Origin: a virus
DNA: 35,925 nucleotides
Virus record (IMG/VR): IMGVR_UViG_3300035670_000710
Span: 1 to 35,925 of that record
Reading direction: 5' to 3' (one strand)
Shown here: positions 1 to 35,925 of the stretch, piece after piece
Position numbering within the stretch: the first letter of the stretch is position 1
How the letters are laid out: the number at the start of each line of letters is the position of its first letter
Position numbers and translations under genes: made by a program
The notes under the pieces: generated by a model
The model's database searches: none
Seen by the model: only the letters and a program-made list of their open reading frames with translations
What the model was told of the DNA's origin: nothing

Positions 1-14
1 AGTCGCAAGCTCCT
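1..14. repeat. Terminal direct repeat, left copy
   Basis: The first 14 bases, AGTCGCAAGCTCCT, are repeated exactly as the last 14 bases of the window. A chance match of this length at both ends is very unlikely, so the molecule is circular, or it was linear with a short terminal redundancy. A filled-in cohesive end of a cos phage would give such a repeat, and so would an assembler overlap. Its position just upstream of the terminase genes favours the packaging region. Confidence 0.85.
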
Positions 15-96
15 CGCGCTCCGCTGTCCAAAGAGATTCCTTTCGCAAATCTCAACAAGGGGCATTGTAACATACGCTTATTGAGACTGAGGCGGC
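15..96. promoter_or_regulatory. Non-coding, cos-proximal region, left part
   Basis: No gene is seen here. The stretch contains a hyphenated dyad GAGATT-N9-AATCTC (33-53) and the 13-mer CTTATTGAGACTG (77-89), which occurs again at 35838-35850. Read across the junction, about 216 bases separate the last early gene from the small terminase gene. Lambda has cosN and the terminase-binding R sites of cosB in this position. Assigning cos is inference; only the repeats are seen. Confidence 0.45.
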
Positions 97-681
97 TCAT
101 ACTTCGGCCTCCTGTCCACCCGTCAGCGCCACCAGCCGCTTCTCGTAAGCCCAGATCGCATCACGCACAGGCTTAACCACCCGCAGAGTCTCGACGACCT
201 GCTCCTCGGTCATCTTGTCAGGAGGCATCTTAACAAGTAGCTGCGAGAACCACCGCCGGGCGTCGTAGACCCAGCCAGCCGCAATATCGCGCACGCTTAC
301 CTCTGGAACCTCGTCCTTGGTCGGCGTGTCGCCTTCCGCTGTCTCGGCATTGGCCTCGGCTTGAGCCTGCACACTCGCCCTGTCCTCGACAGGCTTGAAC
401 CCCGGCAGGAACAACTGCCCCGGATGGTAGTGCTTATGGTGGCGGATGTATCGCTCGACCGTCACGCTCGGCATCTCGATCTTCTCGCGCAGCCAATGGT
501 GGAACGAATCGCCCACCGTGTCGCGCGCGCTCGACAGCAGCATCCCGACGTGGTTGGCCATGCTTCCGATCTCGGCAGCCGTGGCCTTCACCGCGTCCAC
601 CTTCGCCATGATGTCGGCGTGGTCTTGGTTGATTTGCGCGGCCAAATCGTCAGCCGCCCTCAGTTCAATCTCCTTGCTCAT
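97..681 (-). CDS. DUF3102-like putative DNA-binding protein
   Basis: A 194-residue protein and the last gene of the leftward early operon before the packaging site. Residues about 30-85 (EIGSMANHVGMLL, then FHHWLREKIEMPSVTVERYI) fit the pattern of phage DUF3102 proteins, with a helical segment followed by a helix-turn-helix-like part (WL..-x-S-..-TVERY). The C-terminal half is acidic and then helical, with no recognised domain. The start at 681 is chosen because GAGGAG lies about 9 bases upstream and its ATG overlaps the preceding stop as ATGA; a longer reading from 714 would run back into the upstream gene. An AC-repeat leader (AACACACACAC) precedes the ATG. A regulatory role is inferred from family and position. 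Confidence 0.75.
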   Translation of the reverse strand: MSKEIELRAADDLAAQINQDHADIMAKVDAVKATAAEIGSMANHVGMLLSSARDTVGDSFHHWLREKIEMPSVTVERYIRHHKHYHPGQLFLPGFKPVEDRASVQAQAEANAETAEGDTPTKDEVPEVSVRDIAAGWVYDARRWFSQLLVKMPPDKMTEEQVVETLRVVKPVRDAIWAYEKRLVALTGGQEAEV

Positions 682-1184
682 GTGTGTGTGTTCTCCTCGT
701 GTCGTTTTTTCCAAGAGCTATGCGCGGCCTTGCGGGAACTCTCCCGAGCCTGATCGCTCTTCTGAAAGTTGTTGTGAGCCGTCAGGCCGAGCTTCTCCTG
801 CATCTCGATGACGGCCTTGGACAGCGCCGCCCTAGTCACCCCGATCTTGCGGGCCAGTTCTGAGTAAGAGTGCGCCAGCGTGATGGACGTGTCGCCTGCG
901 GCCAACAAGAACGCATAATACCGCAGCGTCTTGTTGCCTCTGGCCTCGTTGAGATAGGTAATGATCGGGATGAGCATCCGACTCGCCGTCTCACGGCTCT
1001 CGCGCAAATGGTATTCGGCCAGCATTAGCCCAAGGGCCTCGACTTGCCAGGCTGCCAAATCCAACTGCTCCGCCCACTCCTGCGCCAGTGTGTCGATCTC
1101 GCCGGCCATGTCCGGGCGGTAGCTGGTTTCCAGCTTGTCTAGGGGGTTTTCGCCCATGCTGGCGAAGCGTCGAATGTCAATCAT
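678..1184 (-). CDS. Helix-turn-helix protein
   Basis: A 168-residue protein. A likely helix-turn-helix lies at about residues 105-134 (SYSELARKIGVTRAALSKAV), which has the look of an ArsR/MarR-type or sigma-like recognition unit. The region before it (about 30-100) is predicted mainly helical, and the tail is basic. Its stop overlaps the next start (678-681) and its own start overlaps the upstream stop (1181-1184), both as ATGA, so translation is probably coupled. Its place at the operon end next to the terminase genes would suit a regulator of late transcription or packaging, but no specific family is recognised. Confidence 0.7.
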   Translation of the reverse strand: MIDIRRFASMGENPLDKLETSYRPDMAGEIDTLAQEWAEQLDLAAWQVEALGLMLAEYHLRESRETASRMLIPIITYLNEARGNKTLRYYAFLLAAGDTSITLAHSYSELARKIGVTRAALSKAVIEMQEKLGLTAHNNFQKSDQARESSRKAAHSSWKKRHEENTHT

Positions 1185-1426
1185 GGCAGAAGCAGAGCCT
1201 CCGGTTGTTGGTTTGTTCCCTGCATAACTTCCACAAACGCAAGCTGCTCTGGCCTTCTGATGCTTCTATGAATCGAGACAACGGCATTGATCGCGGCATC
1301 AGTTGGCTCAAATCCGTTGAGATTGAGCGCGGCTTCGGCGCTTTTGCGCTCGATGCCCCTGCGATAAATGGAAACCTTGGGCCACCGGATTGAGGCAAAT
1401 GCGCTTACCCATCTTGGATGTCTCAT
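1181..1426 (-). CDS. Hypothetical protein
   Basis: An 81-residue basic protein of no recognised family. The reading frame continues upstream to 1633, but the start at 1426 is preferred: it overlaps the upstream gene's stop by four bases (ATGA at 1423-1426), and the upstream part of the frame lies inside another well-supported gene. The stop overlaps the next start in the same way. The C-terminal half is predicted helical (EPTDAAINAVVSIHRSIRR). It is supported as a gene mainly by its exact fit into the chain of overlapping genes. Confidence 0.6.
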   Translation of the reverse strand: MRHPRWVSAFASIRWPKVSIYRRGIERKSAEAALNLNGFEPTDAAINAVVSIHRSIRRPEQLAFVEVMQGTNQQPEALLLP

Positions 1427-1650
1427 AGTGCCGCCTCCCGCCTCGCCCGCCGTATCTGTTGAGCCCGCACCTCGGCAAAATGCCTTGCCGTTCCCTTGGC
1501 TTTTTTTGCGCCCAACGGCGACCGCCGATGCCATTTGCAGCAAAAGACGCAAAGGTAAGTCTCCTGCTCTGGAAAATACTTGTTCACGGCTAACGCATCC
1601 TCCTCCGTGTCGTAAGCCCTTTTCCAAATGCACGCTTCAGACTTCTTCAC
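1423..1650 (-). CDS. Small zinc-finger-like hypothetical protein
   Basis: A 75-residue protein with a Cys/His cluster near residues 34-41 (LCVFCCKWH). Tiny phage proteins with a single zinc-ribbon knuckle (CxxC...WH) often look like this. It starts with MKKSEACIWKRAYDTEEDA, and an aromatic/basic N-terminus is common in such proteins. Both ends overlap neighbouring genes by four bases (1647-1650 and 1423-1426). The function is unknown; nucleic-acid binding is a guess from the Cys/His cluster and the basic C-terminus. Confidence 0.65.
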   Translation of the reverse strand: MKKSEACIWKRAYDTEEDALAVNKYFPEQETYLCVFCCKWHRRSPLGAKKAKGTARHFAEVRAQQIRRARREAAL

Positions 1651-1850
1651 GCCGCCCTCCTTGCCGTTTCATTGGCCCGAAATGCCCTCACATCGCGTTT
1701 TTCCAGCCAAGCAATAGCAACACCGCCATTGCCCACCTCGGCCACGCTGACGGCATTGTCGCTGATGACGCCGCGCTCTTGCAGTTCGTTCATCACAGCC
1801 ACCTCGTCAAGGCCGTGGGCGGCGATATAGGCGCGGAGGGATTCGCTCAC
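1647..1850 (-). CDS. Hypothetical protein
   Basis: A 67-residue protein with a short helical N-terminus (MSESLRAYIAAHGLDEVAVMNELQERGVI) that resembles a three-helix bundle, followed by a strand-like segment (VAEVGNGGVAIAWL) and a basic tail. No family is recognised. It is placed by four-base ATGA overlaps with the replication gene upstream (1847-1850) and the zinc-finger-like gene downstream (1647-1650), so it probably works in the same early module. Confidence 0.6.
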   Translation of the reverse strand: MSESLRAYIAAHGLDEVAVMNELQERGVISDNAVSVAEVGNGGVAIAWLEKRDVRAFRANETARRAA

Positions 1851-2722
1851 GCCGCCACCTCCACTCCCGCCATCCGCTGCCGCATTTCCGAAATCGACGC
1901 CTTCAGCGCCTTCACCTTCGCCAAGTGCTCTGGCTTCAGCCGCCTGTCGAACGAGTTGGGTATTTGCTCCTTGTTCGACGGGTTCGATTGGATGCGCTCG
2001 ATTTCCTTAGTCGCGGCTTCGATGCGCTGTTGGAGCGACCAGACGGATTCGGGCTTGGCGTGGCCGTTGTGGCCGTTGTGCGAGGGCTTGCGGCGGGCCT
2101 TCATGGCGTTGGCCCGCGACTTGGCGTTAGCCACCGGGTTCTTGATCGCGTTGCCCTTGTAGTCGATCCAATGACCTTCGGGCGTGTAGCCTCGGCCCTC
2201 GTTGTCGTGCCATATCTCCTCGGCCAGATCCGACTCAATACCTGCCAAATTGCACGACGACACCCACTCTTCCAGAGTTGGTGTGGAAACCGAGCGAAAC
2301 CTAATGGTTTCGTTTTGAAACCTAATGGGTGAAGAGGAAGAGGAAGACGATGTATTTAAGGAGGGAGGTGTGGAGGGAGGGGTTTCGGACTTGGCCGGCC
2401 TGCCTCCGCGCTTCCCATTCTTCCACATGGCAATGATCTGCCGCTGATGCTCGGCAAAGCCGTGCAAGGCCCAGGTGCCGCCTTCCTGCGGGTCCAGCCA
2501 TGCCCCGTGCGGGTCCGTCATGGCCTCCCAGAGCGCCTGCGGGTCGCCGGGATAGTCCATGATAGCCGCGAGCTTCGCTGGCGAAAGGTCGAGGCCGGCG
2601 AACTGACGCTTGATCTTGGCCGCGCCCCAAAGGCGAAGCAGTCCAATCACCGCCTCGGCCCCGCAGGCGCGTTGGAGGCGCTTCGTTTTCCAGTGGTCGG
2701 GAAAGGATGGTTCGATTTTCAT
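1847..2722 (-). CDS. Replisome-organiser-like replication protein
   Basis: A 291-residue protein. The N-terminal part (about 1-105) contains WGAAKIKRQFAGLDLSPAKL and a WALHGFAEHQRQ segment, resembling the winged-helix half of phage replication initiators. A Ser run (SSSSSSSS, about 124-131) marks a linker. About residues 165-205 (IWHDNEGRGY...GHWIDYKGNAIKN) match the C-terminal pattern of DnaD/replisome-organiser proteins, usually written FY..n..rGW..G..i.DWK. A C-terminal coiled coil follows (about 225-290). The linker codons form a GAAACC array at 2286-2322, reminiscent of lambda, where the origin lies inside gene O. The gene is coupled to the methyltransferase by ATGA (2719-2722). No helicase or loader is visible nearby, so host helicase recruitment is inferred. 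Confidence 0.65.
   Translation of the reverse strand: MKIEPSFPDHWKTKRLQRACGAEAVIGLLRLWGAAKIKRQFAGLDLSPAKLAAIMDYPGDPQALWEAMTDPHGAWLDPQEGGTWALHGFAEHQRQIIAMWKNGKRGGRPAKSETPPSTPPSLNTSSSSSSSPIRFQNETIRFRSVSTPTLEEWVSSCNLAGIESDLAEEIWHDNEGRGYTPEGHWIDYKGNAIKNPVANAKSRANAMKARRKPSHNGHNGHAKPESVWSLQQRIEAATKEIERIQSNPSNKEQIPNSFDRRLKPEHLAKVKALKASISEMRQRMAGVEVAA
2286..2322. repeat. Phased GAAACC array, candidate replication origin
   Basis: The hexamer GAAACC occurs at 2286, 2296 and 2317, with its inverse GGTTTC at 2306. Spacings are 10, 10 and 11 bases, close to one helical turn. Two copies extend to the 12-mer GAAACCTAATGG, and GAAACC-TAAT-GGTTTC (2296-2311) is a perfect palindrome. A purine-rich, A+T-containing stretch follows (2330-2370). 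The array sits in the linker-coding part of the replication gene, as lambda iterons sit in gene O. Origin function is inference. Confidence 0.45.
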
Positions 2723-4236
2723 GCCGCCTCCTTCAAAAACTCCGAGATCTGGTTGCTTTGGCTCATCGCCGACAGCACCAGCGCCCGGGCAAGGTGACGC
2801 GGCACCGCATTGCCGATCTGCTTGATGGCCTCGGTCTTCGTCCCGCTGAATTGGTAGTCGCGCGGAAAGCCTTGCGCGGCGGCAAGCTCGTGCGCCTGAA
2901 GCATCCGAAAGCGGATGTCGAGCAGGTAGCGGTTGCCGTCCACGATCACCTCGGGCCGCGCCAATCCAAAGCGGTCCCGCGTTGTCGCCGTGCCCAGCGG
3001 CTCATTGACGCTCTGCGCCCTGCCGTTGCCGTAGTATTCCACAAGGAACGGCTCGATAAGCGCGATAGCGCCGGCAGTGCTCACAGTCGGCGCGGGCTCG
3101 CTGACGGGCCGCAGCACGCCGCATGACTGCTGCGGGAGCAGGCAAGGCTCCACAAGCCCGTGATGCACGCCGCCGGCGGTGACAGTGCCGAGCGGCTCGC
3201 CAATGCTACGCGCTGACGCGCGACATTGCGCCTCGGACGTGCCGCGCATTTCGATCAAATACGGGTGGGCCAGCGCAATCGTGCCACCCTTGCCGGCCAC
3301 AGTCGGCAACGGCTGCTCGACGCTGCGCGCCTTGCGCTTGCCGTGGTGGGCGACGTGGATCAGATACGGCTCGGTCAGCCCAAAGGCGCCACCCTTGGCC
3401 GTTGTGATGGTTGGCAGCGGACGGTCGGCATCGCGCACTGATCCGCCGTGCTCCATCGTCTGAATAAATGGCCGAAGCCCAAAGCGTTGCAGCCCGTCCA
3501 TGATGCGAGCCATTGTCTTGGGCTTTAGCGGACGCTTGCGCTCGTAAATGGATTCGCCCGGGATGTCCCAATCAATGATCTGCTTGGCCGCGACCCACGG
3601 CTTACGCCCGCCCAGCAAATCGCCTTCTCCTGCCGCCGCGTGCGTCGGGTCGGGCCAGACAATCTTGCGCCTGCCGCGCACGGCCTGCACAAAAAGCCGG
3701 CGGCGTGTGGTCGGGTCGCCGTAGTTCGCCGCGCAAAGCACTTTCCATTCGACGCGGTAGCCCAGACTCTCCAGCGCGCCGACCCATGCGGCAAACGTCG
3801 CGCCTTTTTTCGATTTCAGTGGGCGCCCCTCCACGGTCAAGCCACCCCAGCCCAAAAATTCGGGCACGTTCTCCACGAGGATAGTTGGTGGCATTAAGGC
3901 ATCAGCCCACCGAATGACGCACCAAGCAGTCGCGCGGCTTTGCTCGTTGATCGGCTTCCCTCCTCGAGCCACCGAGTGATGCGTGCATTCCGGCGAAGCC
4001 CAGAGCAGGTCAAGCTCGCCCGGGGCAAAAAGGTCGCGCGGGTTGAGCGCATCGAGTGACGCACAAAAGTGGCGCGCGTCGGGATGGTTGCGCGTGTGCG
4101 TATCCACTGCCACGGGCCAGTGGTTGATGGCCGTCAGCATTGGGCGGTAGCCGAGGGCCGTGACGGCCTCACACGCTCCGGTGGATGTGCCGCCGGCACC
4201 GCAGAACAAGTCGGCAATTTTGATCGTCTTGCTCAT
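2719..4236 (-). CDS. C5 cytosine DNA methyltransferase
   Basis: A 505-residue 5-methylcytosine methyltransferase that would transfer a methyl group from S-adenosylmethionine to C5 of cytosine. Visible motifs are motif I DLFCGAGG (9-16), motif IV SPECTHHS with catalytic Cys84, ENV of motif VI (122-124), NYGDPTTRRRLF of motif VIII (171-182), RFRML (about 442-446) and IKQIGNAVP of motif X (471-479). Motif IV has SPEC rather than the common PPCQ, as in one phage/actinobacterial branch. The target-recognition region (about 267-434) holds five copies of a roughly 30-residue unit of the type RSVxEPLPTV...LxEPYLI. No endonuclease gene is adjacent, so it is an orphan enzyme, likely protecting phage DNA from host restriction. 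It has four-base overlaps at both ends. Confidence 0.95.
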   Translation of the reverse strand: MSKTIKIADLFCGAGGTSTGACEAVTALGYRPMLTAINHWPVAVDTHTRNHPDARHFCASLDALNPRDLFAPGELDLLWASPECTHHSVARGGKPINEQSRATAWCVIRWADALMPPTILVENVPEFLGWGGLTVEGRPLKSKKGATFAAWVGALESLGYRVEWKVLCAANYGDPTTRRRLFVQAVRGRRKIVWPDPTHAAAGEGDLLGGRKPWVAAKQIIDWDIPGESIYERKRPLKPKTMARIMDGLQRFGLRPFIQTMEHGGSVRDADRPLPTITTAKGGAFGLTEPYLIHVAHHGKRKARSVEQPLPTVAGKGGTIALAHPYLIEMRGTSEAQCRASARSIGEPLGTVTAGGVHHGLVEPCLLPQQSCGVLRPVSEPAPTVSTAGAIALIEPFLVEYYGNGRAQSVNEPLGTATTRDRFGLARPEVIVDGNRYLLDIRFRMLQAHELAAAQGFPRDYQFSGTKTEAIKQIGNAVPRHLARALVLSAMSQSNQISEFLKEAA

Positions 4237-4604
4237 ACTTCTCCGTTTCTAATTCTGTTGCGCCTATTCTGAATTGCGCGAATAGAACGCTTTAATTTTT
4301 CGGCTAAAACGCGGTCAGGAACGCCGCTAAACAAAGATTCATCTTCCTTGATTGACCACGGCTCATAAGCCTTTGTCGCATTGCCGCGAGTTAAGTTATT
4401 GGCTTTTGTAGAAAAAGAGCACCCATACTCTGCAACGTGTTTTAGATGAGCCGCCTTTAACCGCTCCTTGCACAACTCCAAGTGATTGTTTCTATATCTT
4501 TTTAAGGCGGCGTTACACCTATCGCGGTGAAGTTTATTCCACGCGTTTCTATATTCTTTCCCCTTAAGGCCGCGCAGCGGAGCCAAGCGGTCTGCGTCAT
4601 TCAT
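4233..4604 (-). CDS. SANT/Myb-like putative DNA-binding protein
   Basis: A 123-residue, strongly basic protein. The C-terminal 40 residues (WSIKEDESLFSGVPDRVLAE...RSIRAIQNRRNRIR) fit a SANT/Myb-like three-helix DNA-binding fold of the W-x-x-E-D type. The N-terminal part is Arg/Lys/Asn-rich and helical. Base composition is visibly richer in A+T than the methyltransferase and HTH genes on either side, which suggests later acquisition, yet it keeps ATGA overlaps with both neighbours. It could be a stand-alone DNA-binding protein or a remnant of a homing-endonuclease-type gene; no HNH or GIY-YIG residues are visible. Confidence 0.6.
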   Translation of the reverse strand: MNDADRLAPLRGLKGKEYRNAWNKLHRDRCNAALKRYRNNHLELCKERLKAAHLKHVAEYGCSFSTKANNLTRGNATKAYEPWSIKEDESLFSGVPDRVLAEKLKRSIRAIQNRRNRIRNGEV

Positions 4605-4843
4605 AACGAATACTCCGCCACCCGTTTTCCACCCCGCGTCTCCACCGTCCGCTCCTCAATCGCCCACCCCTCCCGCCGCAACTCGTGGATGCGGGCGGCC
4701 AAGCGGAAGCACTGGAACCTCTCCAGAGCCTCAATGGCCGTGAGGCGGTTGCCTGCGCGCAGGTGCGCGAGAATGCGGCCCGCCTGCGTCGGGCGGCGGT
4801 GGGTTTCGGGCTGGCCGAAGCTCAGTTCGGGTTGCCAAGTCAC
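4601..4843 (-). CDS. HTH_39-like helix-turn-helix protein
   Basis: An 80-residue protein. TQAGRILAHLRAGNRLTAIE followed by RFQCFRLAARIHELRREG is characteristic of the phage helix-turn-helix family HTH_39, a winged-helix-like fold common next to exonuclease and methyltransferase genes. GTG at 4843 is chosen as start because it forms a GTGA overlap with the stop of the exonuclease gene at 4840-4843. An ATG at 4870 would add nine mostly Gly residues and a longer overlap. The likely role is DNA binding or regulation within the early operon. Confidence 0.7.
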   Translation of the reverse strand: MTWQPELSFGQPETHRRPTQAGRILAHLRAGNRLTAIEALERFQCFRLAARIHELRREGWAIEERTVETRGGKRVAEYSL

Positions 4844-5679
4844 GCCGCCACCGCCTTCCCGTAAGCCCACGCGGGCAGATTAAGCGCCTGCACCGTGGCC
4901 TCGTAGCCCGGCCAGCGCCCCTCGTCCTCGCACTGCGCGATCAGTTCCAGCGCGTCATTCATCATGCCCACGCCCAAGTCGAGCGCGTCCGGGTGGATTT
5001 CATAGACGGCCACCGCGAACGGCGGCACCGCCTCCACCGCCACCCAATAAAAGCGGCACGGCGGCAGGCCGTTCAGCCCCGCCAGATGGCAATACCACGC
5101 CGCGCTCAAGTGGTAGTTAAGCTGCGCCGCCTGCCGGGAGAACGTGCCGTAGTCAGCGCCCGCGCTCGTGGTTTTTACGTCCACGATGACGGCCTCGTTG
5201 TCCGACTCGACCTTCAGCGCATCCACGCGGCCCTTAATCCGCAAACCCGTCCTGTGCTCGGCAAACATGGCAACCTCGCTATCGCAGCCAGCCAGCAGCG
5301 CCTTCGCCGCATCATGCGCGGCGATTGAGTCGCGTATTCCACGCACCGCGCGGGCCTCGTCGGCGTCGAGGATCGGCGTGGTGCCGATGCTTTCGCGCCA
5401 TTCCTTGCCCGCCTTGGTGCGGAAGTCGATGCCTTCGGGTTTCTCCACGAAAGCCGCGTCGAGCTTGTTGGGCTCCAGCACGGCGAGGTGCGACATGGTG
5501 CCGAGCAGCATGGCCTTGGTTTGCTCGCGCTTCGTCTCGCCCGCCATGTGCGCCGCGTAGTGTGCGGGTGTTTTGGGCGGCAGGATGTGCTTGGCGTCAC
5601 TGCCCGCGATGGCCGGGGCCATGCGGTATTCTTTCTCGTCCATTTGGTAATGGATGCCTGTGAGGTTTTGGGCGCTCAT
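4840..5679 (-). CDS. RecE/YqaJ-like exonuclease (PD-(D/E)XK)
   Basis: A 279-residue nuclease-like protein. MLLGTMSHLAVLEP (57-70) carries the His typical of RecB/RecE-type nucleases. KGRVDAL (149-155) and VIVDVKT (164-170) provide the D...D-x-K catalytic core, and QLNYHLSAAWY (186-196) is the conserved Q..YH motif. This matches the C-terminal nuclease domain of exodeoxyribonuclease VIII and similar phage proteins (DUF3799-type). It should resect double-stranded ends to leave 3' single strands, which the neighbouring annealing-like protein would use. The gene begins six bases after that gene's stop (5686), so the two are surely co-transcribed. Confidence 0.85.
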   Translation of the reverse strand: MSAQNLTGIHYQMDEKEYRMAPAIAGSDAKHILPPKTPAHYAAHMAGETKREQTKAMLLGTMSHLAVLEPNKLDAAFVEKPEGIDFRTKAGKEWRESIGTTPILDADEARAVRGIRDSIAAHDAAKALLAGCDSEVAMFAEHRTGLRIKGRVDALKVESDNEAVIVDVKTTSAGADYGTFSRQAAQLNYHLSAAWYCHLAGLNGLPPCRFYWVAVEAVPPFAVAVYEIHPDALDLGVGMMNDALELIAQCEDEGRWPGYEATVQALNLPAWAYGKAVAA

Positions 5680-5685
5680 ACCTTT

Positions 5686-6606
5686 CTAAAAGGGAATTTC
5701 GTCCAGTTCCTCGGCGTCTTGCGCCTTGTCCTCGGCCTTAGTCGGCACATCCGCCGTGCGAATAGCTCCGAGCTTGCGCCCGTAGTCATCAACCTTCACT
5801 TGCAGCAGCACCGTTTCGCCGTTTTCCAGCGCGTCCACGGTTTCGCCCAAGTCGCGGTCAATGGTGTTGAGCCACTCGGCCTTTTCGGCGCCCTCAATTT
5901 CCACAAACGCGCCCCATTGCGTGTAGTTCTTGCCCGCCTTGCTCGTCTTGTCTTGGCGGTTGCCCTTGATGAAGCGGGCCGTCTGCCAATCGGCGCCGTC
6001 TTCCATCGCGGCGGCAGGCTGCTTCTTGCGAACGGGCGCGGCTTTCACGGGTTCGGGCACCACGTCGATCACGTCCTCGTCCACCATGCGCGGTGCGGGT
6101 TTGCTTTGCGTTTGGTAGCGCACAGGCGCAGCCGGGCGCGGCGCGTCGGCAAAGCCGTCGTGCGGCACTTCCTCCGCGGGTGTGGTTTCCAGCCCCGCGT
6201 CCATATAGGTCACGACAAACGCAAACGCCGAGCGGCAGGCCCGCGAGATGGCCCGCGTCTGCGCCATCGCGCGCTTGGCGTATTCGTCCCTTTTGCTCCA
6301 CGTCTTCTCGTCATCGCCCACGAAGCCCTCGGCCTCGGCAATTACCACGCCGCTGTCCATGCGGCGCACTTGGCCGATGGCTCGGAAGCCCGTCTCGACG
6401 CGCTCCACGTCCTTGGCCGAGGCCACGCAGCCGTAAGCGTTGGCGATGCTCTGCCAGCCCTCGACGCGGACATATTTGCGCCCTTGGATGTTTTGAGCCG
6501 TCTTGAGGACGATCTCCTTGCAAAACCCTGCCACGTCACTTGCTTGACGGGTGGGGCTGATTTGGTGTGATGTCCCGTTTGACACCACTATTTGATTCGA
6601 TTCCAT
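5686..6606 (-). CDS. Putative ssDNA-annealing / recombination protein
   Basis: A 306-residue protein. Residues about 40-135 (GRKYVRVEGWQSIANAYGC ... AKRAMAQTRAISRACRSAF) match a conserved domain of phage recombination mediators found next to RecE-like exonucleases. The middle (about 140-200) is Pro/Ala-rich and disordered. Residues about 205-290 (QTARFIKGNRQDKTSKAGKN and onward) read like an OB-type beta domain. The C-terminus ends in LDEIPF, matching the acidic tip of bacterial SSB (DDDIPF) that recruits partner proteins. I infer single-strand binding or annealing in the RecET/Red sense, though it is not a clear RecT, Erf or Redbeta homologue. An AC-rich leader (GAACACACACC) precedes the ATG. 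Confidence 0.6.
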   Translation of the reverse strand: MESNQIVVSNGTSHQISPTRQASDVAGFCKEIVLKTAQNIQGRKYVRVEGWQSIANAYGCVASAKDVERVETGFRAIGQVRRMDSGVVIAEAEGFVGDDEKTWSKRDEYAKRAMAQTRAISRACRSAFAFVVTYMDAGLETTPAEEVPHDGFADAPRPAAPVRYQTQSKPAPRMVDEDVIDVVPEPVKAAPVRKKQPAAAMEDGADWQTARFIKGNRQDKTSKAGKNYTQWGAFVEIEGAEKAEWLNTIDRDLGETVDALENGETVLLQVKVDDYGRKLGAIRTADVPTKAEDKAQDAEELDEIPF

Positions 6607-6664
6607 TTGGTGTGTGTTCTCTGCGGGTCGAGCGTTAGCGCGCTCGGCCCGTCTTGGTTTTGGG
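6607..6664 (-). promoter_or_regulatory. Leader with hairpin and AC repeat
   Basis: A 58-base gap between the resolvase-like gene and the annealing-like gene. It holds an inverted repeat CGAGCG-N6-CGCTCG (6629-6646) with no following T run on the transcribed strand, and an AACACACACC tract immediately before the start codon at 6606. The AC tract recurs before other starts (681, 8432). The hairpin could set the relative expression of the two genes. No clear -35/-10 pair is visible. Confidence 0.35.
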
Positions 6665-7033
6665 TTACTCGGTCTTGGTCGTTGCCTCCTTGAGCAGTTT
6701 CCTTAACCGAAAGATTTCCGCGTGAAGCGCGATAAGGTGATGAGCGCGGCAAAACGCAAGCCAGATGCCGCCGTTCTTTTTCCACGCCACGGCGGGTTCT
6801 TTTTCGATGCCTGCATCGGCCTCGGCCTGTTGCCAAAATTTCCATGTGGCGCACGTTTCGGTGCGCTTCACCTCCCAATGCAGGGGCATGGTGCAAATGA
6901 TGTCGGGGCTGTTCGGCCCGCCGCAGTATTGCCGCCCACGGTGCGCGTCGAACACGCCTCCGCTGGCCTCGCGGATCACCTCGGCAAACTCGCGCTCACC
7001 TCGCGCGCCCTTGGCTTTGGACATTTTACCCAT
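6665..7033 (-). CDS. Holliday-junction-resolvase-like PD-(D/E)XK nuclease
   Basis: A 122-residue protein. KAKGARGEREFAEVIREA (6-23) with Glu14, PDIIC with Asp44, and the strand HWEVKRTE (52-59) with Glu54-Val-Lys56 give the E...D...E-x-K pattern of archaeal Hjc-like and phage PDDEXK resolvases. The downstream WQQAEADA and KKNGGIWL parts fit the same family. It probably resolves branched DNA from replication or recombination and sits with the exonuclease and annealing-like genes. An alternative start at 7024 (fourth codon) is possible; the longer form overlaps the upstream gene by eight bases. Confidence 0.8.
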   Translation of the reverse strand: MGKMSKAKGARGEREFAEVIREASGGVFDAHRGRQYCGGPNSPDIICTMPLHWEVKRTETCATWKFWQQAEADAGIEKEPAVAWKKNGGIWLAFCRAHHLIALHAEIFRLRKLLKEATTKTE

Positions 7034-7307
7034 TTGCGGCAGCCTCCAACTTTGCTTTCAGTATCCGCTGCTCCTCACGCAACAACGCCACCTCGGCCCG
7101 CAGTTCCTCGATCTCCGTTTCGGCGCGGACAATCGACGCGCAGGCTTGGTCGTAAAGCTCGCGCAGACTCGGCTCCTCTTCCCAGCAAGGCCCGAAGCCG
7201 ACCGCGCCCACACAAAGTTGCGCCGAGGCAGCACCCGTTCCCCCAAGAACAACTGCCCCGGCGTTGCCGCCGCCCCCATGAGACGGTTTGTTCAGCGGCA
7301 AATTCAT
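7026..7307 (-). CDS. Coiled-coil hypothetical protein
   Basis: A 93-residue protein. The N-terminal 45 residues are rich in Gly, Ala and Val with no clear domain. Residues about 47-90 (SLRELYDQACASIV...EIEELRAEVALLREEQRILK) form a convincing heptad-repeat coiled coil. Together with the next gene, also almost entirely coiled coil, it may form a hetero-oligomer, though nothing shows this directly. The start overlaps the upstream stop as ATGA at 7304-7307. Function unknown. Confidence 0.6.
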   Translation of the reverse strand: MNLPLNKPSHGGGGNAGAVVLGGTGAASAQLCVGAVGFGPCWEEEPSLRELYDQACASIVRAETEIEELRAEVALLREEQRILKAKLEAAANG

Positions 7308-7543
7308 AGTTCCAGCGCCTCCACTTCCGCTTTCAACGCCTCGTCCCGCGCGTTGCGCTGGCGAATGATGGCAAGCGCATCATCAAGCGCCACTGTCAGC
7401 CGCTCGCGTTGCTCAGTGAGTTGAGTAATTTTGCCGTCACGCTCGCGCAGCATCGCCACCATGTTGTCCACTTGCTCGCGCAACGCGGCACACTCGGCGC
7501 GGCACTGGTGGTAATAATCCTCGATTTCCATCTCGTGACTCAT
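7304..7543 (-). CDS. Coiled-coil hypothetical protein
   Basis: A 79-residue protein, nearly all predicted coiled coil (MEIEDYYHQCRAECAALREQ, then heptads LTEQRERLTVALDDALAII). Small phage proteins of this kind are common between HTH and nuclease genes in early operons. The start at 7543 is chosen because it forms an ATGA overlap with the upstream stop (7540-7543). An earlier start at 7618 would lie wholly within the upstream gene. Confidence 0.6.
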   Translation of the reverse strand: MSHEMEIEDYYHQCRAECAALREQVDNMVAMLRERDGKITQLTEQRERLTVALDDALAIIRQRNARDEALKAEVEALEL

Positions 7544-7962
7544 TTGAGCCCCCCGTGGTTTTTGAGCACGTTGTGGAAAATCTCCCGCGCTGGCAGTCGG
7601 CACCCGATCAAGTCGCAAAAGCTCTCGGCGTCATCGCTCTGAAACCACTCCACCAACTGCTTGTGATCGTTCGGCCCTTTGCACGAAGCAATGGCGTGCG
7701 GCACTCGGTCGTAGCTGTAGCGCGGTCCTTTGAGCGTCCACTTAATCCGGCGCTTCACCGTCTTCGGCCACGGCAGGCACTTGCCCTCTTGCGTGACGAT
7801 GCCGAAGCGGCAAAACAGCACGAGGTCATCGACCGCTTGCTCCAAGATGGCCCACGCCAACAATTCCCACCCGCTACGCTCTGGCGTTTTGCCGTTGTTG
7901 GACAGCGCCGGGCGCCTGTTGTGCGACGAGGCGCAATACGATGTGTCGAGGTCCGAAATCAT
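7540..7962 (-). CDS. Hypothetical phage protein
   Basis: A 140-residue protein of no family I can name. It contains a helical segment (SGWELLAWAILEQAVDDLVLF, roughly 30-50), a basic middle (KTVKRRIKWTLKGP), and a C-terminal part ending in SDDAESFCDLIGCRLPAREIF. The DAESFCDLIG and LPAREIF pieces recur in small uncharacterised proteins of phages and integrated elements. Both ends overlap neighbours as ATGA. It is likely a soluble early protein. Confidence 0.6.
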   Translation of the reverse strand: MISDLDTSYCASSHNRRPALSNNGKTPERSGWELLAWAILEQAVDDLVLFCRFGIVTQEGKCLPWPKTVKRRIKWTLKGPRYSYDRVPHAIASCKGPNDHKQLVEWFQSDDAESFCDLIGCRLPAREIFHNVLKNHGGLK

Positions 7963-8066
7963 CGCAGGTTTTTGGCCACAAGTTCAATGAAGAGCACCAA
8001 GCCAACCGCCAAAGCGGTCAACAACAGCATTGCGGCAATCGCCGTTTCTGGAGGGTCGTTACGCAT
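7959..8066 (-). CDS. 35-residue single-pass membrane protein
   Basis: A 35-residue protein: a short polar N-terminus (MRNDPPE), then one hydrophobic helix (AIAAMLLLTALAVGLVLFIE) and a basic tail (VAKNLR). The start at 8066 lies one base past the upstream gene's stop (8068), and the stop overlaps the next start as ATGA (7959-7962). A longer reading from 8210 would sit on top of the upstream gene. It may be a small regulator or anchor at the cell membrane; the function is not known. Confidence 0.5.
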   Translation of the reverse strand: MRNDPPETAIAAMLLLTALAVGLVLFIELVAKNLR

Positions 8067-8067
8067 A

Positions 8068-8232
8068 TTATCGGGCCAGTTTCTTGCGGAGTTGCGCCAG
8101 TGCGCGGCGCACCTTGTCGGCCAAGGTGGGCGTGTGGCCTTCAGCGGCGGCACGCATCGCGGCCAATAATGCCAACTGCGGGATGCAGGGATTGCTGCCG
8201 TTGCGGTCAATGATGGTTGGGTAGATGCTCAC
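8068..8232 (-). CDS. Small basic hypothetical protein
   Basis: A 54-residue protein starting VSIYPTIIDRNGSNPCIPQL and ending in a basic helix (LADKVRRALAQLRKKLAR). GTG at 8232 is chosen because it gives a GTGA overlap with the upstream stop (8229-8232). An ATG at 8373 would lie far inside the neighbouring gene. Nothing identifies a function. The amphipathic basic C-terminus could bind nucleic acid or membrane. Confidence 0.5.
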   Translation of the reverse strand: MSIYPTIIDRNGSNPCIPQLALLAAMRAAAEGHTPTLADKVRRALAQLRKKLAR

Positions 8233-8432
8233 GCCCGCACCGCCTTTCTCGCGGCCTTGCGGCGATTGCGCGCAGCCTTCGGGCGTCGCGGAGGCAGTTC
8301 GTTGATTAGTTCGGCCACCGTAGGCCGACGCGGTTTGGCGTTTGCTTGTCCGAGTTCGTAGCCGCCGATCCACGCAAAGCCGACAAGGGCGGCGAGGGCG
8401 GTGGTTCCGAGTATGATGGTGAGGTAGTCCAT
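8229..8432 (-). CDS. Small membrane protein with basic cytoplasmic tail
   Basis: A 67-residue protein. One transmembrane helix near the N-terminus (YLTIILGTTALAALVGFAWI) is followed by a Lys/Arg-rich tail (PRRPKAARNRRKAARKA), giving an N-out, C-in single-pass topology by the positive-inside rule. The start at 8432 follows the upstream stop (8443) by ten bases and is preceded by an ACACACCT tract. It could be a membrane-anchored nucleic-acid-binding or superinfection factor. No family is recognised. Confidence 0.55.
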   Translation of the reverse strand: MDYLTIILGTTALAALVGFAWIGGYELGQANAKPRRPTVAELINELPPRRPKAARNRRKAARKAVRA

Positions 8433-8442
8433 AGGTGTGTGT

Positions 8443-8646
8443 TTATTTTCTGTTTGACGAAGAGGCCCGCTTACTGCTCCACCACGCCTCGAAAGATGGT
8501 TTGACGATTTCCCACCCGCCCCGTTTTCCGCGCGGCATACACGCAGCAAACTCGCCGCGATGAGCAAAGCGGCGGATCATGTAGACGCTGTATCCCGTCA
8601 TGCGGGCCGCGTCTTCGGGGCGGATGATGAAATCGGTGTTTGTCAT
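8443..8646 (-). CDS. Excisionase/MerR-like helix-turn-helix protein
   Basis: A 67-residue protein. IRPEDAARMTGYSVYMIRRF followed by GGWEIVKPSFEAWW is the HTH_17/excisionase-type layout: an AxxLGVS-like helix-turn-helix, a wing, then a C-terminal helix starting W-E-I-..-FEAW. Proteins of this shape act as excisionases or transcriptional regulators. An excision role is plausible because an integrase lies about 0.8 kb away on the other strand. The start at 8646 overlaps the upstream stop as ATGA. Confidence 0.7.
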   Translation of the reverse strand: MTNTDFIIRPEDAARMTGYSVYMIRRFAHRGEFAACMPRGKRGGWEIVKPSFEAWWSSKRASSSNRK

Positions 8647-8813
8647 GCGCGTTGTTTTTGCATGAGGCATTCGATGCCCTCGCGCAGCACGCGCGAGACG
8701 TTGCAATGTCCTTGCGCCTTGGCGCGCTTGAGTGCCCAGACGTAAAGCGATTGTGGAATGCTGATGGATTTTTTGACTGTGGGTGTGTTGGTTGTATTCA
8801 CGCCCAAAATCAT
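8643..8813 (-). CDS. Ribbon-helix-helix regulator, leftward
   Basis: About 56 residues as drawn. TVKKSISIPQSLYVWALKRA (the DNA-binding strand and first helix) followed by CNVSRVLREGIECLMQ (second helix) is a ribbon-helix-helix (CopG/Arc-type) fold. As the first gene of the leftward early operon, divergent from another ribbon-helix-helix gene at 9014, it is a candidate half of the lysis-lysogeny switch. The start is uncertain: ATG at 8876, ATG at 8813, or GTG at 8801. The GTG form starts VNTTNTPT, mirroring MNTKPKKD of the divergent protein. Confidence 0.65.
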   Translation of the reverse strand: MILGVNTTNTPTVKKSISIPQSLYVWALKRAKAQGHCNVSRVLREGIECLMQKQRA

Positions 8814-8878
8814 CTCACGAAGACCACGGACATTCGTTGTCCTACCCTCTTCTTTTTTCGTAATACCGCGTCGCATTG

Positions 8879-8895
8879 GTAGGGTTATGCCCTAC
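8879..8895. promoter_or_regulatory. Palindrome, candidate operator
   Basis: Perfect inverted repeat GTAGGG-TTATG-CCCTAC in the divergent region between the two ribbon-helix-helix genes. Related half-sites flank it: GTCCTAC at 8839-8845 and GTAGGAC at 8977-8983, themselves in inverted orientation. Ribbon-helix-helix dimers bind short inverted or direct repeats of this size, so binding by one or both flanking proteins is a reasonable inference. Confidence 0.5.
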
Positions 8896-8908
8896 TGGTA
8901 ATACCCCA

Positions 8909-8934
8909 TGCAAGAATTATTTTGGGGTCTTGCA
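8909..8934. promoter_or_regulatory. Second palindrome, candidate operator
   Basis: Perfect inverted repeat TGCAAGA-N12-TCTTGCA, distinct in sequence from the GTAGGG palindrome 14 bases away. The spacer is A+T-rich. Two different palindromes in one 137-base divergent region would suit two regulators with different sites. A terminator-like hairpin is unlikely because no gene ends nearby. Confidence 0.45.
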
Positions 8935-9013
8935 AATTTTTTTTGGGCAGTCTCGCGCTTGATTTTTGGTGGCACTAGTAGGACGGTGCCCAAACTCACA
9001 AACGCACACAGCT

Positions 9014-9226
9014 ATGAACACAAAACCCAAGAAAGACCGGGCGGTTAAAACGTCCGTCAGCCTGCAACCCGACCACATGGCCTTCATCGAGGCCAATCTG
9101 GCGATCTTCGGCTCTACCTCTGGCGCGATTGCGCGGGGTTTACAGGAGATGATTGCCCGTGTGGCCGAAGAGCCGGAAGCCTACACGGTTAAGCCCGTGG
9201 TTCCCAAAGCTGCCAAAAAGAAGTAA
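9014..9226 (+). CDS. Ribbon-helix-helix regulator, rightward
   Basis: A 70-residue protein. RAVKTSVSLQPDHMAFIEAN followed by STSGAIARGLQEMIARV is a clear ribbon-helix-helix DNA-binding unit, and the C-terminus is a Lys-rich tail (KPVVPKAAKKK). It is the first gene of the plus-strand lysogeny block, upstream of attP and the integrase, so it holds the position of a prophage repressor or integrase regulator. The start at 9014 is the first ATG with the domain intact; an earlier frame opening at 8966 would translate the operator region. The leader is AC-rich (CACAAACGCACACAGCT). Confidence 0.7.
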   Translation: MNTKPKKDRAVKTSVSLQPDHMAFIEANLAIFGSTSGAIARGLQEMIARVAEEPEAYTVKPVVPKAAKKK

Positions 9227-9284
9227 GTTGGCAGTTGTTGGCAGGGCTTTTGCAAGTCGTTGACTATTAGATGCGACCGCTCCC

Positions 9285-9342
9285 CTCGAAATCGAGCGTT
9301 GGGTTAAACCAACCGTGGGTTCGAATCCCACCCCTTCCGCCA
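9285..9342 (+). other. attP: 3' half of a tRNA-Ser(CGA) gene
   Basis: The sequence reads as a tRNA-Ser 3' half: anticodon loop CTCGAAA (9285-9291), anticodon-stem strand TCGAG, a long variable arm (GTTGG...CCAAC), T arm GTGGG-TTCGAAT-CCCAC (9315-9331), acceptor strand CCCTTCC (9332-9338), discriminator G and encoded CCA (9340-9342). The 5' half is missing: the five bases before the loop (CTCCC) do not pair with TCGAG, and no matching acceptor strand lies at the right distance. With the integrase 120 bases downstream, this is the classic attP arrangement in which integration restores the host tRNA gene. Confidence 0.85.
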
Positions 9343-9461
9343 CTTTACTCTGTAAAAGCCGCACAAGCTCAGACACTTACGCCGCTCCGGTGTCTTTGCT
9401 TGTTGCGGCTTTTCGTTTGCTAATGTTGGCAATAAAGCGTAGGTTTTTGGCAATCTTGGCA

Positions 9462-10466
9462 ATGAGGAGCAACATTAACCCCGTGAGATTCCGAGTGCGC
9501 TGGGCCGATTGGAACAAGGCCAACCCGTGGCTGTGCGATTTTTTCGCCCACGGCCAGAGGGTGCGGCACTTTTTCCCCAGCGAGGAATTAGCTTGGGCAG
9601 AAGGCACGAAACTCACCGCGCGCGTCACCGAGAAGGGCACGCAATCCCTACGCAACCCGGACGGCCTCACCGTCAAAGCGGCCCTGCGGATGTTTGTGAA
9701 CGAGCAGACCCCGCGAAGCAAAAGCCACGAGCAAAAGCTCGGCATCTTTGAGAAGGCATTTGCCGTGGGTTTTAGCGGACCCGTGGGCGAGATCGAGGCC
9801 GCGGCTCTTCGCAAATGGGTTAAGGCTCGCTCGGCTAACACCAATACGCAGGCGATGTATTACCGCTATGCAAAAATGTTTTTCGGCTACCTCGCAGCCA
9901 ACCGCTTGATCCCCCACGACCCGATGCAGGCCGTGCCGGCGCCCAAGACAAAGCCAGGGCGAAACATCCTCACGCCCGACCAGATGAAGGCGTTGCTCGC
10001 TTTGGATCTGCCCGACCACGTGAGGGCGTTGCTACTCCTTGGGGGCTTTGCGGGCCTGCGAACCGAGGAGGTCGAGCGGATGGATTGGAGCCACGTAAAT
10101 ACTAAAACGGGCCAAATCCATGTGCCCCCGGGAGTGATGAAGGACTCGGGCGGATTCGACCAACGCATCGTCGATTTCATTGAGCCGCTGAAACGGCGCA
10201 AGGCATGGCTTGCCAAGCAAAAGGGCAGGATTATTCCAATCGCCTCAGAAACCTTGCACGCGCACCGCCGCCGCGCCTGCGCGCCCGTGCTGGCCGAATG
10301 GCCCGACAACTGCCTGCGCCACAGCTTTGCCACCTATCACCTAGGCAGGGCAAAAAACGCGGGACTGACGGCCTACCAGATGGGGCACACGTCGGCGGCA
10401 ATGGTTCAGAGAGTCTATGCCGTCCCTGCCGCCTTGGCCGATTGGAAGGCTTGGTGGGCTTTGTAG
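9462..10466 (+). CDS. int: Tyrosine-recombinase integrase
   Basis: A 334-residue site-specific recombinase of the tyrosine family. The core-binding domain spans about residues 70-155. Catalytic residues visible are Arg200 in GFAGLRTEE (box I), NCLRHSFATYHL (283-294) with Arg286, QMGHTS with His309, and the nucleophile Tyr319 in QRVYAVP. The first position of box II, usually His, is Asn here (N-x-L-R-H-S-F), as in some integrases outside Proteobacteria. It should integrate the phage at a host tRNA-Ser(CGA) gene using the adjacent half-tRNA. The frame opens at 9315 inside the tRNA fragment; ATG 9462 is preferred because the conserved VRFRVRWADWNKAN begins just after it, and 9423 is also possible. 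Confidence 0.92.
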   Translation: MRSNINPVRFRVRWADWNKANPWLCDFFAHGQRVRHFFPSEELAWAEGTKLTARVTEKGTQSLRNPDGLTVKAALRMFVNEQTPRSKSHEQKLGIFEKAFAVGFSGPVGEIEAAALRKWVKARSANTNTQAMYYRYAKMFFGYLAANRLIPHDPMQAVPAPKTKPGRNILTPDQMKALLALDLPDHVRALLLLGGFAGLRTEEVERMDWSHVNTKTGQIHVPPGVMKDSGGFDQRIVDFIEPLKRRKAWLAKQKGRIIPIASETLHAHRRRACAPVLAEWPDNCLRHSFATYHLGRAKNAGLTAYQMGHTSAAMVQRVYAVPAALADWKAWWAL

Positions 10467-10478
10467 CTGTCATACGTT

Positions 10479-10500
10479 TTGACACCCGCCGCGCGAATGC
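10479..10500 (+). promoter_or_regulatory. TTGACA start element before phosphoesterase gene
   Basis: TTGACA lies 16 bases before the GTG start at 10501, with a G+C-only spacer (CCCGCCGCGCG...) between. The same layout precedes seven other starts, all on the minus strand in the virion and lysis genes. It may be a -35-like box or a translation-related element; no consistent -10 box follows. Confidence 0.4.
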
Positions 10501-11244
10501 GTGGCGACGATCACCCGAAAGTGGCGCAAGTGGGCAGCGGTTTCATGCTCACACGGCGCCGACATCGACCCCAAGGCCCGTGAGGCCGCGCTAAAGTTTT
10601 TCGACACCTACAAGCCGCACGAGCGCATTCACCTCGGAGACGCCATCGACCTATCGTGCCTGCGCGCTGGCGCCCGGCGCGATCCTGACGAGCCAGACCG
10701 CGCGCAGTCCATCATGGACGATCTGCTGGCCGGGCTCTCGTTCCTGCACGAGTTGTGCCCCACCCGCTACTTCCACGGCAACCACGAAGCCCGTGCGGCC
10801 AGCCTGTGCCACAGCGGCAACGCCATCGTCGCTCACGCTGCCAACATGGTGCTCGCCAAAATGGCCGATGACCTCAAGCCCTACAAAACCGAGATCATTC
10901 CGTGGGCAGGCTTGCAGCGGTCTTGCATCCGCTACCTCGGCGGCACGGCATTCCTGCACGGCGCGCTCTACAACGTCTCGGCTGCCCGCGATACCGCCGA
11001 GGCATTGGGAACGCATTGCGTATTCGGGCACACGCACCGGGTCGCGGTGGAGTCGGCCCGCACGCTGGCCGACGCCGTGGGCTACAACATCGGCTGCTTG
11101 CTCAAGCTCGACACCGAGTATGCGGCGGCTCGCCGGCAGACCTTGGCCTGGAGGCATTGCTTGGCCTACGGCGAATACCTACCCGATGGCGTCGGCTGCA
11201 CGGTCAACATTGCCATTCTTTCACCCCACTACCGACTGCCATGA
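10501..11244 (+). CDS. Calcineurin-like metallophosphoesterase
   Basis: A 247-residue protein of the calcineurin-like superfamily. Metal-binding motifs are SCSHG (15-19), HLGDAID (44-50), HGNHEAR (92-98), FLHGA (151-155) and FGHTHR (175-180). The first motif has Cys16 where most members have Asp (D-x-H); the C-S-H-G form recurs in a phage branch, so it need not mean loss of activity. Substrate is unknown: nucleic acid, nucleotide or phosphoprotein are all possible. Start GTG 10501 follows a TTGACA element; the next gene overlaps the stop as ATGA. It lies in the plus-strand block that a prophage could express, which suits an accessory role. Confidence 0.85.
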   Translation: MATITRKWRKWAAVSCSHGADIDPKAREAALKFFDTYKPHERIHLGDAIDLSCLRAGARRDPDEPDRAQSIMDDLLAGLSFLHELCPTRYFHGNHEARAASLCHSGNAIVAHAANMVLAKMADDLKPYKTEIIPWAGLQRSCIRYLGGTAFLHGALYNVSAARDTAEALGTHCVFGHTHRVAVESARTLADAVGYNIGCLLKLDTEYAAARRQTLAWRHCLAYGEYLPDGVGCTVNIAILSPHYRLP

Positions 11245-11498
11245 AGTCGAACATTGCGACCGCAAAAGACCCCGACCTCGCCAAATGGTGCGCTGCCCTC
11301 GCCTCCCCCATCGTCGTCGATACAGTCCCTGCCGGCTGGCACACCTCCCGTGATCTCGGCAAGCAACTCGGCAAAGCAAGCAGCACTGTCGGCGCATTGC
11401 TCGCCCGCGCCGTGCGCGAAGGCCGCGCCGAGCGGCAAACTTTCCGCATTACCACAGGCGCGGTCACGCGCCCCGTCCCGCACTACAGGCTCAAATGA
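11241..11498 (+). CDS. Small winged-helix-like protein
   Basis: An 85-residue protein. GWHTSRDLGKQLGKASSTVG then ALLARAVREGRAE is a helix-turn-helix followed by a short wing, as in minimal winged-helix regulators. It overlaps the phosphoesterase stop (11241-11244) and the acetyltransferase start (11495-11498), both as ATGA, so the three proteins are translated together. It may regulate the cassette or act with its partners; no specific family is recognised. Confidence 0.65.
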   Translation: MKSNIATAKDPDLAKWCAALASPIVVDTVPAGWHTSRDLGKQLGKASSTVGALLARAVREGRAERQTFRITTGAVTRPVPHYRLK

Positions 11499-11917
11499 CC
11501 TACCGCATCCATCGCGAGGCTACGCCGCTGGCGGTCCTTCCGCTGGACGCTGAGTGCTTCCCCTCCGACCATCGCCCGGTCTTGGAAAACTCCCTGTGGT
11601 GGGTTGTGTGGCACGGCAAAGAACCTGTCGGCTACGCGGGTCTGCGCGTCTGCGAGGGCGCGCAAAACAAAGGGCTTGGCTTTCTGTCGCGGGCTGGCGT
11701 GGTTCGCAAACATCGCGGCAAAGGCTTGCAGCGGCGGCTCATCCGGGCGCGCGAGGCGGCAGCACGGTCGTTTGGATTGAGCGAGCTTGTGACTTACGTG
11801 GCGCACTGGAATTGCCCGTCGATCAATTCGCTGGTCGCCTGCGGCTATCGGTTCTATCGGCCTGCGACCAAGTGGGGCGGGGCGTCATCGGTGTATCTGC
11901 GGAAGTCGCTGCGATAA
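11495..11917 (+). CDS. GNAT-family N-acetyltransferase
   Basis: A 140-residue protein. The strand GYAGLRVCE leads into GFLSRAGVVRKHRGKGLQRR (62-81), the acetyl-CoA-binding motif A of GNAT enzymes (V-x-x-..-R-G-x-G), followed by YVAHWNCPSINSLVACGY (about 101-118), the usual N-x-x-S-x-x-x-x-x-x-x-G-F/Y C-terminal motif. It should transfer an acetyl group to an amine of an unknown substrate. It is last in the phosphoesterase/HTH/GNAT cassette, and a hairpin begins within its stop codon. Confidence 0.85.
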   Translation: MTYRIHREATPLAVLPLDAECFPSDHRPVLENSLWWVVWHGKEPVGYAGLRVCEGAQNKGLGFLSRAGVVRKHRGKGLQRRLIRAREAAARSFGLSELVTYVAHWNCPSINSLVACGYRFYRPATKWGGASSVYLRKSLR

Positions 11918-11993
11918 CTCGCCGTTGCTGACGAGTTAGCTTTGAATGTGTCGATAATTCGCCACTTTTGGCGACACGTTGCGGCAAACGTGT
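11916..11993. terminator. Stacked hairpins between convergent operons
   Basis: Three inverted repeats follow one another: AACTCG-N10-CGAGTT (11916-11937); CGCCA-CTTT-TGGCG (11960-11973) nested inside GTGTCG...CGACAC (11948-11977); and ACACGTT-N6-AACGTGT (11974-11993). They lie between the last rightward gene and the last leftward late gene. None has a long T run, so they are unusual as intrinsic terminators, but position and symmetry suit bidirectional termination or 3'-end protection. Confidence 0.5.
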
Positions 11994-12014
11994 TTAAGGC
12001 ATCGCCGCTTTTGT

Positions 12015-12216
12015 TAAATAAGGCGAGTGCTTATTAAAGGAAAGCACGAGGCCAGAGAATCGAACTCTGCCAGATGGTTTTGGAGACCTTCTCGCCAGCC
12101 TTGGAACATTGCCCCGCGTTGTGGCGCTGGCGTCAAAGGGTGGCGTTTTGCAACTAAATAAGAACCGCCTCAAAGACAGCGGCTTATCCGTGCCGAGCGA
12201 TTTGCGTCTAAATAAG
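12015..12216. repeat. Three TAAATAAG direct repeats
   Basis: TAAATAAG occurs at 12015-12022, 12155-12162 and 12209-12216. The last two share a longer pattern, TTTGC-N2-CTAAATAAG, 54 bases apart. Read on the minus strand the third copy is CTTATTTAGAC, differing at one base from CTTATTGAGAC of the packaging region. The surrounding gene-free 380 bases (11918-12296) hold no credible coding frame. The role is unknown; protein-binding sites are possible. Confidence 0.35.
12045..12090 (-). other. tRNA-Trp(CCA)-like 3' half
   Basis: On the minus strand: AAGGT / loop CTCCAAA / ACCAT (four of five stem pairs, anticodon CCA), four-base variable loop, T arm CAGAG-TTCGATT-CTCTG, then GCCTCGT and discriminator G. 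The 5' side has no D arm and no matching acceptor strand, and CCA is not encoded. This is therefore a fragment, not a working gene. It may be a relic of an older attachment site or DNA picked up by imprecise excision. Confidence 0.5.
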
Positions 12217-12296
12217 GGGCGGGGCCGGGCGTTGACCCCGCGCAATCGGCTGCGGTTGGATACACCATACGGTGCTCGCCGCAGCGCCCCGCCAAA

Positions 12297-12881
12297 TTAC
12301 CCCTGCCAGTCCGCGTTCTTACCGCGCACATCAACGTGCGTGAAGGTCTTATACTTGCCGATGCCGCCCTTGAAGACGCCTTCCTTCCGCATTTGCGTAA
12401 GAATCTTGTGCAATGTCGCGGGCGAGCCAGAAAGATCAAGCGCCCCGCCCCGCATGTGGATTGAGGCAGACGCCCCGCCGATGGAGCGGTTGTAGGCAGG
12501 CGAGCGGTAAGCCGAGTTGATCCGTAGTGCGCGGCCAAGCCTGTGCCTTGCTTCGTCAGCAACCTTGGTGACGGCCAGCAAAGACGGCCACAGCGAACGC
12601 GGCGGGTCGGTGTTTAGTTGCAGCTTGGCGTCTCTCGCGCCCCGGAAGAAAACCTCGTCAGCGGTGAAGTAGCGCACCCCTGCGTCATCGAGCAGCTTTT
12701 GGAACTCTTGCTTTGCGCTTGTCGGCTTCTTTGTGGATTCGGGTGTGGGCAGCGGAGAGGACTTCGGCAAGATCGGTGAGTGGCAATACTCGCACCAAAG
12801 CAAGGGCGATTTTGCGTCTGTCGTCGTCGGGCCACTTGGCAATGCCGCGAATAAGTTCTTCAACCATTGAGTCAGTTTCAT
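12297..12881 (-). CDS. M15-family peptidase endolysin
   Basis: A 194-residue protein. RINSAYRSPAYNRSIGG (120-136), SIHMRGGALDL (140-150; His142 and Asp149 in the H-x6-D zinc motif) and FTHVDVRG (180-187; His182, Asp184) identify a zinc peptidase of family M15 (D-Ala-D-Ala carboxypeptidase / L-alanyl-D-glutamate endopeptidase), used by many phages to cut peptidoglycan cross-bridges. The catalytic domain starts near VRYFTADEV (69). The N-terminal 60 residues are Pro/Ser/Thr-rich with Cys30/Cys33 and have no signal peptide. The start at 12881 is ten bases past the upstream stop; another frame is open beneath this N-terminal part (12685-12867), so a shorter form is possible. It is last in the late operon, after holin and lipoprotein. 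Confidence 0.85.
   Translation of the reverse strand: MKLTQWLKNLFAALPSGPTTTDAKSPLLWCEYCHSPILPKSSPLPTPESTKKPTSAKQEFQKLLDDAGVRYFTADEVFFRGARDAKLQLNTDPPRSLWPSLLAVTKVADEARHRLGRALRINSAYRSPAYNRSIGGASASIHMRGGALDLSGSPATLHKILTQMRKEGVFKGGIGKYKTFTHVDVRGKNADWQG
12685..12867 (-). CDS. Possible overlapping small gene inside the endolysin gene
   Basis: A 60-residue frame, MVEELIRGIAKWPDDDRRKI...TRIHKEADKRKARVPKAAR, lies in another frame under the endolysin's unconserved N-terminus. It has the helix-like composition of a real protein, while the endolysin frame here is Pro/Ser-rich. Its ATG is 14 bases inside the endolysin gene. Overlapping lysis genes are common in phages (Rz/Rz1), but there is no lipobox or membrane helix here. 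It is a candidate only. Confidence 0.25.
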   Translation of the reverse strand: MVEELIRGIAKWPDDDRRKIALALVRVLPLTDLAEVLSAAHTRIHKEADKRKARVPKAAR

Positions 12882-12890
12882 TGTTCGTTG

Positions 12891-13073
12891 TTAAAATTCC
12901 ACCCGCCCCCTCACCCCGATGAACGACAGACCGCGCTTGCTGACGCGCACGACAGGTTGAAGCGAGGAAAGAAGGCGTGTGAAGAAGCCTCGCGTGTCAG
13001 ATCGTGCGGGCTTGGTAAAGATGGCGCGCAGGACTTCGCCTCTGATCGTGACCACGGAGCGGTCGCCCTTCAT
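12891..13073 (-). CDS. Small basic hypothetical protein of the lysis region
   Basis: A 60-residue, Arg-rich protein (MKGDRSVVTIRGEVLRAIFT ... RRGLSF-like C-terminus ending FIGVRGRVEF), with no signal peptide or membrane helix. It overlaps the lipoprotein stop as ATGA (13070-13073) and ends ten bases before the endolysin start. It resembles no lysis protein I know; position alone suggests a lysis or late-stage role. Confidence 0.5.
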   Translation of the reverse strand: MKGDRSVVTIRGEVLRAIFTKPARSDTRGFFTRLLSSLQPVVRVSKRGLSFIGVRGRVEF

Positions 13074-13288
13074 TCGGGCAGGACGATCTTTTCGGCGTCG
13101 ATGGCGGCTTGTGCTTCGTCAGCGCCCCAAGGTTTCCAAAAAGTGAGCACCCACGCCTTGCGCTCAAGGTCCATGCCCCCACTGAACTGCCAACCGGACT
13201 TACCGAGAGGGAGCCCGCCGCCCTTGATGTCGGGCATCGACGCGCAGCCCGTGGCGAATAGAGCGGCAACCAGCGCAAGGAGGCGCAT
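13070..13288 (-). CDS. Lipoprotein of the lysis cassette, spanin candidate
   Basis: A 72-residue protein with a lipoprotein signal: MRLLALVAALFATGC has a basic start, a hydrophobic stretch and lipobox A-T-G-C with Cys15. The mature part is about 57 residues, with a Gly-rich segment (IKGGGLPLGKSG) then a Trp-containing strand region (AWVLTFWKPWG). Its place between holin and endolysin genes matches an outer-membrane spanin (Rz1-like), but it lacks the usual Pro-rich composition and no inner-membrane partner is adjacent. It starts two bases after the holin stop. Confidence 0.65.
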   Translation of the reverse strand: MRLLALVAALFATGCASMPDIKGGGLPLGKSGWQFSGGMDLERKAWVLTFWKPWGADEAQAAIDAEKIVLPE

Positions 13289-13290
13289 GG

Positions 13291-13464
13291 TTACTTCTCC
13301 TTGCGAAAAACTTCAAACAAGCCGATGGCCGCGATGACCGTGGCCGCAATAGCGGACCATTGTTCGGGGTCGAGTTTCCATCCGGCAGCGGCGACGAGCG
13401 TGGCAATGCCAGCCCACGTCGATTTTTCCTTCAGTTTGCCAAGGGCGGTGTTGATTAAGGCCAT
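13291..13464 (-). CDS. Holin, two transmembrane helices
   Basis: A 57-residue protein. KLKEKSTWAGIATLVAAAGW then KLDPEQWSAIAATVIAAIGL, ending EVFRKEK. Two membrane helices joined by a short WKLDPEQW turn and a charged C-terminus match a widespread class of small phage holins. It would form the membrane lesion that releases the M15 endolysin. The start at 13464 has TTGACA 13 bases upstream and a GGGC tract just before the ATG. It is followed at once by the lipoprotein gene. Confidence 0.8.
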   Translation of the reverse strand: MALINTALGKLKEKSTWAGIATLVAAAGWKLDPEQWSAIAATVIAAIGLFEVFRKEK

Positions 13465-13483
13465 GCCCTTCCGGGCGTGTCAA
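13465..13483 (-). promoter_or_regulatory. TTGACA start element before holin
   Basis: TTGACA-CGCCCGGAAGGGC-ATG on the minus strand, spacer 13. The same layout occurs before seven other starts, with an AGGGC-ATG ending shared by three of them. It lies downstream of the previous stop (13487-13489), so it does not simply reflect overlapping genes. Confidence 0.4.
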
Positions 13484-13486
13484 AGC

Positions 13487-13861
13487 CTACCCGGCGAGCA
13501 CAGAAAGCGCCTCTTGGCTCGCCTCCTCAAACGTCCAAGGAGTATTTCCCCAAGCCTCGGCAGTCCGCCTTTCCTCTGGCGCAGTCACGCCCGCCACGAT
13601 CATGCCGTCCAGCCACGCCTGCACTGCGGCTAACTTCGGCGAGGTTTTGCCAGCGGCGTCGAGTTGCAATTTGAGATACAGCATGGTGGTCGGGCGATTT
13701 CCCGCGAAGCCTTGATCGACCCATTCTGCGGCGGTGTAGGTCTGCGGCACCTCCACCACTGGTTCTGGCGTAAAAACTTCCCACCCCTTGCGGACAAGCG
13801 TGGCGATGACCGTCTCGTCGGTTTCGGTGCGGGTCTGGTTGTCGTAGCGGAGATGGGTCAT
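13487..13861 (-). CDS. Hypothetical protein, probable tail/fibre accessory
   Basis: A 124-residue protein starting MTHLRYDNQTRTETDETVIA. A short N-terminal region is followed by WVDQGFAGNRPTTMLYLKLQ, a helical part (SPKLAAVQAWLDGMIVAGVT) and an acidic C-terminus. Small proteins of this kind often follow the last fibre gene, where they may aid fibre assembly, as the tfa group does; no tfa motif is recognised. It lies 14 bases after the LamG-like gene and 22 before the holin gene. Confidence 0.55.
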   Translation of the reverse strand: MTHLRYDNQTRTETDETVIATLVRKGWEVFTPEPVVEVPQTYTAAEWVDQGFAGNRPTTMLYLKLQLDAAGKTSPKLAAVQAWLDGMIVAGVTAPEERRTAEAWGNTPWTFEEASQEALSVLAG

Positions 13862-13875
13862 TAGCTTGGTGGCGG

Positions 13876-14622
13876 TTAGTTGCAGGAGATTTTGAAACTA
13901 AAGGCGGCGGCGTGTTCGACGCGCTTGCGCTGGCTGGCGGTGAGCGCCGTGTTGAAGGCGAGGGCTTGGCCGAGGTCGCCGTTTAGGCGCTGACCGTTCG
14001 CGCCACTGCCGATTGTTACGCTGGCTGAATTTGTGTCGCTTGTGCTGCCAGCCGTTTGGAAGTTGGTGTTGCTGGCCGATTGCGTTCCATCTAAAAACAC
14101 AAATAAATCGCTGTTAGCCCAATCAAACACCGCAGACTTAATCAGAATGCGGTTTTGTGTGTAAGATGATGTCAGTGCGCTTTGAAAGCTGTTGGCGTCA
14201 AGCCTTCTCCCGCCTGCATAATAGCCGCTTGCGTTTTCTGAACCTAAAATCGCTCGATGCGGGCCGTTGGTATCTGTTCCGTAAGCAAATGCAATAAGTG
14301 ATCTGGCATTTGCCGAGGCGTCCGCAATCCTTCCAACACCAATCAATGTTCCTTCATTTACGTTACGAAGCACTCCAGCGGCACCGTTAGCCAAAAGCCT
14401 GTCGTCGCTTCCATCAAAGCGCACGACCCCATTGCCGCCAAACTCTGCGGTCTGAAATGTCGGCTGGAACGTCCCATTGGTCTGCGTGGCATCGTATCCG
14501 TTCCCGCTGCGATCCGACCATGTGCTGACGGCGGTGTTGTCGCTCTGGTCGATGTAGCGGGCGTCCAAGACGAGCTTTGCGCCGAGGTCGCGGGCGTTGA
14601 GATGGCGGTGGCGGCGTCTCAT
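13876..14622 (-). CDS. LamG/concanavalin-like appendage protein
   Basis: A 248-residue protein. VLDARYIDQSDNTAVSTWSD then RSGNGYDATQTNGTFQPTF and VVRFDGSDDRLLANG form the start of a LamG/concanavalin-like jelly-roll domain, common in phage tail appendages that bind sugars. Later strands include DLFVFLDGTQSAS and RLNGDLGQALAFNTALTASQ, typical of the domain end. It overlaps the fibre gene by one base (14622). It is probably a receptor-binding or fibre-tip protein of the virion. Confidence 0.75.
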   Translation of the reverse strand: MRRRHRHLNARDLGAKLVLDARYIDQSDNTAVSTWSDRSGNGYDATQTNGTFQPTFQTAEFGGNGVVRFDGSDDRLLANGAAGVLRNVNEGTLIGVGRIADASANARSLIAFAYGTDTNGPHRAILGSENASGYYAGGRRLDANSFQSALTSSYTQNRILIKSAVFDWANSDLFVFLDGTQSASNTNFQTAGSTSDTNSASVTIGSGANGQRLNGDLGQALAFNTALTASQRKRVEHAAAFSFKISCN

Positions 14623-16322
14623 TAGTTGAAAATAATTTCCACACCCAGCAGGCGGGCGTCCACGGCGAGATCATCGGCGGCGTCCGAGACATCACGGTAA
14701 ATGCTAAATTGAATCGGCGTGTTGGCGGCGGGTGTTCCGCCGATAGTCACGGCGCTGGTGGCCGAGGTAACGTGCATATCGTTGGCGGCAATCAGCGTGT
14801 CGGTGACGAGTTGCGCGGTGCCTGCGGCGGTGTCGAGGGCGTCATCGTTGGCGAAGGCGCGGCCTTGGATGGCCCATGCCACGCCGCCCGATCCCGAAGC
14901 GGCGGTCCAGTAGAAGCGGGCGGTGATGGTGCCGTTGTTGTAGTTCGACGGCATTACTACCAAGGCATCGGCAAATTCATCCGAGCCTGCGTCAAAGAGG
15001 AGTTCGTCGAAGTTTTGGTCGTTGGTGGATGTTTCGCGGGAATCGACGCCGCAGCCTGCGGTGGTCTTTGGAATCCATGCGCTCGCGGGAATCCAGAGGT
15101 TTGTTGCGCCACCCCCCGAAGGCGTCTCCCAAGTCGGAGCCGAGGTCGCGCCGTTCGATTGCAAGACCTTGCCGCTGTCGCCTAAGGCAAGCTCGACTAT
15201 TTCGCCGCTGCCGTTGCTGTGAAATACCTTCCAGTTGCCTGCGGTGTGGTCGCTGGTTGAAGTGATGGCGTGACTTTGCGCGTGGAGGTCGGAAAGGCGG
15301 GCATCATTGCCCTCGCAAAACTCCCCTGCGCTTGTGCCGAAGGCTCCTGCTTCGACTACGCCGTTGGTGCCTGTTTTGAGCGGGAGGCCAGAGGTGGTGC
15401 CGATTTTGCCGTCATTGGTTAGGTTGCCGTGGGTGTGGGAGGATGGCGGGAAGTTTGTCGGAACGTCAATTAAATCGTCGTATGCGTATAAAACATCCGC
15501 CTTAAAGGCCGCTGGGTCGTCGAGCACAGCGTCTTGAATTTGCACATACCTTGTAAGAACCACGGGATCAGCGGCATCACCTTCGTGCAACGAAGCATGA
15601 GCCGAAGGGGTAAACGTAGATGGCTTATTAGTAAGATCGTCGTAGTCGCCAGAGGTGGCGACGGTGGCGAGGTCTGTTACGCGTGAACTTGGAATGTTAT
15701 CACCGACAAAAACAAACTGATCCGCCACATCGCTTACGGCATCGGCTAGAAGGCCTTGGTCAACGTCTCCGTCAGCCCACGCGGCTTGCCAGGGATAGGT
15801 GGCGCTGGTTGTGTTGCTGCTATGCAGGATGTTCGCCGTGATCGGCACGTTTTCAAAGATGTGCCATTTGCTCGCCTCAAAAAACATCCCGTAGGTTTTG
15901 TTCAGCTTGAAGACGTTGCGCGAGTTGAGCGTTACATCGGTTGAATAATAGACGCCGTTGCCATTGACGAAGCCGCTGGCGGTTGCTGCCGTGATGGGGA
16001 CGTTGAAATCTGCCACATCGGCCCACTGCGCTCCGTCATTGCCATCCGCTTGCAGAAACTTGCCTGCAGCAATGCCGCTGCTGTCCAAGTCGGCAAGTTC
16101 GTGGGTGTGTGCGGACGGAGTGAAAGTTGCAGGTTTGTCCGTGACGTTATCCCACGCAATGCTGCCGGACACTTCGCCAGGATCGCCCTTTGGCCCTTGC
16201 GGTCCGGTAGGGCCAGCGGGGCCGACTGTCGGGATAGTCACGTTGACCGCCTGCGGCGAAGGGATGCCAACCTCGACGGCGTTGGTATTCAGCGAGACTT
16301 CAACTTTATTGTAAGCGGCCAT
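14622..16322 (-). CDS. Tail fibre with collagen-like segment
   Basis: A 566-residue fibre protein. Residues about 34-50 (GPAGPTGPQGPKGDPG) are Gly-X-Y collagen-like triplets expected to form a trimeric shaft. Three later units of the form YDDLTNKPSTFTPSAHASLH, WDNVTDKPATFTPSAHTH and YDDLIDVPTNFPPSSHTHG are fibre repeats (D-L-x-x-K-P-x-x-F-P-P-S-x-H-x-H). A GKVLQSNGATSAPTWETPSG linker then leads to a C-terminal beta-rich domain (about 405-566). It is probably a trimeric receptor-binding fibre. It overlaps the LamG gene by one base. Confidence 0.85.
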   Translation of the reverse strand: MAAYNKVEVSLNTNAVEVGIPSPQAVNVTIPTVGPAGPTGPQGPKGDPGEVSGSIAWDNVTDKPATFTPSAHTHELADLDSSGIAAGKFLQADGNDGAQWADVADFNVPITAATASGFVNGNGVYYSTDVTLNSRNVFKLNKTYGMFFEASKWHIFENVPITANILHSSNTTSATYPWQAAWADGDVDQGLLADAVSDVADQFVFVGDNIPSSRVTDLATVATSGDYDDLTNKPSTFTPSAHASLHEGDAADPVVLTRYVQIQDAVLDDPAAFKADVLYAYDDLIDVPTNFPPSSHTHGNLTNDGKIGTTSGLPLKTGTNGVVEAGAFGTSAGEFCEGNDARLSDLHAQSHAITSTSDHTAGNWKVFHSNGSGEIVELALGDSGKVLQSNGATSAPTWETPSGGGATNLWIPASAWIPKTTAGCGVDSRETSTNDQNFDELLFDAGSDEFADALVVMPSNYNNGTITARFYWTAASGSGGVAWAIQGRAFANDDALDTAAGTAQLVTDTLIAANDMHVTSATSAVTIGGTPAANTPIQFSIYRDVSDAADDLAVDARLLGVEIIFN

Positions 16323-16323
16323 T

Positions 16324-16689
16324 TTAGAGAGGCGCGGTGCGGGTAGTCACATCGGCCAGCACTTTCCACAAGCCGCCGAAAAGTGTGTAGACCTTGCTGT
16401 CGCTGGTCTTTAGCTGGACATCGTAGTAGTAGGTGCCAGCCGTCGCATTGTCTGTGGTTGCTAAATCAAAGTGCGACTCGCCTGCGCCGGCATCGTCGTG
16501 GCTGGTCACTTCCTTGCGGATGGTGGCCGAGGCGTCGGCAACCGTGAGGCCCGTCTTGACCGTCAAGAAAAGCGTGACCCCCGTCAAATCGTAGGCCGTG
16601 CCGTCCGCGTCTTTGACCGTGACATCGAGCCGCCCGCTGTCGCCGCGCGTCCAGAAAAGGTCTGCTTGTGAGGATGTGCAAGCACTCAT
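16324..16689 (-). CDS. BppU-like beta-sandwich baseplate/fibre-base protein
   Basis: A 121-residue protein. LFWTRGDSGRLDVTVKDADG, YDLTGVTLFLTVKTG, then AGTYYYDVQLKTSDSKVYTL form the strand pattern of the N-terminal domain of phage baseplate upper proteins (BppU/DUF2479-like), which anchors fibres. It stands between the small membrane/coiled-coil gene (ATGA overlap at 16686-16689) and the main fibre gene, where such an anchor is expected. Confidence 0.65.
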   Translation of the reverse strand: MSACTSSQADLFWTRGDSGRLDVTVKDADGTAYDLTGVTLFLTVKTGLTVADASATIRKEVTSHDDAGAGESHFDLATTDNATAGTYYYDVQLKTSDSKVYTLFGGLWKVLADVTTRTAPL

Positions 16690-16898
16690 CGGTCGCCGCC
16701 TCGCTTCCAGTAGTCCCTCTCCAGCACTTCAACGCGCGGCGCCAAGGCGCGGACATCGGCGTCGATCTCGGCAACCTTGCTGTCGAGCTTGCTAATAAAC
16801 CACACAAAGGCGAAGACTTGCATCACGCACGTTGCGCCAATGCTAAATGAGGCTTTGATGAGCCATGCCTTGACTTGTTCTCTTTCGCTGTCGCTCAT
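16686..16898 (-). CDS. Small membrane-anchored coiled-coil protein
   Basis: A 70-residue protein. A hydrophobic helix (ASFSIGATCVMQVFAFVWFI, about 13-32) is followed by a coiled coil (LDSKVAEIDADVRALAPRVE) and a polar tail. Size and layout fit XhlA-like or inner-membrane spanin-like proteins (membrane helix plus coiled coil), so a late lysis role is possible even though it lies among the fibre genes. The start at 16898 gives an ATGA overlap with the upstream stop; an earlier start at 16949 would sit in that gene. Confidence 0.6.
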   Translation of the reverse strand: MSDSEREQVKAWLIKASFSIGATCVMQVFAFVWFISKLDSKVAEIDADVRALAPRVEVLERDYWKRGGDR

Positions 16899-17728
16899 TG
16901 GTAATACGGCACGCGCACGGAATTGGTGCCAACGTAAAACTGAATCCACCCGGCCACGTTGGTGGTGTTGGCCGGGGCGCTGGCGTTGGTGTTAAAGCCA
17001 ACCGGGCGGTGCATGAGCGTGGCGCCCGTGTTGGTGTCGATCAGCGTTGCAACCTTGTTTGTCGGACTGATTGAGTAGATGTCCGCCTCGATGCCGTTGG
17101 TGTTGGTGGCCGATCGCGACGACGGCCCCACCATCGCGAGAGCATTGTAGCCAAACACTGAAAACACAGCCACGCCGGTGCCGTTGGTGTTTGTGGAGCG
17201 GAATCCAAACTGCGCCGATTTGTTGGTGGCCTCGGCCACGCCTACGCGGAACAGCGTTTCGTTGCTGATCGTCGTGTTGTTTGAGGCAATTAGGTTGGCG
17301 AGGCCGAGAAACGGCTCGTTGTTGGTGCGGTAGATGAATAGGATGCCGTTGTTGGTGGCCGTTTGGTTGCTGATGACGATGTTGCCTCCTGAAGTGATGT
17401 TGCGAAAGGCTACGTTGTCGGTGGAGCCGAGGCCGAGGTTGGTCCGGGCGATAGCCTCATCGCCTGAGATTTCAAACTCGAAAACGTTAATTCCTTCGCT
17501 TCGGTCCCCAAACCAAATCGGCGTTTGAAATTCAGACGTATTGGTAAAAAATATAGCGGCGCCATTTGCAAGAGCCGTGGCGTTTGTGAAATTAAGCGTG
17601 TTAGTCCCCGTATATACAACTTTTCCGTTTGTTGCATTATAGCCAAGCGACTTTATGGTTTGCGCGTAGCTGGTAGCGGCGCAAATCGCGGCAATAGTGA
17701 ATGTTGCAAAAAAGTGTTTCATGTTCAT
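16895..17728 (-). CDS. Fibre-like protein with a Sec signal peptide
   Basis: A 277-residue protein. MNMKHFFATFTIAAICAATS then YAQ is a textbook Sec signal peptide (basic start, hydrophobic core, AQ-type cleavage site near residue 23). The mature part is rich in Asn, Thr and Gly, with fibre-like pieces such as NVAFRNITSGGNIVISNQTA and GILFIYRTNNEPFLGLAN. A signal peptide is unexpected on a virion protein, since assembly occurs in the cytoplasm. Either the protein is exported from the infected or lysogenic cell, or the N-terminus came from a host gene. The start at 17728 gives an ATGA overlap with the upstream stop; an ATG at 17722 is also possible. Its base composition is more A+T-rich than its neighbours. 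Confidence 0.7.
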   Translation of the reverse strand: MNMKHFFATFTIAAICAATSYAQTIKSLGYNATNGKVVYTGTNTLNFTNATALANGAAIFFTNTSEFQTPIWFGDRSEGINVFEFEISGDEAIARTNLGLGSTDNVAFRNITSGGNIVISNQTATNNGILFIYRTNNEPFLGLANLIASNNTTISNETLFRVGVAEATNKSAQFGFRSTNTNGTGVAVFSVFGYNALAMVGPSSRSATNTNGIEADIYSISPTNKVATLIDTNTGATLMHRPVGFNTNASAPANTTNVAGWIQFYVGTNSVRVPYYQ

Positions 17729-18258
17729 TGCTTGGTCGCAGTCAAAACGCCGTCGTTGTCGATAGACACAGACCAGATGGAGTTGTCGGCAGATTGCAAA
17801 AGGAAAGACCCGGCGGCAGTGCTGGTTGGGACGCCTTCGCCGCCACGAATTACATCGTTGTAAATGGTGGCCGCGGTCGGAAGCGTTGTCGTGGTTGTCC
17901 CGCCAACCGACCAAGTGATTTCAATTTTGGCCGTGATGCTGTCGGTGGATGCGTCCGGATTAAACTCCGCGTCCATGTTGGACGTGTTAAGGTTGAGGTC
18001 GAAGGTATATACCGTTGCTGTCCCCGTGCCGGTCTTTGTCCAGGCCGTGTCTGAAGCAAGAAAATTGCCCGTGTAAGTTTTTTTGATCCCGACTTGGCCG
18101 GTGGCTCCCGCGTCCAATTCCACCACCGCACCGCCTCGCACAAACTGCACCTCGACCGGCACGGTGTCGCGGCGGGTAAAGTAAAGCGTGTTGACCCGCT
18201 GCGTCAGGACGGGGGAAACGACAAATTCGCTACTGTCGAGGTTGATGTAGACGCGCAT
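17725..18258 (-). CDS. BppU-like tail/fibre-base protein
   Basis: A 177-residue beta-rich protein. LYFTRRDTVPVEVQFVRGGA, ELDAGATGQVGIKKTY and DSITAKIEITWSVGG form a fibre-anchoring beta-sandwich like that of the 121-residue protein at 16324-16689; the two may be related. It ends in a Ser/Thr-containing strand region (SFLLQSADNSIWSVSIDNDG). Translation of the signal-peptide protein is coupled to it by ATGA. A TTGACA element with a 20-base spacer (18259-18284) precedes its start. Confidence 0.6.
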   Translation of the reverse strand: MRVYINLDSSEFVVSPVLTQRVNTLYFTRRDTVPVEVQFVRGGAVVELDAGATGQVGIKKTYTGNFLASDTAWTKTGTGTATVYTFDLNLNTSNMDAEFNPDASTDSITAKIEITWSVGGTTTTTLPTAATIYNDVIRGGEGVPTSTAAGSFLLQSADNSIWSVSIDNDGVLTATKQ

Positions 18259-18284
18259 GGCCTTGCCCTCGCCCCCTGTGTCAA
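18259..18284 (-). promoter_or_regulatory. TTGACA start element, long spacer
   Basis: TTGACA followed by CAGGGGGCGAGGGCAAGGCC and then the ATG at 18258. The spacer is 20 bases instead of the 13-16 at other sites, but the GCGAGGGC core is shared. The TTGACA is separate from the upstream stop codon (18289-18291). Confidence 0.35.
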
Positions 18285-18288
18285 AGCG

Positions 18289-18726
18289 TTAGCGAGACTC
18301 AACAGCCCAACAAAAAGGGAACGCCAACGGCCCAACTCGCTCCTCGTCTGGGTTGGCCGCATCGTATTCGCGGGACGGCAGGTTCAAGATTGCCGCCTCG
18401 CGGTGCCCGTGGCACGGGGTGAAGCCGTGGAAGAAGCCTGCCGGGATGGTGAGCAGTTGCGGCGTGTCGGCGGAAAGGATCACCGTCTCCCCGCGCTTGG
18501 CCTTCGCGTCCCAAATGCCGACTTTGGCCGCGCCCGATACGCAAAACCACCGATCCACTTGTAGGCGGTGCCGGTGCCAGGCTTTGACCACGCCCGCCGC
18601 GCAGGTGGTGATATAGCACTGGCCAAAACCGTGCGCGTCATCCGAAGCCCGGAAGATTTCGGTAAGGCGTCCGCGCTCGTCAAGGTGAGCAGCAAGCGGG
18701 CGCAGGGTGGCTAACATGGCATCCAA
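18289..18726 (-). CDS. RmlC-like cupin (dTDP-sugar 3,5-epimerase family)
   Basis: A 145-residue protein. AWHRHRLQVDRWFCVSGAAK (49-68), IPAGFFHGF (94-102) and SREYDAANPDEERVG (118-132) follow the pattern of dTDP-4-dehydrorhamnose 3,5-epimerases and related sugar isomerases (H-x-H, IPxGxxHGF, Y-D-..-DE-R). At 145 residues it is shorter than typical RmlC (about 180), and the C-terminal part is reduced. It may epimerise or isomerise a nucleotide sugar used by the neighbouring glycosyltransferase, but a non-enzymatic cupin is possible. ATG at 18726 overlaps the glycosyltransferase stop; ATG 18717 is an alternative. Confidence 0.75.
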   Translation of the reverse strand: MDAMLATLRPLAAHLDERGRLTEIFRASDDAHGFGQCYITTCAAGVVKAWHRHRLQVDRWFCVSGAAKVGIWDAKAKRGETVILSADTPQLLTIPAGFFHGFTPCHGHREAAILNLPSREYDAANPDEERVGPLAFPFCWAVESR

Positions 18727-19742
18727 GCCTGTTGGCGCACGCGGAGGTGGCCGCGATATTCGCCTTCGGTTTCGTGATAAGCGCGGTGATGGATAATGTC
18801 GGGCGCATCGGCTGGTGCGTCTTTGCCCTTGCGCTTAACATGATCCGCCGCCGTGTGCGCGATTGCCGCGATTCGCAGCCCCGCTGGGTGCCAGCGATGC
18901 CAGCACAGGAACAGGTCTTGCGTCCCGCGCCCGTCGTAGCCTTCAAAAGTGGCCAGCGCGAGCGCCTTGGCCGATAGCAGCGTGCAGCCAAGGCCGCACC
19001 AATCCGACGGCACGATGGCCCCGCGCCCGATGCCGGGATAGGCGAAATCCAGCCAACCCCGCCTGCGCCACCCGTGCTTGGCCGTGACTTCAAACACGTT
19101 GCCGTCCGGCGGGCATCGCTTAATCCGCTCGTGCAGGCGCCCCATCCGTTTGCCCTCCTTCTCGCTGTTCGGCTCGGCTTTCAGCCGCTCGCGGCAGGCT
19201 TCCAGCGCGCGGACCAGCCGAGGCGGCAGCTTGCGCTCTTTTTCGGTGAAGTCCTCGGCAATCGGATGCTGCGGCGTCCCAAAGCCGCCAAGGAAAAGCC
19301 CGTTCGGGTAAGTCACTGCGGCGATGTCGTAATAGCTCGACCCGTCGGCCTGCGGCATGGTTAGCGCCCACTCGGCCACCCGGAGGGCGTCGGCGGGGAC
19401 AAGGTTGTCGGCCTCCACCGACCACAACATCGAGGCGCGGATCTTGCGAGCAGCGGCAAACGCGGCGCCTTGCAGGGCGGCAATCCGCATTTGCGCCTCG
19501 ACTTTGTAGTCCTTGCCCTCGACCCCGCCGTCATCCAGGGGCAGAGTGATAGCTTGGATGCGCCAACCTTCGGGAAGCTCGTGGCGCGCTGCTTCAATAG
19601 CCTGCCTGGCTTCGTCTGACTGGTCGGTTGCCAGAATGAAATGCGCCTCGGCGTGGTGCCCGGCGGCGGCGGCGATGCGCCGAAGAAACTGCGGCCAGCA
19701 ATAAAAATAGCTTTTGGTCGCGTATGTCGCAATGGCCAACAC
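18711..19742 (-). CDS. Glycosyltransferase-like protein (GT-A fold)
   Basis: A 343-residue protein. After an N-terminal strand-turn (AIATYATKSYFYCWPQFLRR) the segment RASMLWSVEADNLVPADAL holds a DxD-like EADN, as in GT-A enzymes that bind a nucleotide sugar with a metal ion. The later PSDWCGLGCTLLSAKALALA and FEGYDGRGTQDLFLCWHRW fit the acceptor half of such enzymes. GTG at 19742 is taken as start; a TTGACA element lies 16 bases upstream. It stands between the Thr/Ser-rich appendage gene and the RmlC-like gene, so virion-protein glycosylation is a reasonable inference. Confidence 0.7.
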   Translation of the reverse strand: MLAIATYATKSYFYCWPQFLRRIAAAAGHHAEAHFILATDQSDEARQAIEAARHELPEGWRIQAITLPLDDGGVEGKDYKVEAQMRIAALQGAAFAAARKIRASMLWSVEADNLVPADALRVAEWALTMPQADGSSYYDIAAVTYPNGLFLGGFGTPQHPIAEDFTEKERKLPPRLVRALEACRERLKAEPNSEKEGKRMGRLHERIKRCPPDGNVFEVTAKHGWRRRGWLDFAYPGIGRGAIVPSDWCGLGCTLLSAKALALATFEGYDGRGTQDLFLCWHRWHPAGLRIAAIAHTAADHVKRKGKDAPADAPDIIHHRAYHETEGEYRGHLRVRQQAWMPC

Positions 19743-19764
19743 TCGGAGGCGTGGCGGGTGTCAA
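19743..19764 (-). promoter_or_regulatory. TTGACA start element before glycosyltransferase
   Basis: TTGACA, 16-base G+C-rich spacer (CCCGCCACGCCTCCGA), then GTG at 19742. The element lies after the upstream stop (19770-19772). This copy lacks the AGGGC core seen at others. Confidence 0.35.
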
Positions 19765-19769
19765 GCGAC

Positions 19770-21392
19770 TTACGGAACGGCAATGCTATTGCGCGGGGCG
19801 GCCCACACAATTTGCGTGCTGGTGCCGGTATCGTATCCAAAAAATGTGACCGGAGAATATCTGTCGATTGTTGAGCCCCCAGAAAAAGACCGAATTGCGA
19901 AAGTTTCTTTTGTCGTTTGGCCGTTCTTTTTGCGATACACTCCACTTGCAAAACTGTTGTAGGCCGTGTTGAGGCTGTTAATAGAAAGGCACCCTTGGGC
20001 AGTGGCAAAATCTATGAAATCAGTGGTTGCTTGGCCCTGAGGAACAAACTCGGCAGTCTGTGTTTGGGATGTTGTTTCGGTTCCTGATAAGCCGGTGCTT
20101 GTTAAAGTTGCAGAATAATTGCTAAAACTGATTGTGCCAAGTAGCTGATAGTCGCTGTTGTGGGCCCTAAACGTCCCTGGCATAAGGCTAAACACTTTTT
20201 GCGACACGGAGACAAACCAAGCGCCATCGTTATCGCCAAACACGTTTTGCATGATGCCCTGCTTAAAAAAAGACGCGGCAACCCCCGCGCTGTTTTTGAT
20301 TCCTGTGAAGCCAATTATGGTTCGCTCGTTTGTTTGGGCCGTAGTTGTTTGGTTGTAAAATTTAGTCCTTGGCGCGTAAGTTGTTTTTTCCCATTTTTCC
20401 GTAATTTCAAACTCCCCAGGGTTGGCTCCCGCCGCCGTTATTGCTCTTGATGTGGTGTAAGATGTATCTTCGATAGCAGCCGTAGTCGTTGAATAGACCG
20501 CGTAAGTTGAGTCAAACACCTGTCCCAAACTTGTTATTTCCACAAAAGAAACGTATTGAGTTGTTGTCGTTTCCGTTGCTGAATAATTATACGCAAGAAA
20601 AGACCCTTCTACGTCCGTGATGGTGATTGTTTCGCCGTATGTGGTTGGCGAATAATAAAAATACTCTTCGGTTTCTAAAGGAAGCGATGGGGCGAATGGA
20701 TTGATCACAGGGCGCGTGCTGGACAACAACTCTCCTATTGAAAATTGCCGCACAACTGTCGTGCGCGTGCTTTCCTCCGTATTAGTAAAAGCGCGCGAAG
20801 GAACCGCGCTTTGTGCAATAATACTTGCCGCAACAGTTTCAGATTGCGGGTAAACAGTTGTGGCGGTTGCCGTGCTTGCGGTTTCTATGGCTGCCCCGGA
20901 ATAAATATTTTCACCAATATCTGTGGCACTGGCGACCAAAAGAACTTCATCGCTTTGCGCCATGTAAATTGTTCCGTATAGTTCCCCGACATATTGGCTA
21001 TCCGTTGTAGTCGTAGTAAAAGAAGAATGGTTGGAGGTAGTTGTCGAAAATGTTGGCAGTGTCTGAGAAAGGGTTGAGACACTACTGACGGTGATAGTCG
21101 CGCTGTTGCTTGCTGTTGTTCGTGTGGTGTAAACTTGTCGAACAGCCGTTGTTACAGTCGTGGACGAAATCTGTCTTGAAACATTGGTTGTTGCCAGCGT
21201 TGTAAGCGGCTCAGAGCCACGAAGTGTCTCGTATGTCGTGCTGGAAAAGTCCCCTGCTATGGATTGAGATGTAAAAAAGAAATTTTCTTCATAGGATTCG
21301 CTAGCTGAGAAAGGATCGCCGTCCAGGTTCGTAGCACTGGCGCTAGATACAATCTTGGTTTGTGGATCGACAGTAAACAGCCAGGAAATCAT
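19770..21392 (-). CDS. Thr/Ser-rich tail appendage protein
   Basis: A 540-residue protein dominated by Thr, Ser, Ala and Tyr (runs such as SFTTTTTDSQYVGELYG and SATETTTTQYVSF). There is no recognised catalytic domain; strand-like segments alternate with Thr/Ser tracts, as in tail fibres or adhesin-like shafts. The C-terminus (STIDRYSPVTFFGYDTGTST) is probably a folded domain. Base composition is clearly more A+T-rich than the head genes. The next gene encodes a glycosyltransferase, so the many Thr/Ser residues are candidate O-glycosylation sites; this is inference. ATGA overlap with the upstream gene (21389-21392). Confidence 0.65.
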   Translation of the reverse strand: MISWLFTVDPQTKIVSSASATNLDGDPFSASESYEENFFFTSQSIAGDFSSTTYETLRGSEPLTTLATTNVSRQISSTTVTTAVRQVYTTRTTASNSATITVSSVSTLSQTLPTFSTTTSNHSSFTTTTTDSQYVGELYGTIYMAQSDEVLLVASATDIGENIYSGAAIETASTATATTVYPQSETVAASIIAQSAVPSRAFTNTEESTRTTVVRQFSIGELLSSTRPVINPFAPSLPLETEEYFYYSPTTYGETITITDVEGSFLAYNYSATETTTTQYVSFVEITSLGQVFDSTYAVYSTTTAAIEDTSYTTSRAITAAGANPGEFEITEKWEKTTYAPRTKFYNQTTTAQTNERTIIGFTGIKNSAGVAASFFKQGIMQNVFGDNDGAWFVSVSQKVFSLMPGTFRAHNSDYQLLGTISFSNYSATLTSTGLSGTETTSQTQTAEFVPQGQATTDFIDFATAQGCLSINSLNTAYNSFASGVYRKKNGQTTKETFAIRSFSGGSTIDRYSPVTFFGYDTGTSTQIVWAAPRNSIAVP

Positions 21393-22006
21393 TGCAACAG
21401 CGTGTAGTAGATGTTGTAAGGCGATTCTCCAGGCGCTGCTGCCGCATCTTTTTCCACAATGAGCGATTGCACAACTGGCGCAGCTACGGTGCCGTCGGTT
21501 TCAATGCGGTAATTGGTCCCGTTTTCAAACATTCCGAAGACAAAAGGAATGGCCGCAGGCAAGGCGTAAAGCTCTGGGGCTGGCGGGGCAAGGTGCTCGG
21601 TCTCCATGGAAAGCACCACGTCGGTAATGCCCACGCCGTCTGTGTTAATCGTGGCCGTGCCGTAATAAAGCTGATCGTTGTCTAGTTCAAATTCCTCGTC
21701 CCAATTCGTCGGCAAAAAGTTTCCGATGGTGCCAGGGCGCACTCTGACGGTGTAGCCGCTGTTGTCGGACTCCACGGTGTATATGTCCCAAGGATATATT
21801 TGGGAAACTGTGCCACCTTTGGCTGATGGCAAGGCGGCAGCAAGGCCGATGTAAGTTCCGGTCCCATCTTGTCGCACTGTGATTCCGCGCTCGCCCTTGG
21901 GCTTGTTGCGCCTAATCTCTTGCAGAATCGTATTGAGACGATCGGCGCTTAGTTCGCGCAAAAGCGGGCGGCCCGACAGAAAGCGAATGGATTCAAACTG
22001 TCCCAT
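21389..22006 (-). CDS. Probable tail-tip structural protein
   Basis: A 205-residue protein. The N-terminus (MGQFESIRFLSGRPLLRELS and ADRLNTILQEIRRNK) is helical and the rest is beta-rich (YTVRVRPGTIGNF, LYYGTATINTDGVGITDVVL). An N-terminal helix followed by beta domains, between a tape-measure-side gene and a fibre gene, suits a tail-tip or baseplate protein. No named family is recognised. It shares the MxQFE start with the next gene upstream (MAQFETT), a possible common assembly motif. Confidence 0.55.
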   Translation of the reverse strand: MGQFESIRFLSGRPLLRELSADRLNTILQEIRRNKPKGERGITVRQDGTGTYIGLAAALPSAKGGTVSQIYPWDIYTVESDNSGYTVRVRPGTIGNFLPTNWDEEFELDNDQLYYGTATINTDGVGITDVVLSMETEHLAPPAPELYALPAAIPFVFGMFENGTNYRIETDGTVAAPVVQSLIVEKDAAAAPGESPYNIYYTLLQ

Positions 22007-22009
22007 AGG

Positions 22010-22657
22010 TTAGCTCCAGCCGTATAGGGTTTGAACGTCTGCCCACGCGCTAAAATTCAGTGTGTATTCACGGGTCACCTCGTAGCGGGTGCCGATGGGG
22101 GTGGCTGTGATGGCGGTGCATATCCAGAATGTCCCGTTGGGTGCATCAAGCTCTGGCGGGTCCGCAACTTTGGCGATGGGGCTCAAACTTGGAAGGGCCG
22201 TTTCAATCTCTGAGACTCGAAGGACAACGGCAGGGGCCAAAACGTATTCGACGCCACGGGATAAGAATGAATAGAGCAGTTCTTGATCTGCGCTGAATCC
22301 TGTTAGAACTGCGCTTGTCCCGGCTTCGATGGCCTCTTGGACTTGGGCCACCTCTTGCTCGGTCATGTTTTCAAATGATCTGTGAGTTTGAATCGGAACC
22401 TCGCGGGTTCCACCCGTCAACTCGATGCGCTTGCCGTATTGATTGTAGGACGCACCACCCTCGCCGCCCTGAGAGTATTCGGCAATAACGCGGCGGACTC
22501 CAGCCGCGTCTTCAGTTGCGTTGACTGAGGTAAGCGGGAAGCCGTTGACGCCTGCCGGTATGTTTATTGTTCCGTCAGTCGAAGCGTAAGCCTTGCGAAT
22601 TACCTGTCTGTCGCCGCTGTCGAGATACCCGCCGCCTGTTGTTTCAAATTGTGCCAT
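22010..22657 (-). CDS. Probable tail-tip structural protein
   Basis: A 215-residue protein beginning MAQFETTGGGYLDSGDRQVI. Segments such as NATEDAAGVRRVIAEYSQGG and GTFWICTAITATPIGTRYEV suggest a beta-rich virion protein; an acidic helical piece (NMTEQEVAQVQEAIEAGTSA) lies in the middle. It stands directly after the tape measure gene, where siphophages carry distal-tail or hub genes, but no Dit/Tal motif is recognised. It ends three bases before the next gene. Confidence 0.55.
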   Translation of the reverse strand: MAQFETTGGGYLDSGDRQVIRKAYASTDGTINIPAGVNGFPLTSVNATEDAAGVRRVIAEYSQGGEGGASYNQYGKRIELTGGTREVPIQTHRSFENMTEQEVAQVQEAIEAGTSAVLTGFSADQELLYSFLSRGVEYVLAPAVVLRVSEIETALPSLSPIAKVADPPELDAPNGTFWICTAITATPIGTRYEVTREYTLNFSAWADVQTLYGWS

Positions 22658-22662
22658 AGGAG

Positions 22663-23961
22663 TTAGTTGGTTGAAGGCAAGACCAAGGGTTCGCCTTTTT
22701 TGAGGATGTCGAGAATCTGTTTGGCAAACTCTGCGGCCCGGCGGGTTTCTTCCGAAGGGTCGCGCTTTTGCCGCGTGTCGAAAAATTCATTGGAGGCAAA
22801 ACCGATGCGCTGGAGGGCAGAGGCGCCAGCCGATCCGCGAAATGCGGCCTCCTCGGCGGCGAGGCGCTCGCCTTGTTGGCGGGCAAACTCGGCAGCGTCC
22901 ACGCGGAAACCGCCGGCTGCGGCGTCAGTAGTGCCAGGGCCAAACTCGTCGCCCAATGCTCGCCGCGCGGCCTCTTGGGCGCGCTCAAACTCTCTAATGC
23001 CCTCAATGGTTCCGGGGCCAAGTTGACGACTTGCATTGCCTTCGCGGGTGCCTGTCCGCTCTCGCTGTTCCGCAGCAATGCGACGATCTTGCGCCGCAAA
23101 AAGCTGTTGCAAATTGGAGGCTGCTTCTGGCGAAACCTTACTGGCTGCTGCCAATAGTTGTTCGCGCTCCGCTTGTAGCGCAATTAGTTTGCGCTCTTCG
23201 TCCGTTCTGGCCTCGGCCAGACGGTTTTCTCTTTGCGTTGCTGCCGCAATAGCCGTAGCTAAAGCCAAGCGCGCATTGCCAGCACCCTGCTCAACTTCTC
23301 TATTGGCAGCACTTGAAAGATCGAAGGCGTTTATGTAGTCGGCTATTTGAAAGCCAATGCCGCTTTGAAGTTTTTCGTTGGCTTTAATAAGCCCTTCGAT
23401 TTGTTGGGACGCCCCCTGTATCGCGCTCGCCAGTTGGTCAAACGTGGTTGTCGGCGACAGCAGGTTAGTGAATGAATTTTGCAGAGCTTGGCTTTGGTCG
23501 ATTAGTCCCTCCAGTCCTGCGGCGGCATCCTCAAGCGTGCGGCGGATAAGCGACCCGATGGCAAAACCACCTGCTGCCGCAACCAAGCCTCCAAAAGCCG
23601 TAGTGATGCGTCGGACCACAGCCTCAAACACATCGCCCGCGCTTGTAGCGTTGGCTAAATCAGCAGCCAGTCCGCGAATGGCGGAAGCGCCAGCAGAGGA
23701 GGTCTTGGCAAGTTCTGGCGCAGATGCCGCTTGCGGAGCCGGCTCAATCGGCGCCCGCGCCAAATCCCGAAGCTCCCGCGCCTGCCGCTGCAAATCCCGC
23801 AGCGGTCCAAGTCGATCATCCCCGGCAAACGGGTTGATCGTCATGGTATTGGAAACCGCCGCCTTGGCCTGCTGGCTGAACTTCTGGGTTTCCTGTAGCG
23901 CCTGCTGCAAGCCCGTGCGGACTTCGTTCTGCGCGGTAATCTTAACTTTTACTTCAGCCAT
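22663..23961 (-). CDS. Short tape measure-like protein
   Basis: A 432-residue, largely alpha-helical protein. The N-terminus (VRTGLQQALQETQKFSQQAK) is coiled-coil; a Gly/Ala-rich hydrophobic stretch (AFGGLVAAAGGFAIGSLI, about 122-139) is followed by long helices rich in Gln, Glu, Arg and Ala (RLAEARTDEERKLIALQAER). Such hydrophobic patches plus helices mark tape measure proteins. At roughly 0.15 nm per residue, the known rule for siphophage tails, the tail would be about 65 nm, short for a siphophage. It overlaps the upstream gene by eight bases. Confidence 0.7.
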   Translation of the reverse strand: MAEVKVKITAQNEVRTGLQQALQETQKFSQQAKAAVSNTMTINPFAGDDRLGPLRDLQRQARELRDLARAPIEPAPQAASAPELAKTSSAGASAIRGLAADLANATSAGDVFEAVVRRITTAFGGLVAAAGGFAIGSLIRRTLEDAAAGLEGLIDQSQALQNSFTNLLSPTTTFDQLASAIQGASQQIEGLIKANEKLQSGIGFQIADYINAFDLSSAANREVEQGAGNARLALATAIAAATQRENRLAEARTDEERKLIALQAEREQLLAAASKVSPEAASNLQQLFAAQDRRIAAEQRERTGTREGNASRQLGPGTIEGIREFERAQEAARRALGDEFGPGTTDAAAGGFRVDAAEFARQQGERLAAEEAAFRGSAGASALQRIGFASNEFFDTRQKRDPSEETRRAAEFAKQILDILKKGEPLVLPSTN

Positions 23962-24520
23962 TTTGCCCAGCCTTTCTTAGTTGGCGCTTGAGGATGGCAA
24001 GGCGCTCGGCGTCGGTCACAATGTCGAGCCGCGCCCCTTGCTCTGATTCAAACGCTGCGGCCTCATACCACGCAGCCGCCCCGACCGGTGTGGACCAGGC
24101 GCGCTCCTCACTCATGCCCAACCGCATCAGCCGCACCACCGTGGACAGGTTGTGCGGGATCTTGCTGGGTTCGACGCGCTGCTCGCCCGGCTTGGGCGCT
24201 TTGTTCCACATTTGCGGTGGCGCCACGAAGTCGGCCACATACGCCTTCCAGCACTCTACCTCGGCGTCAAAATCGGCCTTGTCAGTGCCCCAGCGCCACA
24301 GCTTGTAGCGCCAGCCTGTCGTTTTGGGGAGGGCCAAGGGTGACCGCGAACACATCCACGCGGCAATGCGGAGCTGGTCCAGCGTTCCGAGTTGGCCGTG
24401 GTAGAAGGGATTGCCGATGGCCTCCAAGGCAAAGGCGTGGCCCAAGGAAAGCGGCCTCATCCGCAGCCCGCAAACGCGGTGCTCGGCGTTAAGGAAAGAC
24501 TCTGCCGCGAGCGCGTCCAT
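23954..24520 (-). CDS. Probable tail assembly chaperone
   Basis: A 188-residue protein. RPLSLGHAFALEAIGNPFYH (22-41) and QLRIAAWMCSRSPLALPKTT recall a phage protein family encoded between tail tube and tape measure genes. Position between those genes is the main argument for a tail assembly chaperone role. I see no slippery sequence for the frameshift that makes the longer chaperone in lambda-like phages. The start at 24520 is preferred over the internal ATG at 24460. Confidence 0.6.
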   Translation of the reverse strand: MDALAAESFLNAEHRVCGLRMRPLSLGHAFALEAIGNPFYHGQLGTLDQLRIAAWMCSRSPLALPKTTGWRYKLWRWGTDKADFDAEVECWKAYVADFVAPPQMWNKAPKPGEQRVEPSKIPHNLSTVVRLMRLGMSEERAWSTPVGAAAWYEAAAFESEQGARLDIVTDAERLAILKRQLRKAGQNG

Positions 24521-24532
24521 GCGCGTGCGCGG

Positions 24533-25084
24533 TTACGAACCGCCGAAGGCTACAGTGGTTGCGGTTGTGCGGACGAAATCCGTGTTGCTGAAGCGTTTCT
24601 CTTCGCGGATCGTGCCGCCGCCAGAAATGCTGCCCACGGTCAAATTACCGTCCTCGCCGTAGTTCACGCCTCGGATGTTGAATTTGATAACATCGCCCGC
24701 CGTCTCGGCCTTCTCGGCGCTGAGTGTGTCGAAGGTGATGCCGTCCAAAGTGAAGGTTGCGGCGGTAAAAGCATCGGTAAGAATGGTGGCCGAGGCTTCG
24801 CAGCGGGGGTTGTAGGTGCGCGCGGCGGGCGGCGCCGTGCTGCTGGCCGAGGGGTCAATAATTACCTCGTCCACGCTCCATGTCAGAGTGGCGCTCAACA
24901 CGTCATCGCTGCCGATTTGCGGGGCGCCAAAGGTGGTGGTTACCGTCTCTGTGGTAGTTTCAGTCCTCGTATATTTGAGGATATTATCTGCTACGTCTCC
25001 GTCTTTGTCCTGCGGCGCGACGTATTCAAAGGTCTTGCTGGTAGAGCGGGAAAAGCCCGACCCAGAGCCGTAAGTGATAGCCAT
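24533..25084 (-). CDS. Probable major tail tube protein
   Basis: A 183-residue beta-rich protein rich in Thr, Ser and Asp (KYTRTETTTETVTTTFGAPQ, ATFTLDGITFDTLSAEKAET, DVIKFNIRGVNYGEDGN). Size, composition and place between the tail-terminator-like and chaperone genes suit the tail tube subunit. A TTGACA element (spacer 14, ending GCGAGGGC) precedes the ATG, consistent with high expression of an abundant protein. No direct family match is claimed. Confidence 0.6.
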   Translation of the reverse strand: MAITYGSGSGFSRSTSKTFEYVAPQDKDGDVADNILKYTRTETTTETVTTTFGAPQIGSDDVLSATLTWSVDEVIIDPSASSTAPPAARTYNPRCEASATILTDAFTAATFTLDGITFDTLSAEKAETAGDVIKFNIRGVNYGEDGNLTVGSISGGGTIREEKRFSNTDFVRTTATTVAFGGS

Positions 25085-25104
25085 GCCCTCGCGGGCGATG
25101 TCAA
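25085..25104 (-). promoter_or_regulatory. TTGACA start element before tail tube gene
   Basis: TTGACA, spacer TCGCCCGCGAGGGC, then ATG at 25084. The last 11 bases of the spacer plus ATG are identical to those before the connector gene at 33186. The TGA of TTGACA is also the stop codon of the upstream gene (25101-25103). Confidence 0.4.
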
Positions 25105-25979
25105 TTTTGCTGGCAGTAGAGCGTTAGGGCCAGCACGTCGGTGATGCGGTTGTCGGATCGGTCTACGGTGTGTCCCGTTTCTAGCATCCCGGCAACCGTT
25201 ACGTTGGCTGTGGTAAAGTCTTGGGCAACGATGTCGCGCAGGGTTTCCTGCACCGAAGTGACCACCTCATCATGGCCGGTGGCGTATTCGCCGGGGGTGA
25301 TGACGTGGATGGTGACCTGTGCCGACCAGCGGGCCAGTTGAGGAAACGGGCGCTCGGCAGAGAGGCAGGCAGCGACAATGCGGCGCGGTGGCGCGGCGGT
25401 TTCCGAGTAGTAAGGATAGACGGTGTAATCGTCGGTCACGGCGCCGGGGAGCTCGGTGCCAAGGTGGGCCGAAACGATTTGCTCAATCTCGTGGCGAAGG
25501 CTGTAGTTTTGCGGGGTGGCCGTGGGGCCGGTGGGCGTGGTGTTGATGCGCTCCCCTGCTACCAGGCTAATGCGGATAGTGTCGGTCTGGTAATTGGCGG
25601 CGGTTTCGCTGGCAAGCTCGGTCAGGTGCCACCCGTAAAGCGTGAAATCGGTCTGGGAGGCGTTGATGGCGGCAAGTGCGGTGTTGGTATTGGTATCGTC
25701 CAAAAGCCGCGACAGAGCGGCCACGCGGTCTTTGTGCGAGGCTTGCCAGCCTGCGCCGGCATTGGCGGCGGAGATGAGCGAGAAATCCATCGTGGCGCGG
25801 GTGGCCTGGCGCACGCCACCCTCCAGCAATTCCGTCGAGGCCGAGGCGACAATGACGCACGGGAAGGCCAGCGCGTCGGAGGGGATGGCATGACGCACGG
25901 GAATGCCCGACAGCGCGGTCCCGGTGCGGTTGGCCGTGACGTAGGCGGCGAAGGCGGATTCTAATTCGCGGTGGATCAT
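25101..25979 (-). CDS. Tandem-duplicated tail terminator-like protein
   Basis: A 292-residue protein made of two related halves of about 145 residues. Half one starts IHRELESAFAAYV and ends DTIRISLVAGER; half two starts LRHEIEQIVSAHL and ends ITDVLALTLYCQQ. Both contain a central strand with Pro and Ala followed by FP (SDALAFPCVIVASAS against PRRIVAACLSAERPFP). A helix, strands and a closing beta segment of this kind match the tail-terminator/minor-tail fold (lambda gpU / DUF3168-like), normally one domain per chain. A fused dimer would form the same ring with half the chains. ATGA overlap at 25976-25979. Confidence 0.65.
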   Translation of the reverse strand: MIHRELESAFAAYVTANRTGTALSGIPVRHAIPSDALAFPCVIVASASTELLEGGVRQATRATMDFSLISAANAGAGWQASHKDRVAALSRLLDDTNTNTALAAINASQTDFTLYGWHLTELASETAANYQTDTIRISLVAGERINTTPTGPTATPQNYSLRHEIEQIVSAHLGTELPGAVTDDYTVYPYYSETAAPPRRIVAACLSAERPFPQLARWSAQVTIHVITPGEYATGHDEVVTSVQETLRDIVAQDFTTANVTVAGMLETGHTVDRSDNRITDVLALTLYCQQN

Positions 25980-26860
25980 GCGGCGGCGGCCATCTTTCCA
26001 AGGCGGTTGTTTAGTTCGCGTTCAATCTGTTTTTGGCGCAGGCCGACCACCCAATTAACGGCACCTTTTGAAATCTTGCTGGCGGCGTTGGGCGTGGTGT
26101 TGGCGAGTTCAAGATAGATGTTGCTGGGGGTGGAATCGCTGAACCGCCCCTTGCCACTGGCTCGCTTGGCGTTGCGAGCGGCGAAGGCGGGCAAGTTAAT
26201 CGAAAGTCCCGCTTGCCGAGCCGCAGCACCCCAGCCGGCTTTAAGGGTTCCCACGCGCTGTATCACCTCGTTGGTGTAACTGGTCATTTTGCCTTGGCTC
26301 ATCACAAGCTGGCTCCATGCGGCTTGGCGCACTTGGCCGCGCGAGTTTTTGCGCGACTTGTGCAGGGTGCGGCTTGGGCCATCGTCCACATATTGAAGCC
26401 GGCCAAGGCGCGGGTCGCCCAGCGCCGAGACGTTGCGGGTCTGGTTGTAGCTGCGGACGCGCTTGCCGCTTTTGGTTGTATAGGGTCGCACTTCGACCAA
26501 CGTTGGCGTCTGGTTGTTGAGATAATCCAAAGCGCGGGCGTGCGAGTAGTCAGGGCCCGGCGTAATGTATCGCTTGAAAGCCGCGCGGGCGCCACGGACG
26601 CCGCTGTCTTTGAGGATGGCGCGGATGGTGGAGGCAGTGACAAAAACCCTGTTGATGTCGCGGTTGGTGGCTTTTTCGCCCATCTCTTGTGTCTTGGGCG
26701 GGGTAATCGCCAAAAGCCCGTTGTCGCCATCATCGCGCACCAAAAGCCGACCCTGCCGCCTGACCTCGTTGCTAATCTCCAGCCGCGTGGCATTGACGAA
26801 CTTGGGCACGAGCTTCCGCAGTTCGTCCAAAGAAACCTCGACGGTAAATGCAGCCGCCAT
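25976..26860 (-). CDS. Neck / head-tail completion protein
   Basis: A 294-residue basic protein. The N-terminus (FTVEVSLDELRKLVPKFVNA then EISNEVRRQGRLLVRDD) resembles the helical start of HK97 gp10-type minor tail/neck proteins; the C-terminus has SKISKGAVNWVVGLRQKQIE. The middle is Arg/Lys-rich, with repeats of the type RxxNxxxxR. The start at 26860 is chosen as the first ATG after the upstream stop at 26865; a longer frame lies inside that gene. The stop overlaps the tail-terminator start. Confidence 0.6.
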   Translation of the reverse strand: MAAAFTVEVSLDELRKLVPKFVNATRLEISNEVRRQGRLLVRDDGDNGLLAITPPKTQEMGEKATNRDINRVFVTASTIRAILKDSGVRGARAAFKRYITPGPDYSHARALDYLNNQTPTLVEVRPYTTKSGKRVRSYNQTRNVSALGDPRLGRLQYVDDGPSRTLHKSRKNSRGQVRQAAWSQLVMSQGKMTSYTNEVIQRVGTLKAGWGAAARQAGLSINLPAFAARNAKRASGKGRFSDSTPSNIYLELANTTPNAASKISKGAVNWVVGLRQKQIERELNNRLGKMAAAA

Positions 26861-26864
26861 CGCC

Positions 26865-27203
26865 TTACTCCGCCAGACCGCCCGCTGTAATTTCGACCAC
26901 CGCGGCGTCCTGCGCCACGCCGAGCACTTGAAGCTCGATGTCGCGCACAGTGATACGGCTCCAGATGGCAGGGATGGAAACCTCTTTGATGCCCATAGCC
27001 ACGCACCGCTCAAACTCGCTGCGCGGGATAGCCAGACGCACCGAGCGGATCTGACGAACCCCGCCCTCGGCCAACTCGTCGCGCACGTCCATGTCGCCCA
27101 CCACGGCCTTTAGTTGCGTGCCGGCGATGGTGACGTATTCGCCGCCGACATCGGTAATTGCGGCCACGCCAAGGATGTGCGCGGTGTCTAGCTGGTTCGC
27201 CAT
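26865..27203 (-). CDS. Head-tail joining protein (gpFII-like)
   Basis: A 112-residue beta-rich protein. IRSVRLAIPRSEFERCVAMG then AIWSRITVRDIELQVLGVAQ and DAAVVEITAGG match the strand pattern of lambda gpFII-type joining proteins (a domain ending ..I.VRG..Y.V.......G...I.L). This fits its place between capsid-side and tail-side genes. The two glycosyltransferase genes that separate it from the capsid gene are unusual here. Confidence 0.6.
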   Translation of the reverse strand: MANQLDTAHILGVAAITDVGGEYVTIAGTQLKAVVGDMDVRDELAEGGVRQIRSVRLAIPRSEFERCVAMGIKEVSIPAIWSRITVRDIELQVLGVAQDAAVVEITAGGLAE

Positions 27204-27219
27204 GCCCTAATCGTCCGAG

Positions 27220-27786
27220 TCAAAGCCGCGCCGCGCCGGGGTCGTAGTGCTTGGTGACGTAGCTGTAAAAGTAAATCGGATTGTCGCCGCTCCATTCCTC
27301 GGTCTGCAAATGCGGCAGCAGGCCGAGCGCATAGCTGTAATCCTCGCCCCACATCATGTCGGGGAAACGGCTTTTCAGCGCCATATCGCGCCGTAGCGGG
27401 CACAGGTGGTGCGGGGTGCGTTCTTGGCCTTGCCAGTGGTGGTTCTCGCGGAAGCGCAGGCTGTGGCGGAAGATGGGTGACGGGCGGTAGTCGTGGCCGT
27501 CCATTGTGACGTGCATCGTAATTCCGACCACATCGGGCTTGCTTTTGAGGCAGGGCAGGATGCGGGCGACGTAGTCGGGCGCAATCATGTCATCGTCATC
27601 AACAAAGGCTACATAATCGCCCGTGGCCTGCTTGATCATGCGCTGGCGCTTGACCCCGACCGTGCCGGGGCCGTTATCAATGGTAATGCGGACGCTGCGC
27701 TTGCACTGCGGCTTTAGCACGGCCAGCAGCTTTTCCAGCATGGCCGCGCGCGACGGGATGGTGGGCACTAAAATTTCCAGCTTCAT
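27220..27786 (-). CDS. GT2-family glycosyltransferase
   Basis: A 188-residue protein. MKLEILVPTIPSRAAMLEKL then ATGDYVAFVDDDDMIAPDYV form the nucleotide-sugar-binding half of a GT2 (GT-A) enzyme with the metal-binding DDDD/DxD motif, and MMWGEDYSYALGLLPHL (about 147-163) is the acceptor-side acidic motif (E-D). It is a compact member; most GT2 enzymes exceed 220 residues. The start at 27786 forms an ATGA overlap with the larger glycosyltransferase upstream, so the two work as a pair in the head-gene region. Confidence 0.8.
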   Translation of the reverse strand: MKLEILVPTIPSRAAMLEKLLAVLKPQCKRSVRITIDNGPGTVGVKRQRMIKQATGDYVAFVDDDDMIAPDYVARILPCLKSKPDVVGITMHVTMDGHDYRPSPIFRHSLRFRENHHWQGQERTPHHLCPLRRDMALKSRFPDMMWGEDYSYALGLLPHLQTEEWSGDNPIYFYSYVTKHYDPGAARL

Positions 27787-29504
27787 GGCACCCATCCCTG
27801 CGCCACGGCGTCGGGGTTTCGGCGCTTGAAGACCGCCTTTCCGCGCTCGTTGGCTTCTGGGTTCTGCTGTCGGCGGTAGCACTCATCCGAGGCCGCGCCC
27901 GTGAACAGCGGGTGGTCGTGGTAGAACTTGATGTGCCGCCCGTCCTGCACCACGCCATCGCGGTAGGCGCGGAAGGAAAACTCGGTGTCCGACCAATAGC
28001 CGTCGTATTCCGGGCACAGCAACCACTCGCGGCCAAGCCACCACCGCCAGTTAAAAGTCATGATGGTCATGAGCTTTTGCCCTGGCTGGTCGAAACCATC
28101 GGAAACGTGCAGCACAGTCGGCGCGTCCATGTGTGGCTTCATGGCTTGGATGATCTGCTCGTCCCAGCCGTGGGGCGGGTAAACGTCCGACTGCGCCATG
28201 ATGAAGATGCGCGCGCCCGATGCGGTGGCCGCGCGGGAGGCGGCGTTGTAGTTGGCGACCGCGCTGCTGTGACCTTCGGGCACTGCTTGGGCGAGGCCGT
28301 GCGGGTAGTGCTTGAGCTCGTCGACAATCTCGGTATCGCTTTCGCAGATGCCAAAATAGTAAGCCACCCTTTCGGGGTTGGCCGCGCGTTCCAGCCACAT
28401 ATTGCGGACCTCAATGTCTTTGGCTCCCCTGCCCGCCGGATGGCCCACGGCAATGCGCGGCTTGAGGCGTTTGAGCCATTCTTTGCGTAGGCGCTCGGCT
28501 TCTTTGGTGTTGCCCGCTTTGGCAAGGGCCAGCGTCTTTAAGTCGTGCGCCCGCCAGCCGTAGAGGGACGCATCGTGCGTCCAGCTTGGTTCGTCGGGCA
28601 TGGGTTGGGCCTCCATTGCATTGGCGTAGGCCAGCGCCTTGGTGGCCTTGCCGCGTGCGAGGTGCATCTTGGCGAGTTCGGCGTAGCCTTCGCGGCGCCA
28701 CGGCATGAGGCGCACGGCTTCCAGCAGCGGGCGTTCGGCCTCGTCCACATCGGCAATCCAGCGGCCAATGGTTTGGTAGGCCACAAACTTTTCTTCGTCG
28801 CCTAGATCGTCGCGGCCCGTGGCGACAATCGCGGCTTGCATGGCGACAGGGATGTCCTGCTGCACTTCGCACTCGCGGAACAGAAACCACCACTCGCGGC
28901 CCGTGCGCTCTTCGGGCGGCACCGCTTCAAGGATGCGGCGGTTGCGCGTCACGCTGCTGCGCTTGTTGTTGTGCGGCAGATGGATCACCTGCAACTCAGG
29001 CGACCATGTGAGCTTGCTGCCGGGCTTGTGCTCGATGTCCTCGTGGACGGCGTTGATCCATTTGTCGTAGGCGCTGGCCCTGAGCAGTCGCACGCGGCGG
29101 GCGTAACTGCCGCTGGCGCTGGTCACATAAGGTGCGTAGATCACATCGGCTTCGGGGTCTTTGCCCTCGCGCAACATCCGCAGGACCGCCGCGCCCGTGT
29201 CGCCCAGCAGATCATCGCAGTCGGCCCACATGAGGTAGTCGGTGCCTTTGGGGGCCAAGGCGAAGCTCTGGTTGCGGGCGGCGGCGAAATTATCAACGTG
29301 CTCCCATTGGTGGTCGGTCGCGTTGAGATATTCGCCCGTGAGGCATCCGCGCTCTTTGGCAATGTCGAGCGTGGCATCGGGCTGCGCCGTGCCGATGGCG
29401 CGGACTACGGAAACGGAATCAACGTGCGGCTGGAACGAGTCCAGAAAGCGGCAAATCATGTCCGCTTCGTTGCCTACGATGATACCGAGATGAACTTTGG
29501 CCAC
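27783..29504 (-). CDS. Two-domain glycosyltransferase with TPR-like middle
   Basis: A 573-residue protein. The N-terminal GT2 domain starts VAKVHLGIIVGNEADMICRF and has ADCDD (94-98) as DxD motif, resembling SunS-like GT2 enzymes. A central part (about 255-375) of helical repeats (YAELAKMHLARGKATKALAY) looks TPR-like. The C-terminal third has a second GT-A-like unit (FIMAQSDVYPPHGWDEQII, YWSDTEFSFRAYRDG). GTG at 29504 is chosen because the longer frame from 29582 would translate through a strong hairpin. It lies between the capsid and joining-protein genes, so virion decoration is likely. Confidence 0.75.
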   Translation of the reverse strand: MAKVHLGIIVGNEADMICRFLDSFQPHVDSVSVVRAIGTAQPDATLDIAKERGCLTGEYLNATDHQWEHVDNFAAARNQSFALAPKGTDYLMWADCDDLLGDTGAAVLRMLREGKDPEADVIYAPYVTSASGSYARRVRLLRASAYDKWINAVHEDIEHKPGSKLTWSPELQVIHLPHNNKRSSVTRNRRILEAVPPEERTGREWWFLFRECEVQQDIPVAMQAAIVATGRDDLGDEEKFVAYQTIGRWIADVDEAERPLLEAVRLMPWRREGYAELAKMHLARGKATKALAYANAMEAQPMPDEPSWTHDASLYGWRAHDLKTLALAKAGNTKEAERLRKEWLKRLKPRIAVGHPAGRGAKDIEVRNMWLERAANPERVAYYFGICESDTEIVDELKHYPHGLAQAVPEGHSSAVANYNAASRAATASGARIFIMAQSDVYPPHGWDEQIIQAMKPHMDAPTVLHVSDGFDQPGQKLMTIMTFNWRWWLGREWLLCPEYDGYWSDTEFSFRAYRDGVVQDGRHIKFYHDHPLFTGAASDECYRRQQNPEANERGKAVFKRRNPDAVAQGWVP

Positions 29505-29612
29505 TGGAAATAGAAAGGGCCACGGCGAGTGGAACCGTGACCCTTCGGGTCGAAACCCAGATGGAAACTCCCGGCGGGCCACTCAATCCGCCGGGAGATG
29601 AACACACGAGCC
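29505..29612 (-). terminator. Hairpin cluster after capsid gene
   Basis: The 108-base gap holds a perfect ten-base-pair hairpin, CTCCCGGCGG-N10-CCGCCGGGAG (29568-29597), just after the capsid stop codon, a smaller GACCC-TTC-GGGTC, and a CACGG...CCGTG repeat. No T run follows. Such a strong stem suits partial termination or 3'-end protection that keeps capsid mRNA abundant while lowering glycosyltransferase expression. Confidence 0.6.
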
Positions 29613-30461
29613 TTAGATGATGAGCGCGCAGGTGCCGCTGGTCAGACCGGCTGCCGATCCGAACATAACTTCACAGGAGGCGGTCACCGTGCGGGTGGAC
29701 TGGCTGGCTGTGATGTTATACATGATCGTCATGCCCAACTGGTCGAGCGTCACGGAATCCGAGACGTAGAGCAGGTTGGCGACCGCCGGGTCGATCGGAG
29801 GCATGGCCGAGGCCACCGCCACCGCTTCGGGCGAGCAGGCGAAACCGTCGAGGCCAGTGACCGCGCCAGAGAAGCTGTTGGCGTAGTAGATGCCCTGGTC
29901 GAATCCGTAGGCTCCGTTCTGGAGCGGCAGGAAGTCGGCGTTGGTGGGGATCAACTTGCTGTAGATCTCCGGGGTCACAACCAAGCCCTTGCGGTCGGCC
30001 TTGCTGATGGCACTCCAGAGAGTCGCCAAGTGGCCGCTGCCGGGCGTGATGGTGGTCGTGGTGACCGTGGCCGCGCCGAAATTGACCGTGGTGATCGGAG
30101 TGATCGCCACCGAGAAAATCTTGTCGGCGAGCGCGTTGAGATTGATGCGGACCAAGTTTTCCAGACGGTGACCGTTGGCGAGCTCGGCTTGGGTGATGCC
30201 GAAGAACTGCGCGTAGTGGTCGAGCGTCACGGTGGCCTTGCCAACGGTGACGTTGGAAGCCGGCGTGAAGTCGGTCGGGTTGGTCGAGGTGGCCGAGGTG
30301 TCGGTCACGAGGGGCACCTGGATGGTGTCCTTGGGCTTGCGGACTTCATTGCTGAAATCCGTGCTGAAGATGCGAAGCGGGGCGAGCCGGTTGGCCAGCA
30401 CAGTTTGCACCTGTTCCGAGATCGTCGCTACAACGAGCGCTGAGTCGAAGACGTTTGCCAT
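29613..30461 (-). CDS. Major capsid protein
   Basis: A 282-residue protein. MANVFDSALVVATISEQVQT, PKDTIQVPLVTDTSATSTNP, FGITQAELANGHRLENLVRI and the end QSTRTVTASCEVMFGSAAG fit a HK97-fold coat protein of the P22-coat-like group. Position right after the protease/scaffold gene supports this. It has its own unstructured A/C-rich leader (30462-30513) and a strong hairpin after its stop, both expected for the most abundant virion protein. Confidence 0.85.
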   Translation of the reverse strand: MANVFDSALVVATISEQVQTVLANRLAPLRIFSTDFSNEVRKPKDTIQVPLVTDTSATSTNPTDFTPASNVTVGKATVTLDHYAQFFGITQAELANGHRLENLVRINLNALADKIFSVAITPITTVNFGAATVTTTTITPGSGHLATLWSAISKADRKGLVVTPEIYSKLIPTNADFLPLQNGAYGFDQGIYYANSFSGAVTGLDGFACSPEAVAVASAMPPIDPAVANLLYVSDSVTLDQLGMTIMYNITASQSTRTVTASCEVMFGSAAGLTSGTCALII

Positions 30462-30513
30462 ATTATTTTATTTTCTGGTTGGTTGTTGGTTGGTTTTTCT
30501 TTGGCTGCTGGCC
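30462..30513 (-). promoter_or_regulatory. Unstructured leader before the capsid gene
   Basis: On the minus strand the 52-base leader is AAACCAACCAAC-type repeats followed by an A+T-rich tract (AGAAAATAAAATAAT) directly before ATG. It is nearly free of G in its last 40 bases, so it cannot fold and has no Shine-Dalgarno site. Such open A/C/U leaders favour ribosome access on abundant late mRNAs. It resembles the AC-rich leaders at 681, 6606 and 8432. Confidence 0.45.
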
Positions 30514-30921
30514 TTAGAAATTCTTGGCGTTGCGAGCGCGGAGGATGGCGCTCTTGTTCGCGGAAAAGATTTGCGCCACGCGCTTCCAGTCCTTCGCCTC
30601 GCTGGCAGCTTTGAACTGCTCCACGGGGTCTTCGGAGGCGACGGCGTTGCTGGCGACGGCTTCGCTACCCTTGGCGGCGAGCGCGATTTCCAGTTCGGCC
30701 ACCTTGGCGGAGAGCGCGGAAAGCTCGGCGGATTCGGCAGCGGGAGCGGCCTCTTCGGATTTCACTTCCTCGGCCACAACTTCGGCCTCGGCGGGTTCGG
30801 ATTTGTCGGCGGCGATGGCCGCAACGGTTTCCTCAAGTTTGCTGACAACAGCGGAAAGCGCCTCGATGGCGGCTTTGGCATCAAACTGAGCCTCGTTGTT
30901 TTCGATAGACGCTTCGGTCAT
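30514..30921 (-). CDS. Predicted nested scaffold protein (internal start)
   Basis: In-frame 135-residue product beginning at Met153 of the protease, MTEASIENNEAQFDAKAAIE. The start is preceded by TTGACACCCCGCAGGAGGGC, which combines TTGACA at spacer 14 with the AGGGC-ATG core found before other late genes, plus an added GGAG. Lambda makes its scaffold Nu3 from an internal start in the protease gene C in the same way. The product would be acidic and coiled-coil. Confidence 0.5.
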   Translation of the reverse strand: MTEASIENNEAQFDAKAAIEALSAVVSKLEETVAAIAADKSEPAEAEVVAEEVKSEEAAPAAESAELSALSAKVAELEIALAAKGSEAVASNAVASEDPVEQFKAASEAKDWKRVAQIFSANKSAILRARNAKNF

Positions 30922-31377
30922 GCCCTCCTGCGGGGTGTCAACTGCCACGGGCTCGGTGCCCGCGCGGAAAACTCCGTCCTTGTTCGCGGCGGGGCGGCTT
31001 ACAAGGTCAACGCTGACCAAGCTCTCGACGCGGGCGAAACGCTGCTCGCCAACTTCTTCGGGCTTGCCGCTGAAAGTCATGGAAAACCCGACGCGGCCCG
31101 GCGCTTTGCTCAGGATCTCCGCGTAAAACTCAGCCTGAGGGTGGGCCGAAAGCAGTTCCAAGTCGGCGCGCAGTTGGTCTTCCTCAATTCGGAAGTTGTT
31201 GAGAAGGCCGATTAGCGAGTCGATGGACTCGTCGTGATCGACGAACACTTTGACCGGGCTGCCGGCCAAACCTGCCTGCTCTGCCTGGAGCAGCGTCACA
31301 TCGTCCACAAACATCTCGTGGCCGAGCGCGGGGCCAACGGTGGCCACGCTGATGCCGTCAAATTTGAGTTCCGCCAT
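30514..31377 (-). CDS. Prohead protease fused to scaffold domain
   Basis: A 287-residue protein. The protease part (about 1-140) has VFVDHDESID with catalytic His48, NNFRIEEDQLRADLELL, GRVGFSMTF with catalytic Ser99, and RVESLVSVDLVSRPAANKDG, the pattern of HK97-type prohead proteases. The C-terminal part (about 153-287) is acidic and Ala/Glu-rich with coiled coil (AIEALSAVVSKLEETVAAIA), typical of a scaffold (delta) domain. An internal ATG at 30921 carries the recurring TTGACA start element, so a free scaffold is likely. The gene itself follows a TTGACA element with 15-base spacer. Confidence 0.85.
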   Translation of the reverse strand: MAELKFDGISVATVGPALGHEMFVDDVTLLQAEQAGLAGSPVKVFVDHDESIDSLIGLLNNFRIEEDQLRADLELLSAHPQAEFYAEILSKAPGRVGFSMTFSGKPEEVGEQRFARVESLVSVDLVSRPAANKDGVFRAGTEPVAVDTPQEGMTEASIENNEAQFDAKAAIEALSAVVSKLEETVAAIAADKSEPAEAEVVAEEVKSEEAAPAAESAELSALSAKVAELEIALAAKGSEAVASNAVASEDPVEQFKAASEAKDWKRVAQIFSANKSAILRARNAKNF

Positions 31378-31398
31378 ATAGGCGGCGGCTCATGTCAA
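31378..31398 (-). promoter_or_regulatory. TTGACA start element before protease gene
   Basis: TTGACA, 15-base spacer TGAGCCGCCGCCTAT, then ATG at 31377. Here the TGA within TTGACA is the portal gene's stop codon (31395-31397). Confidence 0.35.
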
Positions 31399-32924
31399 GC
31401 GTCCACCTTGGCGGGCGTCTTCTTGCGCTTGTAAATCCGTTTCTTTTTGCGGGCGCGGGCGGAAAGTTCGGTCGGCGTTTCTTCCGACTGCATTTGCTCC
31501 GGGGTGGAGGCGGGCGGAGTTGAACCGCCGTCCCCTGTGGGCACAGGGTCGATAACCGTCGCCCCCTCGGTGCGCTCGACGCCGACCACCACGCCAAGCT
31601 CGGCGGCAAACTGACGTTCGGCGGCGATCTCTTGCATGGCCGTTTTCCAATCCAAGCCCTGTTCGCCAAAGAAGTCGGCAAGGGTCATCAGTCCCGCCTT
31701 CACATCGTCGCGGCGGGCTTGGGCTTCGCGGCCCACGTCCACGGTGATCGAGCGCGGCGTCTGCCAATGCACGCGCCGCCAGTTCGGGTTCATCGGCAAC
31801 TGCCCGGAGCGGACGGCGTTGGCGATGGCGTAGTTCCACAACTTGCCAAGGAAGGAGGAGATAAGAACGTCCTGCCGCGCGGCAAAGGCGCGGGCGGCTT
31901 TTTGGATGATGAAACGCTGGGCCACGCCACCGACTGCGGAGGTGTCCCAGATAAATTCGTAAGGCAGGCCAAGACCCAGCGCGGCGGCGCGGATATACTG
32001 CTCCAGATGCGCGTCCAACTTTTCGTTGGGGCGGTTCATCATAAAACTCTCGATGCGCTCGGTGGCCTTGAGGCGCGGGATCATGCCGCCGCTGAAGACA
32101 GTTTCGCGGGTCAGGGTTTCGCCGGCATTCTTGGACAGATCGCCAAAGAAGCCCTCGGCCCCCACGCCGCCTTGCGCGTTCTGCACCACAAGCCCGATGC
32201 TGCTGCCGATCTTGGCGGCCTGCATCTCAAAGCGGAGCAACTCGTCGCGGTCCAAAAGGTTATTCAGCGCCACGGCCACGGCGGGATACCCGCGCACTTG
32301 GTCGGGGCGTTCGGGCTCGTAGACGTGCAGCATCAGATCCGCTTGGATGCGGCGGCTGGTGCGGTTGCTGAAAGTGTCGCCCTCGACCACATGATAAGCC
32401 AGCGGACGCGCAAAGCGGTCTAGGCTTACGCCATCCACAATCTCGTCGGCCTTGTCGGGCGGGTTGGCGACCCTGTGGGACTCGACCACTTGCACGGCGG
32501 GCGTACCGTCGCGCTTGTTGGTGAGGATGCAAAAGATTTCGCCGTCACGGTCTACGGCCTCGCTGACCAGCACTTGCAGGCGGCGCATATCGTGCCGCCC
32601 GCTGATTTCGGGCGACTTGCTCCACTCGTCCCACCACGCCTCGGCAGCGTCATCCCATGCGGGGTCGCCGCTGTTGGCCTGCGGGGCAATGCCGGCGCCG
32701 ACCGAGTAGGTGGCCTTGTCGCGGATGGCCGAGCGAACGATGGCGTTGTTGTAGAAGAGTTTGCGCGACAGACCGAGCAGACGGGTGCGGTCGCCGTTGG
32801 AAATATCGACCTTGCTGTCCTGCGCTTGGGTCCAGACGTAGGACCGCTCCTCGGGGCGCCAGTTGGACGCCTCGACCATGCGCTGAAAACCGAATTGCTT
32901 GGCAATTTTATCGACCAGTTTCAT
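31395..32924 (-). CDS. Portal protein, lambda gpB type
   Basis: A 509-residue portal of the lambda family. LGLSRKLFYNNAIVRSAIRD, ATYSVGAGIAPQANSGDPAW and DEWSKSPEISGRHDMRRLQV are diagnostic N-terminal blocks; VSEAVDRDGEIFCIL, LMLHVYEPERPDQVRGYPAV and AALGLGLPYEFIWDTSAVGG are conserved later ones. The C-terminus is Thr/Pro- and Lys/Arg-rich (RARKKKRIYKRKKTPAKV). The start at 32924 is chosen because it lies two bases from the connector stop (32926) and opens with MKLVDKIAKQFGF; an ATG at 32981 lies inside that gene. Confidence 0.93.
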   Translation of the reverse strand: MKLVDKIAKQFGFQRMVEASNWRPEERSYVWTQAQDSKVDISNGDRTRLLGLSRKLFYNNAIVRSAIRDKATYSVGAGIAPQANSGDPAWDDAAEAWWDEWSKSPEISGRHDMRRLQVLVSEAVDRDGEIFCILTNKRDGTPAVQVVESHRVANPPDKADEIVDGVSLDRFARPLAYHVVEGDTFSNRTSRRIQADLMLHVYEPERPDQVRGYPAVAVALNNLLDRDELLRFEMQAAKIGSSIGLVVQNAQGGVGAEGFFGDLSKNAGETLTRETVFSGGMIPRLKATERIESFMMNRPNEKLDAHLEQYIRAAALGLGLPYEFIWDTSAVGGVAQRFIIQKAARAFAARQDVLISSFLGKLWNYAIANAVRSGQLPMNPNWRRVHWQTPRSITVDVGREAQARRDDVKAGLMTLADFFGEQGLDWKTAMQEIAAERQFAAELGVVVGVERTEGATVIDPVPTGDGGSTPPASTPEQMQSEETPTELSARARKKKRIYKRKKTPAKVDA

Positions 32925-32925
32925 T

Positions 32926-33186
32926 TCAATAAACCCCGTATTGCGCGCGGCTGGCGCGGTCGTTGCCGATGTCTCCGGCATTGATCGCCAAGGCCGTCTC
33001 GATGAGGCCGAGCATTTCCCAAGCGTCGTAGCTTTTCTGAAGCGTCACCGACCGACCGCCGACGCTGCTTGACAGGACGAATGCTTGTGAGGCGCCACCC
33101 GCGAGGATTTGCGCTTTGCAGGAGGCTTTTAGCTGGGAGAGTTCGGCGCTGGTAAAAACAGAAGCCAGCAGGGACGCATCGGTCAT
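32926..33186 (-). CDS. gpW-like head-tail connector
   Basis: An 86-residue protein. LSQLKASCKAQILAGGASQA then RSVTLQKSYDAWEMLGLIET matches the small alpha/beta gpW family (two helices with a beta hairpin) that sits beneath the portal in lambda-type heads. Location directly before the portal gene is as in lambda, where W lies between A and B. Its start carries the clearest TTGACA element. Confidence 0.75.
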   Translation of the reverse strand: MTDASLLASVFTSAELSQLKASCKAQILAGGASQAFVLSSSVGGRSVTLQKSYDAWEMLGLIETALAINAGDIGNDRASRAQYGVY

Positions 33187-33206
33187 GCCCTCGCGGGCTG
33201 TGTCAA
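33187..33206 (-). promoter_or_regulatory. TTGACA start element before gpW-like gene
   Basis: TTGACA, spacer CAGCCCGCGAGGGC, then ATG at 33186. The spacer ending CCCGCGAGGGC-ATG is identical to that of the tail tube gene. TGA within it is the stop codon of the lipoprotein gene. Confidence 0.4.
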
Positions 33207-33568
33207 GGGGCGCGTTGTTTTACAAAGCGGACGCCGCTTTTTTTGAATTCGGGCGATTCTACTGTCAGCAAATCGCCATTGGGCTCGACGGTAAATTTTC
33301 CAATCACGTCCTCGGCAAAGTCTTTATCCCCATCTTTTCGGACTTTTACGGTCACGATGCCTGCGGCGAAATCCCAAGAACCCTCATAATCTGTCGTGGA
33401 CACCTCAAAAACGTCCAAAACCATTTTGGCCTTGGCCGCTCCCGACGATTGTAGGTCATAGCTGTAAAGCATCCCATCGGTGGAATAAGTATAGACACCG
33501 CTTAAATCTGGTCGGCGGTCGCACGAAGCAATCGCAAACAAAATGAGGATCAGGCTAATTGCTTTCAT
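33203..33568 (-). CDS. Lipoprotein moron
   Basis: A 121-residue predicted lipoprotein: MKAISLILILFAIASCDRRP has a hydrophobic signal and lipobox A-I-A-S-C with Cys16. Asp at +2 would keep it in the inner membrane by the E. coli Lol rule. The mature part is a small beta-rich domain (DLSGVYTYSTDGMLYSYDLQ; EGSWDFAAGIVTVKVRKDGD). It sits between the terminase and connector genes, where structural phages have no lipoprotein, and its DNA is more A+T-rich than both neighbours. Phage-encoded lipoproteins commonly block superinfection (for example T5 Llp, in the outer membrane), which is the best guess. It overlaps the end of the TerL gene by 14 bases. Confidence 0.7.
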   Translation of the reverse strand: MKAISLILILFAIASCDRRPDLSGVYTYSTDGMLYSYDLQSSGAAKAKMVLDVFEVSTTDYEGSWDFAAGIVTVKVRKDGDKDFAEDVIGKFTVEPNGDLLTVESPEFKKSGVRFVKQRAP

Positions 33569-35225
33569 TGGTTGCCCGATATTGAGCCATGATTGAATCA
33601 ATAAGAACAAGGCACATCTTCTCGCAGTCGGCCAAGTGGTTCGGCCCAAGGCGCTGCCACTTGGCCTCGCCGTCTTTTTCGATCAGCGCCTCGCCCTGCA
33701 ACTGCGAAACATAATCCTTAGCAATGTCGCGCGGCAAATGCCAACGCCCCCGCCCGTCGCGCAAGATGTCGTGGTAAAGCCGCGCCTGCCAGAAGTGCGC
33801 GTCGAATTGCACCGCCCAAAGCACCGCCCCGCCCGACACGATTTGCTGGAACTTGTAGGGCTCGCGTAGTCCCTGGCTGACGGTGCGACCCTTGGCCGCG
33901 ACAAATAGCCCGCCCGACTTGGCCACGAAGTCGTAAACGCCCGCCGGGGTCTTGGCCGCGTAGCCCGCATCCACAATACCCCGATAGCATTTGTAGTGCT
34001 TGAACTTGTCCATGACGCCGTCCCATCCGACCATCGCCCCGTAATCGAGGAGGTAACTGCTCCCGTCTTCGTGCAGTTCGCGCACAATCCACCACATCTC
34101 GGTCTGCTGAACGTCGATGGACATTAGCCGCCCGATCACTTTGCCTTCGGGCGCGGCGCCCATCGTGTAACGCGGCGAGGCGTCCACGCGGTCGCGGATC
34201 ATTTGTGTCGTGATAAGCGCCCCGTCAGGTTTCCACGGCAAGGCGAGCTCGCGGTTGTTGAAGTCTTGCAGCCCTCCCGGCGCATCGCGGTCTTGTAAGA
34301 ACTTGACCGCCAAGTCGGCCCACTTGCGCCACGGCGCGTAGAGTGAGGAAAGGTGGTAGCTGCGCCGCCCCGGCTCGGCGGCAAGCTCTGTGGCTCGCCA
34401 CTCGCCACGCTCCAGCATGGCGGGCTTGTCGGCCTCGGTGTGCCCGTGACCGCAAGCAGGACAGACGCACCGCGCCGTCTCGGCCACCTTGGTCATGTCC
34501 CAGCCATCATCCTGTTTGGCCGTCTCGTCCCAGCGAATGTGTTCCCATTGCAGCGCCCACGCTTCACCGCAGCCAAGGCAGGGCACGAAGTATTTGCGCT
34601 GGTCGCCCTTCAGCCATTCAGTCCAGATTGCCGCGTCCTCGTAAGTCGGGGTCGAGGTGGTGACGATAATGTGTTGCGGATAGGTCGCCACGCGGGCCTC
34701 GGCCAACTGCAACGGCGCGGACTCTTTGCCGCCTTTGGCAGGGAACTTGTCGAGCTCGTCCATGCACAGGGCGGCAATGGAGCGCGAGGAAAGCGAGGCC
34801 GGCGAGTTGCTGCCCGTAAACCACACGCTCATGCGGTCAAAGTGCTGTTCCAGTAGGCGATACTTGTCCGGGTCGGCTTGCTTGTGACGGGCCAACGTCG
34901 GGTTTTGGTCTATCAGCGGCATCCACCGCGTCTCGGAAAATGACCGCGCCAAGTGCGTGGAGGGCATGACCCAAAGGCACGGCGCCGGGGCCACGTCGAG
35001 TTTGTAAGCCATGCCCACGATGATGGCCGTGGTTTTGCTGGTCTGCGCGCCCCACACCAACGCCAACCGCCGCACCCGCTCGTCGGCAAAGCATTCCAAG
35101 ACCTCCCGCACATACGGCGTGCGCTGGGTGAGGTAGCTGCCGGGCTTGTTGGTGATGCGCTCCGAAAGCTTCAGATTTGCCTCGGCCCACGCCACCACGC
35201 CGGGCTTTGGCGGCGTGAGTGTCAC
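33555..35225 (-). CDS. Terminase large subunit, lambda gpA type
   Basis: A 556-residue packaging motor. From the proposed start: ANLKLSERITNKPGSYLTQR and TPYVREVLECFADERVRRLA lead to the ATPase site GAQTSKTT (59-66, Walker A variant) and CMDELDKFP (Walker B, about 154-162). A Cys4 zinc ribbon (CLGCGEAW ... CVCPACGHGH) and the nuclease segment RLMSIDVQQTEMWW, VDAGYAAKTP follow, as in GpA-family terminases. GTG at 35225 is chosen because it lies 26 bases after the TerS stop and begins VTLTPPKPGVVAWAE; the frame is open upstream to 35798 but is Gly-rich shadow of TerS. Confidence 0.93.
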   Translation of the reverse strand: MTLTPPKPGVVAWAEANLKLSERITNKPGSYLTQRTPYVREVLECFADERVRRLALVWGAQTSKTTAIIVGMAYKLDVAPAPCLWVMPSTHLARSFSETRWMPLIDQNPTLARHKQADPDKYRLLEQHFDRMSVWFTGSNSPASLSSRSIAALCMDELDKFPAKGGKESAPLQLAEARVATYPQHIIVTTSTPTYEDAAIWTEWLKGDQRKYFVPCLGCGEAWALQWEHIRWDETAKQDDGWDMTKVAETARCVCPACGHGHTEADKPAMLERGEWRATELAAEPGRRSYHLSSLYAPWRKWADLAVKFLQDRDAPGGLQDFNNRELALPWKPDGALITTQMIRDRVDASPRYTMGAAPEGKVIGRLMSIDVQQTEMWWIVRELHEDGSSYLLDYGAMVGWDGVMDKFKHYKCYRGIVDAGYAAKTPAGVYDFVAKSGGLFVAAKGRTVSQGLREPYKFQQIVSGGAVLWAVQFDAHFWQARLYHDILRDGRGRWHLPRDIAKDYVSQLQGEALIEKDGEAKWQRLGPNHLADCEKMCLVLIDSIMAQYRATNESN

Positions 35226-35251
35226 CTCATGCCCTGCGGCCCAGGCTTCGG

Positions 35252-35791
35252 CTAACCCTTCGCGGTCGCCTCCGACAAGGACGGCGGCAGGGTCGCTAAG
35301 TGCTTCCGCAGCATCGAGGTCGCCTGCTCGCCCCACGGGAAGGTCGAGAAATCCTGCACCAGCGCCGAGATCAGCCCACGGATCGCCGTCACCGTCTCCT
35401 GCTTGTTCAAGGTGGCCTTGGTCATCGCCAGAAATTGCCCCAACTCCTGCTCGGCCTGCGCCACGGCCTTTCGGCTGTCGCGCCACGCGCCGGCCAGTTC
35501 GGCTACGGTTCGGCTGTTTACCTCGTCCGCGCCGCTTGCCGCCTTCCATAGTTGATAGTGACGGATCTCCCCCTCCGCCGCTCGGTCCAGCCGCGCCTTC
35601 GGCCCCAGCGCCGGGTTGCTGCTGGCCGTGGGCGCCGAGACGTTGCCCGACTTCCGCCGCCGGATGTTTGCCGCCACCCATGCCTGCGCCGCCTCCACCG
35701 AGTCGGTCGGCATCCCTTGGGCCTTCCAGAGCGACACGCTGGTCTGGTTGGAGCCCAGCGCCTTGGCGAGTTGTATCTGGGTCAGGGCCAT
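35252..35791 (-). CDS. Terminase small subunit, Nu1-like
   Basis: A 179-residue protein. The N-terminal winged-helix-like unit LTQIQLAKALGSNQTSVSLW then KAQGMPTDSVEAAQAWVAAN is the DNA-binding module of Nu1-type terminases (helix-turn-helix, then a short wing and W-x-A-x-N). The rest is helical (ELAGAWRDSRKAVAQAEQEL), suiting oligomerisation and contact with TerL. It is the first late gene and directly faces the repeat-containing region at the window end, as Nu1 faces cosB. Confidence 0.85.
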   Translation of the reverse strand: MALTQIQLAKALGSNQTSVSLWKAQGMPTDSVEAAQAWVAANIRRRKSGNVSAPTASSNPALGPKARLDRAAEGEIRHYQLWKAASGADEVNSRTVAELAGAWRDSRKAVAQAEQELGQFLAMTKATLNKQETVTAIRGLISALVQDFSTFPWGEQATSMLRKHLATLPPSLSEATAKG

Positions 35792-35911
35792 AAGGCATGG
35801 TGATAGGGCTTTCGCGGTAGTCTCATTATCAAATTGTCTTATTGAGACTGGAAATCTGCAAGGGCTGTATTACTTGATGAAATCGCAATAAATTTTGCCC
35901 GATTTCTTGCC
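35792..35911. promoter_or_regulatory. Non-coding, cos-proximal region, right part
   Basis: Upstream of the small terminase start. It contains CTTATTGAGACTG (35838-35850), identical to 77-89, and an inverted AGTCTCA-N17-TGAGACT (35819-35849). On the minus strand GATAAT (a -10-like hexamer) lies near 35827-35832, but no good -35 sits upstream. Repeats just upstream of nu1 are the terminase-binding R sites in lambda, so cosB function is the favoured inference. Confidence 0.5.
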
Positions 35912-35925
35912 AGTCGCAAGCTCCT
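35912..35925. repeat. Terminal direct repeat, right copy
   Basis: Exact copy of bases 1-14. Joining the two copies gives a circle in which the leftward early operon, packaging site and terminase genes follow one another on the same strand. Whether the repeat is a cohesive end read in both directions or an assembly overlap cannot be told from the sequence. Confidence 0.85.

Follow-up and report, generated by a model that had tools for sequence, protein, structure and literature searches.

A glycosyltransferase encoded in the tail region of an environmental phage probably acts as a dedicated enzyme that O-glycosylates the adjoining Thr/Ser-rich protein, turning it into a mucin-like, glycan-coated component of the virion. 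We consider this reading, drawn from sequence comparisons, to be the likely one. We examined the gene pair in a 35,925-base IMG/VR virus record (IMGVR_UViG_3300035670_000710; ‘the window’, meaning the whole stretch of DNA analyzed) and in its relatives. The acceptor, the O-linkage, the location in the virion and the role (adhesion, or shielding from binders of host or environmental origin) are what we infer from these data. If the reading is correct, tail glycosylation would be a common, testable feature of phages, given that the enzyme and its hypervariable Thr/Ser-rich partner occur together in over 100 environmental phage contigs. Gene pairs of this kind could then serve to predict which phage proteins are glycosylated, and they would supply new protein O-glycosyltransferases along with their natural partner substrates. 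A further question would then be what function a tail protein coated in sugar has at the bacterial surface.

The window encodes a GpA-type terminase (33555-35798), a lambda-type portal (31395-32981), a weakly matched capsid protein (29613-30461), an M15 peptidase, a C5 cytosine methylase and a protein matching tyrosine integrases, the last of which indicates that the phage is probably temperate. Three ORFs, encoding the Ser/Thr-rich protein (19770..21392), the enzyme (18711..19742) and a cupin (18289..18717), lie on the minus strand within the late gene block. They occupy an exchangeable slot between two conserved flanking genes on the same strand, one upstream (205 aa, 21389..22006) and one downstream (177 aa, 17725..18258). 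The host bacteria are uncultured and probably verrucomicrobial. The same association is present on metagenome-assembled genome (MAG) contigs labelled Rariglobus, Chthoniobacter and Planctomycetota, and in another genome from the phylum of the Rariglobus MAG; such contigs, which may be mis-binned, hint at the host.

The Ser/Thr-rich protein (540 aa) is 18.1% Thr and 13.0% Ser, or 31.1% in sum, a figure to be read with caution, as position-specific base composition of the gene alone would be expected to give 25.6%. Chance does not account for the content of the window protein: 240 other ORFs in these loci, each 400 aa or longer, have a median Ser/Thr content of 13% and a 95th percentile of 24.1%, and translating the gene in its two alternative frames yields 12.5% and 8.3%. 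Ser and Thr make up 52% of residues 61-120, and the densest part (residues 61-130; 21003..21212, minus strand), which is unstructured in a low-confidence structure model, would be the likeliest glycan-bearing stretch. This model is poor (pLDDT 42), too poor for a fold search, and domain searches returned no hit naming the protein a fibre; its status as an ‘appendage’, as it was called in the initial, sequence-only reading, is suggested by its location in the late structural (tail) region.

An unlikely alternative is that the Thr/Ser content is structural, serving, for instance, beta strands or linkers, that the target of the enzyme is a different tail protein or its role is a different one, and that the genes are co-inherited as a late-gene cassette. 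Consistent with this, the C-terminal part of the model consists mainly of strands, other tail-region proteins of these phages reach 20-27% Ser/Thr, and the gene is low in GC, which biases it towards codons for Thr, Ser and Asn (in 59 of 60 loci its third-codon-position GC is below that of the enzyme gene). The distribution of the gene pair, described below, argues against it.

Beyond composition, the protein carries a sparse conserved scaffold comprising an N-terminal MISW, a box around E149, G453 and a C-terminal W..xRNs..P. Since the alignment of the proteins encoded at this position retains the N-terminal MI.W, the glutamate box, the glycine and the C-terminal W..xRN, they form a single family despite their divergence. 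Composition-corrected BLASTP with the window protein recognised 0 of 60 counterparts, a pattern search from the single sequence found no relatives in IMG/VR or INPHARED, and the relatives were reached solely via the conserved enzyme gene next door.

That enzyme (343 aa, GTG start) begins 27 nt past the stop codon of the Ser/Thr-rich gene. It matches no family in Pfam, PHROG or NCBIfam, and none of 50,697 INPHARED phage records contains a match. An AlphaFold model built from 28 relatives (pLDDT 79, pTM 0.75) has 146 PDB matches at E≤0.001, and nearly all of the 50 listed are GT-A glycosyltransferases. The top Foldseek match, the protein-modifying enzyme COLGALT1 (9evj; E 1.3e-9, 12% identity), has a TM-score of just 0.50, and structures of this kind would be matched by a generic GT-A enzyme as well; GnT-I, TarS and LH3 are found lower in the list. 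An acidic-x-Asp (DxD-like) motif is present at residues 110-112 (E-A-D in the window enzyme; 19407..19415, minus strand), with E110 and D112 invariant across the 28 relatives and acidic-x-D retained in nine distant sequences. Because of the predicted GT-A fold and this invariant motif, the product is predicted to be a GT-A glycosyltransferase with sugar-transfer activity, its sugar and acceptor being left unnamed by fold and motif. The Thr/Ser-dominated protein and adjoining GT-A-like enzyme and cupin of the sequence-only reading are thus confirmed by ORFs, composition, fold and Pfam.

Among viral proteins, a TET-associated glycosyltransferase gives one weak structural match to the enzyme. Together with the C5 cytosine methylase in the window, this match would suit an enzyme that glycosylates modified bases in phage DNA, like the TET-associated glycosyltransferases or T4 beta-glucosyltransferase. 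We regard such a function as highly improbable: the genes scanned include no hydroxymethylase or TET/JBP gene, and the enzyme gene resides in the tail operon and tracks the Ser/Thr-rich protein.

This tracking is apparent throughout the relatives. The enzyme was detected in 65 IMG/VR loci (41-92% identity), 61 of which have enough upstream DNA for its neighbour to be assessed; in all 61, the abutting ORF before the enzyme is 24-39% Ser/Thr. The spacing of the two genes is operon-like: 18 nt separate them in 34 loci, while in others they overlap by 1-4 nt. The MAG loci (L067, L068, L070 and L134) likewise carry a Ser/Thr-rich protein beside the enzyme. A scan with a more divergent enzyme alignment extended the set, the best 80 of 217 relatives yielding 58 loci on new contigs, and in 55 of these a Ser/Thr-rich ORF is adjacent to the enzyme or one gene away. 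The abutting ORF is at least 22% Ser/Thr in 39 of the distant loci; the others were classified by hand. They include loci in which one gene intervenes (L154-L156), loci in which an over-called enzyme start masks the Ser/Thr-rich neighbour (L193, L200 and L223), and one (L194) in which a short gene with a sulfotransferase-like start but no Pfam hit separates the two. In nine distant loci (L177, L195, L202, L203, L215, L222 and L224, plus L185 and L213, which are cut by contig ends) the Ser/Thr-rich ORF immediately adjoins the enzyme gene but lies on the other strand in convergent orientation, and in most of them the cupin precedes the enzyme. The pairing therefore survives rearrangement. This persistence after inversion of one partner, and for enzymes down to ~41% identity, is not expected of a passively co-inherited cassette. 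The one clear exception (L171) is an enzyme encoded on a 179-kb virus contig among apparent glycan genes, with no Ser/Thr-rich neighbour; in two other loci (L181 and L183) the neighbours are just 19% and 21% Ser/Thr.

Relatives without the enzyme provide a control. These were located by means of the 177-aa downstream gene, as the alignment of the 205-aa upstream gene is too divergent for scanning. A search of 19 such records, some of them fragments, found the enzyme nowhere (positive control 6/6), and the slot between the flanking genes is filled by other proteins of low or moderate Ser/Thr content. Most informative are two loci whose flanking genes closely resemble their counterparts in the window and whose slot proteins are unrelated to the Ser/Thr-rich family: 296 aa and 15% Ser/Thr in L090, ~218 aa and 21% in L102. 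In the tree of the anchor gene, L090 is nested beside an enzyme-bearing relative (support 100/98). These replacement proteins, which are not Ser/Thr-rich, again count against a purely structural role for the composition, as does the failure of other moderately Ser/Thr-rich tail proteins to track the enzyme; a downstream signal-peptide gene, for example, is still present in L090. The loci in these counts share ancestry. An independent-pairs test on the anchor-gene tree could draw on just two well-supported pairs; each was concordant in nearly all pairings, but two are too few for significance. Two rows in this test were scored as having an enzyme without a Ser/Thr-rich neighbour; at least one locus (L046) received that score owing to a 7.5-kb cut-off, and its abutting 858-aa ORF is 34% Ser/Thr. 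The sequence-only reading proposed that the three genes should be conserved together. For the enzyme and the Ser/Thr-rich protein this holds, in that they are paired in close and distant loci alike and the enzyme is absent where the Ser/Thr-rich protein is absent, as would be expected of a dedicated enzyme; the cupin is optional and missing from many relatives.

The two partners evolve in different ways. In locus pairs with enzymes at least 85% identical, median identity is 88% for the enzyme vs. 26% for the Ser/Thr-rich protein, where shuffling one partner gives a baseline of 23%; in the same pairs the cupin is 82%, the 177-aa downstream gene 67% and two upstream genes 46-47% identical. The dN/dS of the enzyme (~0.09 at dS ~1.2) points to strong purifying selection. 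Ser/Thr content across the family of its partner is 31.1 ± 3.3%: composition is retained while sequence is lost. A diversity-generating retroelement was considered as a source of this hypervariation and set aside, as the window proteins scanned, a set that takes in part of the small ORFs, gave no reverse transcriptase hit.

Hypervariability would also suit a receptor-binding protein, and prophage enzymes that bring about seroconversion are well known. In a probably temperate phage, the enzyme might thus alter a host surface glycan, leading to receptor change or superinfection exclusion, with the Ser/Thr-rich protein as a hypervariable receptor-binding fibre and the two genes forming a joint host-recognition locus. 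We think this improbable. A receptor-modifying enzyme would not need a neighbour that holds 31% Ser/Thr while its sequence is lost, nor should it vanish exactly where the slot holds a protein that is not Ser/Thr-rich. The position of the enzyme gene, within the block of tail genes and abutting its neighbour or overlapping it, also counts against this reading.

The cupin (142 aa) overlaps the end of the enzyme gene. Its listed TTG start (18726) is probably wrong and the true start is probably the in-frame ATG at codon 4 (18717), because conservation among 35 cupins begins there. It matches Pfam PF14667 (43.4 bits vs. a curated cut-off of 28.7; E 4e-11), the residues H51 and H53 of its His-x-His motif are invariant in the 35 cupins, and its sequence resembles the CapF C-terminal domain (PDB 2zkl) and a dTDP-sugar isomerase (PDB 3ejk). 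It scores 13.4 bits against the NCBIfam equivalog for RmlC (dTDP-4-dehydrorhamnose 3,5-epimerase), for which the cut-off is 155.75, and is also far under the NCBIfam cut-offs for WbuC and WbcJ. Of the 65 close loci, 34 carry the cupin, and in many relatives that lack it the next gene begins ~31 nt downstream of the enzyme. Other neighbouring genes encode a DUF3431 protein (L019; four further loci have ORFs resembling it), a sulfotransferase (identified in L060 and shared by L061 and L069), an NAD-dependent epimerase/dehydratase (L204) and a cytidylyltransferase (in L171 and, judging by appearance, in L165). This accessory set fits sugar tailoring, with no member essential to the pair. As the cupin is optional, the earlier suggestion that the phage builds its own O-glycans is unsupported as stated, and the host may be what supplies the sugar donor.

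The sequence-only reading also counted three glycosyltransferase-like proteins in the phage. Two further genes of this kind do exist on the head side, behind the weak capsid match: a smaller one (27220-27882) that hits PF00535 and a larger one (27783-29582) that hits phage glycosyltransferase PHROGs. They are not part of the module described here. Because the larger is present in two close relatives that lack the tail-side enzyme (L090 and L102), it constitutes a separate system, and the idea that the three glycosyltransferases act together was rejected on these grounds. Phase variation of this larger gene, considered because its first ~28 residues are in a different frame in relatives, was likewise discarded: the opening ~26 codons belong to a non-coding leader that contains a hairpin, the true start being likely at 29504.

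In the mechanism that we favour, the enzyme would be a soluble protein O-glycosyltransferase. Late in infection it would be translated together with its Ser/Thr-rich partner, many Thr and Ser residues of which would become sugar-modified in the infected cell, before or during tail assembly. Its short conserved end scaffold would serve folding and attachment, while the body could drift freely as long as it stays Thr/Ser-rich, selection acting on composition and glycan density, not on sequence. The neighbouring cupin epimerase, sulfotransferase, nucleotide-sugar enzymes or DUF3431 protein would probably alter the sugar. More tentatively, and with much less confidence than we have in the glycosylation reading itself, selection of a tail-region protein for its glycan-bearing composition, and not for its sequence, may be a widespread strategy of phages. 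The conserved enzyme would then coat a freely drifting partner to yield a changeable mucin-like shield or adhesin, recognised largely through its sugar and tuned by exchangeable sugar-tailoring genes (cupin, sulfotransferase, epimerase and nucleotidyltransferase).

Several known systems bear comparison with this one; no paper on the gene pair itself was found in the part of the literature that is searchable. Phage-encoded glycosyltransferases are known to sugar-coat virion proteins, including the tail tube, in mycobacteriophages: as summarized in PMC12363180 and PMC11256854, enzymes encoded by Che8, Corndog and Myrna attach sugars to the virion proteins of these phages, and antibodies bind less readily as a result (Freeman et al. 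2023). The window enzyme is similarly tied genetically to a virion protein, presumed to be such from its place in the tail block. In these accounts the mycobacteriophage acceptors are capsid and tail tube proteins, whereas the acceptor presumed here, from the genes alone, is a hypervariable Ser/Thr-rich neighbour; the phage group also differs, and its enzyme is without an INPHARED match.

A dedicated enzyme that hyperglycosylates hydroxyl residues of a surface adhesin is likewise known from the bacterial autotransporter heptosyltransferases (BAHTs) TibC and Aah, which act on TibA and AIDA-I, respectively (PMC4358343). TibC is nearest to the GT-B fold, binds iron and was found to modify Ser and not Thr (PMC4358343), whereas the window enzyme is a predicted GT-A protein with a DxD-like motif and a presumed substrate richer in Thr than in Ser; lacking the GT-B-like core of the BAHTs, it falls outside that family. 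COLGALT1 (GLT25D1), the nearest solved structure, shares the GT-A fold and acts on protein hydroxyl groups, but is a eukaryotic enzyme that transfers galactose to collagen hydroxylysine. The window enzyme is linked to it by fold similarity only, with no significant sequence similarity to GT25/COLGALT members; its profile finds no glycosyltransferase among PDB sequences. The cupin is similar in sequence to the CapF C-terminal cupin and the dTDP-sugar isomerase, with the same fold and likely sugar-nucleotide chemistry, but, in contrast to the CapF domain, is a small stand-alone phage protein. Glycosylation of virions is thus already known; what is new here is a widespread, putative form of it that combines an unclassified enzyme with a hypervariable partner.

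Third-position GC content was compared between the paired genes of the module, both in the window (Ser/Thr-rich protein gene at 19770-21392) and at 60 loci in relatives. In 59 of 60 loci, the value was markedly lower for the Ser/Thr-rich protein gene than for the adjacent glycosyltransferase gene, with medians of 53.5% vs. 73%, respectively.

The module is rearranged at loci L177, L195, L202, L203, L215, L222 and L224: the cupin gene is followed by the glycosyltransferase gene on the same strand, and the Ser/Thr-rich gene lies on the opposite strand, in convergent orientation. The module on a contig from a Planctomycetota metagenome-assembled genome (L067, 2-4799) contains two small ORFs, both encoding hydrophobic stretches, between the Ser/Thr-rich ORF and the glycosyltransferase gene. 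A few genes ahead of the glycosyltransferase, locus L183 (2-1632) harbors a pair of ORFs with a very high Thr or Ser content (44% and 51% Ser+Thr, the second with SSSRSQ-type repeats). On a 179-kb virus contig (L171, 746-6463), a glycosyltransferase relative has no Ser/Thr-rich neighbor; it is surrounded by a cytidylyltransferase gene and further genes that appear to be glycan-related.

The N-terminus of the separate, 599-amino acid head-side glycosyltransferase ORF is over-called; the true start likely lies at 29504 (minus strand), preceded by a hairpin-rich leader (in the 29504-29612 interval, minus strand) that is partially conserved among relatives.

Downstream of the module in the window, a fibre-like gene (16895-17722, minus strand) encodes a protein whose N-terminus resembles a Sec signal peptide (MKHFFATFTIAAICAATSYAQ). 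Similar starts occur in relatives, including L004, L008 and L090; such a putative signal peptide is an unexpected feature for a phage tail-region protein.
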